DNA from: Flavobacterium fryxellicola
GTDB lineage: Bacteria; Bacteroidota; Bacteroidia; Flavobacteriales; Flavobacteriaceae
DNA length: 64,000 bases
Direction: 5' to 3'
Assembly (NCBI RefSeq): GCF_900143245.1
Contig: NZ_FRDK01000002.1
Location: 186,001-250,000 of the forward strand
Every line of letters starts with the position of its first letter. Positions within the stretch are counted from its first letter, which is position 1. Positions 1 through 64,000 of this stretch are shown piece by piece. The notes under the pieces are model-generated. The model saw nothing but the letters and a program-made list of their open reading frames with translations. It was not told the origin of the DNA and made no database searches. Position numbers and translations under genes: made by a program.

Positions 1-187
1 CAAAAACTTCCCCAGGCTTAGCTCCTATAATTTCATTTGCTGGAACCCTGCTATCAGAGCAACCGATCCATAATAACGGCGGTGTCTGCCCTTTGGCTAA
101 ATCCTGGAAATAATTTGGATCGCTCATTAAAGAGGTTTCTACCCATTTTTTATTATTCTCTAGTATTTTTTTATAAAAATCAACCAT
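1..187 (-). CDS. beta-carbonic anhydrase, N-terminal part (cut by window edge)
   Basis: Only the first 62 codons are inside the window; the gene runs off the left edge. The translation starts MVDFYKKILENNKKW and contains the beta-carbonic anhydrase signature CSDSR at residues 43-47, where Cys43 would be the first zinc ligand and the Asp-Arg pair (45 and 47) the catalytic dyad. It is followed by VPANEIIGAKPGE, also typical of the family. The enzyme interconverts CO2 and bicarbonate. It lies 74 bases downstream of a SulP transporter on the same strand, so a joint role in bicarbonate supply is likely. A sequence matching the -7 box (TAGATTTG on the minus strand, 231-238) lies upstream and may give it its own promoter. 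Confidence 0.92.
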   Translation of the reverse strand, partial: MVDFYKKILENNKKWVETSLMSDPNYFQDLAKGQTPPLLWIGCSDSRVPANEIIGAKPGEVF

Positions 188-261
188 AACTTTTAGAAAT
201 TATTTTATTTATGTAACCGTTTAATCCTTACAAATCTATTGTAAAGAAACTCATTTTTTAT

Positions 262-1935
262 TTAATTAGACGTTTTTTCTTCCTTAAGAAAATCATCGTC
301 TGTTACTACTCTTTTGACCATTACTCTTTTCGCAGCGTCATAGTAATGTTCAATAGTCACATGATTTTGACTATCAATCGTGTTTTCCAATTGATATGCT
401 TTTTTAAACCCTTTTAACTTCACTTTTATATTGTTATCCAATGCCCTCGTCGTTTTAAATTCGTGGATTAAATCCAAAATATCATGAGCAATGTAGACCG
501 TATCTGTTGCATCAATGATCACCTTAGAATTTTCTGGAATTTGACTTAATGTTTGTTTGATCGCAGCTTTATTCAAGAAAGAAACTTCTTGCGCCAAATC
601 AATATGAATAACGTCGCCATCAGCATATTCTTCTTTTCTAAACAAGTAAGCTCTCTGCAGATTTCCTTTTAAAACAAAAATAATACTGATTATAATTCCT
701 AGAGTAACTCCTTTCAACAAATCCAAAAATACAACCGCCAATAACGTGGCAATAAATGGTACAAATTGGTATTTTCCTTTTTCCCAAAAGTGTTTAAATG
801 TGGCTGGTTTTGCTAATTTATAGCCAACTAAGATTAAAATAGCTGCCAAGGTCGCCAGCGGAATTTTATTAAGAACCACCGGAATAGCAAGCACACTTAC
901 TAATAATAATAAGCCATGAATAATGGTAGACATTTTAGACTTAGCGCCTGAATTACTGTTGGCAGAGGAACGCACAATTACAGAAGTTAAGGGTAATCCG
1001 CCTAAAAGTGAACTGACCATGTTTCCAACACCTTGCGCTTTTAATTCTACATTAGTGTCGGTATATCTCTTTTGCACATCCATTCTGTCTGCTGCCTCAA
1101 TACTTAAAAGCGTTTCAATAGATGCAACAATAGCAATCGTCAAGGCAATCACCCATACCTTAGGATTAGTAATTCCAGAAAAATTAGGAGTTACGATGAT
1201 CGATTTAAATTCTTCTAAAGAGGATGGAACTGGTAAAGAAACCAAATGTTCTTTTCCAATTGCTAACGTGCTGCCTGTTCCTATAAAAATTTCATTCAGG
1301 ATAACACCAATAGCTACGGCGATTAAAGCACCTGGCACTAACTTTAATTTTTTCAAAAAAGGTACTTTATCCCATGAAATCAAAATCGTCATAGAAATTA
1401 ATGTAATAACGATAGAACCAATTTGAATATAATCCACAATACCAGCTAACGAAGAAAATGTATTACTTCCATCCTTTTGCAAAAAGGCCAAATCTCCTTC
1501 AAAATCACTGTCATATCCAAAAGCATGAGGCAATTGCTTCAAAACAATGATGATTCCAATACCGGCTAACATTCCTTCAATAACATTTGTTGGAAAATAA
1601 TTAGAAATACTTCCTGCCTTTAGAAAACCCAATATCAGTTGTATTAAGCCCGCTATAAAAACAGCCGTCAGAAAAATATCAAAAGCACCTAAATCTGTGA
1701 TTGCAGTAAGCACAATAGCGGTAAGACCCGCTGCAGGTCCAGAAACACTTATGTGTGATTTACTTAAATACCCTACCACTATACCACCAATAACTCCTGC
1801 TATAATTCCAGAAAATAAGGGAGCACCAGAAGCCATTGCAATACCTAAACACAATGGTAACGCCACTAAAAAAACCACTAAACCAGACGCAAAATCAGAT
1901 TTAAGGTTAGCAAAAAGATTATTTTTTTTTGTCAT
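262..1935 (-). CDS. SulP family inorganic anion transporter with STAS domain
   Basis: This 557-residue integral membrane protein has the SulP layout. A hydrophobic core of many helices covers about residues 15-420 and includes the N-terminal SulP motif ISVSGPAAGLTAIV near residues 62-75. A C-terminal cytoplasmic STAS domain follows (about 440-535). SulP proteins carry sulfate, bicarbonate or other anions, often with sodium or protons. The neighbouring beta-carbonic anhydrase favours bicarbonate as substrate, as in known SulP-carbonic anhydrase pairs, but the sequence alone cannot prove this. Start codon ATG at 1935, followed by MTKKNNLFANLKSDFASG; the length is normal for the family. Confidence 0.93.
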   Translation of the reverse strand: MTKKNNLFANLKSDFASGLVVFLVALPLCLGIAMASGAPLFSGIIAGVIGGIVVGYLSKSHISVSGPAAGLTAIVLTAITDLGAFDIFLTAVFIAGLIQLILGFLKAGSISNYFPTNVIEGMLAGIGIIIVLKQLPHAFGYDSDFEGDLAFLQKDGSNTFSSLAGIVDYIQIGSIVITLISMTILISWDKVPFLKKLKLVPGALIAVAIGVILNEIFIGTGSTLAIGKEHLVSLPVPSSLEEFKSIIVTPNFSGITNPKVWVIALTIAIVASIETLLSIEAADRMDVQKRYTDTNVELKAQGVGNMVSSLLGGLPLTSVIVRSSANSNSGAKSKMSTIIHGLLLLVSVLAIPVVLNKIPLATLAAILILVGYKLAKPATFKHFWEKGKYQFVPFIATLLAVVFLDLLKGVTLGIIISIIFVLKGNLQRAYLFRKEEYADGDVIHIDLAQEVSFLNKAAIKQTLSQIPENSKVIIDATDTVYIAHDILDLIHEFKTTRALDNNIKVKLKGFKKAYQLENTIDSQNHVTIEHYYDAAKRVMVKRVVTDDDFLKEEKTSN

Positions 1936-2018
1936 AATACCGAACTAAAAATTGAATACAAAATGAACCACATGCTATATGTGCTAATTGATTTTAAAAA
2001 ATAAAATCGAGAATTGTA

Positions 2019-2300
2019 TTAAACTTCGTTGGGAGGAGGAATAAATATGGAGGAGGTGATTTTATCGTGTTTTGATAAATTCTCCGAAAGGATAACGCCA
2101 GAAGATAGCTTCGATGGAGCGCTAATTTCAGCAGGGTTTTCTAAATAAAAAAAAGTCTTAATTTCTTTATGCACATGCTCTTCTTCAGAAACCGTATAAA
2201 AAACAGATATATCCACACTTTTCTCAATCACGATAATAATTGTGGGCGTGATTAAAAAAGCAATAAACAGAATTAAAAATATTTTAGATATTATCTTCAT
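2019..2300 (-). CDS. small hypothetical membrane-anchored protein
   Basis: A 93-residue protein I do not recognise. Residues 4-27 form one strongly hydrophobic segment (IISKIFLILFIAFLITPTII) that could be an uncleaved anchor or signal sequence. The remainder is polar and has no cysteine or obvious motif, ending in IPPPNEV. It lies 83 bases upstream of the SulP gene on the same strand, so the two could be cotranscribed. An accessory role in anion transport would be a guess from position only. Codon usage looks like that of its neighbours. Confidence 0.6.
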   Translation of the reverse strand: MKIISKIFLILFIAFLITPTIIIVIEKSVDISVFYTVSEEEHVHKEIKTFFYLENPAEISAPSKLSSGVILSENLSKHDKITSSIFIPPPNEV

Positions 2301-2428
2301 TGGCGCAAAAATAGAATTAGTTTGGTAAAAATGATGCCAGTTGTTCTATTTTTGCTAAAAATTAACAAAAAAAAAGGCAAAATGAAAACGCTAGATTTCA
2401 TTTTGCCTTTTTTAATCCAATCTTTAAC

Positions 2429-2908
2429 TTACAAGCTTTCTTCTAACCAAGCCTGCATCATCCATATTGTCTTCTCTTGCTCCGAGATAAAATCACTCAT
2501 CATGGCATTTGTACCTTCATCATTAATTGCTGCAGATTTATTAAGAATCTCTCTTTCAATTTTTAAAAGATGAGCTAACGAGGCTACAATCAAATGAACC
2601 GCTTTTTCATCATTAGAAATATTTTTACCAACAACCAATTGATTATTTTTAATATAATCCTCAAAAGTATGCAGTGGAGTTCCTCCAACAGTTAATACTC
2701 TTTCTGCGATTAAATCAATTTTCATTTGAGAATCTGTGTATAATTCTTCAAACTTCACATGCAAATCAAAAAAACGCTTCCCTCTTATATTCCAATGAAT
2801 TCCTCTTAAATTTTGATAGTACACCTGAAAATTGGATAACAAAATATTCAATTCATTAACTATCAATTCTGATTCTTTAACTGGCAATCCTAAAATGTTT
2901 GTTTTCAT
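2429..2908 (-). CDS. dps: Dps family ferritin-like DNA-protection protein
   Basis: A Dps-type mini-ferritin of about 159 residues. Counting from the alternative ATG two codons upstream (2914), the ferroxidase residues are His40, His52, Asp67 and Glu71. The spacing of 12, 15 and 4 is the same as His51, His63, Asp78 and Glu82 of E. coli Dps. The HWNIRG motif is also typical. Dps dodecamers oxidise iron with peroxide and shield DNA. I place the start at MKTNILGLP (2908), but the ATG at 2914 is equally possible. The gene is divergent from an OxyR-type regulator, which fits peroxide induction. Confidence 0.95.
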   Translation of the reverse strand: MKTNILGLPVKESELIVNELNILLSNFQVYYQNLRGIHWNIRGKRFFDLHVKFEELYTDSQMKIDLIAERVLTVGGTPLHTFEDYIKNNQLVVGKNISNDEKAVHLIVASLAHLLKIEREILNKSAAINDEGTNAMMSDFISEQEKTIWMMQAWLEESL

Positions 2909-2995
2909 TTCCATAGTTTTTATATTAAATTCTTACAATAGTAAATTTAGCCTAAGATTAATGAAAAACACCATAATAAAAAGTTATAGTTTTAC

Positions 2996-3003
2996 TAAAT
3001 TTG
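2996..3003 (+). promoter_or_regulatory. -7 box of oxyR
   Basis: TAAATTTG matches the Bacteroidetes -7 consensus TAnnTTTG and lies 20 bases before the oxyR ATG. I see no TTG at the right distance upstream. The same intergenic region must also carry the divergent dps promoter. Confidence 0.5.
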
Positions 3004-3023
3004 CATTAGCTATTATTATAATT

Positions 3024-3965
3024 ATGACAATCACTCAACTAAAATATGTTCTTGCCGTAGCTGAACATAAAAATTTTACATTGGCTGCAGAAAAATGTTT
3101 TGTAACTCAACCTACATTGAGCATGCAAATTCAAAAAATAGAAGAAGAATTAAGCATTCAGATATTTGACCGAACAAAAAAACCAATTCAACTTACTGAT
3201 ATTGGTCAAAAAATTGTAAACCAAGCCAAAAATATAGTCAACGAAGCAGATCGCATCCAAGATATTGTTGAGCAACAGAAAGGTTTTATCGGTGGAGAAT
3301 TCCGGTTAGGAATAATTCCCACTATTATGCCCACGCTTCTACCCATGTTTTTGAATAATTTCATCAAAAAATATCCTAAAGTGAAACTCATCATCGAAGA
3401 GTTGAATACTGAAGAAATTATAACCAAACTAAATAATGGCCACCTTGACGCGGCTATTGCTGCAACGCCCTTGATGGAAGACAAAATCAAAGAAATTGTA
3501 CTCTATTTCGAACCTTTTGTTGCTTACATTCCGCAAACCCACCACCATTTTCAAAAAGAAGAAATAGAAGTTAGCGACTTAAACTTGGACGAAATTTTAT
3601 TATTACAAGATGGACATTGTTTCCGTGATGGAATTCTAAACTTGTGCAAAAATAATCCTAGAAGTGAAACAGGTCATTTTCAAATAGAAAGTGGAAGTTT
3701 TGAAACCTTAATAAAACTGGCCGATGAAGGACTAGGAACTACATTACTTCCCTACCTGCATACATTGGACTTAAAAGATAGCGATAAACTCAAGTTGCGC
3801 CATTTTAAAGAACCTAAACCGGCACGAGAGGTCAGTTTAATTTTTCCTAAAAGTGAATTAAAAATTCAGATTATTGAAGCGCTTCGCAGCACAATTGCTG
3901 GCGTCATAAAAGGAGCAATCGTTTTTCAGAATGTACAAATCATCAGTTCCATTCACAAAAAATAA
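3024..3965 (+). CDS. oxyR: LysR-type peroxide sensor OxyR
   Basis: A 313-residue LysR family regulator. The N-terminal winged HTH (residues 1-60, TLAAEKCFVTQPTLSMQIQK) is followed by a substrate-binding-like effector domain (about 90-295). In the segment DGHCFRDGILNLC the cysteines fall at positions 199 and 208, the same numbers as the redox pair of E. coli OxyR, so disulfide-based peroxide sensing is well supported. The reading frame is open further upstream, but the ATG at 3024 gives the canonical N-terminus MTITQLKYVLAV and lies just behind a -7 box. It is divergent from dps, its likely target. Confidence 0.95.
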   Translation: MTITQLKYVLAVAEHKNFTLAAEKCFVTQPTLSMQIQKIEEELSIQIFDRTKKPIQLTDIGQKIVNQAKNIVNEADRIQDIVEQQKGFIGGEFRLGIIPTIMPTLLPMFLNNFIKKYPKVKLIIEELNTEEIITKLNNGHLDAAIAATPLMEDKIKEIVLYFEPFVAYIPQTHHHFQKEEIEVSDLNLDEILLLQDGHCFRDGILNLCKNNPRSETGHFQIESGSFETLIKLADEGLGTTLLPYLHTLDLKDSDKLKLRHFKEPKPAREVSLIFPKSELKIQIIEALRSTIAGVIKGAIVFQNVQIISSIHKK

Positions 3966-4000
3966 AAAAAGGAACCGTTTATTAGCGGTTCCTTTTTTTT
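3964..4000. terminator. bidirectional terminator between oxyR and a small convergent gene
   Basis: GGAACCG and CGGTTCC form a stem around a short AT loop, with an A-run on the left and eight T on the right. It can stop both convergent transcripts. Confidence 0.85.
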
Positions 4001-4196
4001 ATGAATTAACTATCAGTAAACATTGTTTTAATTCTGGTTTTCCAATCGTAAAATTTAATAACCATTCACGCAATTGTTCCATTTCATAGGGCAATAACAT
4101 TTTGATGGCTTTTTCTAACTCTTTGCAAAAAAGCATTGGATCAAAACTTACTCTTTCTAAAACAGATTTTGTATAATCGTACATAATTTTCGACAT
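3999..4196 (-). CDS. small hypothetical protein (65 aa)
   Basis: A 65-residue soluble protein starting MSKIMYDYTKSVLERVSFDP. It looks mostly helical, with a charged middle (FCKELEKAIKMLLPYEMEQLREWL) and no membrane segment or metal motif. I cannot assign a function. Its stop codon abuts the oxyR terminator, and its base composition and codon use fit its neighbours. The compact size and intact frame make it a probable gene, but there is no family evidence that I can state from memory. Confidence 0.6.
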   Translation of the reverse strand: MSKIMYDYTKSVLERVSFDPMLFCKELEKAIKMLLPYEMEQLREWLLNFTIGKPELKQCLLIVNS

Positions 4197-4338
4197 AAGA
4201 CAAGGATGAATTTGGTTAGATTAAGATTCTAATATTGTTGTAAAAATACATTTTTTGGTACTACCTAAGAATTATTTAACGTAGTTTTTGGTTTTTTATT
4301 TCACGCTATAACATTAACCCGCTCCATTAAAAATTGAA

Positions 4339-5001
4339 TTAGAACTTGCGAGCACGAAACATTTCTCTTTTTCCCGGAGGTCCTTCCAGTTTTTCAACAG
4401 TAAAGCCTACTTCGATCATGCTTCTTTTAACAACGCCTCTGGCAGCATAAGTAACCAGTACTCCTTTGCTTTTAAGCGCCTTATACATTTTTCTAAAAAT
4501 TTCTGTACTCCATAATTCTGGTTGGACTCGATATCCAAAAGCATCAAAGTAGATTAAATCGTATTTACTAACATCATTAATTTCTTCAAAAAATTGATTC
4601 CGTTTGGTTAGTGTAAAACCATCATGTATAGCTACTTTTTCTCCCCAGTTACTATCATGAATTGTATCGAAAAGCGTACTTTCCTGATTTGCATTCAACT
4701 CAGATACGTAATTCATCTTTAAGACTTCTTCTGATGAAATTGGATAGGCTTCTACACCCACGTAATCTATGATCTGCTGCATTTTTTTGGCTTCTAAGAG
4801 CGTGATAAAAGCATTTAAACCAGTACCAAATCCTATTTCAAGAATAGCAACTTTTTGATTTTGAAATAGGGAAAGGCCATTTTTGATAAAAACATGTTGC
4901 GCTTCTTGAATTGCGCCATGTTTAGAATGATAACATTCGTCCCATTCGGTTAAGTGAATGGTTGTAGAGCCGTCAAGTGTCTGAATTATTTCTCTTTTCA
5001 A
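4339..5001 (-). CDS. mnmD: MnmD-type tRNA 5-methylaminomethyl-2-thiouridine methyltransferase
   Basis: A 220-residue SAM-dependent methyltransferase of the MnmC1/MnmD family. The SAM-binding loop is EIGFGTGLNAF (near residues 56-66), and a second family motif, YFDAFGYRVQPELWS, follows near 150-164. The N-terminus (LTEWDECYHSKHGAIQEAQHVF) is also characteristic. In bacteria without the bifunctional MnmC, this enzyme methylates the wobble uridine of some tRNAs, converting nm5s2U to mnm5s2U. The gene stands alone between dissimilar neighbours. Length and motifs are normal. Confidence 0.88.
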   Translation of the reverse strand: MKREIIQTLDGSTTIHLTEWDECYHSKHGAIQEAQHVFIKNGLSLFQNQKVAILEIGFGTGLNAFITLLEAKKMQQIIDYVGVEAYPISSEEVLKMNYVSELNANQESTLFDTIHDSNWGEKVAIHDGFTLTKRNQFFEEINDVSKYDLIYFDAFGYRVQPELWSTEIFRKMYKALKSKGVLVTYAARGVVKRSMIEVGFTVEKLEGPPGKREMFRARKF

Positions 5002-5208
5002 AATTATAGGATAGGATTATGCAGCTATATAAAGTATACAACCCGTCAAATTTAATCAAAACTATTGCCTTTACCACTTAAAAACGGCAATTTTTTATAT
5101 AATCACTGGAATTAAGCTTGTTTTTTTTTGATTTTCAAAAACGTAAACAAATGCTAGTTAAACGCTATAATTAATGTAGTTTTGATAAGTAATTTGCTGA
5201 TTTTTATT

Positions 5209-5216
5209 TAATTTTG
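5209..5216 (+). promoter_or_regulatory. -7 box of ilvE
   Basis: TAATTTTG matches TAnnTTTG. A transcript starting just downstream would have an 80-base leader before the ATG at 5304. That leader includes a small hairpin, AGAG/CTCT, near 5232-5246. The TTG at 5182 is 24 bases upstream, slightly outside the usual spacing. Confidence 0.45.
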
Positions 5217-5303
5217 CAAATATTAAAGTCCAAGAGATGGAAACTCTATCTTTTTAAGCTTTGTCTTATAACTTTATAAAAAAACAAAAAACAATACAAT
5301 ACT

Positions 5304-6371
5304 ATGAGTACAACTCAAACTAACAAAATTGAAATTTTAAAATCTCTTACTTCAAAAATAAAGGAAGTAAATTTTGAAAACTTAAGCTTTGGTTCCGTTT
5401 TTACGGATCATTTATTTGAATGTGATTTTACAAATGGGGAATGGCAAAAACCAGTCATTAAGCCATACGCTCCTTTTTTGTTAGACCCATCAACTAGAGT
5501 TTTTCATTATGGCCAAGCTATTTTTGAAGGAATGAAAGCGTACAAGGACAGTGAAGATGCCGTTTGGCTTTTTAGACCTGATGAAAACTACAATCGTTTC
5601 AATAAATCAGCCGTTAGAATGGCTATGCCAGAGGTTCCTGAAGAAATATTCATGAATGGGCTACATCAATTATTACAGTTGGATGAAGCTTGGATAAAAA
5701 AAGGAAAAGGAAATGCGATGTATATCAGACCATTTATGATTGCAACTGGAACTGGCGTAATTGCTAACCCATCTAATGATTATAAATTTATGATCATTTT
5801 ATCTCCAGTAACATCGTACTATTCTGGTGATGTAAAAGTACTTATTGCAGAACATTTCAGTAGAGCTGCTAATGGCGGAATTGGTGCGGCAAAAGCAGCT
5901 GGGAACTATGGAGCTCAATTCTACCCAACTGTATTAGCTAATGCAGCAGGTTTTCAGCAAGTTATTTGGACGGATGATGCCACGCATAACAAACTTGAAG
6001 AAGCTGGAACAATGAATGTTTTCTTTAGAATAAACGATACCTTACTTACTGCTCCCGTAAGTGAACGAATATTAGATGGAGTAACTAGAAAAACACTGAT
6101 TGACCTGGCTAAAAGTGAAGGAATAAATGTAGAGATCCGTCCTGTTTTAGTTTCTGAACTTGTTGAAGCAGCTAAAAATGGAACTTTAAAAGAAATTTTT
6201 GGTGCTGGAACAGCTGCCGTAGTAAGTCCAATCTCAGGATTCTCGTATCAGGATGCCTATTTTGAGTTGCCAAAAATTGAAAAATCAGTAGCGATACATC
6301 TAAAAGACAAATTGACCAATATTCAAAATAAGTTAGAAAAAGATACTTTTGGATGGACCGTTAAAATATAA
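5304..6371 (+). CDS. ilvE: branched-chain amino acid aminotransferase
   Basis: A 355-residue class IV PLP enzyme catalysing the last step of leucine, isoleucine and valine synthesis and the first step of their breakdown. The PLP-binding lysine is Lys197 in AAKAAGNYGAQF. The FHYGQAIFEGMKAY motif (residues 67-80) and the EAGTMNVFF segment are typical of the long BCAT subgroup. The length is as expected. The gene is monocistronic: it has its own -7 box at 5209 and a strong hairpin terminator immediately after the stop. Confidence 0.96.
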   Translation: MSTTQTNKIEILKSLTSKIKEVNFENLSFGSVFTDHLFECDFTNGEWQKPVIKPYAPFLLDPSTRVFHYGQAIFEGMKAYKDSEDAVWLFRPDENYNRFNKSAVRMAMPEVPEEIFMNGLHQLLQLDEAWIKKGKGNAMYIRPFMIATGTGVIANPSNDYKFMIILSPVTSYYSGDVKVLIAEHFSRAANGGIGAAKAAGNYGAQFYPTVLANAAGFQQVIWTDDATHNKLEEAGTMNVFFRINDTLLTAPVSERILDGVTRKTLIDLAKSEGINVEIRPVLVSELVEAAKNGTLKEIFGAGTAAVVSPISGFSYQDAYFELPKIEKSVAIHLKDKLTNIQNKLEKDTFGWTVKI

Positions 6372-6390
6372 TTTTAGATTTTATGTTTAT

Positions 6391-6427
6391 AAAAAGGCGA
6401 TTTTAATTTGTAAAATCGCCTTTTTAT
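6391..6427. terminator. terminator between ilvE and a convergent gene
   Basis: A 15-base stem (AAAAAGGCGATTTTA pairing with TAAAATCGCCTTTTT) encloses a five-base loop. A and T runs on either side suit both convergent genes. Confidence 0.88.
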
Positions 6428-6468
6428 TTCCTGCACTACTACCTATCGTACAAGGGGATTAGTAATTC

Positions 6469-6852
6469 CTATTTAAGAATAATTGAAAAATCCGGCTTAA
6501 AGTAATTTGGCCCTTTTAAAACTTTTCCGTCTTCCCGATAAATAGGGTTTCCATTTTCGTCTAATTTACTCATGTTACTGCGCTGAATTTCATCAAATAC
6601 AGCCTCTATTTTATCTTGTAAGCCATGCTCTATAATAGTTCCACAGAGGATATACATCATATCGCCCAAAGCATCTGCTATTTCTGTTAAATCATTATTT
6701 TGTACCGCTTCTAAGTACTCCTCATTTTCTTCTTTCATCAAATTATAACGAAGTTCATGCTTACGCTCTCCTAAATTGGCTGTAGGACTTTTATTAAAAT
6801 CAATTTTGAACGTACAGTGAAATTCTTTTACCGCGTTAATTTGTTTTTGCAT
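6469..6852 (-). CDS. MazG-like/phosphoribosyl-ATP pyrophosphohydrolase family protein
   Basis: A 127-residue all-alpha NTP pyrophosphohydrolase-like protein. The metal-binding signature is present as EENEEYLEA followed by EIADALGDMMYILCGT, i.e. EExxE and ExxD as in MazG and HisE folds. The C-terminal part (SKLDENGNPIYREDGKVLKG) is typical of the Cof/MazG-like group that may hydrolyse non-canonical nucleotides. The frame is open for ten further codons upstream, but MQKQINAVKEFH at 6852 matches the usual family start. The substrate is unknown. Confidence 0.82.
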   Translation of the reverse strand: MQKQINAVKEFHCTFKIDFNKSPTANLGERKHELRYNLMKEENEEYLEAVQNNDLTEIADALGDMMYILCGTIIEHGLQDKIEAVFDEIQRSNMSKLDENGNPIYREDGKVLKGPNYFKPDFSIILK

Positions 6853-6938
6853 CTTTAGTATTTTTATCAAATGAAAATACAAATTAGCAAACTATTATTA
6901 AACAAATAACTAAATTTGTCCAAAAAAATATTTTAATT

Positions 6939-7127
6939 ATGTTTAGTCAGGGACAATTAGTATTTGCAGGCCTTTTTTTCATTGCGTTTGTCATTGCGAT
7001 GATATACGCCTACCGTAAAGATTTAGCGTTGCATAGAATATTTTATAAAGGAAATTATAAAATATTAATAGGATTTGGAGTTTTTATTGGGATTCTGTTC
7101 TTGATAAAAATATTCTTTAAACGTTAG
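6939..7127 (+). CDS. small two-helix membrane protein
   Basis: A 62-residue protein with two transmembrane segments (about residues 6-24 and 42-59) joined by a basic loop, AYRKDLALHRIFYKGNYK. It ends in a basic tail, FFKR. I recognise it only as a small conserved-looking membrane protein, and function is unknown. It is transcribed alone: it starts about 85 bases from the divergent MazG-like gene and is followed by a hairpin terminator. A frame this short with clean membrane topology and a terminator is likely real. Confidence 0.72.
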   Translation: MFSQGQLVFAGLFFIAFVIAMIYAYRKDLALHRIFYKGNYKILIGFGVFIGILFLIKIFFKR

Positions 7128-7465
7128 TTTGCGATAAATAAAAAATAATGTCCACTTTAGCGTGGACTTTTTTATTTCTGGATCTTTCGTACATTCAAAT
7201 TTAATCATGACTGCTATTTCAATATTAAATTATTGACTTTCATTTACTTAAAAATAACGCACTAAACTTTTAACCACCATTATTTTTAAAATAATCGCCG
7301 ATAAATAAAATAGGATGTAATTTCCCATTCAAATCTAGTTGAAAAAAAAACAATCGACTTATATTGTCCCTTTCGCACAAAAAAAGGTCTATTTATTTAT
7401 TTAACACTTTCTATGACTTATAAATTATATTTTTAACTTTACAGAAATTAATAAACCTGTGTATT
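7128..7465. other. 338-base intergenic region
   Basis: It contains the terminator at 7143-7173 and then AT-rich DNA with no ORF or repeat I can support. The promoter of the 7466 gene must be here, but no exact TAnnTTTG box was found. Confidence 0.6.
7143..7173 (+). terminator. terminator of the small membrane protein gene
   Basis: The stem GTCCAC/GTGGAC with a six-base loop is followed by six T. Confidence 0.75.
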
Positions 7466-8587
7466 ATGAGGATTTTAAAATATTTATTTCTTTTACTACT
7501 GCTTAGTTTTGTAGCACTATCCATTTTTGTAGCTACTCAAAAAGGAGATTTTACCGTAGAAAGAAGTAAAATCATAAATTCTCCGAAATCAAACGTCTAT
7601 AATTTTGTAAATGATTTCAGAAACTGGGAAGATTTTGGTTCTTGGATTACTGAAGATCCCGAAATAAAAATTAGCTATCCTAAAAAAACAATTGGAGCAG
7701 GCGCTTCTTATTCTTGGGAAGGAAAAGACGGCTCTGGAAATATGAAAACTATTTTTGTAAAAGAAAACGACAGTATTTCGCAAATAATGGACTACAATGG
7801 AACTTCATCATCAGTATTTTGGACTTTCAAGGATACGATAGGCGGCACAAAAGTAACCTGGAAGACCATTGGAAAAATGAGTTTTTCTATGAAAGTGTAT
7901 ACTGCCTTCAATGGTGGTATGGATAAAATTATTGGGGTTATGTATGAAAAAAGTTTGGCCAAGCTAGACAAAACCCTTGATTTTGAAATAAACACGTACA
8001 AAGTAAAAGTAGATGGATTAACAAAAATCGCACCTACTTATTACTTAAAACAAACCTTTACAAGCAAACTTTCAAAAGTTACCAAAAATTCAAGGATCGT
8101 ATTTTTCAAGATAATTGATTTCTGTAATAAAAACGATATCGAGCGCAACGGGAAACCATTTTTACTTTATCACAACTATGATTTAGCCAATGGACTAGCC
8201 AGAATCTCTTTTTGTGTACCCATAAAAAGTCAAATTTTGACAAGTTCAGGAAGTGACATTTTAACTGGAAAACTGGAGGGTTTTGAGGCTGTAAAAACAA
8301 CCTTAACCGGTGATTATTCACACACTAAAAAAGCGATGGATAAAGCAATGGGGTACATTAATTCCAACAAAGTGATAGTTGATCCTACATTTTCACATTT
8401 GGAAATCTTTAAAATTAGCAGATCCGAAATTAAGAACCCTTCGAAATGGGTCACTGAAATTTATTACCCGGTAAAACCAAAAATGATTCCTGTCAACACT
8501 TATATTCCTGCCCCAATTAAAAAAGTAGAAGCTGCAAAAATACCTGCACCTATTATCAACAAAGAGGAAGAGCAATCTGAATTTTAA
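7466..8587 (+). CDS. membrane-anchored SRPBCC plus GyrI-like effector-binding protein
   Basis: This 373-residue protein has three parts. A hydrophobic N-terminal anchor (residues 4-24) comes first. A SRPBCC/polyketide-cyclase-like domain follows (about 30-170, starting FTVERSKIINSPKSNVYNFV). The third is a GyrI/AraC effector-binding-like domain (about 178-335), then a Pro/Lys-rich tail. Both domains bind small hydrophobic or cationic ligands in other proteins. The ligand here is unknown. The gene is 61 bases upstream of an ECF sigma factor on the same strand, so a ligand-sensing role in envelope stress is possible, but that is inference. Confidence 0.75.
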   Translation: MRILKYLFLLLLLSFVALSIFVATQKGDFTVERSKIINSPKSNVYNFVNDFRNWEDFGSWITEDPEIKISYPKKTIGAGASYSWEGKDGSGNMKTIFVKENDSISQIMDYNGTSSSVFWTFKDTIGGTKVTWKTIGKMSFSMKVYTAFNGGMDKIIGVMYEKSLAKLDKTLDFEINTYKVKVDGLTKIAPTYYLKQTFTSKLSKVTKNSRIVFFKIIDFCNKNDIERNGKPFLLYHNYDLANGLARISFCVPIKSQILTSSGSDILTGKLEGFEAVKTTLTGDYSHTKKAMDKAMGYINSNKVIVDPTFSHLEIFKISRSEIKNPSKWVTEIYYPVKPKMIPVNTYIPAPIKKVEAAKIPAPIINKEEEQSEF

Positions 8588-8648
8588 AACTAGTAGTAAA
8601 CGATTAAACCTTTTTAATAAATTCTATTCTAATCTATAAAAAACAATT

Positions 8649-9191
8649 TTGCAAGAAGAACAGGAATTTATAAATCAACTATTAGACTCTAAAACACAAA
8701 ACCAAGCGTTTCAGAGATTGATATTGGATTATCAAAGACCTCTTTACAACCACATTCGAAATATTATTTTGAATCACGACGATACAGATGATGTCTTGCA
8801 AAATACTTTTATTAAGATATTTCAACATTTAAAAAATTTCAAAGGAGACAGTAAACTCTTTTCGTGGATGTATCGCATTGCAACCAATGAGGCATTAACA
8901 TTTATAAAACAAAAATCAAAAAGAAGTGGAGTTTCATCAGAAACAATACAAAATAAAGCAATCGATAATCTAGAAGCCGATGTATTTTTTGATGGGAATG
9001 AAATGCAAATAAAATTACAAAAAGCGATCGCTCTACTCCCTGAAAAACAACGGCTAATTTTTAAAATGAAATATTTTGAAGAACTTAAGTATGAAGCTAT
9101 TTCTGAAATACTAGGGACCTCAGTTGGAGGATTAAAAGCATCCTATCACATCGCGGTAAAAAAAATAGAAGCATTTGTAACCACTAATTAA
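8649..9191 (+). CDS. ECF-type RNA polymerase sigma factor
   Basis: A 180-residue sigma-70 family protein lacking region 1. Region 2 spans about residues 25-90 (DDTDDVLQNTFIKIFQHL; FSWMYRIATNEAL). Region 4 spans about 125-175, with the HTH LKYEAISEILGTSVGGLKAS. The start is TTG at 8649: no in-frame ATG lies at a sensible position, and MQEEQEFINQLLDSKTQN matches the normal flavobacterial ECF N-terminus. A putative membrane anti-sigma protein and a Spy-like periplasmic protein follow, so this looks like a sigma/anti-sigma operon responding to envelope conditions. Confidence 0.92.
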   Translation: MQEEQEFINQLLDSKTQNQAFQRLILDYQRPLYNHIRNIILNHDDTDDVLQNTFIKIFQHLKNFKGDSKLFSWMYRIATNEALTFIKQKSKRSGVSSETIQNKAIDNLEADVFFDGNEMQIKLQKAIALLPEKQRLIFKMKYFEELKYEAISEILGTSVGGLKASYHIAVKKIEAFVTTN

Positions 9192-9223
9192 ACCTTTTTG
9201 TAATAACACTGTCTAAAAAGAAT

Positions 9224-9640
9224 ATGAAAACATTTAAATTAGAAAACGAGCCTAAAATTGAACCCGGATTTAAAACACCCGATCACTATTTTGAAAATTT
9301 TTCGATCAAAATGATGAAGCAATTGCCAGTAAACGAGCCAAAAATAATTTCTATTTTTCAAAAAAGAAAATTGTTACTTATGTTAACTGCTGCTGCAATT
9401 TTAATTCTTGCCTTATTGATCCCAATTTTAAGCCCCACGAAGTCAAGCACAAAAGAATTAGATACCGTTGCATTAGAAAATTACATCACTTATCAGTCTA
9501 ATGTAAACCAATATGACTTAATAAATGGATTAGAAACAAAAGACATTGAAAAAATTAATACTAGTATCGTTCTAGAAGATGAAGCCATTGAAGATCATTT
9601 GTCAACAAACTCAAATTTAGAAAATCTCATTTTAGAGTAA
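9224..9640 (+). CDS. putative anti-sigma factor, single-pass membrane protein
   Basis: A 138-residue protein with an N-terminal cytoplasmic part (1-46), one transmembrane helix (about 50-70, LLLMLTAAAILILALLIPI) and an acidic periplasmic tail. No zinc HxxxCxxC motif is visible, so it is not a classical ZAS anti-sigma factor. Its place 32 bases behind an ECF sigma gene and its topology make an anti-sigma role likely by analogy with flavobacterial sigma operons. Direct sequence evidence is weak. Confidence 0.65.
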   Translation: MKTFKLENEPKIEPGFKTPDHYFENFSIKMMKQLPVNEPKIISIFQKRKLLLMLTAAAILILALLIPILSPTKSSTKELDTVALENYITYQSNVNQYDLINGLETKDIEKINTSIVLEDEAIEDHLSTNSNLENLILE

Positions 9641-9689
9641 ATCAGTTTTTAAAGTTTTCATTAAATGCCCTAAATTAAAAAAATAAAAA

Positions 9690-10148
9690 ATGACAATAAA
9701 AAAATTATTACCCCTACTATTATTCTTCGTTTCCTGTAGCTTTTTTGCTCAAGGCGAAAGTATGAAAGATAAAAAAGAGCAAATAAAAGCATTAAAGGCG
9801 GCTTTTTTCACAACAGAATTAGACTTGACCACTAATGAAGCAGAAAAATTTTGGCCAATCTACAATACATTTGATGACAAGCAGTTTGAACTGAGACATC
9901 AAAAAATGAAAACCTACATGAGAAGAATGAATGATGGCTCATTGGACCAAATAACGGAAAAAGAAGCTAATGCTTTCTTAGCACAAATAGAAGATACGGA
10001 GGAAGAGCTTTTCTTATTACGAAAAAAATTCATGCAAAATGTGAAGACAATTTTACCCTCGGTAAAAATAGTTAAACTTAAAAAAGCAGAGGAAGATTTC
10101 AATAGAAAATTACTGCAACAATATCGACATAAAGGCTCAAGAAAATAA
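9690..10148 (+). CDS. Spy/CpxP-like periplasmic sensor protein
   Basis: A 152-residue exported protein. Residues 1-20 form a signal peptide ending near SFFAQGE. The mature part is highly charged and helical (DKKEQIKALKAAFFTTELDL; EAEKFWPIYNTFDDKQFELR; LAQIEDTEEELFLLRKKF). It resembles the Spy/CpxP or heavy-metal-sensor family of small periplasmic helical proteins, often encoded with ECF sigma factors in Bacteroidetes. It is the third gene of the sigma/anti-sigma operon and is followed by a terminator. It could act as chaperone or stress sensor. Confidence 0.7.
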   Translation: MTIKKLLPLLLFFVSCSFFAQGESMKDKKEQIKALKAAFFTTELDLTTNEAEKFWPIYNTFDDKQFELRHQKMKTYMRRMNDGSLDQITEKEANAFLAQIEDTEEELFLLRKKFMQNVKTILPSVKIVKLKKAEEDFNRKLLQQYRHKGSRK

Positions 10149-10178
10149 CCTTGTGCCTGTAATTAATTCAATAGAAAT

Positions 10179-10222
10179 ACCTTAAACTTCAGGCTAAATT
10201 GCTACAGTTTAAGGTTTTTTTT
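10179..10222. terminator. terminator of the sigma operon
   Basis: ACCTTAAACT (10179) pairs with AGTTTAAGGT (10206), followed by seven T. It sits against the stop codon of the convergent lipoprotein gene. Confidence 0.8.
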
Positions 10223-11282
10223 ATTTAAAACGGATGCGAATCATTTTATTTTGTCCTGCTGCAATTGCAGTTTTTTCGTCGAGAAAACGTATTGTATTAA
10301 GGCTGGAATCCGTTGACAATTGGGTCCAGGAATTCCCGCTATCTGAGGAATAATAAATTCCGGATGTTCCCACAGCGACAAGTGATTTGCCTTTGCTTTT
10401 GGGCACATATTGGACGCAGGATGCATATCCAAAACCTTGATTTTCCCCGACAAGCTTCCATGTTTTTCCGCCATTTGTTGTAGTTGCTTTATTAGAAAAA
10501 TTTTGGTTGCTAACATCATAATCACCTCCAGCAACAATCCCCGTGTTTGAGTCGTAAAAATCAGCCGTAAAAATTCCAGTCATCGTTTTACCTTGTACAA
10601 TTGGAGTTTCAAACACAGACCAACTTTCGCCTCTGTCAGGAGAATAAAAAACTCGTGCTTTTTTACCGCCTGAAACAATCCATGTATTATTATCTTTAAT
10701 AACAATATTAGTGTTGCTTGCTGCAAAAGCTGCTTCCCCATCTGCCACTTTTGGTAGTTTTTCGCATGATATTTTATGCCATGAATTCCCTCCATCCCGT
10801 GTTGTAATAATATTGAGACAGTTCTCAATTGGATCCCCCATTGCAATTCCTTCTTTATTATTCCAAAATTGCATGCTATCATAAAAAACTTTTTGATGCC
10901 TTTCTTGGTAAACTAATTTAGCGCTGAAACCCTCTTTGGAAACCTGATAAAGAAGTGCAGGGTTGGCTACATTTAAAATAAAAATATGTTCTGCTGTTTG
11001 AGCGATACTTCTAAATTCAAGAATTAATGAATCCTTGTTGATTCTATTTTCAATCTTTTGGTTAGAATCCAAATTATAAAAACCATATCTTCCTTTATCT
11101 GCAGCATACCAAATTTTGTTTTTATCAATTTGAATCGCTCTAATACTTATTTTATCCTGAAATAAAGTGTCAAGTACAACAGACTGAAAATTAGTTTCTT
11201 CTAATTTTTCAGACTTATAAATACTTGTTTTACAAGACACAGCAACTAATATAACCAACAAAGCCAGTAAAATATTTTTCAT
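10221..11282 (-). CDS. YCF48-like beta-propeller lipoprotein
   Basis: A 353-residue protein with a lipoprotein signal peptide ending VAVSC, which makes Cys17 the probable lipidated residue. The rest consists of repeated blades with the photosystem-assembly/BNR-type motif GGxxW: TRDGGNSWHKI, SPDRGESWSVF, TTNGGKTWKLV and SSDSGNSWTQL. Such proteins are often annotated as oxidoreductases or YCF48-related, but no catalytic residues are evident. It is probably a surface or periplasmic binding propeller. It is monocistronic and convergent with the sigma operon. Confidence 0.8.
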   Translation of the reverse strand: MKNILLALLVILVAVSCKTSIYKSEKLEETNFQSVVLDTLFQDKISIRAIQIDKNKIWYAADKGRYGFYNLDSNQKIENRINKDSLILEFRSIAQTAEHIFILNVANPALLYQVSKEGFSAKLVYQERHQKVFYDSMQFWNNKEGIAMGDPIENCLNIITTRDGGNSWHKISCEKLPKVADGEAAFAASNTNIVIKDNNTWIVSGGKKARVFYSPDRGESWSVFETPIVQGKTMTGIFTADFYDSNTGIVAGGDYDVSNQNFSNKATTTNGGKTWKLVGENQGFGYASCVQYVPKSKGKSLVAVGTSGIYYSSDSGNSWTQLSTDSSLNTIRFLDEKTAIAAGQNKMIRIRFK

Positions 11283-11398
11283 TTTTAATACATTTTACCG
11301 CTAATTTACAACTATTAATAGAAATGCAATAAAGTACCTAAATTAATTGGCACAGTAATTGGATATTGAAAAAAAAGGGAAATTTAATCCAATTAATT

Positions 11399-12808
11399 AT
11401 GAAAACGAAACTACTATTATTGAGTCTATTGACTACTGTTTTCGCAACGCAAATACAAGCGCAAAATAGAACATCAGTAAATGCCATGAATGCCGAAATC
11501 AGTGACAATCTTGACTTGAGAGCTGTTGCTTCTATTTTTGGCGATTCTAGAGACCTACAGGATTTTGAAAGACGACTGAATGATCCTGATTTGCAAATAT
11601 CTAATTTGGATTTAAACAACGATAACCAAGTTGATTATTTGCGGGTGATTGAAACAGTAGAAAACAGAACACACTTAATCATCGTTCAATCCGTTCTTGA
11701 TGAAGATGTTTATCAAGATGTTGCTACAATTGATGTAGAAAAAGACAGAAATAATAAAATTCATGTACAAGTAGTGGGTGACGTCTTTATGTATGGAGAA
11801 AATTATATTTATGAGCCGGTATATTACAACACTCCTATAATTTACGCTTCTTTTTGGTCCAATAATTACCGCCCTTACTATTCCTCTTGGAATTGGAATT
11901 ATTATCCCTCTTATTATTACGCATGGAATCCTTTCCCGGTATTCCGATACAGAAACAATATCAATATTAATCTAAATATTAATAATTACTATAATTATGT
12001 TAATCATAGAAGAAACGATCGTACTGTAGTTTTATATAATTCAAGACGCTCCAATGGCTATGAAAGACAAAACCCAAACTATTCCTTTTCAAGAAGAAAT
12101 ACAAATGTGGTAAACCGTTACGAATTAGATCAAAGAAGAGGTTCTAGGAACGAAGTTGGCTATGCAAACAGGAGAGGCGGTTCTACAAGAGATTATTCTC
12201 AGAACAGCACTAATTCCTCTAGAGAAGCTGGGCCACAACGAGGAGGTTCTACAAGAGATTATTCTCAGAACAGCACTAATTCCTCTAGAGAAGCTGCGCC
12301 ACAACGAGGAGGTTCCACAAGAGATTATTCTCAAAATAGAACGAGTCAGTCTAGAGAAGCTGCGCCACAACGAGGCGGTTCCACAAGAGATTATTCTCAA
12401 AACAGAACGAGTCAGTCCAGACAAGCTGGGCCACAAAGAGCAGAGTCTCCAAGAGATTATTCTCAAAACAGAACGAGTCAGTCCAGACAAGTTGCGCCAC
12501 AAAGAGCAGAGTCTCCAAGAGATTATTCTCAAAACAGAACGAGTCAATCCAGAGAAGCTGCACCACAAAGAACAGAGTCTCCAAGAGATTATTCTCAAAA
12601 CAGAACGAGTCAGTCTAGACAAGCTGCACCTCAAAGAGCAGAATCATCAAGAGATTATTCTCAAAATAGAACGAGTCAGTCCAGACAAGCTGCACCACAA
12701 AGGGCAGATTCTAAAAACAGAGGAAGCTCATCAAGAGAGTCAGCACCACAAAAAAGTGACGCTCAACGTGGGAATTCCACTTCAAGAAATGATAGCAGAA
12801 GATCCTAA
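11399..12808 (+). CDS. secreted protein with tandem 22-residue repeats
   Basis: A 469-residue protein with a signal peptide (residues 1-22, ending QIQAQ). A conserved-looking globular part follows (about 25-150, SDNLDLRAVASIFGDSRDLQ; NNDNQVDYLRVIE), then a Tyr/Trp/Asn-rich stretch (150-215), then a Ser/Arg/Gln-rich low-complexity tail. The tail contains eight consecutive 22-residue repeats of the type RDYSQNRTSQSREAAPQR (DNA 12173-12700) and a degenerate ninth. I prefer ATG 11399 to an upstream in-frame start because it gives a clean signal peptide. The very basic tail could bind polyanions or the cell surface, but function is unknown. Confidence 0.75.
   Translation: MKTKLLLLSLLTTVFATQIQAQNRTSVNAMNAEISDNLDLRAVASIFGDSRDLQDFERRLNDPDLQISNLDLNNDNQVDYLRVIETVENRTHLIIVQSVLDEDVYQDVATIDVEKDRNNKIHVQVVGDVFMYGENYIYEPVYYNTPIIYASFWSNNYRPYYSSWNWNYYPSYYYAWNPFPVFRYRNNININLNINNYYNYVNHRRNDRTVVLYNSRRSNGYERQNPNYSFSRRNTNVVNRYELDQRRGSRNEVGYANRRGGSTRDYSQNSTNSSREAGPQRGGSTRDYSQNSTNSSREAAPQRGGSTRDYSQNRTSQSREAAPQRGGSTRDYSQNRTSQSRQAGPQRAESPRDYSQNRTSQSRQVAPQRAESPRDYSQNRTSQSREAAPQRTESPRDYSQNRTSQSRQAAPQRAESSRDYSQNRTSQSRQAAPQRADSKNRGSSSRESAPQKSDAQRGNSTSRNDSRRS
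12173..12700 (+). repeat. eight tandem 66-base coding repeats
   Basis: Eight in-frame copies of a 66-base unit, each coding 22 residues. The first four encode GGSTRDYSQN and most of the later ones AESPRDYSQN or similar, so two subtypes are arranged in blocks, consistent with stepwise unit duplication. A partial ninth unit follows. Confidence 0.92.
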
Positions 12809-12831
12809 TAAAATAGAGTAGAAAAGATAAG

Positions 12832-12857
12832 ACACGGCTTTAAAGCCGTGTTTTTTT
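12832..12857 (+). terminator. terminator after the repeat-containing gene
   Basis: The palindrome ACACGGCTTTAAAGCCGTGT is followed by a T-run. Confidence 0.85.
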
Positions 12858-12891
12858 ATTGGATAAAAAGCTCTAATTTATTTTAAAAGTG

Positions 12892-12899
12892 TATTTTTG
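12892..12899 (+). promoter_or_regulatory. -7 box of kup
   Basis: TATTTTTG matches TAnnTTTG and lies 22 bases before the ATG, so any leader would be short. Confidence 0.45.
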
Positions 12900-12921
12900 A
12901 CAAGTTTTTTAAAAATAGTAC

Positions 12922-14883
12922 ATGAGCGCATCGCACAAAGACCTGCATAGTAGATTAACATTAGGTGGTTTATTAATTTCATTAGGAATAATTTACGGTG
13001 ATATAGGAACTTCTCCGTTGTATGTAATGAAAGCTATATTAGGTGATCATATTATCAACGCTGACGTTGTTTTGGGTGGCGTATCTGCCGTTTTTTGGAC
13101 CCTTACTTTACAAACGACCATAAAATATGTCCTAATCACGTTAAGTGCTGACAATCATGGAGAAGGTGGAATTTTTGCTTTGTATGCTTTAGTCAAAAAA
13201 ACTAAAATTAAATGGCTAATTGTCCCCGCCATAATTGGGGGAAGTGCATTGTTAGCCGATGGAATTATTACACCCCCAATCTCCGTTTCTTCTGCTGTAG
13301 AAGGAATTAGAACTTATTATCCCGAGATAAATACGATTCCAATAGTGATTAGTATTTTATTTATGCTATTTGCTATACAGCAATTTGGGACTAAGTTAGT
13401 TGGAAAGTTTTTTGCTCCAATAATGCTAGTTTGGTTTGGAATGCTCGCCGTATTGGGATTATCACAGATTGGGCAAAATATCGAGGTTTTAAAAGCAGTT
13501 AATCCCTATTATGCGTATCATTTATTGACCATTCATCCCGAAGGATTTTTTGTTTTAGGATTTGTATTCCTTTGTACAACTGGTGCTGAAGCCCTATATT
13601 CTGATATGGGTCATTGCGGACGTAAAAATATTAGAATTAGCTGGATCTTTGTAAAAACAGCCCTAGTGCTTAATTATTTTGGACAAGCTGCTTATTTAAT
13701 CCATCACGAAGGAGAAACACTACAAACTTTGGGTGGAAAAAATGGAAATCCATTTTATCTTATCATGCCGGATTGGTTCCAACCTATAGGAATCATTATA
13801 GCAACTCTTGCTGCTGTAATAGCATCACAAGCCTTAATTAGTGGCTCATTTACGCTAATAAATGAAGCTATGAGACTGAATTTTTGGCCTAAAGTAAAAA
13901 TCAAATACCCAACCGAATTAAAAGGCCAATTGTACATTCCATCGATAAACTGGTTATTGTTTATTGGATGTGTTGGAATTGTACTGCACTTTGAAGAGTC
14001 CAGTAATATGGAACATGCTTATGGTCTGGCTATTATCTTGTGTATGATAATGACCACTATTCTGCTTAATTTTTATTTGATAATGAAAAGGGTTAAACTA
14101 TACTTTATTATACCATTGATTGCGATTTATTTAATAATTGAATTTAGTTTTCTAGCAGCCAATATTACAAAATTTGCTGAAGGGGGTTACGTAACTCTTT
14201 TTATAGCTATTACTTTAATCAGCATCATGACCACATGGTATTTAGCCAAGCAAATCAACAAAAGTTATACTAAAATTGTTAAAATTGAAGATTATAAAAA
14301 AGTACTTGTTGAATTAAGTGCTGATTTAAGCATCCCAAAATACGCTACACACTTAGTTTACATGACAAATGCTGGTAGAGCAGACGAAATAGAGGAAAAA
14401 GTAATGTATTCTATTTTACAAAAAAGACCAAAAAGAGCGGATATATACTGGTTTGTTCACGTAAACATATTGACAGAACCTTACAAAGCAGAATATAAAG
14501 TTACCGAAATTGTAAAAGATGACTTGTACCGTGTAGACTTCAATCTTGGTTTTAGAGAGCCCACTAAAATCAACTTGATGTTTAGAGAAGTTATTAAGGA
14601 TATGGTTAAAAAAGGAGAGGTTGATATAACGAGTAGATACGAATCGCTAAATAAAAATAATATCATTGGAGATTTTAAATTTGTTTTATCCGAAAAATTT
14701 CTATCTAACGATAGCGACTTAAGATGGCATGAGAAAATCATCATGAACTCTTACTTCTTAATTAAAAAATTAAGTTTATCCGAAGAAAGAGCTTTCGGTT
14801 TAGACAGCAGTTCTGTTAAAATTGAAAAATTCCCACTTGTGCTTCATGCGCCAGAGAACATGGACTTGACAAGAATAAAATAA
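12922..14883 (+). CDS. kup: KUP-type potassium uptake transporter
   Basis: A 653-residue KUP/HAK/KT family transporter. The hallmark GDIGTSPLYVMKAI lies at about residues 25-38, and about twelve transmembrane segments run to residue 450. A C-terminal soluble cytoplasmic part (about 455-653) follows. The LALYALVKK-like segment (here FALYALVKK) and the ADGIITPPISVSSAVEG motif are typical. It mediates proton-coupled potassium uptake. Length and topology are normal. It is transcribed alone, with a -7 box 22 bases before the start and a terminator after the stop. Confidence 0.95.
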   Translation: MSASHKDLHSRLTLGGLLISLGIIYGDIGTSPLYVMKAILGDHIINADVVLGGVSAVFWTLTLQTTIKYVLITLSADNHGEGGIFALYALVKKTKIKWLIVPAIIGGSALLADGIITPPISVSSAVEGIRTYYPEINTIPIVISILFMLFAIQQFGTKLVGKFFAPIMLVWFGMLAVLGLSQIGQNIEVLKAVNPYYAYHLLTIHPEGFFVLGFVFLCTTGAEALYSDMGHCGRKNIRISWIFVKTALVLNYFGQAAYLIHHEGETLQTLGGKNGNPFYLIMPDWFQPIGIIIATLAAVIASQALISGSFTLINEAMRLNFWPKVKIKYPTELKGQLYIPSINWLLFIGCVGIVLHFEESSNMEHAYGLAIILCMIMTTILLNFYLIMKRVKLYFIIPLIAIYLIIEFSFLAANITKFAEGGYVTLFIAITLISIMTTWYLAKQINKSYTKIVKIEDYKKVLVELSADLSIPKYATHLVYMTNAGRADEIEEKVMYSILQKRPKRADIYWFVHVNILTEPYKAEYKVTEIVKDDLYRVDFNLGFREPTKINLMFREVIKDMVKKGEVDITSRYESLNKNNIIGDFKFVLSEKFLSNDSDLRWHEKIIMNSYFLIKKLSLSEERAFGLDSSSVKIEKFPLVLHAPENMDLTRIK

Positions 14884-14903
14884 TCATTCTGTTTAAAATC
14901 ACG

Positions 14904-14935
14904 AAAAACATTGTATTCATACGATGTTTTTTTTT
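14904..14935 (+). terminator. terminator of kup
   Basis: AACATTGTA pairs with TACGATGTT (one G-T pair) around a four-base loop, followed by seven further T (14929-14935). Confidence 0.75.
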
Positions 14936-14995
14936 GATCAAAAAATTTAAAACTAACATTCATTATTTAAAATATAACATTCAATCAATAAATAG

Positions 14996-15003
14996 TACCT
15001 TTG
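14996..15003 (+). promoter_or_regulatory. -7 box of the RsmB-like gene
   Basis: TACCTTTG matches TAnnTTTG, 17 bases before the chosen ATG at 15021. This supports that start over the longer open frame. Confidence 0.5.
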
Positions 15004-15020
15004 CACCTCAATTATTTAAA

Positions 15021-16277
15021 ATGAGATTACACAGAAATTTAGTTTACACAACAATAGATGCATTAAATGCCATTTTTAACGAAGGTGAATATGCTGACAA
15101 AGTAGTGGCAAGATCCTTAAAAAAAGACAAACGTTGGGGAAGTTCTGACAGAAAGTTTGTTGCCGAAACCATCTACGAAATTGTACGTTGGAAAAGATTA
15201 TACGCAGAAATAGCCGAGGTAAAAGAACCTTTTGATCGAGACAATCTTTGGAGAATGTTTTCTGTTTGGGCCGTTTTAAGAGGCTATCCTATTCCGGATT
15301 GGCGTCAGTTAGAAGGAACGCCAGAACGAAAAATTAAAGGCCGTTTTGATGAGCTTTCTAAAGTGAGAGCCTTAAAAGAATCTATTCCAGACTGGATGGA
15401 TGAATTAGGAGTTAAAGAATTAGGAGAAAAAGTGTGGGCGACAGAAATTACAGCCCAAAACCAACCTGCTAAAGTAATTCTAAGAGTAAATACACTTAAA
15501 ACTACTAGAGAAGCGCTACGTGCTATTTTGATGGATTTAAATATTGAAACAGAGACCTTAAAAAATCAACCTGACGCTTTAGTTCTTAAAGAAAGAGCTA
15601 ATGTATTTTTAACTGATGCCTTTAAACAAGGTTTCTTTGAAGTACAGGACGCCAACTCTCAATTAGTAGCTGCTTTCCTTGATGTAAAACCAGGAATGCG
15701 CGTAGTGGATACTTGTGCAGGTGCGGGTGGAAAAACACTACATATTGCTGCTTTAATGGAAAACAAAGGACAGCTCATTGCTATGGATTTGTATGAAAGC
15801 AAATTGAAGCAACTAAAAATTAGAGCCAAAAGAGATGGTGCTTTCAATATAGAATACCGCATCATTGATTCGACAAAAATCATTAAAAAATTACATGAAA
15901 AAGCAGACCGTGTATTAATCGACGCACCCTGCAGCGGTTTAGGGGTTTTGAAAAGAAATCCAGATGCTAAATGGAAATTGAAACCGGAATTCATTGATAA
16001 TATACGTAAAGTTCAATCGGAAGTTTTAGAAAATTATTCCAAAATTGTAAAACCAGGTGGAAAATTAGTTTATGCCACTTGCTCAATATTACCATCCGAA
16101 AATCAAGAACAGGTTGCTCACTTCTTGACCACAGCTATTGGTAAAGAGTTTAACTTTGTTAAAGATCAAAAAATCCTAGCCTCAGAGTCAGGTTTTGACG
16201 GATTTTATATGGCTTTATTAGAAAGAAAAGAAAGCTCAGAACAAAAAGAAAAAAGAGTACAAAAAGAAATCGAATAA
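15021..16277 (+). CDS. RsmB/NOP2-family RNA cytosine-C5 methyltransferase
   Basis: A 418-residue rRNA m5C methyltransferase of the RsmB/RsmF group. The N-terminal part resembles the NusB-like RNA-binding region. The SAM loop DTCAGAGGKTLHIA lies at about residues 232-245. The two family cysteines are Cys304 (DAPCSGLG) and Cys354 (YATCSILPSEN); the latter is expected to form the covalent RNA adduct. The frame is open for 29 codons upstream, but ATG 15021 (MRLHRNLVYTTIDALNAIF) gives a natural start and follows a -7 box. Position 967 of 16S rRNA is the probable but unproven target. Confidence 0.88.
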   Translation: MRLHRNLVYTTIDALNAIFNEGEYADKVVARSLKKDKRWGSSDRKFVAETIYEIVRWKRLYAEIAEVKEPFDRDNLWRMFSVWAVLRGYPIPDWRQLEGTPERKIKGRFDELSKVRALKESIPDWMDELGVKELGEKVWATEITAQNQPAKVILRVNTLKTTREALRAILMDLNIETETLKNQPDALVLKERANVFLTDAFKQGFFEVQDANSQLVAAFLDVKPGMRVVDTCAGAGGKTLHIAALMENKGQLIAMDLYESKLKQLKIRAKRDGAFNIEYRIIDSTKIIKKLHEKADRVLIDAPCSGLGVLKRNPDAKWKLKPEFIDNIRKVQSEVLENYSKIVKPGGKLVYATCSILPSENQEQVAHFLTTAIGKEFNFVKDQKILASESGFDGFYMALLERKESSEQKEKRVQKEIE

Positions 16278-16304
16278 AATATAGATTTAGACTCCCGAAT
16301 TCAC

Positions 16305-16336
16305 AAAAAAAGTCCTCGCAATTCGAGGACTTTTTT
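16305..16336. terminator. bidirectional terminator between RsmB-like gene and rho
   Basis: AGTCCTCG pairs with CGAGGACT around CAATT, with A and T runs on either side. Confidence 0.88.
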
Positions 16337-16380
16337 ATATCAGTTTGTCTTGATACTTAATTCTAAATACTTAATACTTG

Positions 16381-18132
16381 TTAATCATTCATGGAGATTA
16401 AAAACTCTTCATTGTTCTTAGTTTTCTTAAAACGATCATTAATGAAATCCATCGCTTCTATTGGATTCATATCCGAAAGGTATTTTCGCATAATCCACAT
16501 GCGTTGCAATGTTTTTGGATCCAATAGCATATCATCGCGTCTGGTGCTTGAAGATGTTAAATCAACAGCTGGAAAAATACGTTTGTTAGCAATCTTTCTA
16601 TCCAATTGCAATTCCATATTACCAGTACCTTTAAATTCTTCAAAGATAACCTCGTCCATTTTTGAACCAGTTTCTGTTAATGCAGTGGCAATTATACTTA
16701 AAGAACCTCCATTTTCTACATTACGGGCAGCACCAAAGAAACGTTTGGGCTTCTGCAATGCATTTGCATCCACACCACCACTTAACACTTTTCCTGAAGC
16801 AGGCTGCACTGTATTATAAGCTCTAGCCAAACGTGTAATAGAATCTAACAGAATTACAACATCATGACCGCATTCAACTAATCGTTTTGCTTTTTCAAGA
16901 ACGATATTTGCAATTTTAACATGTTCTTGTGGCTCTCTATCAAATGTAGAAGCAATTACTTCGCCACGCACACTGCGTTGCATGTCAGTAACCTCCTCCG
17001 GACGTTCATCAATTAGTAAAACGATTAAATATACTTCAGGATGATTTGCCGCAATTGCGTTGGCAATTTCCTTAAGCAACATTGTTTTACCTGTTTTAGG
17101 TTGTGCTACAATCATTCCCCGTTGTCCTTTTCCAATTGGAGAAAACAAATCGATAATTCTAGTTGAAATAGTGCTTTGTTTTTCGGCTAATTTGAATTTT
17201 TCTGATGGAAAAACGGGTGTCAAATGCTCAAATGAAACACGGTCACGAACTACTTGAGGATCATGTCCATTTATTTTCAAAACGCGCACTAATGGGAAAA
17301 ATTTCTCCCCTTCTTTTGGTGGACGAACCACACCTTTTACGGTATCGCCAGTTTTAAGACCGAACAATCTAATTTGAGAAGTTGATAAATAAATATCATC
17401 TGGCGAAGCCAAATAGTTATAATCTGAAGAACGCAAGAAACCGTATCCATCCGGCATCATTTCTAAAACTCCTTCACTTTCTATAATTCCATCAAATTCA
17501 AAATCAGAAGCGGCAAAATTGCTTTTCTTACTTTTAAAATTTGGGTTTTGATTTCCATTACCAGCAGGATTCTGCTTATGCAGTTGGTTGGGATTTATTT
17601 TTTTTGCAGGAACCACTACTTCTGCTTTTTCTTCATTAGCTGTTTCTACTGCAGTATCGTCTTCTTTTGTAGTTTCCTTTACTTCTTCTTTATCCTTTTT
17701 TAAAGCAATTTTTTTCTCGTAAGCTGATTTATTGAACTTAATCACCTTTCCTACTTTTTTCTCTTCAGCGCCAGACTCAACTAGCACGACTGGTTCTTCT
17801 TGTACGGTAAGTACTTCAGTAAGAGAATTATTTTCTACCGCAACAGTATCTTCAACTACAATTTCTTCAGTTTCAAATAAAGGACTTACCTGCGTTTTCT
17901 GGATTGTAGCTTTTTTAACAGGAACAATACGAACTCTTTTAGGCTTATCATCTTCCAGATCACTTTCCGCTATTGTATTTACTTTAGTATCAATGTTGGC
18001 CATTTGATGCTCTACTATCTGACCAATTAAAGTCTCTTTTTTTACACCGTTAAATTTTATGGTTTTAGCTGATTTAGCTATTTCTTGAAGCTCAGAAAGC
18101 TTCATTTCTTTTAATGCAGAAATATCAAACAT
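16381..18132 (-). CDS. rho: transcription termination factor Rho
   Basis: A 583-residue Rho, longer than the E. coli protein (419). It has the N-terminal Rho_N helical region (about 1-40), then a long Val/Glu/Lys-rich low-complexity linker (about 50-205) typical of Bacteroidetes Rho. The cold-shock RNA-binding domain follows (about 215-285, [20 protein letters not shown]), then the RecA-like ATPase. The P-loop is [10 protein letters not shown] and Walker B is [16 protein letters not shown]. It is a hexameric helicase that ends transcription. It is divergent from a DUF4293 gene. Confidence 0.97.
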
Positions 18133-18288
18133 GAATGTTCTATGAGTTTAATTAATTTTTGGAATAATGTAAAAGATAGGTAGTAAACTTTAAATTGAAT
18201 CAACCGCAGTATGAAGTGCTTACGGAATTATGATGCAATAATACGAATAAAATTCAATCAGACAATAGTATTTTTAAAAAAGAAAATA

Positions 18289-18296
18289 TATTTTTG
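18289..18296 (+). promoter_or_regulatory. -7 box of the DUF4293 gene
   Basis: TATTTTTG matches TAnnTTTG and lies 17 bases before the ATG. Confidence 0.45.
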
Positions 18297-18313
18297 TAAA
18301 ACATATTTAACAA

Positions 18314-18727
18314 ATGATACAAAGAATTCAAACCATTTATTTACTTCTTGCTTTCGTGGTTACTGGCATTTTGCTGTTTTTTATTCCATTGTGGACAATG
18401 GCCGAAGGTCAAGAGTACTATTTCATGCAAAGCCAAGTCTATACAATATTATTAGGGTTGAGTACCACGCTAACGGTATTAAGTATCGTTTCCTATAAAA
18501 AAAGACAAAATCAATTTGTTATTGGCAGATTGAATATCATATTAAATTTGATTTTATTAGGATTGTTTGTATATCGTTCACTAAACGTATCTGGAGAAAC
18601 ACCTGCTGTTTCGGAGAAAGGTATTGGGATGTTTCTACCTGCAGTTGTTGTCGTATTATTAGTTTTAGCTAATAAAGCCATCAAAAAGGATGAAGATCTT
18701 GTAAAATCTGTGGATCGATTGAGGTAA
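18314..18727 (+). CDS. DUF4293 family membrane protein
   Basis: A 137-residue protein with four predicted transmembrane helices (about 7-27, 43-61, 75-91 and 105-122). The start MIQRIQTIYLLLAF is the recognisable N-terminus of the DUF4293 family, which I know from Bacteroidetes and usually find beside rho, as here. Function is unknown. It is divergent from rho and carries its own -7 box. Confidence 0.85.
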   Translation: MIQRIQTIYLLLAFVVTGILLFFIPLWTMAEGQEYYFMQSQVYTILLGLSTTLTVLSIVSYKKRQNQFVIGRLNIILNLILLGLFVYRSLNVSGETPAVSEKGIGMFLPAVVVVLLVLANKAIKKDEDLVKSVDRLR

Positions 18728-18758
18728 ACCTATAAACTTTAGTTTATTAGTGCGAAGG

Positions 18759-18788
18759 AAACCCGAATGTAACAATTTGGGTTTTTTT
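18759..18788 (+). terminator. probable terminator after DUF4293
   Basis: An imperfect stem (AAACCC with GGGTTT) is followed by seven T. Confidence 0.5.
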
Positions 18789-18864
18789 GTGAACTGAAAG
18801 TTAAACTTTATTATTAAAAACAATAAAAATCTTATAAAAAATTTAAACTGCTATTTATTTTTCA

Positions 18865-18872
18865 TAAATTTG
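18865..18872 (+). promoter_or_regulatory. -7 box of the response regulator gene
   Basis: TAAATTTG matches TAnnTTTG, 17 bases before the ATG at 18890. Confidence 0.45.
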
Positions 18873-18889
18873 GCAGTAAGAATCCTAAT

Positions 18890-19552
18890 ATGTTAAATAA
18901 AATACGAATTCATCTTGCTGATGACCATCAAATCCTTATTGATGGAATTAGAACTTTACTGCATACTAATCCTACATTTGAGGTCGTAGGATTTTCTATT
19001 AATGGCACTACTTTGTACGATGAAGTGCTAAGCAACAAATCAGACATTCTAATTCTGGATATAAATATGCCAGAAAAAGACGGAATTGAGGTCATCAAAG
19101 AGTTTGCCCAAAGAGGATTCCCTTGTAAAATTATTATTCTATCAAGTCACGATGATTTGCGAATAATAAAAGAAGTGATGAAATTAGGCAGTAGTGGTTA
19201 TTTGACAAAAAAATGTGCTGGTGAAAATATTATCGAAGCAATTTTGGCGGTTACAAACGGTGAGGAATATTTTTGTAAGGCAGTCCGAGAAAAAATATTT
19301 AACACTGTTGCAAAGGAAAATCCAAAATTAATTAAACCCGAACTCAAAGGAAACTTAATTTTAACCGAAAGAGAATTAGAAATTATTATCTTAATTTCAC
19401 TTGAATTGAGTGGCAAAGAAATTAGCGACCAACTATTTATCAGTGTCAACACCGTAGAAACACATCGAAAAAACATAATGAAAAAACTAGATGCCAAAAA
19501 CTCGATCAGTCTCGTAAAATATGCCATTAAACATAAATTAATCAAATCCTGA
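18890..19552 (+). CDS. NarL/LuxR-type response regulator
   Basis: A 220-residue two-component regulator. The receiver domain (about 5-122) has the acidic pair Asp11-Asp12 and the phospho-acceptor Asp57 in ILILDINMPEKDG. The C-terminal LuxR HTH (about 152-215, LTERELEIIILISLELSGKE; LFISVNTVETHRKN) should bind DNA. The next gene, 176 bases downstream on the same strand, encodes a histidine kinase of the HisKA_3 class that normally partners this regulator type, so they probably form a pair. The signal is unknown. Confidence 0.92.
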   Translation: MLNKIRIHLADDHQILIDGIRTLLHTNPTFEVVGFSINGTTLYDEVLSNKSDILILDINMPEKDGIEVIKEFAQRGFPCKIIILSSHDDLRIIKEVMKLGSSGYLTKKCAGENIIEAILAVTNGEEYFCKAVREKIFNTVAKENPKLIKPELKGNLILTERELEIIILISLELSGKEISDQLFISVNTVETHRKNIMKKLDAKNSISLVKYAIKHKLIKS

Positions 19553-19728
19553 TTTGGCTTGCTCCGTATGATTATTTATTTTTCACAAATTGAATGTACA
19601 GTATTTCTGATATAAAAATTTTTGTAGTAAAATTTTCCAAATTATAAGAACTCAAAAAATTATTTTTAAATGAAGCAAGTAGCCACAATCAAAAACCAAT
19701 TGGAACCAAAAGATTAATATAAAACTTT

Positions 19729-21456
19729 ATGCCGCTGAAACACATTCTTCTTTTATTGCTATTCATATCGAATATTTCTTCTTTTAATATAGTAGCACAG
19801 ACGAAACTCCCTTCAAAAAATGATGCGGTCTTAATCGCTAAAGAAGCCAATGAATTACTAAAAAAGGGCAGTTATGAGAAATCATTGATAAAATCAAGAG
19901 CTGCTTTAAATATGGCTATCCGTTTGAAAGACAATAACCTTATTGCTGGTTCTTACAATACCATTGCTGCAAATTTTGATCAGTTATCTGAAACAGACAA
20001 AGCTTTTTACTATTACAATAAAGGCTTGACTTATGCTAACAAAACCAATAATGACGTTCTAAAAAACTGGCTGAATAACAATTTAGGTAATATTTATTGT
20101 TTTGATAAAAAACAGTATGAGAAAGGAATTTATTACTACAAAAAATCAGTACAGTACAGCACTAAAATTAAGGATTCTGCGCAAATAGTTTTAACAAAAC
20201 TTAATTTGACTTGGGTATATTTTGACATTAATCGCTATGAAGAAGGTCTTCCTTATTTAAAATACATTAACAAACATCACAATAATCACGGTGACAGTTC
20301 CACCATTGTAGCATTAAACATGCTTAATGGGATGTATTATAATTACAAAAATGATGTAAAAACAGCCAATTTTTATTTTAAGAATGCAATCAAACTAGGC
20401 AATGCAGGAAACGAAAAATCTGATTTATCCTATTCCCATTATGAATATTCCAAGTTTCTATTAAAAAATGGTGATTCCGAAAACGCCTATAAAAACCTCG
20501 CCCTTTTCAATAAAATTACAGAACAATTAAACAGCGAAGAAAGGATCAACAAAGCTAATGTCGCTGGCATTAATCTTCAACTTGATGAATACAAACGTGA
20601 AATTGATAAAATAGAAAACGAGTTTAAAACAAAAGAATCTGTGTTATTACAAGAACAATCCAAAAACAAAAAGATTGTTATAGTATTAATTGCTATTCTG
20701 TTATTGCTATTTTTTCTATTCTATTTCTATTCCCAAAATGCACAATTAAGGCATAAAAATAAACTAAAAGACTTAAGAAGCAAAGTTCAAGAGAATTTGA
20801 TCAACGCCTCCATAAACGGCCAAGAATTAGAACGAAAAAAAATCGCTTCCTTTTTACACGATAATATTAGTGCCTTACTTTCGTCAGCTGGAATGCATCT
20901 TCATGCTTGTATCTCGCAAAATCAATCTTTCTCGAAAGAAATCATTAAAACGAAAGCCATTTTAGAAGAAGCCCATGACCAAGTTCGCGATTTATCTCAC
21001 GAACTAATGCCTTCCCTTTTAGCCCGATTTGGCTTATTTGATGCCTTGGATGATTTATGCGAAAAAAATTCGAATTCTATTCTTCACTTTGAATATTCCA
21101 GTTCCTTAAATCGAAAAACGCGCTATGATGAAGATTTTGAAATAAAAATATATTTCATCATCATGGAGTTACTCAATAACACTATAAAACACAGCGAAGC
21201 AACACAGGCTAAATTAAGCATACAGGAAAATAAAGAATCGCTACAAATTGCTATTATAGACAACGGAAAAGGATTTGATTCTAACAAATTCCATATTTTG
21301 GAGGGCTTTGGACTCAATCAAATTAAAGCGCGACTTAATTATCTTAGAGGAACGGTTGAAATTAATTCAAAGCCTAATTTAGGCACATCTATTACTATAA
21401 TTGTTCCTATAACGTATCAGAAAAAAATAATCAAGCCCGTTTTTCAATCTCAATAA
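19729..21456 (+). CDS. TPR-domain sensor histidine kinase
   Basis: A 575-residue kinase. A signal peptide (1-24) precedes a sensor region of TPR-like repeats (about 30-260) predicted to be periplasmic. One transmembrane helix (about 316-335) is followed by a coiled linker and a HisKA_3 dimerisation domain. The phospho-acceptor is probably His377 in ASFLHDNISALLSSAG. A HATPase_c domain closes the protein (N box ELLNNTIKHS, G box DNGKGFDS). It likely phosphorylates the response regulator just upstream. The last 26 bases overlap the end of the convergent phosphoesterase gene. Confidence 0.92.
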   Translation: MPLKHILLLLLFISNISSFNIVAQTKLPSKNDAVLIAKEANELLKKGSYEKSLIKSRAALNMAIRLKDNNLIAGSYNTIAANFDQLSETDKAFYYYNKGLTYANKTNNDVLKNWLNNNLGNIYCFDKKQYEKGIYYYKKSVQYSTKIKDSAQIVLTKLNLTWVYFDINRYEEGLPYLKYINKHHNNHGDSSTIVALNMLNGMYYNYKNDVKTANFYFKNAIKLGNAGNEKSDLSYSHYEYSKFLLKNGDSENAYKNLALFNKITEQLNSEERINKANVAGINLQLDEYKREIDKIENEFKTKESVLLQEQSKNKKIVIVLIAILLLLFFLFYFYSQNAQLRHKNKLKDLRSKVQENLINASINGQELERKKIASFLHDNISALLSSAGMHLHACISQNQSFSKEIIKTKAILEEAHDQVRDLSHELMPSLLARFGLFDALDDLCEKNSNSILHFEYSSSLNRKTRYDEDFEIKIYFIIMELLNNTIKHSEATQAKLSIQENKESLQIAIIDNGKGFDSNKFHILEGFGLNQIKARLNYLRGTVEINSKPNLGTSITIIVPITYQKKIIKPVFQSQ

Positions 21457-21928
21457 TCTCCAAATCCTTGATTTTGTCGCCTTCAATTACAAAGCGCAAC
21501 ATGGTTCGTACTTGGTGAAAACCACTTTTTCCGGCTGCTCCCGGATTCATGTGCAAAAGATTGAATTTTTTATCAAACATCACTTTTAAAATGTGGGAAT
21601 GCCCACAAATAAATAATTTTGGCGGGTTCGATGCCATTTCTGCTTTGATATTCGGATTGTATTTCCCAGGATACCCGCCAATGTGCGTTATCCAAACATC
21701 CACCCCTTCGCACTTAAAGCGATTGTGCAAAGGAAACTCTAATCGCGCCGTTGCATCATCAATATTCCCGTAGACACAGCGCAACGGCGTGAGCTTTTTG
21801 ATGCTATCCGTTACGGCTAGATCACCTATATCACCAGCATGCCAGACTTCATCAGCCTGTGCAACGTATTTCAAAATCGTATCATCAATATGACTGTGCG
21901 TATCAGAAAGGAGCAGTATTTTTTTCAA
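21431..21928 (-). CDS. YfcE/MJ0936-type metallophosphoesterase
   Basis: A 165-residue calcineurin-like phosphoesterase. The metal-binding motifs occur in order: LLSDTHSH (Asp9, His11), WHAGDIGD, VYGNIDD, ICGHSHILK and a final NPGAAG. This is the compact single-domain family that hydrolyses phosphodiesters. Its physiological substrate is not known from sequence. It ends inside the 3' end of the histidine kinase gene, a 26-base convergent overlap. It starts 13 bases from a copy of the dispersed hairpin element at 21942. Confidence 0.88.
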   Translation of the reverse strand: MKKILLLSDTHSHIDDTILKYVAQADEVWHAGDIGDLAVTDSIKKLTPLRCVYGNIDDATARLEFPLHNRFKCEGVDVWITHIGGYPGKYNPNIKAEMASNPPKLFICGHSHILKVMFDKKFNLLHMNPGAAGKSGFHQVRTMLRFVIEGDKIKDLEIIEIEKRA

Positions 21929-21941
21929 AACTATTTTTTTT

Positions 21942-22027
21942 GGAGCTTTTTCCAGCTATACGTTTCAATCTTTTAGGACTGCAAAAAAGCAGTCTTAAAA
22001 GGATTTCCACTTCTATCTGGGCTAGAA
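21942..22027 (-). repeat. dispersed intergenic element, copy A
   Basis: Read on the minus strand it starts TAGCCCAGATAGAAGTGGAA and ends GTATAGCTGGAAAAAGCTCC. The centre is a variable hairpin, GACTGC around TTTTTT. The same ends recur at 22892, 31432 and 63011 with different hairpin centres. Confidence 0.8.
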
Positions 22028-22126
22028 TTTAGTGGTAAAAATAATGATTCGAATCCAAATAAAAAATCTAATAGAAACTTAACAAACTTTGACACTTGAC
22101 CCCTTTCTAGCAAAAAAATTAATAAG

Positions 22127-22134
22127 TATCTTTG
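22127..22134 (+). promoter_or_regulatory. -7 box of truA
   Basis: TATCTTTG matches TAnnTTTG and lies 19 bases before the TTG start of truA. The nearest upstream TTG (22096) is 28 bases away, outside the usual spacing. Confidence 0.45.
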
Positions 22135-22153
22135 TAGCTTCAAAAAAAATCAC

Positions 22154-22894
22154 TTGAGATATTTCGTCAAATTAGCCTATAACGGAACCCAGTATCATGG
22201 ATGGCAATACCAACCCAATGCCGCTTCAGTTCAAGAAACGATGAACAAAGCATTTTCGGTGGTATTGAATACCACTTTAAATCTCATGGGAGCTGGACGA
22301 ACAGATACTGGTGTACATGCTAAAGAAATGTATGCTCACTTTGATTTTGAAAATCCATTTGATATTCCGAGTTTAGTGCATAAACTGAACTCTTTCTTGC
22401 CTAAAGACATTGTAGTTTATACCATTATCCCAGTTCATGACGAAGCGCATACTCGTTTTGATGCTTCTAAAAGAATCTATGAATACCATATCAACACATT
22501 TAAAGATGTTTTTTCACAAGAACAAAGCTGGTATTTCCATCAAAATTTAGATCTCAATTTGATGAATGAAGCGGCGAAATTGTTATTCAACCATACTGAT
22601 TTTCAATGTTTTTCAAAAGTAAATACAGATGTGAATACATTTGACTGCACTATTTTTGAAGCGCATTGGAGGCAAGAAAATAATACCTTAATTTTTACAA
22701 TTTCGGCAAATCGTTTTTTACGAAACATGGTTCGTGCGATTGTGGGAACATTAGTAAACGTAGGATTAAATAAAATTACCTTGGCTGATTTTACGGCCAT
22801 TATAAAAAGTAAAAACAGAGATAAAGCTGGTTTTTCGGTTCCGGCGCATGGTTTATATTTAACCAAAATAGAATACGAATATATTACGCAATAG
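22154..22894 (+). CDS. truA: tRNA pseudouridine synthase A
   Basis: A 246-residue TruA, converting uridines 38-40 of tRNA anticodon arms to pseudouridine. The catalytic residue is Asp51 in GAGRTDTGVHA. The N-terminus RYFVKLAYNGTQYHGWQYQP is typical. The start is TTG at 22154, because the conserved N-terminus begins there and no ATG precedes it. The TAG stop codon is also the first three bases of a dispersed element (copy B), so the element lies directly against the coding end. Confidence 0.95.
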   Translation: MRYFVKLAYNGTQYHGWQYQPNAASVQETMNKAFSVVLNTTLNLMGAGRTDTGVHAKEMYAHFDFENPFDIPSLVHKLNSFLPKDIVVYTIIPVHDEAHTRFDASKRIYEYHINTFKDVFSQEQSWYFHQNLDLNLMNEAAKLLFNHTDFQCFSKVNTDVNTFDCTIFEAHWRQENNTLIFTISANRFLRNMVRAIVGTLVNVGLNKITLADFTAIIKSKNRDKAGFSVPAHGLYLTKIEYEYITQ

Positions 22895-22973
22895 CCCTGA
22901 TAGTAGTGAAAATCCTATTTTGTTTTTGCTGCCAAAAACAAAATAGATTGCAACGAATAGCGGGAATAGCTCC
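22892..22973 (+). repeat. dispersed intergenic element, copy B
   Basis: It begins TAGCCCTGATAGTAGTGAAA and ends CGAATAGCGGGAATAGCTCC. The centre is a perfect 14-base stem, CTATTTTGTTTTTG with its complement, around a four-base loop. It fills the truA-exporter gap, shares the truA stop codon and ends 7 bases before the next ATG. Confidence 0.85.
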
Positions 22974-22980
22974 AAAAAAA

Positions 22981-24735
22981 ATGAAAGCAAAAGCATTTGA
23001 TACTAGATTATTCAAACGAATATTAAAATTTACCAAACCCTATCAATGGCGGTTCAATGGCGTGATTGTATTCGCCATTTCTTTGTCTGTATTTGCGGCA
23101 TTACGCCCGTATTTATTGAAGCAAACCGTAGATGGTTATATTGCAACCCAAGACCAACAGGGATTATTATTTTATGTAGTATTGATGGGAATCGTACTGT
23201 TACTGGAGGTGTTCTCTCAATTTTACTTTGTTTTTTGGGCCAACTGGTTGGGTCAGGACATCGTTAAAGACATTCGGACTAAACTGTTTCAACACATTTT
23301 GAGTTTCCGTATGAAATACTTTGATCACGTTCCTGTGGGGCAACTCGTAACACGTTCCGTGTCAGACATTGAATCTATTGCGCGTATTTTCAGTCAGGGA
23401 TTATTCATGATTATTAGTGACTTAATGAAAATGCTCGTGGTCTTGCTTTTTATGTTCTACATGAATTGGAAACTAACTTGGATTGTAATTGTTGCGATGC
23501 CGATTTTAGTTTTTTTCACGAGAATATTTCAAAGAAAAATGCAAGTAGCTTTTGAGGAAGTACGAAATCAAATTGCCAACATGAACTCCTTTGTTCAAGA
23601 ACGGGTAACAGGAATGAAGATTGTACAGCTCTTTAACCGTGAAAAAATTGAGTATGAAAAATTCAAAGACATCAACTATAAGCATAAAAAAGCATGGATA
23701 AAAACCATTCTTTACAACTCTATCTTCTTTCCTATTGCCGATATTATTTCTTCTTTAACACTTGGTTTTATTGTATTGTATGGTGGAATTAAGATATTAA
23801 ACGGAGATAATTTTACCACCTTTGGAGATTTGTTTTCTTACACGATGTTTATTGGAATGTTGTTTAATCCTTTGCGCCAAATTGCTGATAAATTCAACGA
23901 AATGCAGTTAGGGATGATTGCGGCTAATCGTGTTTTTGATATTTTGGATACGGAAGATCAAATTCAAGATACCGGAATTATTGAGGCACCTGTATTTAAA
24001 GGAGATATAAAGTTTAAAAAGGTTCGTTTTGGTTATATTCCAGATGAGGAAGTAATAAAAGGAATTGACCTTGAGGTAAACGCAGGTCAAACGGTTGCTA
24101 TTGTGGGTTCTACAGGAGCTGGAAAGTCTACCATTATTAACTTATTGAATCGTTTTTACGAAATTAACAGCGGCTCTATTTACATTGACAATCACAATAT
24201 TGAGAATTACACACTGGATTCTTTGAGAAAACAAATTGCCGTTGTTTTACAAGATGTTTTTCTTTTTGCTGACACTATTTTTAATAATATCACCTTGAAT
24301 AACCCTGAAATAAGTCGGGAACAAGTTTTGGCTGCAGCTAAGAAAATTGGTGTACATGAATTTATTATGAGTTTACCGGATAATTATGACTTTGATGTAA
24401 AAGAACGCGGCGTGATGCTTTCTTCTGGCCAACGCCAATTGATTGCTTTCTTGAGAGCGTACGTGAGCAATCCTAGTATTTTGATTTTGGACGAAGCCAC
24501 ATCTTCAATAGATACATACTCCGAAGAGCTGATTCAACGCGCTACAGAAACCATTACTAAAGGCAGAACTTCAATTGTAATTGCACACCGACTTGCTACT
24601 ATCGTCAATGCGGATAAAATTGTGGTAATGGATAAGGGATTGATTGTCGAACAAGGCACCCACCAAGAATTAATTAATCGTGAAAAAGGATACTATAAAA
24701 ACTTATATGATTCCCAGTTTTCAGTGGCAATTTAA
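22981..24735 (+). CDS. MsbA-like ABC exporter
   Basis: A 584-residue fused ABC transporter half. Six transmembrane helices occupy about residues 18-310 and the nucleotide-binding domain about 345-580. Walker A is GSTGAGKST, the signature is LSSGQRQ (a variant of LSGGQ), Walker B is ILILDEAT and the switch is IVIAHRLAT. It resembles MsbA and multidrug exporters; lipid or drug export is likely but the substrate is unproven. The frame is open 25 codons further upstream, but that stretch is dispersed-element DNA, so I start at ATG 22981. Confidence 0.9.
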   Translation: MKAKAFDTRLFKRILKFTKPYQWRFNGVIVFAISLSVFAALRPYLLKQTVDGYIATQDQQGLLFYVVLMGIVLLLEVFSQFYFVFWANWLGQDIVKDIRTKLFQHILSFRMKYFDHVPVGQLVTRSVSDIESIARIFSQGLFMIISDLMKMLVVLLFMFYMNWKLTWIVIVAMPILVFFTRIFQRKMQVAFEEVRNQIANMNSFVQERVTGMKIVQLFNREKIEYEKFKDINYKHKKAWIKTILYNSIFFPIADIISSLTLGFIVLYGGIKILNGDNFTTFGDLFSYTMFIGMLFNPLRQIADKFNEMQLGMIAANRVFDILDTEDQIQDTGIIEAPVFKGDIKFKKVRFGYIPDEEVIKGIDLEVNAGQTVAIVGSTGAGKSTIINLLNRFYEINSGSIYIDNHNIENYTLDSLRKQIAVVLQDVFLFADTIFNNITLNNPEISREQVLAAAKKIGVHEFIMSLPDNYDFDVKERGVMLSSGQRQLIAFLRAYVSNPSILILDEATSSIDTYSEELIQRATETITKGRTSIVIAHRLATIVNADKIVVMDKGLIVEQGTHQELINREKGYYKNLYDSQFSVAI

Positions 24736-25020
24736 CGCTAGTTCGTACTATGATTAAATCACCTAGAATGGGACATTATATGGTCAAAATTTAAAAAATT
24801 TAGAATTTTTAACATGGAATTTTGCATATCGAAATTGCTATGAATCGCTATTTATACTTTTCGTTTTATGAAAAACACCCGCTTTAAACTTTGTCGTTTG
24901 AAACTTTCTCAAAACAGAATAAATCCTTAAATTCGCCCAATCAATAAAACAAGAAGAAACATAAAATAAAATGAATTTTTACGAATTCATTTTTATAAAA
25001 ATTTAAAAAAAAACAAACAA
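24736..25020. other. 285-base intergenic region
   Basis: AT-rich DNA upstream of lpd with no ORF or terminator that I can support. AAACTTTG near 24890 is one base from the -7 consensus. Confidence 0.5.
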
Positions 25021-26409
25021 ATGAAATACGATATTATAGTTTTAGGAAGTGGCCCAGGTGGTTATGTCACTGCTATTAGAGCATCACAATTAGGATTTAA
25101 AGTGGCCGTGATTGAAAAAGAAGACCTAGGCGGCGTTTGCTTGAACTGGGGTTGTATTCCAACCAAAGCGTTATTAAAATCAGCTCAGGTTTTTGATTAT
25201 CTAAAACATGCTTCTGATTATGGATTGACGGTTTCCTCCTTTGACAAAGACTTCTCAGCGGTGGTACAACGCAGTCGTAATGTTGCTGACGGAATGAGCA
25301 AAGGGGTTCAATTCTTGATGAAAAAAAATAAAATTGACGTTCTTGATGGTTTTGGAAAATTAAAACCAGGAAAAAAAGTTGACGTTACTGACAAAGACAA
25401 TAAAGTCACTGAATATAGTGCTGATCATATCATCATTGCTACTGGAGCACGTTCTCGTGAGTTACCAAATTTACCACAAGACGGTGTAAAAGTGATAGGC
25501 TACCGTAAAGCAATGACTCTAGCTACGCAACCAAAATCAATGATTATTGTAGGTTCAGGAGCGATTGGAGTTGAATTTGCGCATTTTTATAACGCTATGG
25601 GAACCGAGGTAACGATCGTAGAATTCATGCCAAATGTGGTTCCTGTTGAAGACGAAGACATTTCGAAACAGATGGAACGCTCTTTGAAAAAAGCTGGAAT
25701 CAAAATCATGACCAGCTCATCAGTAGAAAGAATTGATACGACAGGTGCTGGAGTTAAAGCATTTGTAAAAACAGCGAAGGGAGAAGAAGTTCTGGAAGCA
25801 GAAATTTTATTGTCGGCCGTTGGAATCAAAACCAACATTGAAAACATTGGATTAGAGGAAGTAGGAATCGCTACTGATAAAGACAAAATTTTAGTTAACG
25901 CCTACAACCAAACTAATATTCCTGGTTATTACGCCATTGGTGATGTAACACCGGGACAAGCGCTAGCGCATGTAGCTTCCGCAGAAGGAATCAATTGTGT
26001 GGAAAAAATTGCAGGACTTCACGTAGAGCCTATCGACTACGGAAACGTTCCTGGTTGCACATATGCAACTCCTGAAATTGCTTCAGTAGGTTTGACTGAA
26101 AAACAAGCTAAAGAAAAAGGATACGAATTGAAAATTGGTAAATTCCCATTCTCAGCGTCAGGAAAAGCAAAAGCTTCCGGAACTCCAGATGGCTTTGTAA
26201 AAGTAATTTTTGATGCTAAATATGGCGAATGGCTAGGTTGTCACATGATTGGAGCCGGAGTTACAGATATGATTGCTGAAGCAGTTGTAGCACGTAAACT
26301 GGAAACAACTGGTCACGAAATCCTAAAATCAATTCACCCACACCCAACAATGAGCGAAGCGGTAATGGAAGCCGTAGCTGCTGCCTATGGCGAAGTAATT
26401 CATTTGTAA
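25021..26409 (+). CDS. lpdA: dihydrolipoyl dehydrogenase (E3)
   Basis: A 462-residue flavoprotein disulfide reductase. The FAD-binding GSGPGGYV motif is at the N-terminus. The redox disulfide is Cys40-Cys45 in GGVCLNWGCIPTK. A NAD-binding GSGAIGVEFA motif lies mid-protein, and the C-terminal His-Glu dyad segment is HPHPTMSEAVMEA. It reoxidises lipoamide in the 2-oxoacid dehydrogenase and glycine cleavage complexes. No E1 or E2 gene is nearby, so which complex it serves is not shown. The gene is followed by a strong terminator. Confidence 0.96.
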   Translation: MKYDIIVLGSGPGGYVTAIRASQLGFKVAVIEKEDLGGVCLNWGCIPTKALLKSAQVFDYLKHASDYGLTVSSFDKDFSAVVQRSRNVADGMSKGVQFLMKKNKIDVLDGFGKLKPGKKVDVTDKDNKVTEYSADHIIIATGARSRELPNLPQDGVKVIGYRKAMTLATQPKSMIIVGSGAIGVEFAHFYNAMGTEVTIVEFMPNVVPVEDEDISKQMERSLKKAGIKIMTSSSVERIDTTGAGVKAFVKTAKGEEVLEAEILLSAVGIKTNIENIGLEEVGIATDKDKILVNAYNQTNIPGYYAIGDVTPGQALAHVASAEGINCVEKIAGLHVEPIDYGNVPGCTYATPEIASVGLTEKQAKEKGYELKIGKFPFSASGKAKASGTPDGFVKVIFDAKYGEWLGCHMIGAGVTDMIAEAVVARKLETTGHEILKSIHPHPTMSEAVMEAVAAAYGEVIHL

Positions 26410-26739
26410 ATAAAAAAAATCGTTAAAAGTGCTATAATGCATTTTTACCCAAAAAAAATCCGATTGGTGTAACGCCAATCGGATTTTTTTATAGGTTAAA
26501 TTCAGGAGCGCATTTAAGCTGCCACTTCTTAACTTTATGAAGTTACGTACACAACAAAATAACATAACCTGCTACTATTCATATTTCTATGTGACGTAAA
26601 TAACAGTTTAACTTAGAATTATGAAACTTTTCTACAGAATTTCATAACAAAATATTCCGACCTAATTCCGTTCTTTGAATAAATCAAAATTGTCAAACAG
26701 ACAAAATCAATTTTTTGTAATGGTTTAAATAGAGGTCCT
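26410..26739. other. 330-base intergenic region
   Basis: It holds the lpd terminator and then about 250 AT-rich bases with no supported gene or repeat. The promoter of the 26740 gene must lie here. Confidence 0.55.
26452..26489 (+). terminator. terminator of lpdA
   Basis: AATCCGATTGG pairs with CCAATCGGATT around a seven-base loop, flanked by A and T runs. Confidence 0.9.
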
Positions 26740-27525
26740 ATGAAAAATATTTATTTAAATGCTGGAACCATAAATGAAGTTTTTACTGAAATTAAAACTT
26801 CTTTTAATGGCGTTTTAAATAAAAATAACAACGAATTTAAACTAACCTTAAATACCGATTTGGTTAAGGGGGAAATTGATGGGATAACCTTTATAAATGG
26901 CATTACTTCTGTTCAGGTTAGCCTTACCTTTTTAGATGATATTACGCTAAGCATAGAATCATTTAGCAATTCTTCTATTGTATTCGCGTACTGCAACGAG
27001 GGACATTTTAGACATAGCTATGGTATTTCTGGTCCACAATCAACTTTCTGGGAACAACATGCAGCAATCGCAACCGGTAATCGAAGCGTGAACAGTATTT
27101 TATATTTCAAAAAAAATCATCCGGTACAATTTTCAATTATTAAGGTAGAAACCTTAAGTATAGCGCCAAACCTCAATGATTCTTTACTTTCAAATCTGAA
27201 AAAAACTTTTATAAATAAACAACCAAATTTCACCTATCACGGCATTCAAAATTTTAGAATTGCAGAAAAATGGAATCAATTGAAAGCGATAACTGAGCAA
27301 GGAATGGTGGGGCACATTCTAAAAAAAGACTTAGTGCAATCGATCGTATTACTCGAAATTGACGACAATACAAATACGCTACACAAAATGACATGTGCTA
27401 TTAAACGTTCGGCTTTACATAAGGTCAAAGAAACGAAAAAGATATATAATTTCATCAAACAGTATTCTTTTGACGTCCTTTACAATAAAGTCATCAATTC
27501 AAAAAGCAGACTTTTTATTAAGTAA
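26740..27525 (+). CDS. AraC-like regulator sensor domain lacking the HTH
   Basis: A 261-residue protein resembling the N-terminal sensor part of flavobacterial AraC family regulators: a beta-rich region (DGITFINGITSVQVSLTFLDD; SIVFAYCNEGHFRHSYGISG) followed by helices and SILYFKKNHPVQFSI. In full-length relatives a two-HTH DNA-binding domain of about 100 residues follows. Here the frame stops after KSRLFIK, and I could not recognise AraC HTH sequence in the next 270 bases in any forward frame. It may be a truncated regulator or a stand-alone ligand-binding protein. The frame itself is intact. Confidence 0.6.
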   Translation: MKNIYLNAGTINEVFTEIKTSFNGVLNKNNNEFKLTLNTDLVKGEIDGITFINGITSVQVSLTFLDDITLSIESFSNSSIVFAYCNEGHFRHSYGISGPQSTFWEQHAAIATGNRSVNSILYFKKNHPVQFSIIKVETLSIAPNLNDSLLSNLKKTFINKQPNFTYHGIQNFRIAEKWNQLKAITEQGMVGHILKKDLVQSIVLLEIDDNTNTLHKMTCAIKRSALHKVKETKKIYNFIKQYSFDVLYNKVINSKSRLFIK

Positions 27526-27727
27526 TATTAATAAAAAAATGGAATCCCACTGTCCCCTTTTTTTGAATAATACACCAGATTTAGAATTACGATAATTAGT
27601 GGGATATTTCAAGGATACAGATGGGATTTATGGTCACAAACAAGACATGTATACCAAACCATTTGCAACACAATATAGGCATTTTGTGGGAATTTAACAT
27701 ATTAACATTAATTTACAAAGTAGCGTT

Positions 27728-27757
27728 TTGAACCTATTTAATTCTACTCTATCTTTG
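27728..27757 (+). promoter_or_regulatory. complete bipartite promoter of cysE-cysM
   Basis: TTG (27728-27730), 19 bases, then TATCTTTG (27750-27757) fits the Flavobacterium TTG-N17-23-TAnnTTTG consensus. The predicted transcript has a leader of about 45 bases before the cysE ATG. Confidence 0.65.
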
Positions 27758-27805
27758 TATTTAGAGTGTTTTTGCTCGCTTAATTTAGATTTTATTCCAT
27801 AATAA

Positions 27806-28642
27806 ATGAATATTGAAAATAATCGCTTTTCGAATATACTGCAGGAGAGCCAAAGTAAAAATTGGGTGAGAGCCATCGATTCTTCTAAAATTATTAATTG
27901 GATTGATGATTTGTTCAAAATATTATTTCCTGAGAAAGCATTGGAAACCTTTCAAATCGAATTGCTGTTAGACCAGAGCAAAGCTACCTTTATTTCCATA
28001 CTTTCGGAGATTGTAAAAGATAAAACAGCAAATCAAATTTTGGATAATGCCGAAGCGTTTTATGCCGCTCTTCCGGATTTGTATGCCTCCATGCAAAAAG
28101 ATGCACAAGCCATATTAGATACGGATCCCGCTGCTGATTGCATTGAGGAAATCATCAATTCGTATCCAGGCTTTTTTGCCATAGAAGTCTATCGAATTGC
28201 AAATGTGATTGCTTCCCTTACCGCTTGCTTACTGCCTCGAATTCTTACCGAATATGCACACAGCAAAACAGGAATTGACATTCACCCTAGCGCCACAATA
28301 GGTGTTCCTTTTATGATTGATCATGGTACTGGAATCGTCATTGGCGAGACCACAAACATTGGAAAATATGTAAGTATTTATCAAGGAGTTACTTTGGGAG
28401 CGTTGCAGGTCGAGAAGAGCATGCAAGAAAAAAAACGACATCCTACCGTTGAAGATCATGTTATAATATATGCCAATGCTACTATTTTAGGTGGAAGCAC
28501 TATTATAGGAAATCATAGCATTGTAGGGGGTAATACATTCATTACTAAAAGTATGAATCCATATTCATTTGTTATGCAATCGAATAAAAACACAGTTTTG
28601 AACCAACAAGAAATAAAAGACATTAATTTTTTCTCTATTTAA
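27806..28642 (+). CDS. cysE: serine O-acetyltransferase
   Basis: A 278-residue enzyme that acetylates serine with acetyl-CoA, the first step of cysteine synthesis. The helical N-terminal region (about 1-140) precedes the left-handed beta-helix of hexapeptide repeats. The motif [20 protein letters not shown] contains the catalytic-type His, followed by [20 protein letters not shown]. The gene is followed after 5 bases by a cysteine synthase, so the two form an operon for the two-step pathway. A bipartite promoter lies upstream. O-acetylserine feedback is expected from the family but cannot be seen here. Confidence 0.93.
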
Positions 28643-28647
28643 ATACC

Positions 28648-29562
28648 ATGAAATACAACAACATACTCGAAACAATAGGCAATACGCCACATGTAAAAAT
28701 CAATCGCTTGTTTGGCACTGACCATACTGTTTGGATCAAATTAGAACGTGCCAATCCTGGAGCCAGCATCAAGGACAGAATAGCATTGGCTATGATTGAG
28801 GACGCCGAAGAAAAGGGATTACTCAAAGAAGGGAGTACCATTATTGAAGCCACATCTGGAAATACAGGAATTGGACTTGCTATGGTAGCAGCGGTTAAAG
28901 GCTATAAGTTAGTACTCGTTATGCCAGAATCGATGTCGATAGAAAGACGCCGACTTATGAGCCTCTATGGCGCTGAATTTGTCCTTACGCCTCGCGAAAA
29001 AGGAATGAAAGGCGCACTTGAAAAGGCAAACGAATTGGTAACAGAAATACCAAATGCATGGTCACCGCTTCAGTTCGACAATCCAGCTAATATCGCTATT
29101 CATAAAACTACAACTGCTCAAGAAATTATAAAAGCGTTTCCTGATGGCTTGGATTATATGATCACTGGCGTAGGTACTGGTGGTCACATCACAGGTTGTG
29201 CCGAAATATTGAAACAACATTTCCCTGACCTGAAAGTGTACGCCGTAGAGCCAGAAGCATCACCAGTAATTAGTGGAGGTGCACCCGCTCCTCACCCCAT
29301 TCAAGGCATTGGAGCTGGCTTTATCCCTACAAACCTACACACAGATTTGTTAGATGGAACCATTCAAGTGAGCAAAGACGAGGCATTTGCATATACCCAA
29401 AGGGCAGCAAAAGAAGAAGGAATGTTCGTTGGGATATCCTCAGGAGCATCACTGGCAGCAGTAGCTAAGAAATTAACTGAAATCCCTAAAGGCGCTAAAG
29501 TTTTGACTTTTTGTTATGATACCGGTGAACATTATTTAAGCATTGAAGGATTGTTTGTTTAA
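28648..29562 (+). CDS. cysM: O-acetylserine sulfhydrylase (cysteine synthase)
   Basis: A 304-residue fold-type II PLP enzyme that makes cysteine from O-acetylserine and sulfide. The PLP lysine is Lys42 in [11 protein letters not shown]. The phosphate- and substrate-binding loop is [10 protein letters not shown], and GTGGHITG is the glycine-rich cofactor loop. I name it cysM because the size is about 300 residues and the sequence is shorter than CysK, but the CysK/CysM distinction is uncertain. It follows cysE by 5 bases and ends before a bidirectional terminator. Confidence 0.9.
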
Positions 29563-29663
29563 AGTAAAGTGCTTTTTTAAACGTTTATTTACTGAAGTAT
29601 TATTGAGTACATAATAATTCATTTGGCAAAAAAACAATAAATAAAAAAACCTTAAAATGAACA

Positions 29664-29700
29664 TGCCCCAAATAGTTAGACACTATTTGGGGCATTTATA
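29664..29700. terminator. bidirectional terminator between cysM and the RluD-type gene
   Basis: TGCCCCAAATAG pairs perfectly with CTATTTGGGGCA around seven bases. Confidence 0.82.
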
Positions 29701-29702
29701 TT

Positions 29703-30746
29703 TTACTCTACTTCGTCAGGACCGTGAGATTTAGAATAGCCTCTCCACTTCTCAATACAATCTTGTAAATCCTGTGGTAGTTCGGTATCAAAACGCATCA
29801 TCTCACCAGTTGTAGGATGCACAAAACCCAGAGTCTTCGCATGTAACGCCTGCCTTGGTAATACTTTGAAACAATTATCAATAAATTGCTTGTATTTTGT
29901 AAATGTAGTTCCTTTCAAAATCAAATGACCGCCGTAGCGCTCGTCATTAAAAAGAGGGTGTCCTATGTGTTTTAAATGGGCCCGAATCTGATGTGTTCTC
30001 CCCGTTTCTAGTTGGCACGAAATCAAAGTAACGTAACCAAAACGTTCCAGAACTTTGTAATGTGTGACAGCCGGTTTCCCTATTTCTGGGTCGGCAAAAA
30101 CGGCCATCTGCATGCGATCTTTCAGGTGACGCGCTAAGTTTCCTTCAATAGTCCCGTGCTCTTCTGTTACATTTCCCCAAACCAAAGCTACATATTCCCT
30201 TTCAGAAGTTTTTGCTTCAAATTGCTTAGCCAGATGCGTCATGGCAGCTTCGGTTTTGGCAATCACTAACAATCCGGAAGTATCTTTATCGATTCGATGC
30301 ACTAAGCCGGGGCGCTCGCTACTGTTCATGGGCAAGTTATCAAAATGATAGGCTAATGCATGAACTAACGTTCCAGTATAATTCCCGTGACCAGGGTGTA
30401 CCACCATTCCTGGCACTTTATTTATCAATAATAAAGTCTCATCTTCATAAACTATATTTAGCGGAATATTCTCTGGAATGATATGATTTTCATACGGAGG
30501 ATGCGTCAGCATAACCCGAACTACATCATTAGCTTTCACCTTGTAATTTGACTTAACAGTCGCGTCATTTACAAAAATATTTCCTTCTGTTGCGGCAGTT
30601 TGTATTTTATTCCGAGTCGCATTTTGGATAAGACCCATTAAATACTTATCAATTCGTAAAGAGGCTTGCCCTTTTGGAACTTCAAATCTAAAATGTTCAA
30701 ATAACTCCTCTTCTAAATCTATTGTTTCTCTATTATTGTTCATCAA
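29703..30746 (-). CDS. RluD-type large-subunit pseudouridine synthase
   Basis: A 347-residue RluA/RluD family enzyme. An S4 RNA-binding domain occupies about residues 20-85. The catalytic domain has its nucleophile at Asp153 in HRIDKDTSGLLVIAKT. RluD modifies helix 69 of 23S rRNA; the exact target of this copy cannot be fixed from sequence. The start codon lies within the last bases of the upstream PASTA gene (14-base overlap), indicating translational coupling. It converges with cysM. Confidence 0.9.
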   Translation of the reverse strand: MMNNNRETIDLEEELFEHFRFEVPKGQASLRIDKYLMGLIQNATRNKIQTAATEGNIFVNDATVKSNYKVKANDVVRVMLTHPPYENHIIPENIPLNIVYEDETLLLINKVPGMVVHPGHGNYTGTLVHALAYHFDNLPMNSSERPGLVHRIDKDTSGLLVIAKTEAAMTHLAKQFEAKTSEREYVALVWGNVTEEHGTIEGNLARHLKDRMQMAVFADPEIGKPAVTHYKVLERFGYVTLISCQLETGRTHQIRAHLKHIGHPLFNDERYGGHLILKGTTFTKYKQFIDNCFKVLPRQALHAKTLGFVHPTTGEMMRFDTELPQDLQDCIEKWRGYSKSHGPDEVE

Positions 30747-31356
30747 CTGGTATTTCTTCTATTGGGGCTGCCAGAGTATCTGCAGCATTTTCTTCTTCTT
30801 GGTAACTCATTTTTCCGTCTCCTAAAACCAAATCAATTTTGGATGATTTTAGAACCCTGTCCCCTACTTTTAGGTTTCTTCCTTTAAAACGCATTTCTAA
30901 CACCATATCTTTTCCAAGATTTGGAACATACGTTACGGTACCTTCTTCAAGTCCTAAGGCTTTCAATGTAGGCACGGCTTCACGATATGTTTTTTCAATT
31001 AAATCTGGAATCCGAACAGACGAAAATCCAGACGTATTAATCTTTATATATATTTTTCTACCTACTTTTACTTTTGTTCCAGGAGTAGGATCTTGCTCTA
31101 CCACACTAAATTGCGGAAAATCACTTCTATAGTCCACACTGTCCAACAGTACGTAATCTAAATCTAATTCATCCAGTTTGGTTTCCACTTGCTCTTCAGT
31201 AAGTTTGCGCAAATCTGGCACTGAAATTTCATGACCGTGATCTGTGGTAAAAGTCAACCAATGCATAAACAAATAGCCTAAAGCGGCAATAATGGCAAAA
31301 GCAATCAATACTTGTACAAGAAAGACACGGCTAGTAAGATACTTACGTAAATTCAT
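30733..31356 (-). CDS. PASTA-domain membrane protein
   Basis: A 207-residue protein with one transmembrane helix near the N-terminus (about residues 11-33) and an extracytoplasmic part containing about two PASTA repeats. These repeats have the typical pattern: VPDLRKLTEEQVETKLDELD, DPTPGTKVKVGRKIYIKIN, IPDLIEKTYREAVPTLKALG. PASTA domains bind peptidoglycan or lipid II in penicillin-binding proteins and kinases, but no catalytic domain is attached here. I start at MNLRKYLTSRVF (31356), just behind the -7 box TATCTTTG. ddl is divergent. Confidence 0.87.
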   Translation of the reverse strand: MNLRKYLTSRVFLVQVLIAFAIIAALGYLFMHWLTFTTDHGHEISVPDLRKLTEEQVETKLDELDLDYVLLDSVDYRSDFPQFSVVEQDPTPGTKVKVGRKIYIKINTSGFSSVRIPDLIEKTYREAVPTLKALGLEEGTVTYVPNLGKDMVLEMRFKGRNLKVGDRVLKSSKIDLVLGDGKMSYQEEENAADTLAAPIEEIPVDEQ

Positions 31357-31376
31357 AAATTTATTTTTATTTGTGC

Positions 31377-31384
31377 CAAAGATA
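31377..31384 (-). promoter_or_regulatory. -7 box of the PASTA-RluD operon
   Basis: On the minus strand TATCTTTG lies 20 bases before the start at 31356. It matches TAnnTTTG. A TTG lies only 14 bases upstream of it, closer than the usual spacing. Confidence 0.5.
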
Positions 31385-31431
31385 AAGCTATTTCGTTTCA
31401 AAAAAAATGATAATTTTGTTTAATGCCTTTA

Positions 31432-31564
31432 GGAGCTATTTCCCGCTATTCGTTACAAATGAAATTCACTGAACTCCATTTAAAATGAAAGTATAGTGAA
31501 GTACTCTTTTTATCCGCCAAAAAGGCTGATAAAAAGGATTTTCACTGCTATCGGGGCTAGAATC
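31432..31564 (-). repeat. dispersed intergenic element, copy C
   Basis: The minus strand reads TAGCCCCGATAGCAGTGAAA at one end and CGAATAGCGGGAAATAGCTCC-type sequence at the other. The central hairpin is followed by about 50 extra bases carrying their own TTCACT/AGTGAA inverted repeat, making this the longest copy. Confidence 0.82.
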
Positions 31565-31619
31565 TCGTATTAAAAACAGCTTTTATTTATTTGCACAACT
31601 AAGAACAAAACGATACTAA

Positions 31620-32594
31620 ATGAAAAACATTGCCATCATCATGGGCGGGTATTCCAGCGAATATAAAATCTCACTCATCAGCGGAAACGTCGTATATCAA
31701 TTTCTAGATAAAACGAAATACAACCGATTCCGAATTCACATTTTTAAAGAAAAATGGGTTTATGTTGATGCTAACGATGCCGAATTTCCCATCGATAAAA
31801 ATGATTTTTCAGTAACTGTTGCTGGTAACAAAATTAGTTTCGATTGTGTTTTCAATGCCATTCACGGAACACCTGGCGAAGATGGATTGATGCAGGCCTA
31901 TTTTGAACTTTTGAATATTCCGCAAACCTCCTGTGATTATTACCAAGCCGCATTAACATTCAACAAACGCGATTTATTATCGGTTTTAAAACCGTACGGA
32001 ATCAAAACAGCTGTTTCTTATTACCTTAACAAAGGGGACACCATCAACACGGACGAAATTGTCACTAAAGTAGGCTTGCCTTGTTTTGTAAAGCCCAATA
32101 AAGCAGGTTCCAGCTTTGGAATATCAAAAGTAAAAACGGCTGCCGAATTGCCACTTGCGATCGAAATGGCCTATAAAGAAGACAATGAAATCATTATAGA
32201 AAGTTTCCTTGACGGCACCGAGGTTTCTGTTGGAGTTATCAATTATAAAGGAATTGTAACCGTTTTACCAATAACCGAAATAGTTTCTGACAATGATTTC
32301 TTCGATTATGAAGCCAAATATTTAGGTAAATCACAAGAAATAACACCGGCAAGAATCTCCGATGAATTGACCCAAAAAGTGAGCGATATAGCCAAACGTG
32401 CTTATGAAATCCTAAAAATGAAAGGTTTCTCCCGTAGCGAATTTATATTGGTAAACGGAGAACCACACATGCTGGAAATGAATACGATTCCTGGATTAAC
32501 TACTGAAAGTTTGATTCCGCAACAAGCCAAAGCTGCCGGAATTTCACTGGAGGATTTGTTTTCAAACGCCATTGAATTGGCTTTAAATAACTAA
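31620..32594 (+). CDS. ddl: D-alanine--D-alanine ligase
   Basis: A 324-residue ATP-grasp enzyme that joins two D-alanines for peptidoglycan. The start MKNIAIIMGGYSSEYKISLI and the segment HGTPGEDGLMQAYFELLNIP are diagnostic. VGLPCFVKPNKAGSSFGISK forms the ATP-grasp, and HMLEMNTIPGLTTESLIPQQ carries metal ligands and the C-terminal substrate loop. Length is normal. A cell-wall theme is shared with the divergent PASTA gene, and a DUF421 gene follows 9 bases later. Confidence 0.95.
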   Translation: MKNIAIIMGGYSSEYKISLISGNVVYQFLDKTKYNRFRIHIFKEKWVYVDANDAEFPIDKNDFSVTVAGNKISFDCVFNAIHGTPGEDGLMQAYFELLNIPQTSCDYYQAALTFNKRDLLSVLKPYGIKTAVSYYLNKGDTINTDEIVTKVGLPCFVKPNKAGSSFGISKVKTAAELPLAIEMAYKEDNEIIIESFLDGTEVSVGVINYKGIVTVLPITEIVSDNDFFDYEAKYLGKSQEITPARISDELTQKVSDIAKRAYEILKMKGFSRSEFILVNGEPHMLEMNTIPGLTTESLIPQQAKAAGISLEDLFSNAIELALNN

Positions 32595-32603
32595 CTATCC
32601 ATT

Positions 32604-33296
32604 ATGAAAGAAATCTTTGAATGGAACCGATTATTATACAATGATTTACCAGAATCGTTTCTCATAGAAGTCATTTTCCGTTCCACCATAATGTTTATAG
32701 TATTACTATTGACATTAAAAGTGGCTGGAAAACGTGGTGTACGGCAATTATCTGTATTTGAAACAGTCATCATTATAGCTTTAGGATCAGCAGCAGGAGA
32801 TCCGATGTTTTATGAAGAGGTCGGCATAATTCCTCCCATAACCGTATTTTTAGTCATTATACTTTTGTACCGCTTAGTAACTTGGCTAACCGGAAAAAGC
32901 AAGAGATTTGAAGAGTTTATAGAAGGGAAAACTGAATGTATCATCAGCGAAGGAAAATTTTCAATCGCTACATTTAAAAAAGAGAGTTTGGCACAAGATG
33001 AATTTTTTTCGGAACTCCGAATGAGATCAATACAGCATTTAGGTCAAGTAGAAAATGCTTTTATGGAAACCAGCGGCGAAATCAGTGTTTTTTATTATGA
33101 AGACCATGAAGTGCAACCAGGTTTACCGATTTTGCCTTTTTTATTTAAACACAAAAGTAAAACAATCCTAACAGAAGGAATTTATTCCTGTACCTTTTGC
33201 GGCAATACAGAAAATCAAAAACCAGGTAATGCAGAGTGCAGAGTTTGTGAAAAATTCGAATGGGTCGAATCGATAAAAACGCTCCGGAAACCTTAA
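32604..33296 (+). CDS. DUF421 (YetF-like) membrane protein
   Basis: A 230-residue protein with about three N-terminal transmembrane helices and a soluble C-terminal domain. The segments KVAGKRGVRQLSVFE (near 45) and EFFSELRMRSIQHLGQVENA (near 135) are the recognisable DUF421/YetF motifs. A short C-terminal zinc-ribbon-like stretch with four cysteines (CTFCGN and CRVCEK) is an addition not usual in the family. Function is unknown. It lies 9 bases behind ddl and probably shares its transcript. Confidence 0.85.
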   Translation: MKEIFEWNRLLYNDLPESFLIEVIFRSTIMFIVLLLTLKVAGKRGVRQLSVFETVIIIALGSAAGDPMFYEEVGIIPPITVFLVIILLYRLVTWLTGKSKRFEEFIEGKTECIISEGKFSIATFKKESLAQDEFFSELRMRSIQHLGQVENAFMETSGEISVFYYEDHEVQPGLPILPFLFKHKSKTILTEGIYSCTFCGNTENQKPGNAECRVCEKFEWVESIKTLRKP

Positions 33297-33336
33297 TTGA
33301 AATAAAGATTATTTCGATCTAATTATAAATTATAAA

Positions 33337-33792
33337 ATGAGAAAAGCCATATTCCCAGGATCTTTTGACCCAATTACCTTAGGACATGAAGATATTATCA
33401 AAAGAAGCCTTCCGCTATTTGATGAAATCGTAATTGCCATTGGAATCAATGCCGAAAAAAAATACATGTTTACCCTTGAGGAAAGAAAACGGTTTATTGA
33501 AGAAACCTTCATAAACCAGCCAAAAGTAACGGTGATTACCTATGAAGGGTTGACTATCGATTTATGCAAAAATATAAAAGCCGACTTTATACTGCGTGGA
33601 TTGCGCAATCCAGCCGATTTTGAGTTTGAAAAAGCGATTGCTCACACCAACAGACGCTTGTCAAAAATTGAAACCGTGTTTCTATTGACCGCTGCCAAAA
33701 CTTCTTATATCAGTTCCAGTATTGTGAGAGATGTAATTAGAAATCACGGACAATATGAAATGCTAGTTCCTGAAGCAGTACGCGTCAAATAA
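33337..33792 (+). CDS. coaD: phosphopantetheine adenylyltransferase
   Basis: A 151-residue CoaD, the penultimate enzyme of coenzyme A synthesis, transferring AMP to 4'-phosphopantetheine. The nucleotidyltransferase motif is FPGSFDPITLGHEDII (TxGH-type His18). The C-terminal ATP-binding motif is YISSSIVRDV. Length is as expected. It is the last gene of a same-strand run after ddl and DUF421, and is followed by a long perfect inverted repeat. Confidence 0.95.
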   Translation: MRKAIFPGSFDPITLGHEDIIKRSLPLFDEIVIAIGINAEKKYMFTLEERKRFIEETFINQPKVTVITYEGLTIDLCKNIKADFILRGLRNPADFEFEKAIAHTNRRLSKIETVFLLTAAKTSYISSSIVRDVIRNHGQYEMLVPEAVRVK

Positions 33793-33810
33793 TTTAAATT
33801 AATTTATGCA

Positions 33811-33863
33811 TTAAGGCTCTCAAAATTGAAAACCAACGGGTTTTTCAATTTTGAGAGCCTTAA
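33811..33863. terminator. long perfect inverted repeat after coaD
   Basis: A 22-base perfect stem (33811-33832 with 33842-33863) encloses a nine-base loop, CCAACGGGT. No T-run follows, so it is an unusual terminator or an RNA-end structure rather than a textbook one. Confidence 0.6.
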
Positions 33864-33889
33864 GTATAATAAACAAGTACTCAGACCAC

Positions 33890-33920
33890 TTGTGAAGCCA
33901 CCAATTTAAGCGTAAATTTG
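33890..33920 (+). promoter_or_regulatory. complete bipartite promoter of the PhnA gene
   Basis: TTG (33890-33892), 20 bases, then TAAATTTG (33913-33920) matches the Flavobacterium consensus. The ATG is at 33943. Confidence 0.62.
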
Positions 33921-33942
33921 CCAAAAATAAAAGCCTTTAAAT

Positions 33943-34521
33943 ATGAGTATAGAGAGAGAATTAAATAAACGCAGTGGATCTAAGTGTGAACTTTGTGGTG
34001 CAACCGAAAACCTAAAAGTTTACGACGTCCTTCCAACAAAAAAAGGTGGCATTGACGAAAGTATCTTGGCTTGCAGTACTTGTATTGACCAAATTGAAAA
34101 TCCAGAGATAGTAGATTTAAATCATTGGAGATGTTTGAATGACAGTATGTGGAATGAGAATGCTGCAGTACAAGTGGTTGCTTGGCGAATGCTCAGCAGA
34201 TTGCGTGGTGCTGGCTGGCCACAAGAATTATTAGACCAAATGTATTTAGACGAAGATACTTTGACGTGGGCTCAAGCAACCGGAGAAGGAGAAGAAGAGG
34301 AAAACAAAGTGATTCATAGAGACAGCAACGGAGTGATTCTTGAAATAGGAGACTCAGTGGTTTTAATCAAAGATCTAAAAGTAAAAGGATCAAGCATGGT
34401 TGCTAAACAAGGAACTGCAGTTCGTAACATCCGTTTAGATCACGAAAATGCGGAATACATAGAAGGAAAAGTAGATGGTCAAACTATTGTAATTATTACG
34501 CAGTACGTCAAGAAAATATAG
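33943..34521 (+). CDS. PhnA (YjdM) domain zinc-ribbon protein
   Basis: A 192-residue protein of the PhnA family. The N-terminal zinc ribbon has CELCGAT and LACSTC pairs (residues 15-18 and about 44-47). The C-terminal PhnA domain (about 118-190) contains VIHRDSNGVILEIGDSVVLI and DLKVKGSSMVAKQGTAVRNI. Despite its name the family is not firmly tied to phosphonate use, so function is open. The gene is monocistronic, with a bipartite promoter and a terminator about 100 bases after the stop. Confidence 0.88.
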   Translation: MSIERELNKRSGSKCELCGATENLKVYDVLPTKKGGIDESILACSTCIDQIENPEIVDLNHWRCLNDSMWNENAAVQVVAWRMLSRLRGAGWPQELLDQMYLDEDTLTWAQATGEGEEEENKVIHRDSNGVILEIGDSVVLIKDLKVKGSSMVAKQGTAVRNIRLDHENAEYIEGKVDGQTIVIITQYVKKI

Positions 34522-34621
34522 TTTTGTATAGTTTCAGTCACAGTCGCAGTTTTCAGAGTTTGAAGTTTATAAAAAGTATTTAGTGGTCAGAAAAAAGAGC
34601 AATCAGTGACTTATTTATATT

Positions 34622-34668
34622 AAAAAAATCGTTTACAGTATATTTGATTTACTGTAAACGATTTTTTT
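34622..34668. terminator. terminator between PhnA and helicase genes
   Basis: The stem AAATCGTTTACAGTA/TACTGTAAACGATTT (with one-base offset near the loop) is bounded by A and T runs. Confidence 0.85.
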
Positions 34669-34718
34669 ATTGTTAGTCTATTTCATTTTACTGATCACTA
34701 AAAGCTAATCACTGAACA

Positions 34719-36068
34719 CTAATTCTCTTCTTCTTTCTTTATCACTTTTCTGGCTACTTCAATTTTAAATTTCTTGCCTTTCATTTTTTCATCCTTAATA
34801 GCATGAAGTAAGTCCTTAACTTTATTGAATTTAACAGCTGCAAAAGAGATAAAATCTTTCACTTCGATCAATCCTAAATCTCCTTTTTCAAGTTTTCCTT
34901 TTTGAGAAAAGAAACCTACGATATCAATTTTATTCAGTTTATTTTTCTTTCCGCCACTGATGTAAATGGTTTGAAATTCTGGTGGTTTTGGTAAAGAAGT
35001 ACTGTTTTCTACTTTCAAAACTTCCATTGTATAATCAATATAATCCATTTTTTTTTCACTTTCATGAGCAATGATATAGGCTGTTCCTGAAGCTAACATA
35101 CGCGCTGTCCGCCCGTTTCTATGGGTAAATTCATCTTCTTTGGATGGCAAATGATAATGAATGACGTGATTCATCTCCGGAATATCAAGTCCACGAGCGG
35201 CTAAATCCGTTGTGATCAAATAACTCACACTTCCATTACGAAATTGAATTAGCGCCCGTTCTCTCTCATCCTGATCCATTCCACCATGATAATAGGTCGC
35301 ATAAATTCCTTTTTCATTTAAAGTGTCGCTAATGCGTTCTGCCGCATCACGATGGTTACAAAAAACAATGGCTGATTGCGATTTCAATGAACAAATCAGG
35401 TTGAACAAACTGCCTATTTTATCCTTTTCTTTCGAAACTACCATCTTCATCGAAAGGTTCGTTTCTTCCTCATTTTCTGGAATAAAGTCCAGAATTGTAG
35501 GGTTGACTACTCTAGTGTATCTTGGAATCTCAATATCTGAAGTAGCAGAAACCAAAACACGTTTATTCAATTTGGTTAATTTCCCAATGATAAATGACAT
35601 TTGTTCATGGAAACCCAATTGCAGTGATTTATCAAATTCATCCAGAATCAACGTTTGTATTTTATCCACGCGAAAAGTGCCTCTGTCAATATGATCGGCA
35701 ATTCTCCCAGGAGTTCCTATTAAAACAGCCGGTGGGTTGCTTAGATTCTTAATTTCAGTATCGATAGAATGTCCACCGTAGCACACATTTACTTTATAAT
35801 CAGTTCCCATTTTTTTCCAAACCTGCTCAATTTGCAGCCCTAATTCTCGCGACGGAACTAAAATTAAACACTGAACGGATTGGATTTCTGGCTGTAACAT
35901 TTCTAAAATGGGCAACAAAAAAGCCAAAGTTTTTCCTGAACCTGTTGGCGAAAGCAATAAAATATTACTATCATTCAAAATTGCATCTTGTGCAACTTCT
36001 TGCATTTCATTCAGGCTTTCGATACCTAAATTCAAAAGTATATTGTTGGAATGGTGTTTCTTATTCAT
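34719..36068 (-). CDS. dbpA: DbpA-type DEAD-box RNA helicase
   Basis: A 449-residue RNA helicase. The ATP-binding motif is SPTGSGKTLAF (motif I), motif II is DEFD rather than DEAD, motif III is SAT and motif VI is HRNGRTAR. After the two RecA domains (to about 360) there is a C-terminal DbpA RNA-binding domain (about 375-440, GDLGLIEVKDFISFAAVKF; GKKFKIEVARK). DbpA helicases act in 50S ribosome assembly. A -7 box, TACCTTTG on the minus strand (36083-36090), lies 14 bases upstream of the start. Confidence 0.9.
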   Translation of the reverse strand: MNKKHHSNNILLNLGIESLNEMQEVAQDAILNDSNILLLSPTGSGKTLAFLLPILEMLQPEIQSVQCLILVPSRELGLQIEQVWKKMGTDYKVNVCYGGHSIDTEIKNLSNPPAVLIGTPGRIADHIDRGTFRVDKIQTLILDEFDKSLQLGFHEQMSFIIGKLTKLNKRVLVSATSDIEIPRYTRVVNPTILDFIPENEEETNLSMKMVVSKEKDKIGSLFNLICSLKSQSAIVFCNHRDAAERISDTLNEKGIYATYYHGGMDQDERERALIQFRNGSVSYLITTDLAARGLDIPEMNHVIHYHLPSKEDEFTHRNGRTARMLASGTAYIIAHESEKKMDYIDYTMEVLKVENSTSLPKPPEFQTIYISGGKKNKLNKIDIVGFFSQKGKLEKGDLGLIEVKDFISFAAVKFNKVKDLLHAIKDEKMKGKKFKIEVARKVIKKEEEN

Positions 36069-36150
36069 TTTTATTATTTGTGCAAAGGTAATTTTAAATT
36101 TTAAATTATCATTTTTTTAAATCGAGCGCTTCCTTTTCCTTCTATATTTC

Positions 36151-36178
36151 TGTAGCTTTAGAAAAAAAGCTACATTTG
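36151..36178 (+). promoter_or_regulatory. palindrome overlapping the -7 box of the M14 peptidase gene
   Basis: TGTAGCTTT and AAAGCTACA form a nine-base inverted repeat (36151-36174). Its right arm overlaps the -7 box TACATTTG (36171-36178). A regulator binding the palindrome would block the promoter, but this is inference. Confidence 0.4.
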
Positions 36179-36201
36179 ATACTCACTTTAAAAACCGAAA
36201 G

Positions 36202-37932
36202 ATGAGATTTTTCACATTCCTTTTTTTATTATTCTCCATTAGTTCATTTTCACAAAAAGCCAATAAATACGATACATTTTTCGAAAAAGGAAATGGAAAT
36301 CAATCTGCCACTTACCACGAGGCCATCTCGTACTACCAACTCCTAGCCAATGATTTTCCTACAATTAATATGCGAACAATGGGCCTAACAGACAGTGGTG
36401 AACCCTTGCACATGGTAATTTTCAATCCTGAAAAGGAATTTAATTTTGGAAAAATCCAAAAAAACAAAGCGGTAATTTTACTTAATAATGGCATTCACGC
36501 CGGCGAACCAGACGGAATTGATGCTAGTATGCAATTATTTAGAGATTTGGCTTTAGGTAAAATAAAAGTTCCTAAAAACACGGTTATTGTTTGTATTCCG
36601 GTCTATAATATTGGCGGTGCTTTAAACAGAAACTCCACTTCAAGAGCCAATCAAGATGGTCCAGAAATCTATGGCTTTCGCGGCAACGCTAGAAATTATG
36701 ATTTAAATCGGGATTTCATGAAATCAGACACCCGGAATACAAAAAGTTTTGTTGAAATATTCCATACCATCAACCCTGATGTTTTTATTGACAATCATGT
36801 CAGCAATGGCGCAGATTACCAATATAAACTGACGTACATCATGACCCAACACAATAAATTAGGAACTGTTTTAGGTGATTTTTTAAATACTGAAATGATG
36901 CCTTTGTTAATCAGCGATTTACAAAAAAAGAATATTGAAACGACACCTTATGTCAATGCGTTTCAGGATACACCAGACAAAGGTTTTGGTCAGTTTTTTG
37001 AAAGTCCACGATTTGCAACTGGGTATACTTCCTTGTTTAATTCCATTGGGTTTGTAGTGGAAACACACATGCTAAAAAAATATGGAGATCGCGTAAAAGT
37101 GACCTACGAATACATGCGCTCAGCTATTGATTTTACCGATGCTAACTATAAAAAAATCAAACAGCTTCGATTGAAAAATGAAGACCAATACCAACCTAAA
37201 AAAGCGTACACTATAAAGTGGGAAATTGATAGCACAAAAACAATTCCTTTTTCCTTTTTAGGGTACGAAGCAAGCTATAAAAAAAGTGATGTCACGTCTG
37301 GAAATCGGTTATTTTATGATAAAACAAAGCCATACAAAAAAAACATCACTTATAGCAAAGAATTCAAATCCGTAAAAGATATCATCATTCCAAAAGCATA
37401 TATAATCCCAAAAGGATTCTGGCCCGTAATTGAATTGTTAAAGAGTAATACTATCACATTCAAACCATTAGAAAAAGACACCCTAATTGAAGTCGAAAGC
37501 TATAAAATTGCTGATTTCAAAACAACAAACGCCGCTTACGAAGGACATTATTTACATAGAAATACTTCAGTTACTTCTACAATAGTGAAGGTGGCTTTCG
37601 CCAAAGGAGATTATTTTATCCCTACGGAACAAAAGGGAATTAAATATTTACTGGAAAGTTTAGAGCCTGAAGCAACAGATTCTTTTTTCAATTGGAACTT
37701 TTTTGACACGATGCTACAACAAAAAGAAGGGTATTCTGATTATGTTTTTGAAGACTCTGCGACTAAGATTCTGAATGAAAATCCAAAATTAAAAGCAGAA
37801 TTTGATGTAAAAAAACAAAGTGATATTAACTTTATTAATAATCCAGAGGCACAGCTGGACTGGATTTACAAACATTCCGTTTATTACGAAAAAGCTCACT
37901 TACAGTATCCTGTGTATCGCGTTTTAAAGTAA
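36202..37932 (+). CDS. secreted M14-type zinc carboxypeptidase
   Basis: A 576-residue protein with a signal peptide (about 1-17, ending SSFSQKA). The catalytic domain follows (about 25-310). The zinc-binding HxxE occurs in NNGIHAGEPDG, the third ligand His probably in IDNHVSNGADY, and the ETHML segment fits the region of the catalytic Glu. The remaining 250 residues are an accessory region I do not recognise. It presumably trims peptides in the periplasm or outside. It is monocistronic, with a palindrome over its -7 box. Confidence 0.85.
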   Translation: MRFFTFLFLLFSISSFSQKANKYDTFFEKGNGNQSATYHEAISYYQLLANDFPTINMRTMGLTDSGEPLHMVIFNPEKEFNFGKIQKNKAVILLNNGIHAGEPDGIDASMQLFRDLALGKIKVPKNTVIVCIPVYNIGGALNRNSTSRANQDGPEIYGFRGNARNYDLNRDFMKSDTRNTKSFVEIFHTINPDVFIDNHVSNGADYQYKLTYIMTQHNKLGTVLGDFLNTEMMPLLISDLQKKNIETTPYVNAFQDTPDKGFGQFFESPRFATGYTSLFNSIGFVVETHMLKKYGDRVKVTYEYMRSAIDFTDANYKKIKQLRLKNEDQYQPKKAYTIKWEIDSTKTIPFSFLGYEASYKKSDVTSGNRLFYDKTKPYKKNITYSKEFKSVKDIIIPKAYIIPKGFWPVIELLKSNTITFKPLEKDTLIEVESYKIADFKTTNAAYEGHYLHRNTSVTSTIVKVAFAKGDYFIPTEQKGIKYLLESLEPEATDSFFNWNFFDTMLQQKEGYSDYVFEDSATKILNENPKLKAEFDVKKQSDINFINNPEAQLDWIYKHSVYYEKAHLQYPVYRVLK

Positions 37933-38120
37933 GAACCTGCTACAGCAGTGTTTGCTGAAAAAGGAACACGAGAACAATGATTTTGCTGCTTTTTATGAAT
38001 TTCACACAACAGTATGTAAAAAAGTTACCCCTAAATTTCACTACTTTACAAGAATTATTTCGTGTAAACTAGTCCAATTAAGGGGTAGATAGTGTGATTA
38101 TGTATCTGTAAAGATGATTG

Positions 38121-38723
38121 TTATTTCAACAACTTTTCTTCTTCAAATAGTAATTTTATATTTTCATAGGAATTTTTGAGCGCTTCCTTGATTTGTTCTG
38201 GATTCATCCAAGCCACTTTATCAATTCCTTCGTCTACTTGTCCTTGAGGCGTCCCTTCAAAATCAGATTGCATTTCGAACCAATGCGTGATTTTTAACTT
38301 GTACTTGCCGTTACGTCTAAAAACGTGATAGGTTTTTTGCAGTTTATGAGAGATGGTCAAGCCATTTACCCCTGTCTCCTCCTCTACTTCACGCATCGCA
38401 GTATCTTCAATTACTTCTCCTTTTTCAATACCACCTTTGGGCAAATCCCATTTCCCGTTTCGAAAAATGAATAATACCTCGCCTTTTTTGTTGTAAACTA
38501 AACCGCCTCCAGCTTTGCAAACAGGAATTTTGGCTTTTAAAGTCTTCATAATCAAGCTTTCATCAGGATGATATAAGTAGGCTTTATTAATTTTATTTTG
38601 AAAGATTTTTACTATAAGTTGCTCTATGTCAATACTTTCTAATAAAAATAACTGAAAATCTGTCTCCTTGGAGATGTGATTTGTCAAAAAAAGTGGTTTG
38701 TCGTTAACAAAAACTTTATACAT
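38121..38723 (-). CDS. NUDIX hydrolase
   Basis: A 200-residue NUDIX protein. The Nudix box GGIEKGEVIEDTAMREVEEE starts near residue 94 and continues to the terminal Gly-Val. It hydrolyses a nucleoside diphosphate linked to a variable group; the substrate is unknown. An N-terminal extension of about 65 residues precedes the domain. Its ATG (38723) and the divergent pyrE ATG (38731) are only seven bases apart, and the pyrE promoter lies inside the first codons of this gene. Confidence 0.92.
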   Translation of the reverse strand: MYKVFVNDKPLFLTNHISKETDFQLFLLESIDIEQLIVKIFQNKINKAYLYHPDESLIMKTLKAKIPVCKAGGGLVYNKKGEVLFIFRNGKWDLPKGGIEKGEVIEDTAMREVEEETGVNGLTISHKLQKTYHVFRRNGKYKLKITHWFEMQSDFEGTPQGQVDEGIDKVAWMNPEQIKEALKNSYENIKLLFEEEKLLK

Positions 38724-38726
38724 TTG
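38698..38726 (+). promoter_or_regulatory. complete bipartite promoter of pyrE inside the NUDIX gene
   Basis: TTG (38698-38700), 18 bases, then TACATTTG (38719-38726) is an exact match to the Flavobacterium consensus. Transcription should start at about 38730-38733, i.e. at or within a base or two of the pyrE ATG (38731), predicting a leaderless mRNA. Confidence 0.7.
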
Positions 38727-38730
38727 TAGT

Positions 38731-39378
38731 ATGATTTTTAATAAAGATACAGCCGAAAAAACAGCCGAATTTCTTTTGCAAATAAATGCAATTAAATTGA
38801 ATCCAAGAAATCCTTTTACATGGGCTTCTGGATGGAAATCGCCTATTTATTGTGATAACCGATTAATCCTCTCATTTCCAGCCGTAAGGAATTATGTCCG
38901 GGATGAATTTTCTAAAAATATTGAGAAACAATTTGGTAAACCAGATGTTATTGCCGGTGTTGCCACTGGAGCAATAGGAATTGGGATGCTGGTAGCGGAA
39001 AGTATGGGATTGCCCTTTGTTTACGTTCGTCCCGAGCCAAAAAAACATGGAAGGTTAAATCAAGTAGAAGGTTTTTTACAAAAAGGGCAAAATGTAGTCG
39101 TTGTCGAAGATTTGATTAGTACAGGGAACAGCAGTTTACTCGCTGTGGAAGCGCTACGCGCAGCTGGAGCTAATGTAAAGGGCATGGTTGCCATATTCAC
39201 CTATGGCTTTGCTGTTGCCGAAGAAAATTTTAAAACGGCCCATCTGGATTTGTTTACCTTAAGTAACTATCAAAATTTATTGAATTTGGCTGTTGCCAAA
39301 AGATACATTTCGGAGGAAGAAGAATTGACTTTAAGAGAATGGAACGGGAGCCCGTCCACTTGGACTATTGAAGTTTAA
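38731..39378 (+). CDS. pyrE: orotate phosphoribosyltransferase
   Basis: A 215-residue enzyme that makes OMP from orotate and PRPP in pyrimidine synthesis. The PRPP-binding loop is VVVVEDLISTGNSSL (about 120-134). The segment NPFTWASGWKSPIYCDNR near the N-terminus is typical. The frame is open 11 codons further upstream, but MIFNKDTAEKTAEFLLQI is the family start and lies exactly where the promoter predicts. Divergent from a NUDIX gene, followed 25 bases later by an SRPBCC gene. Confidence 0.95.
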   Translation: MIFNKDTAEKTAEFLLQINAIKLNPRNPFTWASGWKSPIYCDNRLILSFPAVRNYVRDEFSKNIEKQFGKPDVIAGVATGAIGIGMLVAESMGLPFVYVRPEPKKHGRLNQVEGFLQKGQNVVVVEDLISTGNSSLLAVEALRAAGANVKGMVAIFTYGFAVAEENFKTAHLDLFTLSNYQNLLNLAVAKRYISEEEELTLREWNGSPSTWTIEV

Positions 39379-39403
39379 CAATTAAAATTAATACTATAAA
39401 ACA

Positions 39404-39796
39404 ATGAACTTAGAAAGTCCAAAAGTTACAGTTCAAAAATCAGCTCAAGAATTATTTGATTTATTGAGTGATGTGAAAAATTTTGAAAAATTAATGCCCG
39501 ATAATATTGCCAAATTCGAAGTTATCGGTGACGATGCTTTCATTTTTGGACTAAAAGGAATGCCAGAAATAAAACTAAAAATGAAAGAGAAAGTAGCGCC
39601 TACAAAAATAGTTTTGGGTGCAGCAAGCGATAAGCTTCCATTTACTTTGATTGCTAACATTACTGATATTTCTGAAAATTCAAGTGCTGTAAAACTCGAT
39701 TTTGAAGGCGATTTCAACCCTATGATGGCGATGATGATAAAAGGCCCTATTGGTAAATTTATCGAAACATTAGCTACAAACATGACTAAATTATAA
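39404..39796 (+). CDS. small SRPBCC family protein
   Basis: A 130-residue protein of the START/SRPBCC type. It starts with a beta strand and the helix SAQELFDLLSDVKNFEKLMP and ends with the long helix MIKGPIGKFIETLATNMTK that normally closes the ligand pocket. No ligand can be named. It lies 25 bases downstream of pyrE on the same strand, so it is likely cotranscribed, and is followed by a terminator. It is a plausible conserved partner of pyrE in this lineage, which is inference. Confidence 0.8.
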   Translation: MNLESPKVTVQKSAQELFDLLSDVKNFEKLMPDNIAKFEVIGDDAFIFGLKGMPEIKLKMKEKVAPTKIVLGAASDKLPFTLIANITDISENSSAVKLDFEGDFNPMMAMMIKGPIGKFIETLATNMTKL

Positions 39797-39817
39797 TTTT
39801 AAATTTAATAACATTTA

Positions 39818-39852
39818 AAAGTCCGATTAGAATTTCTAATCGGACTTTTTTT
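39818..39852 (+). terminator. terminator of the pyrE operon
   Basis: AAGTCCGATTAGAA pairs with TTCTAATCGGACTT, followed by a T-run. Confidence 0.88.
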
Positions 39853-39976
39853 ATTTTATCTCTAAACTAAAACCTTAAACAACAACTCATCGTTGAAAAA
39901 ATACAGTTCAGTACTAAACTTTATGAAAAAGTAAATTATTATCAGAAGTTTGAGCCATTAAACTAAACATATCAAA

Positions 39977-40657
39977 ATGGAACAAGCGATTAAGGTTTTA
40001 ATTTACACTCATGCATTCTTTGGCGGAGTTGGCTTAATTACAGGAATTGGAAGTATAATTGTACCAAAAGGACAGCAACTACATAAAAAAATGGGTAAAC
40101 TATTCTCGATCGGAATGATAACAAGCTCGCTTATTTCATTGCCTATTTGTTCAATACCAAAACATCAAAATGTTTTTTTGTTCTTGATTGGATTGTTTAC
40201 CATCTATCTTGTTCTATCTGGAAATAGAGCTTTGACATTTAAACGTAAAATGAAATCCGATTTAATAGACCAATTAATTTCAGGAACTATGCTATTCTTT
40301 TCCTTAATAATGATTTCTTTGGGAATATATTGCCAGTTTAACAGTACAGAAAATGGTATACTATTTACATTCTTTGGAGGATTTGGGCTTTTTATGACTA
40401 TTAAAGATTTTGTTTTTTACGCAACCATTTCAGCAACCAATAAAAACTGGCTATCAAAACATATTGGAAAAATGATAGGAGCTTTGATCGCTTCAATAAC
40501 AGCTTTTATTGTAGCGGGACTAGGATTTGAAAATTTAATCGCTTGGATAACACCTACTATTTTAGGAACTATCTATATCATTTATTGGAATAAAAAAACA
40601 GAACGCAAAGTTCCTAAAACAATCAAAATTAGGATAAAAAATCAATCTGACTCTTAA
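39977..40657 (+). CDS. DUF2306-like membrane protein
   Basis: A 226-residue protein with about seven transmembrane helices. The first loop carries KGQQLHKKMGKLFSIGM, a His/Lys-rich motif seen in DUF2306-type membrane proteins that may bind heme or quinone. A second His, in NWLSKHIGKMIGALIAS, lies near 165. The tail is basic. Function is not known. The gene stands alone and converges with birA, which ends about 30 bases later. Confidence 0.72.
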   Translation: MEQAIKVLIYTHAFFGGVGLITGIGSIIVPKGQQLHKKMGKLFSIGMITSSLISLPICSIPKHQNVFLFLIGLFTIYLVLSGNRALTFKRKMKSDLIDQLISGTMLFFSLIMISLGIYCQFNSTENGILFTFFGGFGLFMTIKDFVFYATISATNKNWLSKHIGKMIGALIASITAFIVAGLGFENLIAWITPTILGTIYIIYWNKKTERKVPKTIKIRIKNQSDS

Positions 40658-40687
40658 ATAGAAAAAAACTTTTGATCCCTTTGCTAT

Positions 40688-41416
40688 TCAATACAGCATT
40701 TGAATTTCTTTAATATCAAATGCTGCAACTGAATCATCTTCTAGCATAATTTGCAATTTACCACTATCAGAAACACCTTGAATGATTCCCATAAAATTTG
40801 TGCCATTTTGAGCTGAAAAAGCCATTGGAACTCCTATTTTATACAAATTATTTGTGTAGCTATCCCATAGAACAGTGGGAAACTGTTTCCACAATGCGAT
40901 CTTTTGTTCTATTGCAGTACCAATCAACGTGAGAAGTATTTCTGGGTCTAATGCTGTTCCGGAAATAACCACTAAAGAGGAAGCTTTTGGTAAATTTTCG
41001 AAATTAGTTTGATTCACATTGAGTCCCAATCCAACTACAGAAATGATAGTTCCGTCACTTTTGATACTATTTTCTATCAAAATGCCACCTATTTTTTTGT
41101 TGTATGACATTATGTCGTTCGGCCATTTAATACTAAGATCAGGAATCTTCATCGTTTCTAAAACTTCAATAACAGCAAGAGAAACGGCTATATTTAGATT
41201 GAATATCTGACCAATGTCAGACAAAAAATCCTTGACCAAAATACTCATTATTAAGTTTTTACTCGCCTCAGAAGCCCAAACCGCACCCATTTGACCTTTT
41301 CCTTTTGTTTGACTTTCTGCAGTTACAACCGTGAAGTTCTCAAGGTCCTGTTTACTGGATAAGCCTTTGAGGAATGCATTTGTAGAATCTATGGCATCGA
41401 GTTTGATAACTTTCAT
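40688..41416 (-). CDS. birA: biotin--[acetyl-CoA-carboxylase] ligase
   Basis: A 242-residue biotin protein ligase that attaches biotin to the carboxyl carrier protein of acetyl-CoA carboxylase. Typical segments are LDAIDSTNAFLKG, TVVTAESQTKGKGQMGAVWA (the biotinyl-AMP glycine-rich loop variant), SIKWPNDIMSYNKKIGGILI and GLGLNVNQTNF. It lacks the N-terminal HTH of E. coli BirA, so it is a monofunctional (group I) ligase. A bipartite promoter lies upstream on the minus strand. Confidence 0.94.
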   Translation of the reverse strand: MKVIKLDAIDSTNAFLKGLSSKQDLENFTVVTAESQTKGKGQMGAVWASEASKNLIMSILVKDFLSDIGQIFNLNIAVSLAVIEVLETMKIPDLSIKWPNDIMSYNKKIGGILIENSIKSDGTIISVVGLGLNVNQTNFENLPKASSLVVISGTALDPEILLTLIGTAIEQKIALWKQFPTVLWDSYTNNLYKIGVPMAFSAQNGTNFMGIIQGVSDSGKLQIMLEDDSVAAFDIKEIQMLY

Positions 41417-41460
41417 TTTACGTTTTTTTGTGGAACAGAATTTAATATTGTGTTAAGGTT

Positions 41461-41493
41461 CAAAAATAATCACAAAAAATGGTAACTTTACAA
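41461..41493 (-). promoter_or_regulatory. complete bipartite promoter of birA
   Basis: On the minus strand TTG (41491-41493), 22 bases, then TATTTTTG (41461-41468) fits the consensus. It shares a 96-base gap with the divergent rsfS gene. Confidence 0.55.
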
Positions 41494-41512
41494 ACTTATA
41501 TAAAAATAATTC

Positions 41513-41884
41513 ATGGCGAAAAAGACTATAAATAATGACGTCCTATTGGCGAATATCATTAAAGGAATAGAAGAAGTAAAAGGTAATGATATTACTATCC
41601 TAGATTTAAGAGAAATAGATACGGCAGTTTGCGACTATTTCATTATTTGCAACGGTAATTCAAATACACAAGTTAACGCCATTGTAAACTCTATCCAAAA
41701 AACAGTTTCAAAAGAATTGAAAGACAAGCCTTGGCATGTTGAAGGAACGGATAATGCAGAATGGGTATTAATGGACTATGTAAATATTGTTGTCCATGTA
41801 TTTCAAAAACACATAAGAGAATATTACAACATCGAAAGTTTATGGGGCGATGCTAAAATAACAACCATAGAAAATAAATACTAA
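41513..41884 (+). CDS. rsfS: ribosome silencing factor RsfS
   Basis: A 123-residue RsfS/Iojap protein. The family motifs ITILDLREIDTAVCDYFIIC and the later segment ending FQKHIREYYNIESLWGDA are clear. It binds ribosomal protein uL14 and blocks subunit joining when nutrients are low. It lies 19 bases upstream of ftsH and probably leads this operon. Length is normal. Confidence 0.94.
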   Translation: MAKKTINNDVLLANIIKGIEEVKGNDITILDLREIDTAVCDYFIICNGNSNTQVNAIVNSIQKTVSKELKDKPWHVEGTDNAEWVLMDYVNIVVHVFQKHIREYYNIESLWGDAKITTIENKY

Positions 41885-41903
41885 AGACACATAATCCGTA
41901 GTA

Positions 41904-43829
41904 ATGGCTAAAGAAAATAATCCCAATCCGAATAAGTTTAAAGTAAGCCCTTGGCTAATTTACGCTGCAATATTATTAATTTTCTTATTTATAAGTTTCA
42001 TAACTGGAGGTTCTAGCTTAAATGAACCTGGGCAGTTGACCTCTTCAAAGTTTAACGACTTTTTAGAAAAAGGACAAATTGAAAAAGTTATTGTTTACAA
42101 CAAAACAGAAGCGGAAGTATTCTTAAACGCTGCTGCAATGAAAGATGCAGTACACAAGAAAGTTTCTAAAGATGTTTTTGACAGACCCAACAAAGGACCG
42201 CACTATACCTTTGACATTGGTAATGATCAAATATTCCAAAACAAACTAGAAAAAGCAGTTGCTGAAGGAAAATTGAAAGATTTTAATTTCTTACCAAAAA
42301 ACAATTGGTCAGACATTTTAATTAGTCTTTTACCCATAATTATCATCATTGCCGTTTGGATATTTATCATGAGAAAAATGTCTGGTGGCGGCGCTGGTGG
42401 TGGCGGACAGATTTTCAATATTGGAAAATCAAAAGCAAAACTCTTTGACGAAAAAACAGATATCAAAACTACTTTTAAGGATGTAGCTGGTTTAGAAGGA
42501 GCGAAAGAAGAAATTCAAGAGATTGTTGAATTCCTGAAAAATCCTGAAAAATATACTAATTTGGGTGGCAAAATCCCAAAAGGAGCCTTGTTGGTAGGAC
42601 CTCCAGGAACTGGTAAAACCTTATTAGCAAAAGCCGTAGCTGGTGAAGCTCAAGTACCATTCTTCTCTTTATCAGGATCTGATTTTGTGGAAATGTTTGT
42701 TGGTGTAGGTGCATCTCGTGTTCGTGATTTATTCAAACAAGCCAAGGAAAAATCTCCAGCAATTATCTTCATTGATGAAATTGATGCGGTAGGAAGAGCA
42801 AGAGGAAAAAGCAACATGTCAGGCGGAAATGACGAACGTGAGAATACTTTAAACCAGTTATTGACTGAAATGGACGGTTTTGGAACCAATTCTAATGTAA
42901 TTGTTCTGGCAGCAACTAACAGAGCAGATGTTCTTGACAAAGCGTTAATGCGCGCAGGTCGTTTCGACAGACAAATTTTCGTTGACTTACCAGATATTAG
43001 AGAAAGAGCTGAAATATTCAAAGTACATCTTGCGCCTTTGAAAAAAGTAGAAGGACTCGACACTGAATTTTTAGCCAAACAAACTCCAGGTTTTTCTGGT
43101 GCTGATATTGCGAACGTATGCAATGAAGCAGCTTTAATAGCGGCTAGACATAACAAAACTGCGGTAGATAAACAAGATTTCCTAGATGCTGTTGATAGAA
43201 TCGTTGGTGGCCTTGAAAAGAAAAACAAAATTGTTACTCCTGATGAAAAGAAAGCAATTGCTATTCATGAAGCAGGACATGCAACGGTAAGCTGGATGCT
43301 AGAACATGCTGCTCCATTAATTAAAGTAACGATTGTTCCTAGAGGACAAAGTTTAGGCGCTGCTTGGTACTTACCAGAAGAGCGTTTAATTGTTCGACCA
43401 GATCAAATGCTAGATGAAATGTGTGCTACCATGGGTGGAAGAGCTGCTGAGAAAGTAACTTTCAACAGAATTTCGACTGGTGCATTGAGTGATTTAGAAA
43501 AAGTGACGAAACAAGCTCGAGCCATGGTAACTATTTATGGTTTGAATGAAAAAATAGGTAATGTTACCTATTACGATTCAACAGGACAAAGCGAATACAA
43601 TTTGTCAAAACCATATTCTGAGGAAACAGCAAGAGTAATCGACGAAGAAATTTCATTACTGATTGAAAGTCAGTACCAAAGAGCAATTGCAATTCTAGAA
43701 GAGAATAAAGACAAACTAAATCAACTTGCGAATATTCTAATTGAGAAAGAAGTTATTTTCAAAGATGATTTAGAAGCTATTTTCGGAAAAAGAACTTTCG
43801 ACAAAAATCTCGAAGAAGTCGTGTCCTAA
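41904..43829 (+). CDS. ftsH: ATP-dependent membrane zinc protease FtsH
   Basis: A 641-residue FtsH. One N-terminal transmembrane helix (about 15-33), a periplasmic part and a second helix (about 135-155) precede the AAA+ domain. Walker A is GPPGTGKT, Walker B is IIFIDEID and the second region of homology is ATNRADVLDKALMRAGRFDR. The M41 protease domain has the zinc motif HEAGH. It degrades unassembled membrane proteins and regulatory targets. A small glycine-rich linker (GGGAGGGGQ) follows the second helix. It ends before a strong terminator. Confidence 0.97.
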   Translation: MAKENNPNPNKFKVSPWLIYAAILLIFLFISFITGGSSLNEPGQLTSSKFNDFLEKGQIEKVIVYNKTEAEVFLNAAAMKDAVHKKVSKDVFDRPNKGPHYTFDIGNDQIFQNKLEKAVAEGKLKDFNFLPKNNWSDILISLLPIIIIIAVWIFIMRKMSGGGAGGGGQIFNIGKSKAKLFDEKTDIKTTFKDVAGLEGAKEEIQEIVEFLKNPEKYTNLGGKIPKGALLVGPPGTGKTLLAKAVAGEAQVPFFSLSGSDFVEMFVGVGASRVRDLFKQAKEKSPAIIFIDEIDAVGRARGKSNMSGGNDERENTLNQLLTEMDGFGTNSNVIVLAATNRADVLDKALMRAGRFDRQIFVDLPDIRERAEIFKVHLAPLKKVEGLDTEFLAKQTPGFSGADIANVCNEAALIAARHNKTAVDKQDFLDAVDRIVGGLEKKNKIVTPDEKKAIAIHEAGHATVSWMLEHAAPLIKVTIVPRGQSLGAAWYLPEERLIVRPDQMLDEMCATMGGRAAEKVTFNRISTGALSDLEKVTKQARAMVTIYGLNEKIGNVTYYDSTGQSEYNLSKPYSEETARVIDEEISLLIESQYQRAIAILEENKDKLNQLANILIEKEVIFKDDLEAIFGKRTFDKNLEEVVS

Positions 43830-43857
43830 AAACACATCATTATTCATTTATTTTTAA

Positions 43858-43897
43858 AATCTTAATTCAAAAACTACTTTTGAATTAAGATTTTTTT
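43858..43897 (+). terminator. terminator of rsfS-ftsH
   Basis: AATCTTAATTCAAAA pairs perfectly with TTTTGAATTAAGATT around five bases, followed by seven T counting the last stem base run. Confidence 0.88.
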
Positions 43898-43904
43898 ATC
43901 TTTG
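43897..43904 (+). promoter_or_regulatory. -7 box of the LUD-cdsA-psd operon
   Basis: TATCTTTG matches TAnnTTTG, directly after the ftsH terminator and 39 bases before the LUD ATG. Confidence 0.5.
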
Positions 43905-43943
43905 GACGTTTTCAAATAATAAATTATAGCAGTTTACAGAAAT

Positions 43944-44546
43944 ATGAGTCTTTTTAGAAAAATTTTTGGTTCTAGTAATCCTACTTCTGAGGAAGATAAA
44001 CAAAGTGAATTTAGTAACTCCCTTACTGAAAACACAACCTCAATAGATGAACAATTTATTTTTAATTTTAAAAAAAATGGAGGTAAATTTTTATACTGTG
44101 AAAATACTGAAGAAGTTAAAGAGCAATTTGAAAATATATTAGAAGAAAATGATTGGTTCGAAAGTGATGTGTTATGTTATGATCCGGACCTATTCTCAAT
44201 GCTAGATGACAATAAATTACGATATAATAAACCTGCTAATCCCAAATTTATTCTTGCCAGTTGTGAGAATTTAATAGCGGATGAAGGTTCCATCCTATTT
44301 TCATCAAAACAAATCAAACAAAACAAACCAAACGAACTGCCTGTAAACATAATCGTTTTAGCTAAAACAAGTCAAATTCTTGGTACTAAAAGCGACGGAT
44401 TAAGTGCCATTAAAAAGAAATACGAAAGAGATTACCCTACAAACATTACCACTATAAAATATTTCGAAAAAGCCAAAGAAGAAGACTTCACGCAATACGG
44501 AAGTTCTGCCAAAAACCTTTACTTACTGCTTTTAGAAGATCTTTAA
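43944..44546 (+). CDS. LUD domain protein
   Basis: A 200-residue protein of the LUD (LutC-like) fold. The recognisable parts are the central segment ILASCENLIADEGSILFSS and the C-terminal SQILGTKSDGLSAIKKKYER. LutC-type proteins belong to iron-sulfur lactate oxidation complexes, but no lutA or lutB is nearby and no cysteine cluster is present here. Its role in this setting, one base before cdsA, is unclear. It starts the lipid gene run. Confidence 0.8.
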   Translation: MSLFRKIFGSSNPTSEEDKQSEFSNSLTENTTSIDEQFIFNFKKNGGKFLYCENTEEVKEQFENILEENDWFESDVLCYDPDLFSMLDDNKLRYNKPANPKFILASCENLIADEGSILFSSKQIKQNKPNELPVNIIVLAKTSQILGTKSDGLSAIKKKYERDYPTNITTIKYFEKAKEEDFTQYGSSAKNLYLLLLEDL

Positions 44547-44547
44547 G

Positions 44548-45438
44548 ATGAATGAAACTCTAAAACGAGGTATATCAGGAGCTGTTTATATCATATTATT
44601 ACTCGTCTCTATTCTATATTCAACTGAAACCTTTTTTATTCTATTTGGAATTTTTCTAATAATCGCAATTTATGAATTTTGCAATCTAATTCAAATACCT
44701 AAAGTATTTCCCATTCTTTTTGGAATCCTATTGTATACTGCCGTAACGCTAGTAAGTCATTACAACAAGAGCACTACTGAAACTATCAATCAACTATTCA
44801 ATACCAATGTAGAAATTTCAATCAATATTCAACAATTAGATGTTGTTTTATTGGTTATTGCATTAGTAGTATCCATAAAATGTATCCTTTTCTTATTTTA
44901 CGATAACATTCAAAAAATAAGCACTTCCTCTAAATATTTGTATTTATTAGGATATATAATGTTACCTTTTGTGTTTATCACTAAAATTTCTTTTGGGATA
45001 AATGATTATAATCCTAAAATTATAATTGGTTTATTTATTCTAATATGGACCAATGATACTTTTGCTTATATTGTTGGAAAATCAATAGGACGAACTAAGT
45101 TATTCGAAAAAATATCACCTAAAAAAACTATTGAAGGATTTTTAGGCGGAATACTTTTTGCCGTTTTAGCAGGATATTTAATCTCAAAATATTACATAAA
45201 AGCCAATCCTGAGTTTAGTGATAGATCCATCCTCATCTGGACATCTATTGCAGTTATTGTGGGAATTGCGGGAACAATAGGAGATTTAATCGAATCCAAA
45301 TTCAAGCGTATCGCCGGTGTAAAAGATAGCGGAAGTATAATGCCCGGTCACGGAGGCATCCTAGATCGTTTAGATAGTGTTATATTTGTAGCACCAATAA
45401 TTTTTTTATTTTATCAAATCTTAAACTATGTTTCATAA
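44548..45438 (+). CDS. cdsA: phosphatidate cytidylyltransferase
   Basis: A 296-residue integral membrane enzyme that makes CDP-diacylglycerol, the precursor of bacterial phospholipids. About eight transmembrane helices are visible. The C-terminal CdsA signature is KDSGSIMPGHGGILDRLDS, with the metal-binding aspartates. One base separates it from the LUD gene, and its end overlaps psd by 11 bases, so translation is coupled. Confidence 0.95.
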   Translation: MNETLKRGISGAVYIILLLVSILYSTETFFILFGIFLIIAIYEFCNLIQIPKVFPILFGILLYTAVTLVSHYNKSTTETINQLFNTNVEISINIQQLDVVLLVIALVVSIKCILFLFYDNIQKISTSSKYLYLLGYIMLPFVFITKISFGINDYNPKIIIGLFILIWTNDTFAYIVGKSIGRTKLFEKISPKKTIEGFLGGILFAVLAGYLISKYYIKANPEFSDRSILIWTSIAVIVGIAGTIGDLIESKFKRIAGVKDSGSIMPGHGGILDRLDSVIFVAPIIFLFYQILNYVS

Positions 45439-46081
45439 AGAAGGAACCCAATCTATTTTATTAGGCACAATTTTCACGGCTGTTGTCCTTTTACTGTCTG
45501 ATAATTTTATAGACATCATTTGGCTTAAAATGGCCATTCAAATAGCAGCATTGCTACTGTTGATTATCATCTTACAATTTTTTAGAAATCCCAAAAGAGC
45601 GGCTATTAGCAATGAAAATCAAATCCTTGCTCCTGTAGATGGCAAAGTGGTAGTTATTGAAGAAGTATATGAAGGCGAATATTTCAAAGACAAACGCTTA
45701 CAAATATCCATTTTCATGTCTCCAATAAACGTACATGTTACGCGTTATGGTTTAAGTGGACTTGTGAAATTTAGCAAATACCATCCTGGTAAATTTTTAG
45801 TAGCTTGGCATCCAAAGGCAAGTGAAGAAAACGAAAGAACAACTATTGTAATCGAAAATAAAACTTTCGGAGAGGTCCTGTACCGTCAAATTGCAGGTGC
45901 ACTTGCAAGAAGAATTGTAAATTATGCCGAAGAAGGCATGCAGGTTATTCAAGGAACTGATGCTGGTTTTATAAAATTTGGCTCAAGAGTAGACATCTTT
46001 TTGCCTTTAGGCACCCCCATCAATGTCAGTTTAAATGAAAAAGCAATAGGAGGAAAAACAGTTATTGCGACCAAAGCATAA
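45428..46081 (+). CDS. psd: phosphatidylserine decarboxylase proenzyme
   Basis: A 217-residue short-type phosphatidylserine decarboxylase that makes phosphatidylethanolamine. Two N-terminal transmembrane helices (about 10-50) are followed by the catalytic region. The self-cleavage site that generates the pyruvoyl group is Gly185-Ser186 in IKFGSRVDIFLP. SIFMSPINVHVTRYG contains the conserved His. The 11-base overlap with cdsA and 1-base overlap with the next gene show a coupled operon for phospholipid synthesis. Confidence 0.94.
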   Translation: MFHKEGTQSILLGTIFTAVVLLLSDNFIDIIWLKMAIQIAALLLLIIILQFFRNPKRAAISNENQILAPVDGKVVVIEEVYEGEYFKDKRLQISIFMSPINVHVTRYGLSGLVKFSKYHPGKFLVAWHPKASEENERTTIVIENKTFGEVLYRQIAGALARRIVNYAEEGMQVIQGTDAGFIKFGSRVDIFLPLGTPINVSLNEKAIGGKTVIATKA

Positions 46082-46350
46082 TGATTGAAAAAAATTTAGA
46101 TACTCGATTTCTGGAAGCAGTTAAAATAGCCGCTGACATGACTCAAGCTTCCTTACCGCAAGATGTACAGTTGCGGCTGTATGCTTATTACAAGCAAGCG
46201 ACCTTGGGAATCTTAGATCTAAAACAAACCTCTTCCTACCATTTAAGAGATGCCTTCAAAACAAATGCGTGGATGCAAATAAGCCACCTGACAGCAGATG
46301 AAGCGAAACAGCAGTACATTGAAATGATTGAATCGCTGTTAAAAAAATAG
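46081..46350 (+). CDS. acyl-CoA-binding protein
   Basis: An 89-residue four-helix acyl-CoA-binding protein. The hallmark LRLYAYYKQAT (around residues 29-39) with the conserved Tyr-Lys, and KTNAWMQISHLTADEAKQQY at the C-terminal half, match the ACBP family. It would carry long-chain acyl-CoA in the cytosol. Its ATG overlaps the psd stop codon by one base, placing it in the phospholipid operon, which fits a role in supplying or buffering acyl-CoA. Confidence 0.92.
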   Translation: MIEKNLDTRFLEAVKIAADMTQASLPQDVQLRLYAYYKQATLGILDLKQTSSYHLRDAFKTNAWMQISHLTADEAKQQYIEMIESLLKK

Positions 46351-46356
46351 TTCATT

Positions 46357-47133
46357 ATGAAAAACAAATTATTTTTAATTCCTATTTCCTTTCTATTCGT
46401 TATTTCCATTTCTTGTAATAACAAAAAATTAATAGAAGTAGTTGAAGTTCCTTTACCTACCGTAGCTGAACAAACCACTACTATTATTGCTTCGCCTGAT
46501 GACGTAAAAGCAAACGAAGGGTCATTTCAAATGGAAAAACTACCCTACGCATACGATGCTTTAGTACCCAGTATATCTTCAACCACTTTAGAAATGCATT
46601 ATTCTAAGCATTATTTAACCTATACTAATAATTTGAACAAAGCAGTGTTAGGAACCCCACTAGAGAACCTAACCATAGAAGAAGTATTAACTAAATTAGA
46701 TCCTAATGATGCTGCGCTTCGCAACAATGCGGGTGGATTTTACAATCATTCTTTGTATTGGAAATGCATGGCACCAAAAGCGGGTGGTCAACCTACAAAT
46801 TCATTAGCTAAGGCAATTATTAGAGATTTTGGTTCATTTGAAAACTTTACTACTTTATTCAAAGTCGAAGCTACAAAACAATTTGGTTCTGGTTGGGCCT
46901 GGTTACTCATTGATCGCGCAGGAAAACTTCAGGTGACCAGTACATCAAATCAAGACAATCCTTTGATGCGAAATGCGCTTGTTTCTGGCACTCCAATACT
47001 AGCTTTAGATGTATGGGAACATGCCTATTATTTAGACTACCAATACCGCCGAAAAAATTATATCGATGGCTTTTTCAATGTGATTAACTGGCAAAAAGTA
47101 CAAGAAAATTACGATGCTGTCGCAAAAAAATAA
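46357..47133 (+). CDS. lipoprotein Fe/Mn superoxide dismutase
   Basis: A 258-residue superoxide dismutase with an added N-terminus. The signal peptide ends VISISC, so Cys20 should be lipidated and the enzyme exported. The SOD domain (about 58-255) has metal ligands His81, His131, Asp218 and His222. Gly127 and the later Gln199 in STSNQDNPL point toward the manganese type, although WKCMAPKAGGQP also resembles the iron enzyme, so it may be cambialistic. It follows the ACBP gene by 6 bases and ends before a terminator. Confidence 0.92.
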   Translation: MKNKLFLIPISFLFVISISCNNKKLIEVVEVPLPTVAEQTTTIIASPDDVKANEGSFQMEKLPYAYDALVPSISSTTLEMHYSKHYLTYTNNLNKAVLGTPLENLTIEEVLTKLDPNDAALRNNAGGFYNHSLYWKCMAPKAGGQPTNSLAKAIIRDFGSFENFTTLFKVEATKQFGSGWAWLLIDRAGKLQVTSTSNQDNPLMRNALVSGTPILALDVWEHAYYLDYQYRRKNYIDGFFNVINWQKVQENYDAVAKK

Positions 47134-47148
47134 TTTCTTCTTGTTTAC

Positions 47149-47184
47149 AAAAAAAGCTGATAAATATTTATCAGCTTTTTTTTT
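47149..47184. terminator. terminator between sod and the GH13 gene
   Basis: AAAGCTGATAAA pairs with the complementary TATCAGCTTT, bounded by A and T runs of six or more. Confidence 0.88.
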
Positions 47185-47201
47185 GATTGTCAAACGCTTT
47201 C

Positions 47202-49067
47202 TTACAATTGATAAATAAAAGATTCTGATGGAGCAATTGTAATTTGTACTTTCCCTTCCCCATTCACTACCTGCAACAAAGCGGAACTTTTATTGTACAA
47301 TTGGTCTGTTATAGTGTACTTTCCATCTTTCAAATTCCATTTTTCAATGATATCAGCAGGGATTTTTAATTCGAAATTGCTAGTGGTAAGCCATGAAAAA
47401 TTAGTAATAACAATTAATTTTTGCGCAGCTGACCAGCGAGTGAAAGCATAAATTCCCGAATCATATCCCGCAGTAGTTTGGCGGTTCACCATTTGAATAT
47501 CTTGAAATTTTCCCATTAAAGCCGAACTATTTAAAGAGAAATTCAATATTCTTTTATAAAAATCACGCAACTCTTTTTCGTCTTTTGTCAATAGACCGCC
47601 ATCAAATGCACCTCCATTCATCCAACGCTGATGACTAGGAACTCCAATATAATCAAAGATTGACGTTCTGGAATGAGTCCCAAAACCAGCATTCTCATTT
47701 CCTGCTTCTCCTACTTCTTGGCCAAAATAAACCATCGTGGGAGAACTACTTATTGTCGTTGAAACGACCATCAATGGTTTTCCTTTTTGTGGTGTTCCGG
47801 CAAATTCTGGACTAGCCAAACGTTGCTCATCATGGTTGTCCAGAAAATGCAACATGTGATGCTCTATATCTGCCATTCCGTTTTGAATAGCTGATAATCC
47901 ATCAGGCAACGCTCTTCCTTGTATGACATCTTTCAATTTATCGTAGGTTTCTACTTTATCATATAAGTAATCCATTTTACCCAAGTGGATGTAATTGCGA
48001 TATTCTTTAGGATTATAGACTTCAGCCAACAAAAAGGCGTCTGGATTTTTTACTTTAATAGCGGAATTCATATAGCTCCAAAATTCGAACGGAACCATTT
48101 CGGCCATATCAAATCTAAAACCATCTACTCCTTTAGCGGTCCAATACAAAGCAATATCTTTAAATTTATCCCAAGAATCTGGAACGTCTTTTCCATTCCA
48201 AAAAGCATCATGTTCCTGATACGATTTCGTGTCAAATCCAGTAGGAAGTTCGGGAAAATCTTTGGATCCATCCGGGCGAATCCCATAATTTATTTTGACG
48301 GTTTCGTACCAGTCATTTTTATCTGGTTTAGCCATACGAGAACCATTTCCTGTCCATTTAGCTGGGTTTTCTTCAAACCTCCCATCTATTAATGGATTAC
48401 TTTCTCCATTTAATGGTTTTGCCGCATCTGGAATTTCGAAAGAAGTATTTGGAATATAATAGAAGTTGTTGTTTCTTTTGTAATCTACCGTTACATCATC
48501 CGCTGCACCAAAATCTTTAACGCCCGACGGATTAGTCTTACCCTCGTATTGGCGCGCTATATGATTAGGAACAATATCTATAATCACTTTTAATCCTGCT
48601 TTATGAGTCCGGGCAATTAAGGACTCAAATTCCTGCAAACGATTCGCCGGATTTACTGCTAAATCTGGGTTTACGTTGTAATAATCCTTCACGGCATAAG
48701 GAGAACCCGCTCTACCTTTGACTACTTCTGGATCATCATTCGAAATTCCTATTGCGGTGTAATCCCGAATTAAAGCATGATGTGGAACTCCAGTATACCA
48801 AACATAAGTAACGCCTAAGTCCTTAATTTCATGTAGCGCTTTATCTGTAAAATCGTTAAACTTCCCTACTCCGTTTTCTTCAATAGTTCCCCATGGTTTA
48901 TTGGTGGTAACTTTATTCCCAAATAATCGGGTAAAGACCTGATAAACCACTTCTTTTTTACCAGAGACGTCCTCTTTCTTTTCTCCATTCATTTTTAAAT
49001 CTTTTGTTTTACAAGCCGATGCTAAAAGTACCGCACTTATCCCTGCAACAATAGTTATTTTTTTCAT
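47202..49067 (-). CDS. GH13 alpha-amylase family lipoprotein
   Basis: A 621-residue glycoside hydrolase. The signal peptide ends LLASAC, so Cys19 is the probable lipid anchor. The GH13 conserved regions appear in order: GLKVIIDIVPNH; GVDGFRFDMAE with nucleophile Asp320; LLAEVYN with acid/base Glu349; and FLDNHDEQ with transition-state stabiliser Asp413. It likely degrades starch or glycogen-type glucans at the cell surface or in the periplasm. It stands alone, not in an obvious polysaccharide locus. It converges with sod. Confidence 0.92.
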   Translation of the reverse strand: MKKITIVAGISAVLLASACKTKDLKMNGEKKEDVSGKKEVVYQVFTRLFGNKVTTNKPWGTIEENGVGKFNDFTDKALHEIKDLGVTYVWYTGVPHHALIRDYTAIGISNDDPEVVKGRAGSPYAVKDYYNVNPDLAVNPANRLQEFESLIARTHKAGLKVIIDIVPNHIARQYEGKTNPSGVKDFGAADDVTVDYKRNNNFYYIPNTSFEIPDAAKPLNGESNPLIDGRFEENPAKWTGNGSRMAKPDKNDWYETVKINYGIRPDGSKDFPELPTGFDTKSYQEHDAFWNGKDVPDSWDKFKDIALYWTAKGVDGFRFDMAEMVPFEFWSYMNSAIKVKNPDAFLLAEVYNPKEYRNYIHLGKMDYLYDKVETYDKLKDVIQGRALPDGLSAIQNGMADIEHHMLHFLDNHDEQRLASPEFAGTPQKGKPLMVVSTTISSSPTMVYFGQEVGEAGNENAGFGTHSRTSIFDYIGVPSHQRWMNGGAFDGGLLTKDEKELRDFYKRILNFSLNSSALMGKFQDIQMVNRQTTAGYDSGIYAFTRWSAAQKLIVITNFSWLTTSNFELKIPADIIEKWNLKDGKYTITDQLYNKSSALLQVVNGEGKVQITIAPSESFIYQL

Positions 49068-49345
49068 TGTATAAAAATATTTATGATGATTTCAATTCCT
49101 TTATCGTAAACTAAATATCAATTTTTAAATTTACTATTTTTTAAATAATCTCCGTCGATACGCATTAAAATTTAAGATTTGTATTTAATTGAGACGGAAA
49201 CTACAACGAAGGAGTTTCATTAATTGTTAATAACTTTCAAAAGATGAAACATTCGCTATTAAGGCCCTTTGGACTGATTATAAATAATTCCTAATATGGA
49301 TTAGGATTGTTTCCTTTTTCATAAATTTGACAAAAATTAAATCCA
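49068..49345. other. 278-base intergenic region between divergent genes
   Basis: AT-rich, carrying the promoter region of both flanking genes. The only motif I can name is the -7 box TAAATTTG at 49322-49329, before the OstA-like gene. Confidence 0.5.
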
Positions 49346-50980
49346 TTGAAGAAATCGCTGTTTTTCCTTCGTTATTGTCTCCTACTGCTAATTACAAATT
49401 TAGTTTTGGCGCAAGCCCCGAAAAAAATTATAGTAGAAAACTCTGATTTTGCTGATGTAAATCAAGTAGAAATTCCTGATGCTTTATTACTTATAGGGAA
49501 CGTTCGCGTGAATCATGATGGCGTTGTAATGACATGCAACAAAGCGTATTATTTCCAGAAGGAAAATTACATCAAGGCCTTTGGAAATGTACAAATGGTG
49601 CAAGGCGATACTTTATTTTTAAACAGCAAATATGCAGAATACAATGGAAATGTAAAAAAAGCTTATGCTTCTGGAGATGCTGTGATGAGTTCACCAGACG
49701 CAACTTTGGTAACAGAAATAATCAATTTTGACCGAAATATTCAAGAAGTATTTTACGATACTCCTGGAACAATTACAAACAAAGACAATACCCTCGAAAG
49801 TAATTCTGGAAGATATTATGTGAAACAAAAAAAATTCCAATTCCTGACGGCAGTTACCATCACAAATCCAACGTATGTCATAAAATCAAATCACTTAGAT
49901 TATTTCAGTAATTCTGGGCATTCGTATCTTTTTGGACCTTCCACGATAACCAGTAAAGCCAATTATATTTACACTGAAAAAGGGTTTTATGACACCAAAA
50001 AAAATCTGGCCCATTTCCTGAATAAATCCTTCATTAAATACGATGATCGAGTGATTAAAGGCGACAGTTTGTATTATGACCGAAATCGGGAATTTGCATC
50101 AGCCACGCGCAATGTTAAAATAACAGATTCTATCAATCGTGGCATCGTAAAAGGACATTATGCCGAAGTATATAAAAAACTGGATTCCATGTATGTAACG
50201 AAAAGAGCTGTTGCGGTTAATTTTGTCGAAAATGACTCTGTTTACATCCATGGGAAGAAATTAATGGTAACCGGCAAAGAAGGAAACCGAGTCATTAGAG
50301 CATTCAATAACGTCCGATTTTATAAAACGGATTTGAGCGGCAAATGCGATTCAATACATTCGAGCTCAAAAACTGCTTTGACAAAAATGATTGGAAATCC
50401 AATACTTTGGAATGGAGAAAGTCAAATAACAGGCGATATCATGCATCTTATAGGCAATAACACCACCCAAAAGCTAGATTCACTAAAAGTCCTTGAGAAC
50501 ACCTTTATAGTCTCTAAAGACACCATAGGAACGGGCTATAATCAAGTCAAAGGACAAAATCTCTACGGTAAATTTGAGGAAGGAAAACTGCGTGACGTGG
50601 ACATTGTCAAAAATGCCGAAGTTATCTATTATATGCGAAATGAAGCGCAAGAACTCATAGGCATCAATAAAAATGTAAGTAGTAAAATTAATCTCCTTTT
50701 AGAAAAAAATGAGATCGAAACCATTACTTTCTTTCAGCAAGTAGATGGCGATATTTACCCCGAAAAAGATTTACCTGAAAATGCAAGAAAACTGAGAGGG
50801 TTAGTATGGCGCGGAGACGAACGAATAAAATCGAAAGACGACCTCTTTCCACCCGAAGAAAATGAAGATAATGAAAAAATAGCAAAAGCAACTAAATCAG
50901 CCGAAGCTAAAGAGGCTATTCCTATGAAAATTCGGAAGGAAACTCTGAATTACGATAAGAAGAAAGTGAAAAAAAAGTAA
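49346..50980 (+). CDS. OstA/LptA-like outer-membrane assembly protein
   Basis: A 544-residue exported protein (signal peptide about 1-23, ending LVLAQAP) with the OstA/LptA beta-jellyroll repeat pattern: strands such as KAYYFQKENYIKAFGNVQMV, TSKYAEYNGNVKKAYASGDA-like stretches and similar. It ends in a Lys-rich tail (KKKVKKK). Such proteins carry lipopolysaccharide across the periplasm. The start is TTG at 49346, 17 bases behind a -7 box, since no in-frame ATG precedes the signal peptide. Confidence 0.86.
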   Translation: MKKSLFFLRYCLLLLITNLVLAQAPKKIIVENSDFADVNQVEIPDALLLIGNVRVNHDGVVMTCNKAYYFQKENYIKAFGNVQMVQGDTLFLNSKYAEYNGNVKKAYASGDAVMSSPDATLVTEIINFDRNIQEVFYDTPGTITNKDNTLESNSGRYYVKQKKFQFLTAVTITNPTYVIKSNHLDYFSNSGHSYLFGPSTITSKANYIYTEKGFYDTKKNLAHFLNKSFIKYDDRVIKGDSLYYDRNREFASATRNVKITDSINRGIVKGHYAEVYKKLDSMYVTKRAVAVNFVENDSVYIHGKKLMVTGKEGNRVIRAFNNVRFYKTDLSGKCDSIHSSSKTALTKMIGNPILWNGESQITGDIMHLIGNNTTQKLDSLKVLENTFIVSKDTIGTGYNQVKGQNLYGKFEEGKLRDVDIVKNAEVIYYMRNEAQELIGINKNVSSKINLLLEKNEIETITFFQQVDGDIYPEKDLPENARKLRGLVWRGDERIKSKDDLFPPEENEDNEKIAKATKSAEAKEAIPMKIRKETLNYDKKKVKKK

Positions 50981-51102
50981 AAAGTAAAGGGAACAGTGAA
51001 AAGTCTCAGTATTCAATCTAGGACACAGGGACAAAAAAACATCTTTTAAAACTACGTAAACTTTACAAACTTTGCAAAGTTAGCGGTTAAATTTCTAAAA
51101 AA

Positions 51103-52290
51103 TTGAATAGTGATTTCTTAAAATACCAAGCACAAACAACTCCTTATCCATTGGGTATGGAAATCTCGCATGCCATAGGTTCATATATCTATGATACCGC
51201 TAATAAAAAATATTTAGATTTTGTTGCTGGAGTTTCTGCTTGTGCGCTTGGACATCAGCATCCAAGAGTTAATCAAGCCATAAAAGAGCAATTAGACAAA
51301 TATTCACACGTGATGGTTTACGGTGAATATTCTCAAAGTCCGGCAGTCGAATATTGCAAATTATTAGCATCATTGCTACCCGCTCCTTTGGACAAAACTT
51401 ACTTGGTAAATTCCGGCACAGAAGCGATTGAAGGCGCTCTAAAACTCGCCAGACGAACCACAGGAAGAAGTCAATTAATTTCGTGTCACAACGCTTATCA
51501 TGGGAATACCATGGGCTCGATGAGCGTGATGGGTTTTGAAGAACGCAAACAAGTTTTCCGTCCTTTGGTACCTGATGTCGATTTTATCACTTTTAATAAC
51601 GAAGATGATTTACAAAAAATCACCACCAGAACTGCAGGAATCATTTTAGAAACCATTCAAGGTGGTGCAGGATTTATTCAACCCCATGATGATTTTCTTA
51701 AAAAAGTTCGCCACCGCTGTGATGAAGTAGGCGCGATAATGATTCTGGATGAAATTCAACCTGGTTTTGGAAGAACTGGAACGCTTTTTGGATTCCAAAA
51801 TTACGATGTTGTACCTGATATTGTAGTAATGGGCAAAGGAATGGGTGGCGGGATGCCCGTAGGTGCTTTTACCGCTTCAGCTACCATGATGGATCTCCTT
51901 AGTGATAATCCTAAATTGGGACACATCACCACCTTTGGAGGCCATCCTGTCATTGCGTCAGCGTGTTTGGCTACTTTGCAAGAAATCACTGAGACCAACT
52001 TAATGCCTGAAGCCTTAGAGAAAGAAAATCTATTCCGATCACTTTTGGTACATCCTTTGATAGAAGAGATTAGGGGAAAAGGTTTAATGCTTGCCGCAAT
52101 GACCATAAGTGCCGATATTACGAACGAAGTGATTCTCCAATGTCAAGACAAAGGGCTCATTTTATTCTGGTTACTATTTGAAGGATGCGCCATCCGAATC
52201 ACGCCACCGCTTACCATTTCTAATGAAGAAATCCGAGAAGGTTGTGCAATCATGCTAGAAGTAATGGATTCGATTTTGAATAAAAAATAG
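51103..52290 (+). CDS. class III PLP aminotransferase
   Basis: A 395-residue class III aminotransferase of the acetylornithine/ornithine type. The PLP lysine is Lys245 in VVMGKGMGGGMPVGAF, and ILDEIQPGFGRTG holds the conserved Asp. LVNSGTEAIEGALKLAR is the phosphate-binding segment. The exact substrate (ornithine, acetylornithine or another omega-amino acid) cannot be set from sequence. The start is TTG at 51103 (NSDFLKYQAQTTPYP). No arginine gene is adjacent. Confidence 0.88.
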   Translation: MNSDFLKYQAQTTPYPLGMEISHAIGSYIYDTANKKYLDFVAGVSACALGHQHPRVNQAIKEQLDKYSHVMVYGEYSQSPAVEYCKLLASLLPAPLDKTYLVNSGTEAIEGALKLARRTTGRSQLISCHNAYHGNTMGSMSVMGFEERKQVFRPLVPDVDFITFNNEDDLQKITTRTAGIILETIQGGAGFIQPHDDFLKKVRHRCDEVGAIMILDEIQPGFGRTGTLFGFQNYDVVPDIVVMGKGMGGGMPVGAFTASATMMDLLSDNPKLGHITTFGGHPVIASACLATLQEITETNLMPEALEKENLFRSLLVHPLIEEIRGKGLMLAAMTISADITNEVILQCQDKGLILFWLLFEGCAIRITPPLTISNEEIREGCAIMLEVMDSILNKK

Positions 52291-52298
52291 TTTCTTTA

Positions 52299-52410
52299 GG
52301 AGAATCCTGCGGGCAAACGTGCGGACTCTTATCCCATCCTAAAGAAAAAATTGCCGTTTTTTACCTTCGTTTAGAGAAGGACAGTAAAAAAGATTTCCAC
52401 ATGTATCAAG
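52299..52410 (-). repeat. possible degenerate copy of the dispersed element
   Basis: The right part, GATTTCCAC followed by TATC and GC, and the left part, GGAG then TCC and GC, resemble the other copies. A central hairpin, TTTTTTAC and GTAAAAAA around CCTTC/GAAGG, keeps the architecture. Similarity is weak. The region also contains an 11-base inverted repeat, TTTCTTTAGGA/TCCTAAAGAAA (52291 and 52337). Confidence 0.4.
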
Positions 52411-52536
52411 CATGGAAATCAGTACTAAACCAGCCCGGATTTTGTTAATTAAATTGTTTAAAACAATTCCCGTTCCTCCTCACATTAACAGTAAGGATGC
52501 CTACTTTTAATAAGGCCAAATTCTAAAAAAACAAAG

Positions 52537-53934
52537 ATGCAATTAAGCAACGAAGAAGAAGACTATAACTTATCCCTGTCTAAATTTGAGTCGATGTTGA
52601 AAACCAACAAAGTGCTCTTTTTTGACTCCGAAGAATTTGAAGAAATTATTCTTCATTATCTCGATATGGGTAAGGCCGCATTGGCAAAAAAAGCGCTAAA
52701 GCTAGCATTAGACCAACACCCAAAATCAACTGGACTGAAATTAGTTCAGGTGGAGATGTTAGTCTTTGATGACAAACTGGAATTAGCCGAAAAATTATTG
52801 AATGAGTTGTATGCTATTGAGCCAACGAATGAAGAAATTTACATTCAAAAAGCCAATATCTATTCAAAAAGAGACCAACACGAAAAAGCCGTTGAGTTAT
52901 TAAGAATCGCCTTAAAATACACGGATGATAATGCTGATGTCTATAACTTAATAGGGATGGAATATCTTTTTATGGACAACCTTGAAATGGCAAAAGAAAG
53001 CTTCATCAAATGTTTAGAGGAAGATCTAGAAGACCAATCTGCATTGTATAACGTAGTGTATTGTTTTGAATTTTTAGATCAAAACCAAGAGGCTATCAGT
53101 TATCTAAAAAAATACATCGACAAAAATCCGTACAGCGAAATCGCTTGGCACCAGCTGGGTAGGTTGCATTATGGAGTTAAAGAATATGAAAATGCCATTC
53201 GGGCCTTTGATTACGCTACATTAATTGACGATGAATTCCTAGGTGCATTCATGGAAAAAGCAAAAGCTTTTGAACGATTAAAAAAATATGAAGAAGCTAT
53301 TGAAAGCTACAGCAGAACCATCGAATTAGATGATGCAACTTCGTATGCGCTGCTGCGCATGGGAAAATGCTATGAAAAACTAGGTAATTCTGTTTTAGCC
53401 TTAAAATACTTTAATGAAACGGTACATGAAGATCCCCTTTTAGACAAGGGATGGATTGCTATAACTGATTTTTATGTTCGCCAGAAAAACTTTCAAAAAG
53501 CGCTGTTTTATGTCAATAAAGCATTGGCAATTGACAATCAAAATAGGTTGTATTGGAAACGTTTTGCTTCCATAAACAAACAAATGAACTTTTTTGAAGA
53601 AGCGGAGTTTGGCTATAGAAAAGCAGTAGAGTTTGGTGATCATTCTTTAGAAACTTGGTTGTTCTGGGTAGACATATTACAATTTTTAGGAGAATTCGAA
53701 AGTGCTATTCAGACTTTATTGCAAGCATCCGAATATTTTCCAGAAGAGAATGAAGTGGAATACCGTTTAGCAGGGTTGTACTTTATGCTAACGGATACTA
53801 CAAAAGCAAAATTCCATTTAAGCAATGCCTTGCGACTGAATTTTGAAAATTATATTCTTTTGGAAGATTTATTTCCAGTAGTTTGGGCAAAAAAAATGGT
53901 ACAAAATTATATTGCAAAACATAAAAAATTATAA
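52537..53934 (+). CDS. tetratricopeptide-repeat protein
   Basis: A 465-residue protein made of about twelve TPR units from about residue 35 to 440; repeats such as ALYNVVYCFEFLDQNQEAIS and YALLRMGKCYEKLGNSVLAL show the TPR consensus. No signal peptide or membrane segment is visible, so it is probably cytoplasmic and a scaffold for protein contacts. Its stop codon overlaps the aroE start by one base, showing cotranscription. The functional link to shikimate dehydrogenase is unknown. Confidence 0.88.
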   Translation: MQLSNEEEDYNLSLSKFESMLKTNKVLFFDSEEFEEIILHYLDMGKAALAKKALKLALDQHPKSTGLKLVQVEMLVFDDKLELAEKLLNELYAIEPTNEEIYIQKANIYSKRDQHEKAVELLRIALKYTDDNADVYNLIGMEYLFMDNLEMAKESFIKCLEEDLEDQSALYNVVYCFEFLDQNQEAISYLKKYIDKNPYSEIAWHQLGRLHYGVKEYENAIRAFDYATLIDDEFLGAFMEKAKAFERLKKYEEAIESYSRTIELDDATSYALLRMGKCYEKLGNSVLALKYFNETVHEDPLLDKGWIAITDFYVRQKNFQKALFYVNKALAIDNQNRLYWKRFASINKQMNFFEEAEFGYRKAVEFGDHSLETWLFWVDILQFLGEFESAIQTLLQASEYFPEENEVEYRLAGLYFMLTDTTKAKFHLSNALRLNFENYILLEDLFPVVWAKKMVQNYIAKHKKL

Positions 53935-54683
53935 TGGTTGATATCGTTAGAAAGCGCTTTGGATTAGTAGGTCGCAACATAAGTTATTCTTTTTCGAAAG
54001 GGTATTTTACCGATAAATTTGATAGCGAAAACTTTGAAGGTTGCACGTATGAGAATTTTGATATTCCAGAAATAAATGCCTTTCCCGAAGTTGTTAAAAA
54101 CACACCCGACCTCAAAGGAATGAGTGTCACTATTCCGTATAAGGAAGCTGTAATTCCATTTTTGCATAAACTTTCGAAAAAAGCGCTATTAATTGGCGCT
54201 GTTAATACGATTAAAATCACCAAAAAAGGAAAGTTGAAAGGGTACAATACGGATTATTATGGTTTTAAAAAATCATTGCAACCGTTACTGGAACCACATC
54301 ATAAAAAAGCACTGATTTTAGGTACCGGAGGCGCATCTAAAGGAGTTGCTTTTGCTTTAGACGAACTAGACATTCCCTATACTTTTGTTTCAAGAGAAGC
54401 CAGTGAAACGGCAATTGACTACAGCCGAATCAACGCAACAACATTTGATAATTACCAAATAATAATAAATGCTACACCGGTGGGAACGAGTCCAAATGTA
54501 GCTGCCTTCCCTTTACTTCCGTATGAATTTTTCACTGCGAAGCACATAGCTTATGATTTGATATACAATCCTGCCGAAACGCAATTTCTACAAAAAGCTG
54601 CAGCACAAGGAGCCAAAATTAAAAACGGCTTAGACATGCTGATTTTTCAAGCCGAAAAAGCATGGAAGATTTGGAATAAGTAG
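53934..54683 (+). CDS. aroE: shikimate dehydrogenase
   Basis: A 249-residue AroE that reduces 3-dehydroshikimate with NADPH in aromatic amino acid synthesis. The substrate-binding start RFGLVGRNISYSFSKGYF (SxS motif), the catalytic Lys in GMSVTIPYKEAVIPFL, and the NADP-binding GTGGASKGVAFAL are all present. The family's NTDxxG motif appears as YNTDYYGFKKSL. Its ATG overlaps the TPR gene's stop. A long hairpin terminator follows, separating it from the CRISPR-Cas locus. Confidence 0.93.
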   Translation: MVDIVRKRFGLVGRNISYSFSKGYFTDKFDSENFEGCTYENFDIPEINAFPEVVKNTPDLKGMSVTIPYKEAVIPFLHKLSKKALLIGAVNTIKITKKGKLKGYNTDYYGFKKSLQPLLEPHHKKALILGTGGASKGVAFALDELDIPYTFVSREASETAIDYSRINATTFDNYQIIINATPVGTSPNVAAFPLLPYEFFTAKHIAYDLIYNPAETQFLQKAAAQGAKIKNGLDMLIFQAEKAWKIWNK

Positions 54684-54712
54684 TAAAAAGCTACTCAAAG
54701 AATATACAAATT

Positions 54713-54777
54713 GTCTTGTTTTAAAATTGTAATACTCCTATTATGGTACTACATTTTTAAAACAAGACGTTTTTTTT
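54713..54777 (+). terminator. terminator of the TPR-aroE operon
   Basis: A 19-base stem with one mismatch (GTCTTGTTTTAAAATTGTA against the arm at 54750-54768) is followed by eight T. It insulates the cas locus. Confidence 0.85.
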
Positions 54778-54838
54778 ATAACTAAATAAAAGACAGATTG
54801 AGGTTTGCCGTAAAGGAGTTGCTTATTTAATGCTTTAA

Positions 54839-54861
54839 TTTGATTGATAATCAAATATTTG
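54839..54861 (+). promoter_or_regulatory. palindrome overlapping a -7-like box before cas1
   Basis: TTTGATT-GAT-AATCAAA (54839-54855) is a perfect seven-base inverted repeat. It overlaps AATATTTG (54854-54861), one base off the TAnnTTTG consensus. The cas1 ATG is at 54885. This looks like an operator position, but no regulator is known. Confidence 0.4.
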
Positions 54862-54884
54862 CCATTAATTTAACAACTTAAATT

Positions 54885-55799
54885 ATGATCAAAAGAACAA
54901 TTCTCATCGAAAGCAAATCTTCAATCACTACAAAAAATCAACAATTAGTAATCAAATCAGAAATAAGAGAAAGTACTATACCAATAGAAGACATTGGCTT
55001 TCTAGTACTTGATCATGTTGAAATCTACTTGAGTATTCCTGCCATGAATCTAGTTGTTGAACATAATACCGCTATTATTATTTGCGGTAGCAACCATCTT
55101 CCCAATGGAATGTTTCTCAACCTCAACAGCCATCATATTCAGCAAGAAATATTCAAAAATCAGATTGAAGCTTCCATTCCACTTAAAAAACAATTATGGC
55201 AGCAAACTATTGTTGAAAAAATTAAAAATCAAGGAGAATTACTAGCCAAGATAACGGCTAGCAAAAACACTTTTGAATTTCTAGCCAGTAAGGTTCTGAG
55301 CGGAGACACATCAAATATGGCAGGCGTTGCGGCACAACAGTATTGGAAAAATTTCCCGCTACCCAATCATGAAAAAGATGGAATAAAAAGAGAACGTTAT
55401 GGCGATTATCCAAATAATTTTTTGAATTATGGTTATGCTATCTTGAGAGCTGCGACCGCACGAGCACTTTCTGGAAGCGGTTTATTGAATACTTTAGGAA
55501 TCCATCATAAAAGTAAATACAATGCTTTTGCTCTTGCGGATGATATTATGGAACCTTTTCGCCCTATTGTGGATGAAAAAGTTTTTGACATTATGAAACG
55601 CTATCCAGAGCAAGAGCTGACCACTACTATAAAAGCGGAACTACTGCAATTACTAACACAAACTGTTTATTTCAAAGAGGAAAAAAGTCCGTTAATGGTT
55701 GGATTACAAAAAACAGCTAGCTCACTCCAACAGTGTTTTACTGGTGACCGTAAAAAAATTAAATATCCTAAATTATGGAACTTAACGGATACCGAATAA
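54885..55799 (+). CDS. cas1: Cas1 integrase subunit, type II-C, with Ala at the catalytic Glu position
   Basis: A 304-residue Cas1. The start MIKRTILIESKSSITTKNQQ, the N-terminal beta domain and the helical catalytic domain match type II Cas1. Of the three metal ligands, His208 (GIHHKSKYNAF) and Glu223 (DIMEPFRP) are present; their spacing of 15 equals that of His205 and Glu220 in S. pyogenes Cas1. The first ligand normally sits in a motif of the form SN-x-E-G-x-AA; here it reads SNMAGVAAQQY, so residue 146 is Ala. If real, this should abolish spacer integration. The frame is otherwise intact. cas2 starts inside its end. Confidence 0.95.
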   Translation: MIKRTILIESKSSITTKNQQLVIKSEIRESTIPIEDIGFLVLDHVEIYLSIPAMNLVVEHNTAIIICGSNHLPNGMFLNLNSHHIQQEIFKNQIEASIPLKKQLWQQTIVEKIKNQGELLAKITASKNTFEFLASKVLSGDTSNMAGVAAQQYWKNFPLPNHEKDGIKRERYGDYPNNFLNYGYAILRAATARALSGSGLLNTLGIHHKSKYNAFALADDIMEPFRPIVDEKVFDIMKRYPEQELTTTIKAELLQLLTQTVYFKEEKSPLMVGLQKTASSLQQCFTGDRKKIKYPKLWNLTDTE

Positions 55800-56104
55800 T
55801 GTGGTTGTTCGTGTTTTTTGATCTACCAACAGAAACCAAAAAAGACAAAAGAAATGCCTCACAATTTCGAGGAAATCTCTTGAAAGATGGTTTTAGCATG
55901 ATGCAATATTCTGTTTACGTACGCCATTGTGCGAGCAGCGAAAGTGCCGATGTACATGAAAAACGCATTCACCGACTATTACCACCCTTAGGAAAAGTGA
56001 GTATTTTACGAATTACGGATAAGCAATTTGGAAATATTTTAAACTTTTGGGGCAAAGCTGAAGTCCCAAAAGCACCGCAACCCACACAATTGGAATTGTT
56101 TTGA
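55775..56104 (+). CDS. cas2: Cas2, type II-C
   Basis: A 109-residue Cas2, the structural partner of Cas1 in spacer acquisition. The ferredoxin-like start YRIMWLFVFFDLPTETKKDK includes the conserved Asp16. The region SMMQYSVYVRHCASSESADV is also typical. I use ATG 55775, giving MELNGYRIMW and a 25-base overlap with cas1. The alternative ATG 55799 (MWLFVFFDLP) overlaps the cas1 stop by one base. No csn2 or cas4 follows, which places the system in subtype II-C. Confidence 0.95.
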   Translation: MELNGYRIMWLFVFFDLPTETKKDKRNASQFRGNLLKDGFSMMQYSVYVRHCASSESADVHEKRIHRLLPPLGKVSILRITDKQFGNILNFWGKAEVPKAPQPTQLELF

Positions 56105-56492
56105 AACAATAGCGCGTATAGTCATTTTGAATGCTAAATATTTATAAAATAGTAGTGTGAACTCTTTGTATCTTGCTATTTCTGGGATTAATTTTCATTA
56201 CTATTAATTCCGAATTATCGCAAACTATTTTTTTCTCTTACTATTTGTCACGCTGGAAGCGTCTCAATTATGTTGCTCTCTTGTTTTGTGCCATTTCCAA
56301 GTTGACAAATAGAGTCGCATGTGCGAATACACCATTTTTTACTTTTTTACAAAAGTTATAAAACCTTTAGAAAAATTACCACTACAAACAAAAAAATGCA
56401 TCAATATTGGGTTATCAAACCAATAAAGAGGCATTTTTCTATACGATATTTACATTTAATACTATGAAAATCAGAAGGTAACAAGCCAACTG
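56105..56492. other. cas2-array intergenic region, structured
   Basis: A 388-base stretch without a convincing gene. It contains a ten-base inverted repeat, CTATTTGTCA (56241-56250) and TGACAAATAG (56303-56312). Inside it is a small stem ACGCT-GGA-AGCGT, and just outside it TCGCA-TG-TGCGA. A terminator lies at 56390-56439. The last 50 bases before the first repeat would be the array-proximal leader or trailer. A small non-coding RNA is possible. Confidence 0.5.
56390..56439. terminator. terminator at the left end of the CRISPR array
   Basis: AAAAATGC and GCATTTTT enclose an inner stem, ATTGG/CCAAT. Read leftward the hairpin is followed by seven T, so it suits the end of the pre-crRNA. Read rightward it can also end the cas1-cas2 transcript. 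Confidence 0.75.
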
Positions 56493-57783
56493 AATATCGT
56501 GTTTTCTAATCTTTAATCAAACCACAACTTGGGGAATGTATGAAAACTTTGTTCCGTTGAATATCGTGTTTTCTAATCTTTAATCAAACCACAACTAGTG
56601 ACAAGCGTAGGGAATACAGACATTGAATATCGTGTTTTCTAATCTTTAATCAAACCACAACTATGAATTTATTACAAGCTCTAATCAGCAAGAATATCGT
56701 GTTTTCTAATCTTTAATCAAACCACAACTGGCCTTCCAATTTTGTGTTGAAACATTCAAATATCGTGTTTTCTAATCTTTAATCAAACCACAACTATCTA
56801 GCTTATCGGTGTAAAGCTCCGTGTAATATCGTGTTTTCTAATCTTTAATCAAACCACAACCAGAACTTGCAAGAATAGAAGCAGATAAAGGAATATCGTG
56901 TTTTCTAATCTTTAATCAAACCACAACGCTAAAAGCAAAACACGGATTATTGTATTTGAATATCGTGTTTTCTAATCTTTAATCAAACCACAACTGGTTT
57001 GTGTCTTGGTCATAAACTGATACGAATATCGTGTTTTCTAATCTTTAATCAAACCACAACTAAGTCATAAGGATAGTTTAAATTTAGAGAAATATCGTGT
57101 TTTCTAATCTTTAATCAAACCACAACTGGGCTTCTAATGGATGTTTTTTTTACAGCAATATCGTGTTTTCTAATCTTTAATCAAACCACAACTTGAGCAA
57201 TCAGTATTAGAATATTTCGAAAAATATCGTGTTTTCTAATCTTTAATCAAACCACAACTAATAATGAAAAAACCGTGAAACATTCGGGAATATCGTGTTT
57301 TCTAATCTTTAATCAAACCACAACAATAACTACAAGTGTAATAGCACAGCATGGAATATCGTGTTTTCTAATCTTTAATCAAACCACAACTAGCACCAAA
57401 ATGCTCCATTATACCGTCATAATATCGTGTTTTCTAATCTTTAATCAAACCACAACTTCCATTTGGTCATGGGCTAATCCTAGAGAATATCGTGTTTTCT
57501 AATCTTTAATCAAACCACAACTTTAATCCAAAAATAGGTAATTACTTTTCAAATATCGTGTTTTCTAATCTTTAATCAAACCACAACTGTAGCTCTCGTT
57601 ATTCCTATCTTTTCCGAATATCGTGTTTTCTAATCTTTAATCAAACCACAACACATTTCTTCTCCGTAATCTTCTCCATATTAATATCGTGTTTTCTAAT
57701 CTTTAATCAAACCACAACAACTATCTAACGAACTTACTTTTTCTTTTAATATCGTGTTTTCTAATCTTTAATCAAACCACAAC
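56493..57783 (-). CRISPR. type II-C CRISPR array, 20 repeats and 19 spacers
   Basis: Twenty 36-base repeats, all identical as far as I can read, with spacers of 29 to 31 bases (mostly 30). On the plus strand each repeat begins AATATCGTGTTTTCTAAT and ends TCAAACCACAAC. In crRNA sense (minus strand) it begins GTTGTGGTTTGATTAAAG, the usual type II orientation. Repeats start at 56493, 56560, 56626, 56693, 56759, 56825, 56892, 56959, 57025, 57091, 57157, 57223, 57289, 57355, 57421, 57486, 57552, 57617, 57683 and 57748. No terminal repeat is degenerate. Spacer targets cannot be found without a search. Confidence 0.99.
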
Positions 57784-57838
57784 AGAAAGCTACTGCATCC
57801 CTGCTGGGCGGATGCCATACCTTTCAGTTGTGGTTTGA
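57772..57838 (-). other. cis anti-repeat hairpin at the array end
   Basis: Just outside the last plus-strand repeat, GTTGTGGTTTGA (57827-57838) repeats the first 12 bases of the crRNA-sense repeat in inverted orientation. It is the perfect complement of the 12 bases ending that repeat (57772-57783). Nested inside are GAAAG/CTTTC and GCATCC/GGATGC stems. A leftward pre-crRNA would therefore carry an anti-repeat that folds its first repeat into a hairpin. Confidence 0.8.
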
Positions 57839-57890
57839 GATGTTTAAGACGTTGAAAAACTTATGTCAAAGAACTTTTGTGCCTTTTTTA

Positions 57891-57956
57891 TCATTCCAAA
57901 GAAGGAAAAATCACATTAGTTGCTCTACTGATGTGATTCCTTTTTCGTCGGAATGA
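57891..57956. repeat. imperfect 26-base inverted repeat between array and small ORF
   Basis: Arms TCATTCCAAAGAAGGAAAAA and on (57891-57916) and 57931-57956 match at 20 of 26 positions around a 14-base loop. There is no T-run at either end, so it is not a standard terminator. Confidence 0.6.
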
Positions 57957-57961
57957 CAAAA

Positions 57962-58096
57962 CTAAACATTCAATTTTTTCTTTATGTCAGCTAATAATTC
58001 TTCCTTTGTTTTGGTGCTAAAACCACTTTTCTCCGCTTTATCAATTTTTGCTTGAATCTTTTTGATTTGCTCTTCTGTTAATTTTAACTCATCCAT
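57962..58096 (-). CDS. 44-codon ORF directly behind cas9
   Basis: A short reading frame starting ATG at 58096, 11 bases after the cas9 stop and on the same strand. It encodes MDELKLTEEQIKKIQAKIDK, then AEKSGFSTKTKEELLADI and a basic tail ending KKKLNV. It is strongly charged and reads as two helices with a short turn. The pattern loosely resembles the small antitoxin-like proteins of the ParD or addiction-module type, but no toxin is adjacent and I do not claim homology. It could be an accessory or control protein translated with Cas9, or chance. Coding bias looks natural. Confidence 0.55.
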   Translation of the reverse strand: MDELKLTEEQIKKIQAKIDKAEKSGFSTKTKEELLADIKKKLNV

Positions 58097-58107
58097 AATC
58101 TTTATTT

Positions 58108-61100
58108 TTAAATTTGTACAAACTTACCTGTTGGCGAAATTTTAAAATCAATTCCTTCAATTAAAGCATTGAAATTGCTAACTTTAAACTTAATATATGG
58201 AAAATCTTTAAAATTATCTATAACATCCCCACCCTTTGGTGTTGTCAAACCACTTTCTTTAATCTTTACTTTTTTAATTGAACCTATTGAATCACAAACA
58301 TTATTTTCAAAATAATGTTTGTTAAGTAAATCATTCAATTTTTTAAAAAAATCAGACTTTTTTAAATTATCATTTTTAAAATCAGAAAAAACTTTATCCC
58401 ACAAACCTAATTTTTCCATTTCACTTTTTAATTCAAATAATTTTTGTTTATTAATAACATCGTTCATATAAGCAATATTTTCTGTCGAACCTTTTGCAGA
58501 AATACAATACATTAATTTTATTCCGTCTTTATCTAGCCCTGAAATCTTATACAATCTTTTAATGATACTATTAGGATTATTAAAGTCAATCTCTTCCTTT
58601 TCATTTTTGTATAGAATCACATTCAACCCTTTTTTTAAAATAATAGGTATTTTATTTGACCTTAATAAATTAAATCCAGTTTCTATATGCTTTTCGGGTA
58701 CTAAAGAAATTATATCTTTTTTCCTTTCATTTTTATTTTTCAATTTATAATAATAACCAGCGTCCATATAATTAATTAATTCAAAAGCTCTTTCTGTCTT
58801 TCCTTTTTTATCTAACCCTTCATAAATTGCCATTGCAAAATTCTCATCATTTTGTCCATATACTTTTTGTTTGTGTTCGTGACGAGATTTTGATAAAGAA
58901 CTATGTTCTTTTATTTCTAATGGATTTTTCACTGAATTCGCATACAGACGAACTTTGTTAATTGGAATTCCTTTTTCTTCGTTCATCCAAACTTTACCAT
59001 CAATTTTATTTTTTTGTTGTGGATTTGAAGAAAGTATTAAAACCTTACTTGCTATGGCTTCTTTTACTTTTTCTTTTACCATTTCATCTACAATGTTATC
59101 AACATCAGATGCTTTTATACTTTCTAAATCTTTACGAATTACATAACGGATTTCTTCTGTCTTTAATGGGTTTTTAATTGCTCCATAAATACTGTCTTGA
59201 TGCAAAGAACCTCGAATAGTATCACCTTGTTGTAATCTTGGAAGTTTTTTCCCATCCTTGTCTAATTTGTATATAACTTTTCCACTAATATCTTTTTTAG
59301 CAACAGCTTTTCCATTTACATCTCTTTCAATTTCAGCAACATATTGTTTTCTGCCTCGAACTCTAACAATCTTTTTAGATTGCTTTTTTACATTATCTGG
59401 CGTATAATGTGAAACTAAAATTCCTTCTTCAATCTTTTTTAAATCCTCTTTAAAAGTTTTCCAAGGTTTTGATTCCGCTACTATTTTTCTAGCTTCGGTG
59501 ATTTGTTCTTTATCTTCTAACGTCCAAGCGTGTGCCAACACATCATACTTATCTTTAGTCATACACGCAATAGTAATAGCATCTATAGTGTGATGCGTAT
59601 GTTTGCTTCTGTCTTTTTCTTTAAAATACTTTTTTCCGTTTTCTTGATAACTTTCCTGAATGCCCCAAATTTTCCTAAACTCGGCAACCATTCCGCCTTT
59701 TACACTTTCTACTCTATTGAAATACGATTTCAAATAGGCTTGTGCATATCTTGTAATAATTCCTGTGTCTGGAATTTGACTGTTTTTAAATCCTACTTTT
59801 GGCTCAGTCCAAATAAAACGATCGTATTTGCCTTGAAGATAATCGCGTCTTAAAGTCAAATAATGTCTTCTTCTTATTTTTTTGTCTTTAGCTTCTTTGG
59901 TTGCTGCTGTTTTTGTAGAGCGAATAATCATTTCTATTTCTCTGCTCAAATTATCAGCTTCTTCTTTCCAATGTGCAATTCTTGGTAAAATTTCTAAATG
60001 ATTGCCTAATTCAAAAGGCATTTTTTGCTTTTTAACATCTCTGTTAAACTTCTGACTACAAAGCGTTTTATTCATTTGCGAATTATCTTGCGAGATACTT
60101 CTTGGAACCGTGTGTTCTATATCGTAGGCAGGATTATCTCCAATAATATCGCATATGCTAATACTGTTTCCATTCTCATAAATCTCTTTCCTGTCTTGCT
60201 CAATCCATAGTTGATAACGTAATAAATCATCAACCGTTGGCTCGATTTCTTTATTACATTCTGCTAAATAGAGTTTCTTAATTTCATCTCTATACTTTTC
60301 ACGCTCTTTTTTATTCTCATTTTGATAATCCTGAATTCCTTTTCGTTTATTGGCATCGTTCAATTCACGAGCCATTTCAATATGAATTCGAGTAGATGAA
60401 TCTACTTGTTCTTCAACTATCAATGTATTCAAAACTTTACGCAATTGATGCAAAGCACGCATTGCCATTGGATTTTTAATAGATGAAGTTAACGGACTTC
60501 CTAAAATAAGTTGCCCTGTTTCTGTTCCATCTTTATCTTTCACTATTTGTTTTTTAAAAACTTCAATGTCTGATGGATGATATAGTTTTTTTAACTGTTT
60601 GGCATTATTGCAAAAAACCTCTCCATCTTGATTTTCTCCTTTTAGAAATTCTAAAACTTTTTCATCTAAACGCTTTACTTTTATGAATTCATGAGCCTTT
60701 AATTGTTCAATAAAAACAGGAAATAATTCGTTTAAAATAGTTTCTTGCTTTATACCATCATCGATGTGATGAAATTTAAAAAAAGAAACGAGTTTTTTAC
60801 TTAAATCCTTTCTATAAGTATCTGCTGCTTCTTTAGAGTAGTAGGCTCCATCAACTTTGCATTCTTTAATTAATCCGTTTACAACTTCCAGAAGTCCATT
60901 ATCAACAATATTATTGGCTATAATTGCAGCAATCTTGTCTTGAATATATTTTCTTTGTCCTAAATCATTCCAAATTACCTCATCCACAATACTTTCAATA
61001 TTTGCCATAAACACAGCGTGTGAATACAATAATCCTTCTCTCATATAAGGAAGAATCTTGTTTATCGCATTTAGACTCAAATTTCCAAAATCCTTTTTCA

Positions 61101-62691
61101 ATTTAATCTTGCTGAAAGCCTTGGCATTTTTATCCTCCAATCCTAATTTATTTTTTGCATATTCGTACAAATAAATATCTGAAGTGGAAACAGATAACAA
61201 ATGCCATAAATCCTTATAATTAACGGTTCTGGAAACTTCAATACCTTTTGAATTAGTCGTTTTATAGATAAATGATTTTGTCTTCCAATCTTCACCAACT
61301 ACACTCTTTAATGAAGCTGAAACTGGACAACCCGAAACTGTATCTGTCGGCTTATAATTAAACCAATAATGAAAACTATCTCTTTTTGAAGATTTATAAA
61401 ATCCAAAAGTTGCTCCTTTCTCAATCAATTCTTTAGCTAAATCTTCAAAATTGAAGTTGTCTTTTTTTCTTAAAAATTTAGGAATTAAATTTAATTTTTC
61501 TTCTTGACTTAAAAATCTCAACACTTTTTCAGACTGAGTACCTATTTTAATGGTATTTAAATATTCCCACATTCTTTTTTCTTCAAAATCAGGATGTGAA
61601 ATAGCACAACGAGATTTGCTTTTTTCAAAGGAACATTTCCCTATTAATCCTTTTTGAGATTTTAAAGGACGTTGAAAAAAGATTGCTTTGTATAACTCTT
61701 TAGCCAAACCCTCAAACTTCTTTTCTGGTAGTTTTTCATTTTGATTAATTGAACCAATTCCTTGAAATTTACAAATTATTTTAAATTCTTCAAGATAGTG
61801 ATCTTCTCTTGAAGTGTATTGATTTCTAATTCTTTCTTTATTATATAAGCTGAAAAAATATTGTCCTAAAGTTTTAAAATTTCCTTCAAGCATAGCTTGA
61901 GATATATCTTTAATTTTACCTTTTACTTTACCTAAAACATCTTTTTTGTTTAATCGTTCAATAATTTCTGCTTTGCCTTTTTCAAAATCAGTATCATTCT
62001 TTTTAACAATTGCTTGAATTGATCTATATAAAGAAACTAATTTTTTATCCCCTTCATCTAAATCTTTTGCAAAACCGCCTTTTTCATTAGCATCAAGAAT
62101 TCCTGTATCAAAAAAATAATCTTTTAAACTTGTAAGAATCTCATCAGTAGAATTTAAATCTTCAACGAGTGCTTCAATTTTTGGACAATGTTCTTCTAAA
62201 ATTCCTTCAGCAGATTGGTCTAAACGATTACTCAAAAAACCTCTTCTTTGGGCAATATGATAGAATGCACGACCTACTTCAAACAAAGTAACTTTTTGCT
62301 TACTTGCTTTATCTCTAAAAAAGTAAGGATTAATGTTTTCGTCATCACTAGTCCTTAACCATTCCAGAAATTCAGGATTAAGTGGATATTCTTTAAAACC
62401 AGATTTTTTCCACTCCTCCACTTCTTCAATGGAGAGCGGACACATCCCGTTTAAGGATAAAACTTTTAAAGTTTCATATTTTCTTAATTTTCTACGGTAT
62501 TTTATTTTTCGAGCGCTTCTGTAACCTGTTCGTTCAGCAGCGCGAGAACTTTCGATTCCTTTCTCTGATTTTACTCCTTCCGAAAATATTCTAACTCCTT
62601 TATCAACTAATGAGAAATCATTTCCATCTTTTTCCACTATCGCCCACCCAATACTATTTGTCCCTAAATCCAATCCTAATATTTTTGCCAT
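58108..62691 (-). CDS. cas9: Cas9 effector nuclease, large type II-C
   Basis: A 1527-residue Cas9. RuvC-I is GLDLGTNSIGWA with catalytic Asp8. The arginine-rich bridge follows (about 55-75, RTGYRSARKIKYRRKLRKYE). RuvC-II is IHIEMAREL with Glu772. HNH is DIEHTVPRS with His860, and RuvC-III is HTHHTIDAIT with Asp1037. All nuclease residues are intact, so it should cut both DNA strands. The protein is longer than Campylobacter or Neisseria II-C Cas9 (about 1000-1100 residues) but in the range of Bacteroidetes enzymes. It is on the opposite strand from cas1-cas2, divergent from tracrRNA, and followed by a small ORF. Confidence 0.98.
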   Translation of the reverse strand: MAKILGLDLGTNSIGWAIVEKDGNDFSLVDKGVRIFSEGVKSEKGIESSRAAERTGYRSARKIKYRRKLRKYETLKVLSLNGMCPLSIEEVEEWKKSGFKEYPLNPEFLEWLRTSDDENINPYFFRDKASKQKVTLFEVGRAFYHIAQRRGFLSNRLDQSAEGILEEHCPKIEALVEDLNSTDEILTSLKDYFFDTGILDANEKGGFAKDLDEGDKKLVSLYRSIQAIVKKNDTDFEKGKAEIIERLNKKDVLGKVKGKIKDISQAMLEGNFKTLGQYFFSLYNKERIRNQYTSREDHYLEEFKIICKFQGIGSINQNEKLPEKKFEGLAKELYKAIFFQRPLKSQKGLIGKCSFEKSKSRCAISHPDFEEKRMWEYLNTIKIGTQSEKVLRFLSQEEKLNLIPKFLRKKDNFNFEDLAKELIEKGATFGFYKSSKRDSFHYWFNYKPTDTVSGCPVSASLKSVVGEDWKTKSFIYKTTNSKGIEVSRTVNYKDLWHLLSVSTSDIYLYEYAKNKLGLEDKNAKAFSKIKLKKDFGNLSLNAINKILPYMREGLLYSHAVFMANIESIVDEVIWNDLGQRKYIQDKIAAIIANNIVDNGLLEVVNGLIKECKVDGAYYSKEAADTYRKDLSKKLVSFFKFHHIDDGIKQETILNELFPVFIEQLKAHEFIKVKRLDEKVLEFLKGENQDGEVFCNNAKQLKKLYHPSDIEVFKKQIVKDKDGTETGQLILGSPLTSSIKNPMAMRALHQLRKVLNTLIVEEQVDSSTRIHIEMARELNDANKRKGIQDYQNENKKEREKYRDEIKKLYLAECNKEIEPTVDDLLRYQLWIEQDRKEIYENGNSISICDIIGDNPAYDIEHTVPRSISQDNSQMNKTLCSQKFNRDVKKQKMPFELGNHLEILPRIAHWKEEADNLSREIEMIIRSTKTAATKEAKDKKIRRRHYLTLRRDYLQGKYDRFIWTEPKVGFKNSQIPDTGIITRYAQAYLKSYFNRVESVKGGMVAEFRKIWGIQESYQENGKKYFKEKDRSKHTHHTIDAITIACMTKDKYDVLAHAWTLEDKEQITEARKIVAESKPWKTFKEDLKKIEEGILVSHYTPDNVKKQSKKIVRVRGRKQYVAEIERDVNGKAVAKKDISGKVIYKLDKDGKKLPRLQQGDTIRGSLHQDSIYGAIKNPLKTEEIRYVIRKDLESIKASDVDNIVDEMVKEKVKEAIASKVLILSSNPQQKNKIDGKVWMNEEKGIPINKVRLYANSVKNPLEIKEHSSLSKSRHEHKQKVYGQNDENFAMAIYEGLDKKGKTERAFELINYMDAGYYYKLKNKNERKKDIISLVPEKHIETGFNLLRSNKIPIILKKGLNVILYKNEKEEIDFNNPNSIIKRLYKISGLDKDGIKLMYCISAKGSTENIAYMNDVINKQKLFELKSEMEKLGLWDKVFSDFKNDNLKKSDFFKKLNDLLNKHYFENNVCDSIGSIKKVKIKESGLTTPKGGDVIDNFKDFPYIKFKVSNFNALIEGIDFKISPTGKFVQI

Positions 62692-62760
62692 GTCAACTCT
62701 ATTTTGTAAGAATTTTTAAAACTACAAAGAAAATATTTAATCGTTTTACGGTTTTCCTCA

Positions 62761-62791
62761 TTGCAACTTAACTATTTTTTGTTTACGTTTG
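62761..62791 (+). promoter_or_regulatory. complete bipartite promoter of tracrRNA
   Basis: TTG (62761-62763), 20 bases, then TACGTTTG (62784-62791) matches the consensus. Transcription should start near 62797, immediately before the anti-repeat. Confidence 0.68.
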
Positions 62792-62796
62792 TATCT

Positions 62797-62883
62797 GATT
62801 AAAATTTCTAATCTTTAATCTTATCACAATAAGGCTATATGCCGTAGATGAAAATCTTTAGTCCTGCTTCGGTGGGACTTTTC
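62797..62883 (+). ncRNA. tracrRNA
   Basis: The anti-repeat (about 62800-62830) pairs with the crRNA repeat: 16 continuous base pairs (TTTCTAATCTTTAATC), an internal loop of four against four bases, then six pairs (CACAAT, one G-U). It is followed by three hairpins: GGC-TATAT-GCC, AGAT-GAAA-ATCT and AGTCCTGC-TTCG-GTGGGACT, the last with a T-run. The order anti-repeat, small nexus stem and terminator is typical of type II tracrRNA. Length is about 87 bases. It is transcribed divergently from cas9 from its own promoter. Confidence 0.9.
62860..62883 (+). terminator. terminator of tracrRNA
   Basis: The stem AGTCC(TGC)/(GTG)GGACT is capped by a TTCG tetraloop and followed by TTT. Confidence 0.85.
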
Positions 62884-62888
62884 ATTTT

Positions 62889-62983
62889 ATCAAAATTTCA
62901 CTTATTCAATAGTATTGCAATAATTTGCTACAGCAGAGTAGATTAAACTCTTTATTCCTGCATCGATGGATTTTTTTTGGAAA
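62889..62983 (+). ncRNA. second, diverged tracrRNA-like unit
   Basis: Starting at the shared AAAATTTC, this stretch aligns collinearly with the tracrRNA just upstream. A CAATAA at the nexus entry is followed by a short stem (TGC-TACA-GCA instead of GGC-TATAT-GCC), GAGT-AGATTAA-ACTC, then TTCCTGCATCG (tracrRNA: GTCCTGCTTCG), GATGGA and eight T. The anti-repeat part has drifted and no longer pairs well with the repeats of this array. No clear promoter was found, so it may be read through from the first copy or be silent. Confidence 0.65.
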
Positions 62984-63010
62984 TAATTTACACTTCTAAC
63001 CTCTAAACCC

Positions 63011-63090
63011 TAGCCCTGATGGCAGCGGCATCCTTTTTAGTTTGCTTTTTAGCAAACAAAAAGATACAGCGAACAGCAGGAAATGGCTCC
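63011..63090 (+). repeat. dispersed intergenic element, copy D
   Basis: It starts TAGCCCTGATGGCAGCGGCA, has a central GTTTGCT-TTTT-AGCAAAC hairpin and ends GAACAGCAGGAAATGGCTCC. The ends match copies A to C. Confidence 0.82.
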
Positions 63091-63206
63091 AAATGAAAAC
63101 ATTTTTGAACATAAAATGACTATTAATAATGGTTTTATTTTGTACTTTCATACTGCTTTAGTATCTTTCGCAATAGATATAAATACAAACCTTACACATT
63201 GAAAAA

Positions 63207-64000
63207 ATGTTAGAAGAAAAGAATGATAACCTGTCTCGTCAGGAAAACGAAGCAGATGGAAATTTAGAAAACAATGCGACGGCATCCGATCAGTCCCAAA
63301 AGGAACACCTTGAAGCAACGCCTGCAGCAGAACCAAGTGATATGCCAGCTGAAGATAACGCAGTTGTCCCTGATGAAGCCTCCTCCACTGATACTGCTAT
63401 GGAAACTAAAAACCAGAAGGCTCTAGATGCCATTACGGATACTAACGCAGAAGAAAGTGAAGACGAGACGCTTAAAGATCGTCATGAAATTTCTATGCAA
63501 GATTATGATACTTTATCCTTAGAACAACTTGTTGAGGAACTGAAAAACCTAGTTTCCAATGAAAAAGTAATGTCTTTTAAAGATCACATAGAAGACGTGA
63601 AAAAAGCATTCTTAGCAAAATACAACCACCTTATAGAAGAGAAGAAAGAGGAATTTCTTGCTGAAAACCAAGATCCTAATGAAGATTTTCACTATCACTC
63701 GCCATTAAAAACCCAATTTGATAAGTTCTATTCTCAATTCAGAGATACTAAAAATACTCATTTCAAGAGTTTACAAACCAATCTAAAAACAAATTTAGAG
63801 CATCGTTTGGCTATTGTTGAAGAAATAAAAGAGCTGATTAATCCACAAGAGAACATCAAAGATACCTTGAAACATTTTAATGATTTAAGAGAACGATGGA
63901 AGAATGCTGGTCCGATTCCTAAAGACAAATACAACCACGTATGGAACAATTTCCATTTTCATGTGGAAAATTTCTACGATTATTTACACTTAGACAGAGA
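63207..64000 (+). CDS. DUF349 domain protein, N-terminal part (cut by window edge)
   Basis: The frame opens at ATG 63207 and runs past the right edge; 264 codons are visible. A low-complexity acidic N-terminus (about residues 1-95, rich in Glu, Asp, Ala and Asn) precedes helical segments of the DUF349 type, for example FNDLRERWKNAGPIPKDKYN near residue 230. DUF349 proteins are long coiled-coil proteins of unknown function. The neighbouring dispersed element ends 116 bases before the start. Nothing links it to the cas genes. Confidence 0.85.
   Translation, partial: MLEEKNDNLSRQENEADGNLENNATASDQSQKEHLEATPAAEPSDMPAEDNAVVPDEASSTDTAMETKNQKALDAITDTNAEESEDETLKDRHEISMQDYDTLSLEQLVEELKNLVSNEKVMSFKDHIEDVKKAFLAKYNHLIEEKKEEFLAENQDPNEDFHYHSPLKTQFDKFYSQFRDTKNTHFKSLQTNLKTNLEHRLAIVEEIKELINPQENIKDTLKHFNDLRERWKNAGPIPKDKYNHVWNNFHFHVENFYDYLHLDR

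Follow-up and report, generated by a model that had tools for sequence, protein, structure and literature searches.

A second tracrRNA-like unit, most likely decayed, directly after the tracrRNA of a type II CRISPR-Cas locus in Flavobacterium fryxellicola

The CRISPR-Cas locus of F. fryxellicola

The window analysed here is a stretch of 64,000 nucleotides from the genome of F. fryxellicola (3.7 Mb, completeness 99.99%; labelled G000 in our comparisons, contig C29, 186001-250000). At its end it contains a type II CRISPR-Cas locus flanked by the shikimate dehydrogenase gene (aroE) and a DUF349 gene. The only cas genes seen are cas1, cas2 and cas9, and we take the locus to be of subtype II-C on that basis. 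The cas1 and cas2 genes (54885..56104, plus strand) match TIGR03639 and TIGR01573, the CRISPR array has 20 copies of a 36-nt repeat that are identical as listed (56493..57783, minus strand), and cas9 (58108..62691, minus strand; TIGR01865, 419.6 bits) is divergent from two tracrRNA-like units, here called U1 and U2. A Flavo-1 RNA (RF01705; 63008..63087, plus strand; 69.4 bits, gathering score 42) lies directly 3' of U2, within the flank common to the window and its single-unit relatives. No match to 62700-63200 was found in the plasmid records searched.

On the crRNA strand the window also has, immediately ahead of the first repeat, an inverted half-repeat (AACCACAAC) plus a stem (57753-57837, minus strand). 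This leader-repeat hairpin was found in 21 of the 31 arrays listed (the window, L084, L085, L086, L147 and others), and its stem bases vary between genomes with the pairing kept (TGAAAG/CTTTCA, GGAAAATC/GATTTTCC, GGAAATCG/CGATTTCC). Leader-repeat hairpins have been published for II-A and Cas13 systems (PMC13187072, in the part of the article available), and the accessible part of PMC12080349 describes mutated extra repeats, terminators and RNA secondary structures for II-C. The II-C hairpin may therefore be already known.

The canonical tracrRNA, U1 (62797..62887, plus strand), scores 115.6 bits with model R1, which has U1 in its training set. It consists of an anti-repeat (62797 to about 62831, plus strand), a nexus (62833-62843, plus strand) and a terminal hairpin (62860-62879, plus strand) that matches in the terminator scan and is followed by the T-tract TTTTCATTTT. 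Upstream there is a promoter-like site (62761..62791, plus strand) made of TTG, 20 nt and TACGTTTG. The latter has the form TAnnTTTG, the promoter form of Bacteroidota, and is the only such site on the plus strand within 62691-63210; among canonical units, 86 of 119 have one no more than about 45 nt upstream. The duplex of U1 with the array repeat has a predicted energy of -28.6 kcal/mol, reached by none of 500 shuffles, and the fold z-score of U1 is -2.64. In the predicted fold a second T-run (UUUUAUC) pairs with GAUGAAA upstream, and this may be a terminator of another shape. The T-tract TTTTCATTTT was considered as a weakened terminator allowing read-through, being present in G000 and G285, both with a U2; this link is undercut by its presence in G168, G248, G025 and G569, where no U2 was detected.

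A homologue of the tracrRNA directly after U1

Directly after U1 lies U2 (62889..62978, plus strand; 67.1 bits with R1, which was trained on U2 as well), noticed in the initial annotation as a tandem second tracrRNA-like unit. The two units align collinearly over about 90 nt with 68% identity, and AAAATTTC, CAATAA and the T8 end reported for U2 are all present. Their local alignment score of 68 stands 12 sd above the mean of 5000 dinucleotide shuffles (mean 21.2, sd 3.8, maximum 41), none of which aligned equally well, and the best score among 3864 other slices of the window was 46, located inside the CRISPR array. Furthermore, an HMM built from 76 unique first or sole units, second units excluded, gave U2 20.4 bits, and the maximum for 1020 shuffled downstream stretches in the same HMM was 4.4 bits. 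The shuffle test and this HMM confirm the tandem unit. An alignment no better than shuffled A+T-rich sequence, or a likeness due to chance in such DNA plus a terminator, would have base composition in its favour and nothing more; it is refuted by both tests and also by homologous second units in other species, and its probability is close to nil. By sequence homology, U2 is a real tracrRNA homologue.

U2 belongs to another nexus class

The nexus-like part of U2 (62924..62937, plus strand) reads TTTGC-TACA-GCAGA. It had been described as the GGC/GCC stem of U1 rebuilt with different bases; by alignment it belongs instead to another class (AATAATCCGCC..GGCGGAGTAGA, here the CCGCC class) and is a decayed form of it, the class of the window U2 being assigned by eye. 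The common nexus, GGC-TATAT-GCC, was present in 115 of 120 distinct unit-plus-flank sequences, second units included, with two CCGCC and three cut off or unclear. The two CCGCC units are that of G328, where it is the only unit, and the second one of G017, taken to be F. granuli DSM 19729. By alignment the class also includes the U2 of G285 and, as the decayed form, that of the window, both outside the 120. Of the four second units that follow their first unit directly, three are thus of this class (G000, G285 and G017; not G634). Among all seven second units with a nexus the number is three, compared with one, that of G328, among about 113 first or sole ones (Fisher p 0.0005). G328 has its own repeat variant, which fits its tracrRNA, and the arrays of G017 and G285 carry the same repeat as the window.

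In addition, the U2s of G000, G285 and G017 are alike at seven columns at which U1 is different, and at five further columns the U2s of the window and G285 are alike against both U1 and the U2 of G017. Judged from the nexus class and the columns common to the U2s, U2 is an older second type and not a recent copy of the window U1. A tree of the units gave a clade of four CCGCC units (support 97/87) that collapses when the nexus columns are omitted, the U2s of G000 and G285 then pairing at 79/81; the sequences are too short for a firm result, and the U2 of G284 was left out. From nexus to end the three U2s share 70-79% identity, and between G000 and G285 the identity of the Cas9 N-termini is only about 43% (in the Cas9 tree, 44 of 88 loci, G285 among them, were dropped because the match was too short). 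Such similarity despite divergent Cas9 proteins suggests that constraint on U2 lasted until rather recent times, or that U2 was transferred laterally.

Pairing, folding and expression signals of U2

The anti-repeat-like part of U2 (62890..62923, plus strand) has lost its complementarity to the array repeat. As the initial annotation had anticipated, it does not pair with this repeat: the predicted energy is -6.2 kcal/mol, and 424 of 500 shuffles are equal or better. The same annotation took hairpins retained with changed bases as a sign of selection, which our results do not bear out. Predicted pair probabilities are 0.001-0.002 in the nexus (for the isolated RNA; the Cas9-bound fold may differ) and 0.005-0.006 in the middle hairpin, so that neither is predicted to form. 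In the terminal part (62954..62978, plus strand), which has CCTGCATCGATGGA and the T8, the hairpin is largely lost, with four of the eight pairs of the U1 hairpin kept when counted in the aligned register. The fold z-score of U2 is -0.58, and 48 of 200 shuffles fold equally well. A C-G pair of the nexus stem has become U-A, a change of compensatory form. When three random transitions are placed on the four G-C pairs of a CCGCC-type stem, 16 of 56 draws leave all pairs standard, which makes the changed bases a weak sign. Selection is further weakened as a reading by the identity between the U2s of G000, G285 and G017, 65-70% versus 82-98% between their U1s.

Regarding expression, no TAnnTTTG other than that of U1 was found upstream of U2 on the plus strand within 62691-63210, and the terminator scan had the U1 terminator as its only match, with none at U2 despite the T8. 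The only sigma-70-like match lies inside U2, and shuffles average 2.6. The anti-repeat of U1 pairs with U2 at -10.0 kcal/mol (42 of 400 shuffles as good). Pairing of U2 with the whole of U1, with the repeat and with the start of the cas9 mRNA was considered and rejected (291, 183 and 84 of 400 shuffles as good, respectively). The proposal of a regulatory RNA similar to tracr-L or scaRNA consequently finds no TAnnTTTG, no terminator match and no notable pairing with tracrRNA or repeat to sustain it. U2 would at most be co-transcribed by read-through from U1, and would supply Cas9 with no working dual RNA for the window array. These predictions of folding, pairing and signals argue against a function of U2 and are no proof, as an RNA with Cas9-dependent folding could fail each of them. 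The window U2 is probably not an active new RNA.

U2 could also have served an orphan array elsewhere, another of the early suggestions. A search of the same genome with the U2 anti-repeat pattern CTTATTCAATAGTATTGCAA (20 bases, 3 mismatches) found U2 itself and four scattered single sites (C15:72620, C29:405919, C35:19187 and C35:472926), with no array, and the reversed control pattern had 0 sites. As for a second CRISPR-Cas system, a single cas1 was found, along with one complete cas9 and one 45-residue match. The orphan array is thus not supported by this pattern search and the cas gene counts. On contig C19 (about 102008; L110 1501-1803) we noticed an ORF of 100 residues with a Cas9-like, stand-alone RuvC-I start (MGKYLGLDLGTNSIGWAIID; TIGR01865 1.1e-9 over 39 residues, below the cut-off) and, by eye, an apparent C-terminal membrane segment; it adjoins a gene weakly similar to AbiEii, below the cut-off as well.

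Second units in relatives

Model R1 was built from 18 units, second units included, and run in Infernal with stricter filters that can miss weak units, on partly overlapping draws of 398 genus, 397 family and 296 order genomes. A unit of at least 70 bits was present in 84 of the 398 genus genomes, as counted from the listing. A second unit was found no more than 1 kb downstream of nine of 130 distinct first units, the window included (one of the 130 has less than 100 nt downstream, a few of them are orphan units, and the same genome may be present under two labels). Hence the second unit is not missing from relatives, and tandem or relic tracrRNAs are a real, recurrent and rare feature. A U2 DNA query against 100 relatives gave a full-length match to the window unit only, the rest being short and weak ones in six other genomes; this query is insensitive, as it missed G017, which was among the 100.

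Second units are directly adjacent in G000, G285, G017 and G634, and spaced in G743, G284 and G203 (about 310, 340 and 630 nt after the first unit). Only a tail remains in G185, G753 and G238, the last at 19.5 bits with the 76-unit HMM, under the cut used for the count above. The unit appears intact in G017 and G203, and the anti-repeat is missing in G284 and G743. In F. granuli (G017) the duplex of U2 with the repeat has practically the energy of that of U1 (-28.7 vs -28.6 kcal/mol), within the range of first-unit anti-repeats (-16.7 to -28.8 kcal/mol, most near -28), and the predicted nexus and terminal hairpin are kept (fold z -1.75). The G203 U2 keeps repeat pairing (-25.9 kcal/mol) and the terminal hairpin. 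The G285 U2 pairs at -11.5 kcal/mol (17 of 500 shuffles as good) with a fold z of +0.24. No TAnnTTTG was found before the four directly adjacent second units in the stretch examined.

These data bear on whether selection keeps U2 as a second, functional RNA, which might be a tracrRNA used with other guides, a decoy that binds Cas9, or a regulator. The intact units of G017 and G203, and a nexus class common to three lineages, would be expected in that case. However, the window U2 has neither repeat pairing nor promoter or terminator match, the folds of the window and G285 U2s are no better than z -0.58 and +0.24, and no second unit was found in F. omnivorum or in five loci with the same DUF349 start within 400 nt (G029, G168, G047, G368 and G110). 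We consider a selected function of U2 very doubtful.

Some other features were observed at these loci. The second units without anti-repeat of G743 (L191) and G284 (L087) have a TAnnTTTG upstream, and their upstream stretches align with a score of 56 (1000 shuffles: mean 36, sd 5.5, maximum 59), a weak likeness. The second unit of G634 (L201) has two apparent inserted palindromes, in the nexus loop and the middle hairpin (TCCGCC..GGCGGA). In L200, L202, L204, L094 and L061 the tracrRNA seems to start with a nearly full repeat; in L200 an array-end motif precedes it, and in two of them, L094 and L061, it lies next to the array. In these five loci the tracrRNA seems to be a terminal repeat.

History of the site

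The closest site is that of F. omnivorum (L124; G1052, by the same place also G892), in which the flank from just after U2 is 95.2% identical over 227 nt, U1 is identical to that of the window, and U2 is absent. Cas1 is 95% identical (160 residues compared), Cas2 83.5% and the start of DUF349 92%, whereas Cas9 falls from 90% in the first 100 residues to 64% overall. This drop of Cas9 beside the high identity of cas1 indicates that cas9 has been exchanged at this site, and that recombination, as read from the sequences, is active there. Because U2 differs from U1 by a third, U2 would be older than the split from F. omnivorum. The tandem pair would then predate this split and F. omnivorum would have lost U2; alternatively, the pair might have reached the window lineage by recombination.

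With such exchange at hand, U2 could be the scar of a cassette exchange, in which a foreign cas9-tracr block recombined in beside a resident tracrRNA and left its remains at the edge of the locus. Besides the cas9 exchange between the window and F. omnivorum lineages, flank comparisons elsewhere are of this kind. In G185 the flank following the tail and that following the single unit of G248 have 92.6% identity over 569 nt. The G238 flank is 89.2% identical over 558 nt with F. covae, in which no tail was found. In G743 the flank after the second unit is 80% identical (405 aligned columns) to the single-unit flank of Confluentibacter lentus (L115) and G546 (L182), and 104 nt of the sequence separating its units are 86.5% identical to the flank that follows the G288 unit. 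These three cases fit, at the sequence level, a locus replacement that left remains. In G387 (L078 2620-2780) a Cas1 fragment (IHHKSKYNAFALADDI) runs into a tracrRNA tail, an apparent scar of a deleted CRISPR-Cas locus. At the F. granuli site, the G323 flank is 95.6% identical over 589 nt, starting about 780 nt after the single unit of G323.

At the window, however, both flanks of the U1-U2 pair are similar to F. omnivorum (88% before, 95% after), donor flank between U1 and U2 is absent, and the identity changes inside cas9 and not at U2. The blastn flank comparison gave no support for a scar in G203 and G284 either, and a scar leaves unexplained the rare nexus class common to three adjacent second units. 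A scar is an unlikely origin for U2. The account that we favour, and hold to be probable with real room for error, is that U2 is a tracrRNA gene in decay and the second one of an old tandem pair; it is of another nexus class, and its intact form is seen in F. granuli. The window copy itself is most likely decayed. It had also been proposed that U2 is the relic of a replaced repeat type; the relic is the best supported part of this proposal, and a replaced repeat type is unnecessary because the intact U2 of F. granuli pairs with the same repeat.

A broader possibility, which we regard as distinctly unlikely, is that in Flavobacteriaceae II-C loci tandem co-transcribed tracrRNAs of different nexus class serve one array and one Cas9. 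The CCGCC partner, which would be in decay in the window and G285 and intact in F. granuli, would have its own role, as a scaffold altering Cas9 loading or silencing Cas9.

Implications and comparison with known systems

Tandem and relic tracrRNAs would show II-C loci swapping parts while the tracrRNA stays almost unchanged. Between the window and G285 the first units have 98% identity, at about 43% for the Cas9 N-termini, and near-identical first units were seen in genomes with about 43-48% identity of this Cas9 region. This contrasts with the exchange of dual-RNAs following Cas9 phylogeny, as stated in the portion of PMC3936727 available. Relic tracrRNAs may mark lost or replaced CRISPR-Cas sites, and programs that predict tracrRNAs automatically could be misled by them. 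With the intact F. granuli pair it becomes testable whether one Cas9 uses two tracrRNAs with different nexus hairpins, and with what consequence; this pair is a better experimental subject than that of the window. The evolution of tracrRNAs is reportedly treated by Faure et al. 2019. Among titles and the beginnings of abstracts of the open-licence literature, no tandem or relic tracrRNAs were found, and none is named in the available parts of PMC6882279, PMC12080349, PMC6199352, PMC10309648 and PMC3936727.

The longer tracr-L extends the tracrRNA on its 5' side, whereas U2 lies 3' of it; a possible role as regulator would be common to both. In type II-A this longer form, a natural single guide, is described as a regulator that acts with Cas9 to repress cas genes (PMC11417352, in the part available). 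The scaRNA, according to the accessible parts of PMC6199352 and, for the Neisseria case, PMC13431127, has repeat-strand sequence that is in part complementary to tracrRNA and, as a rule, a TSS and a terminator of its own. U2 is similar as a small RNA candidate in a CRISPR-Cas locus and differs in having neither tracrRNA complementarity nor TSS and terminator signals, as judged by sequence matches only. In the F. psychrophilum II-C locus, cas9 was exchanged with the neighbourhood kept, similar to the swap between the window and F. omnivorum, and the available part of that article mentions no second tracrRNA (PMC10309648).

Compared with the type II-C tracrRNA in its Flavobacteriaceae form, U2 has the same order of parts, a site upstream of and divergent from cas9 and about 90 nt that can be aligned, but it lacks array pairing, predicted hairpins and a promoter or terminator match, and is of the other nexus class. 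The F. granuli pair is similar in that its second unit immediately follows the first, in the same orientation, with a CCGCC-type nexus and no TAnnTTTG of its own, and differs in that its U2 keeps pairing, nexus and terminal hairpin, and that the terminal hairpin of its U1 is different.
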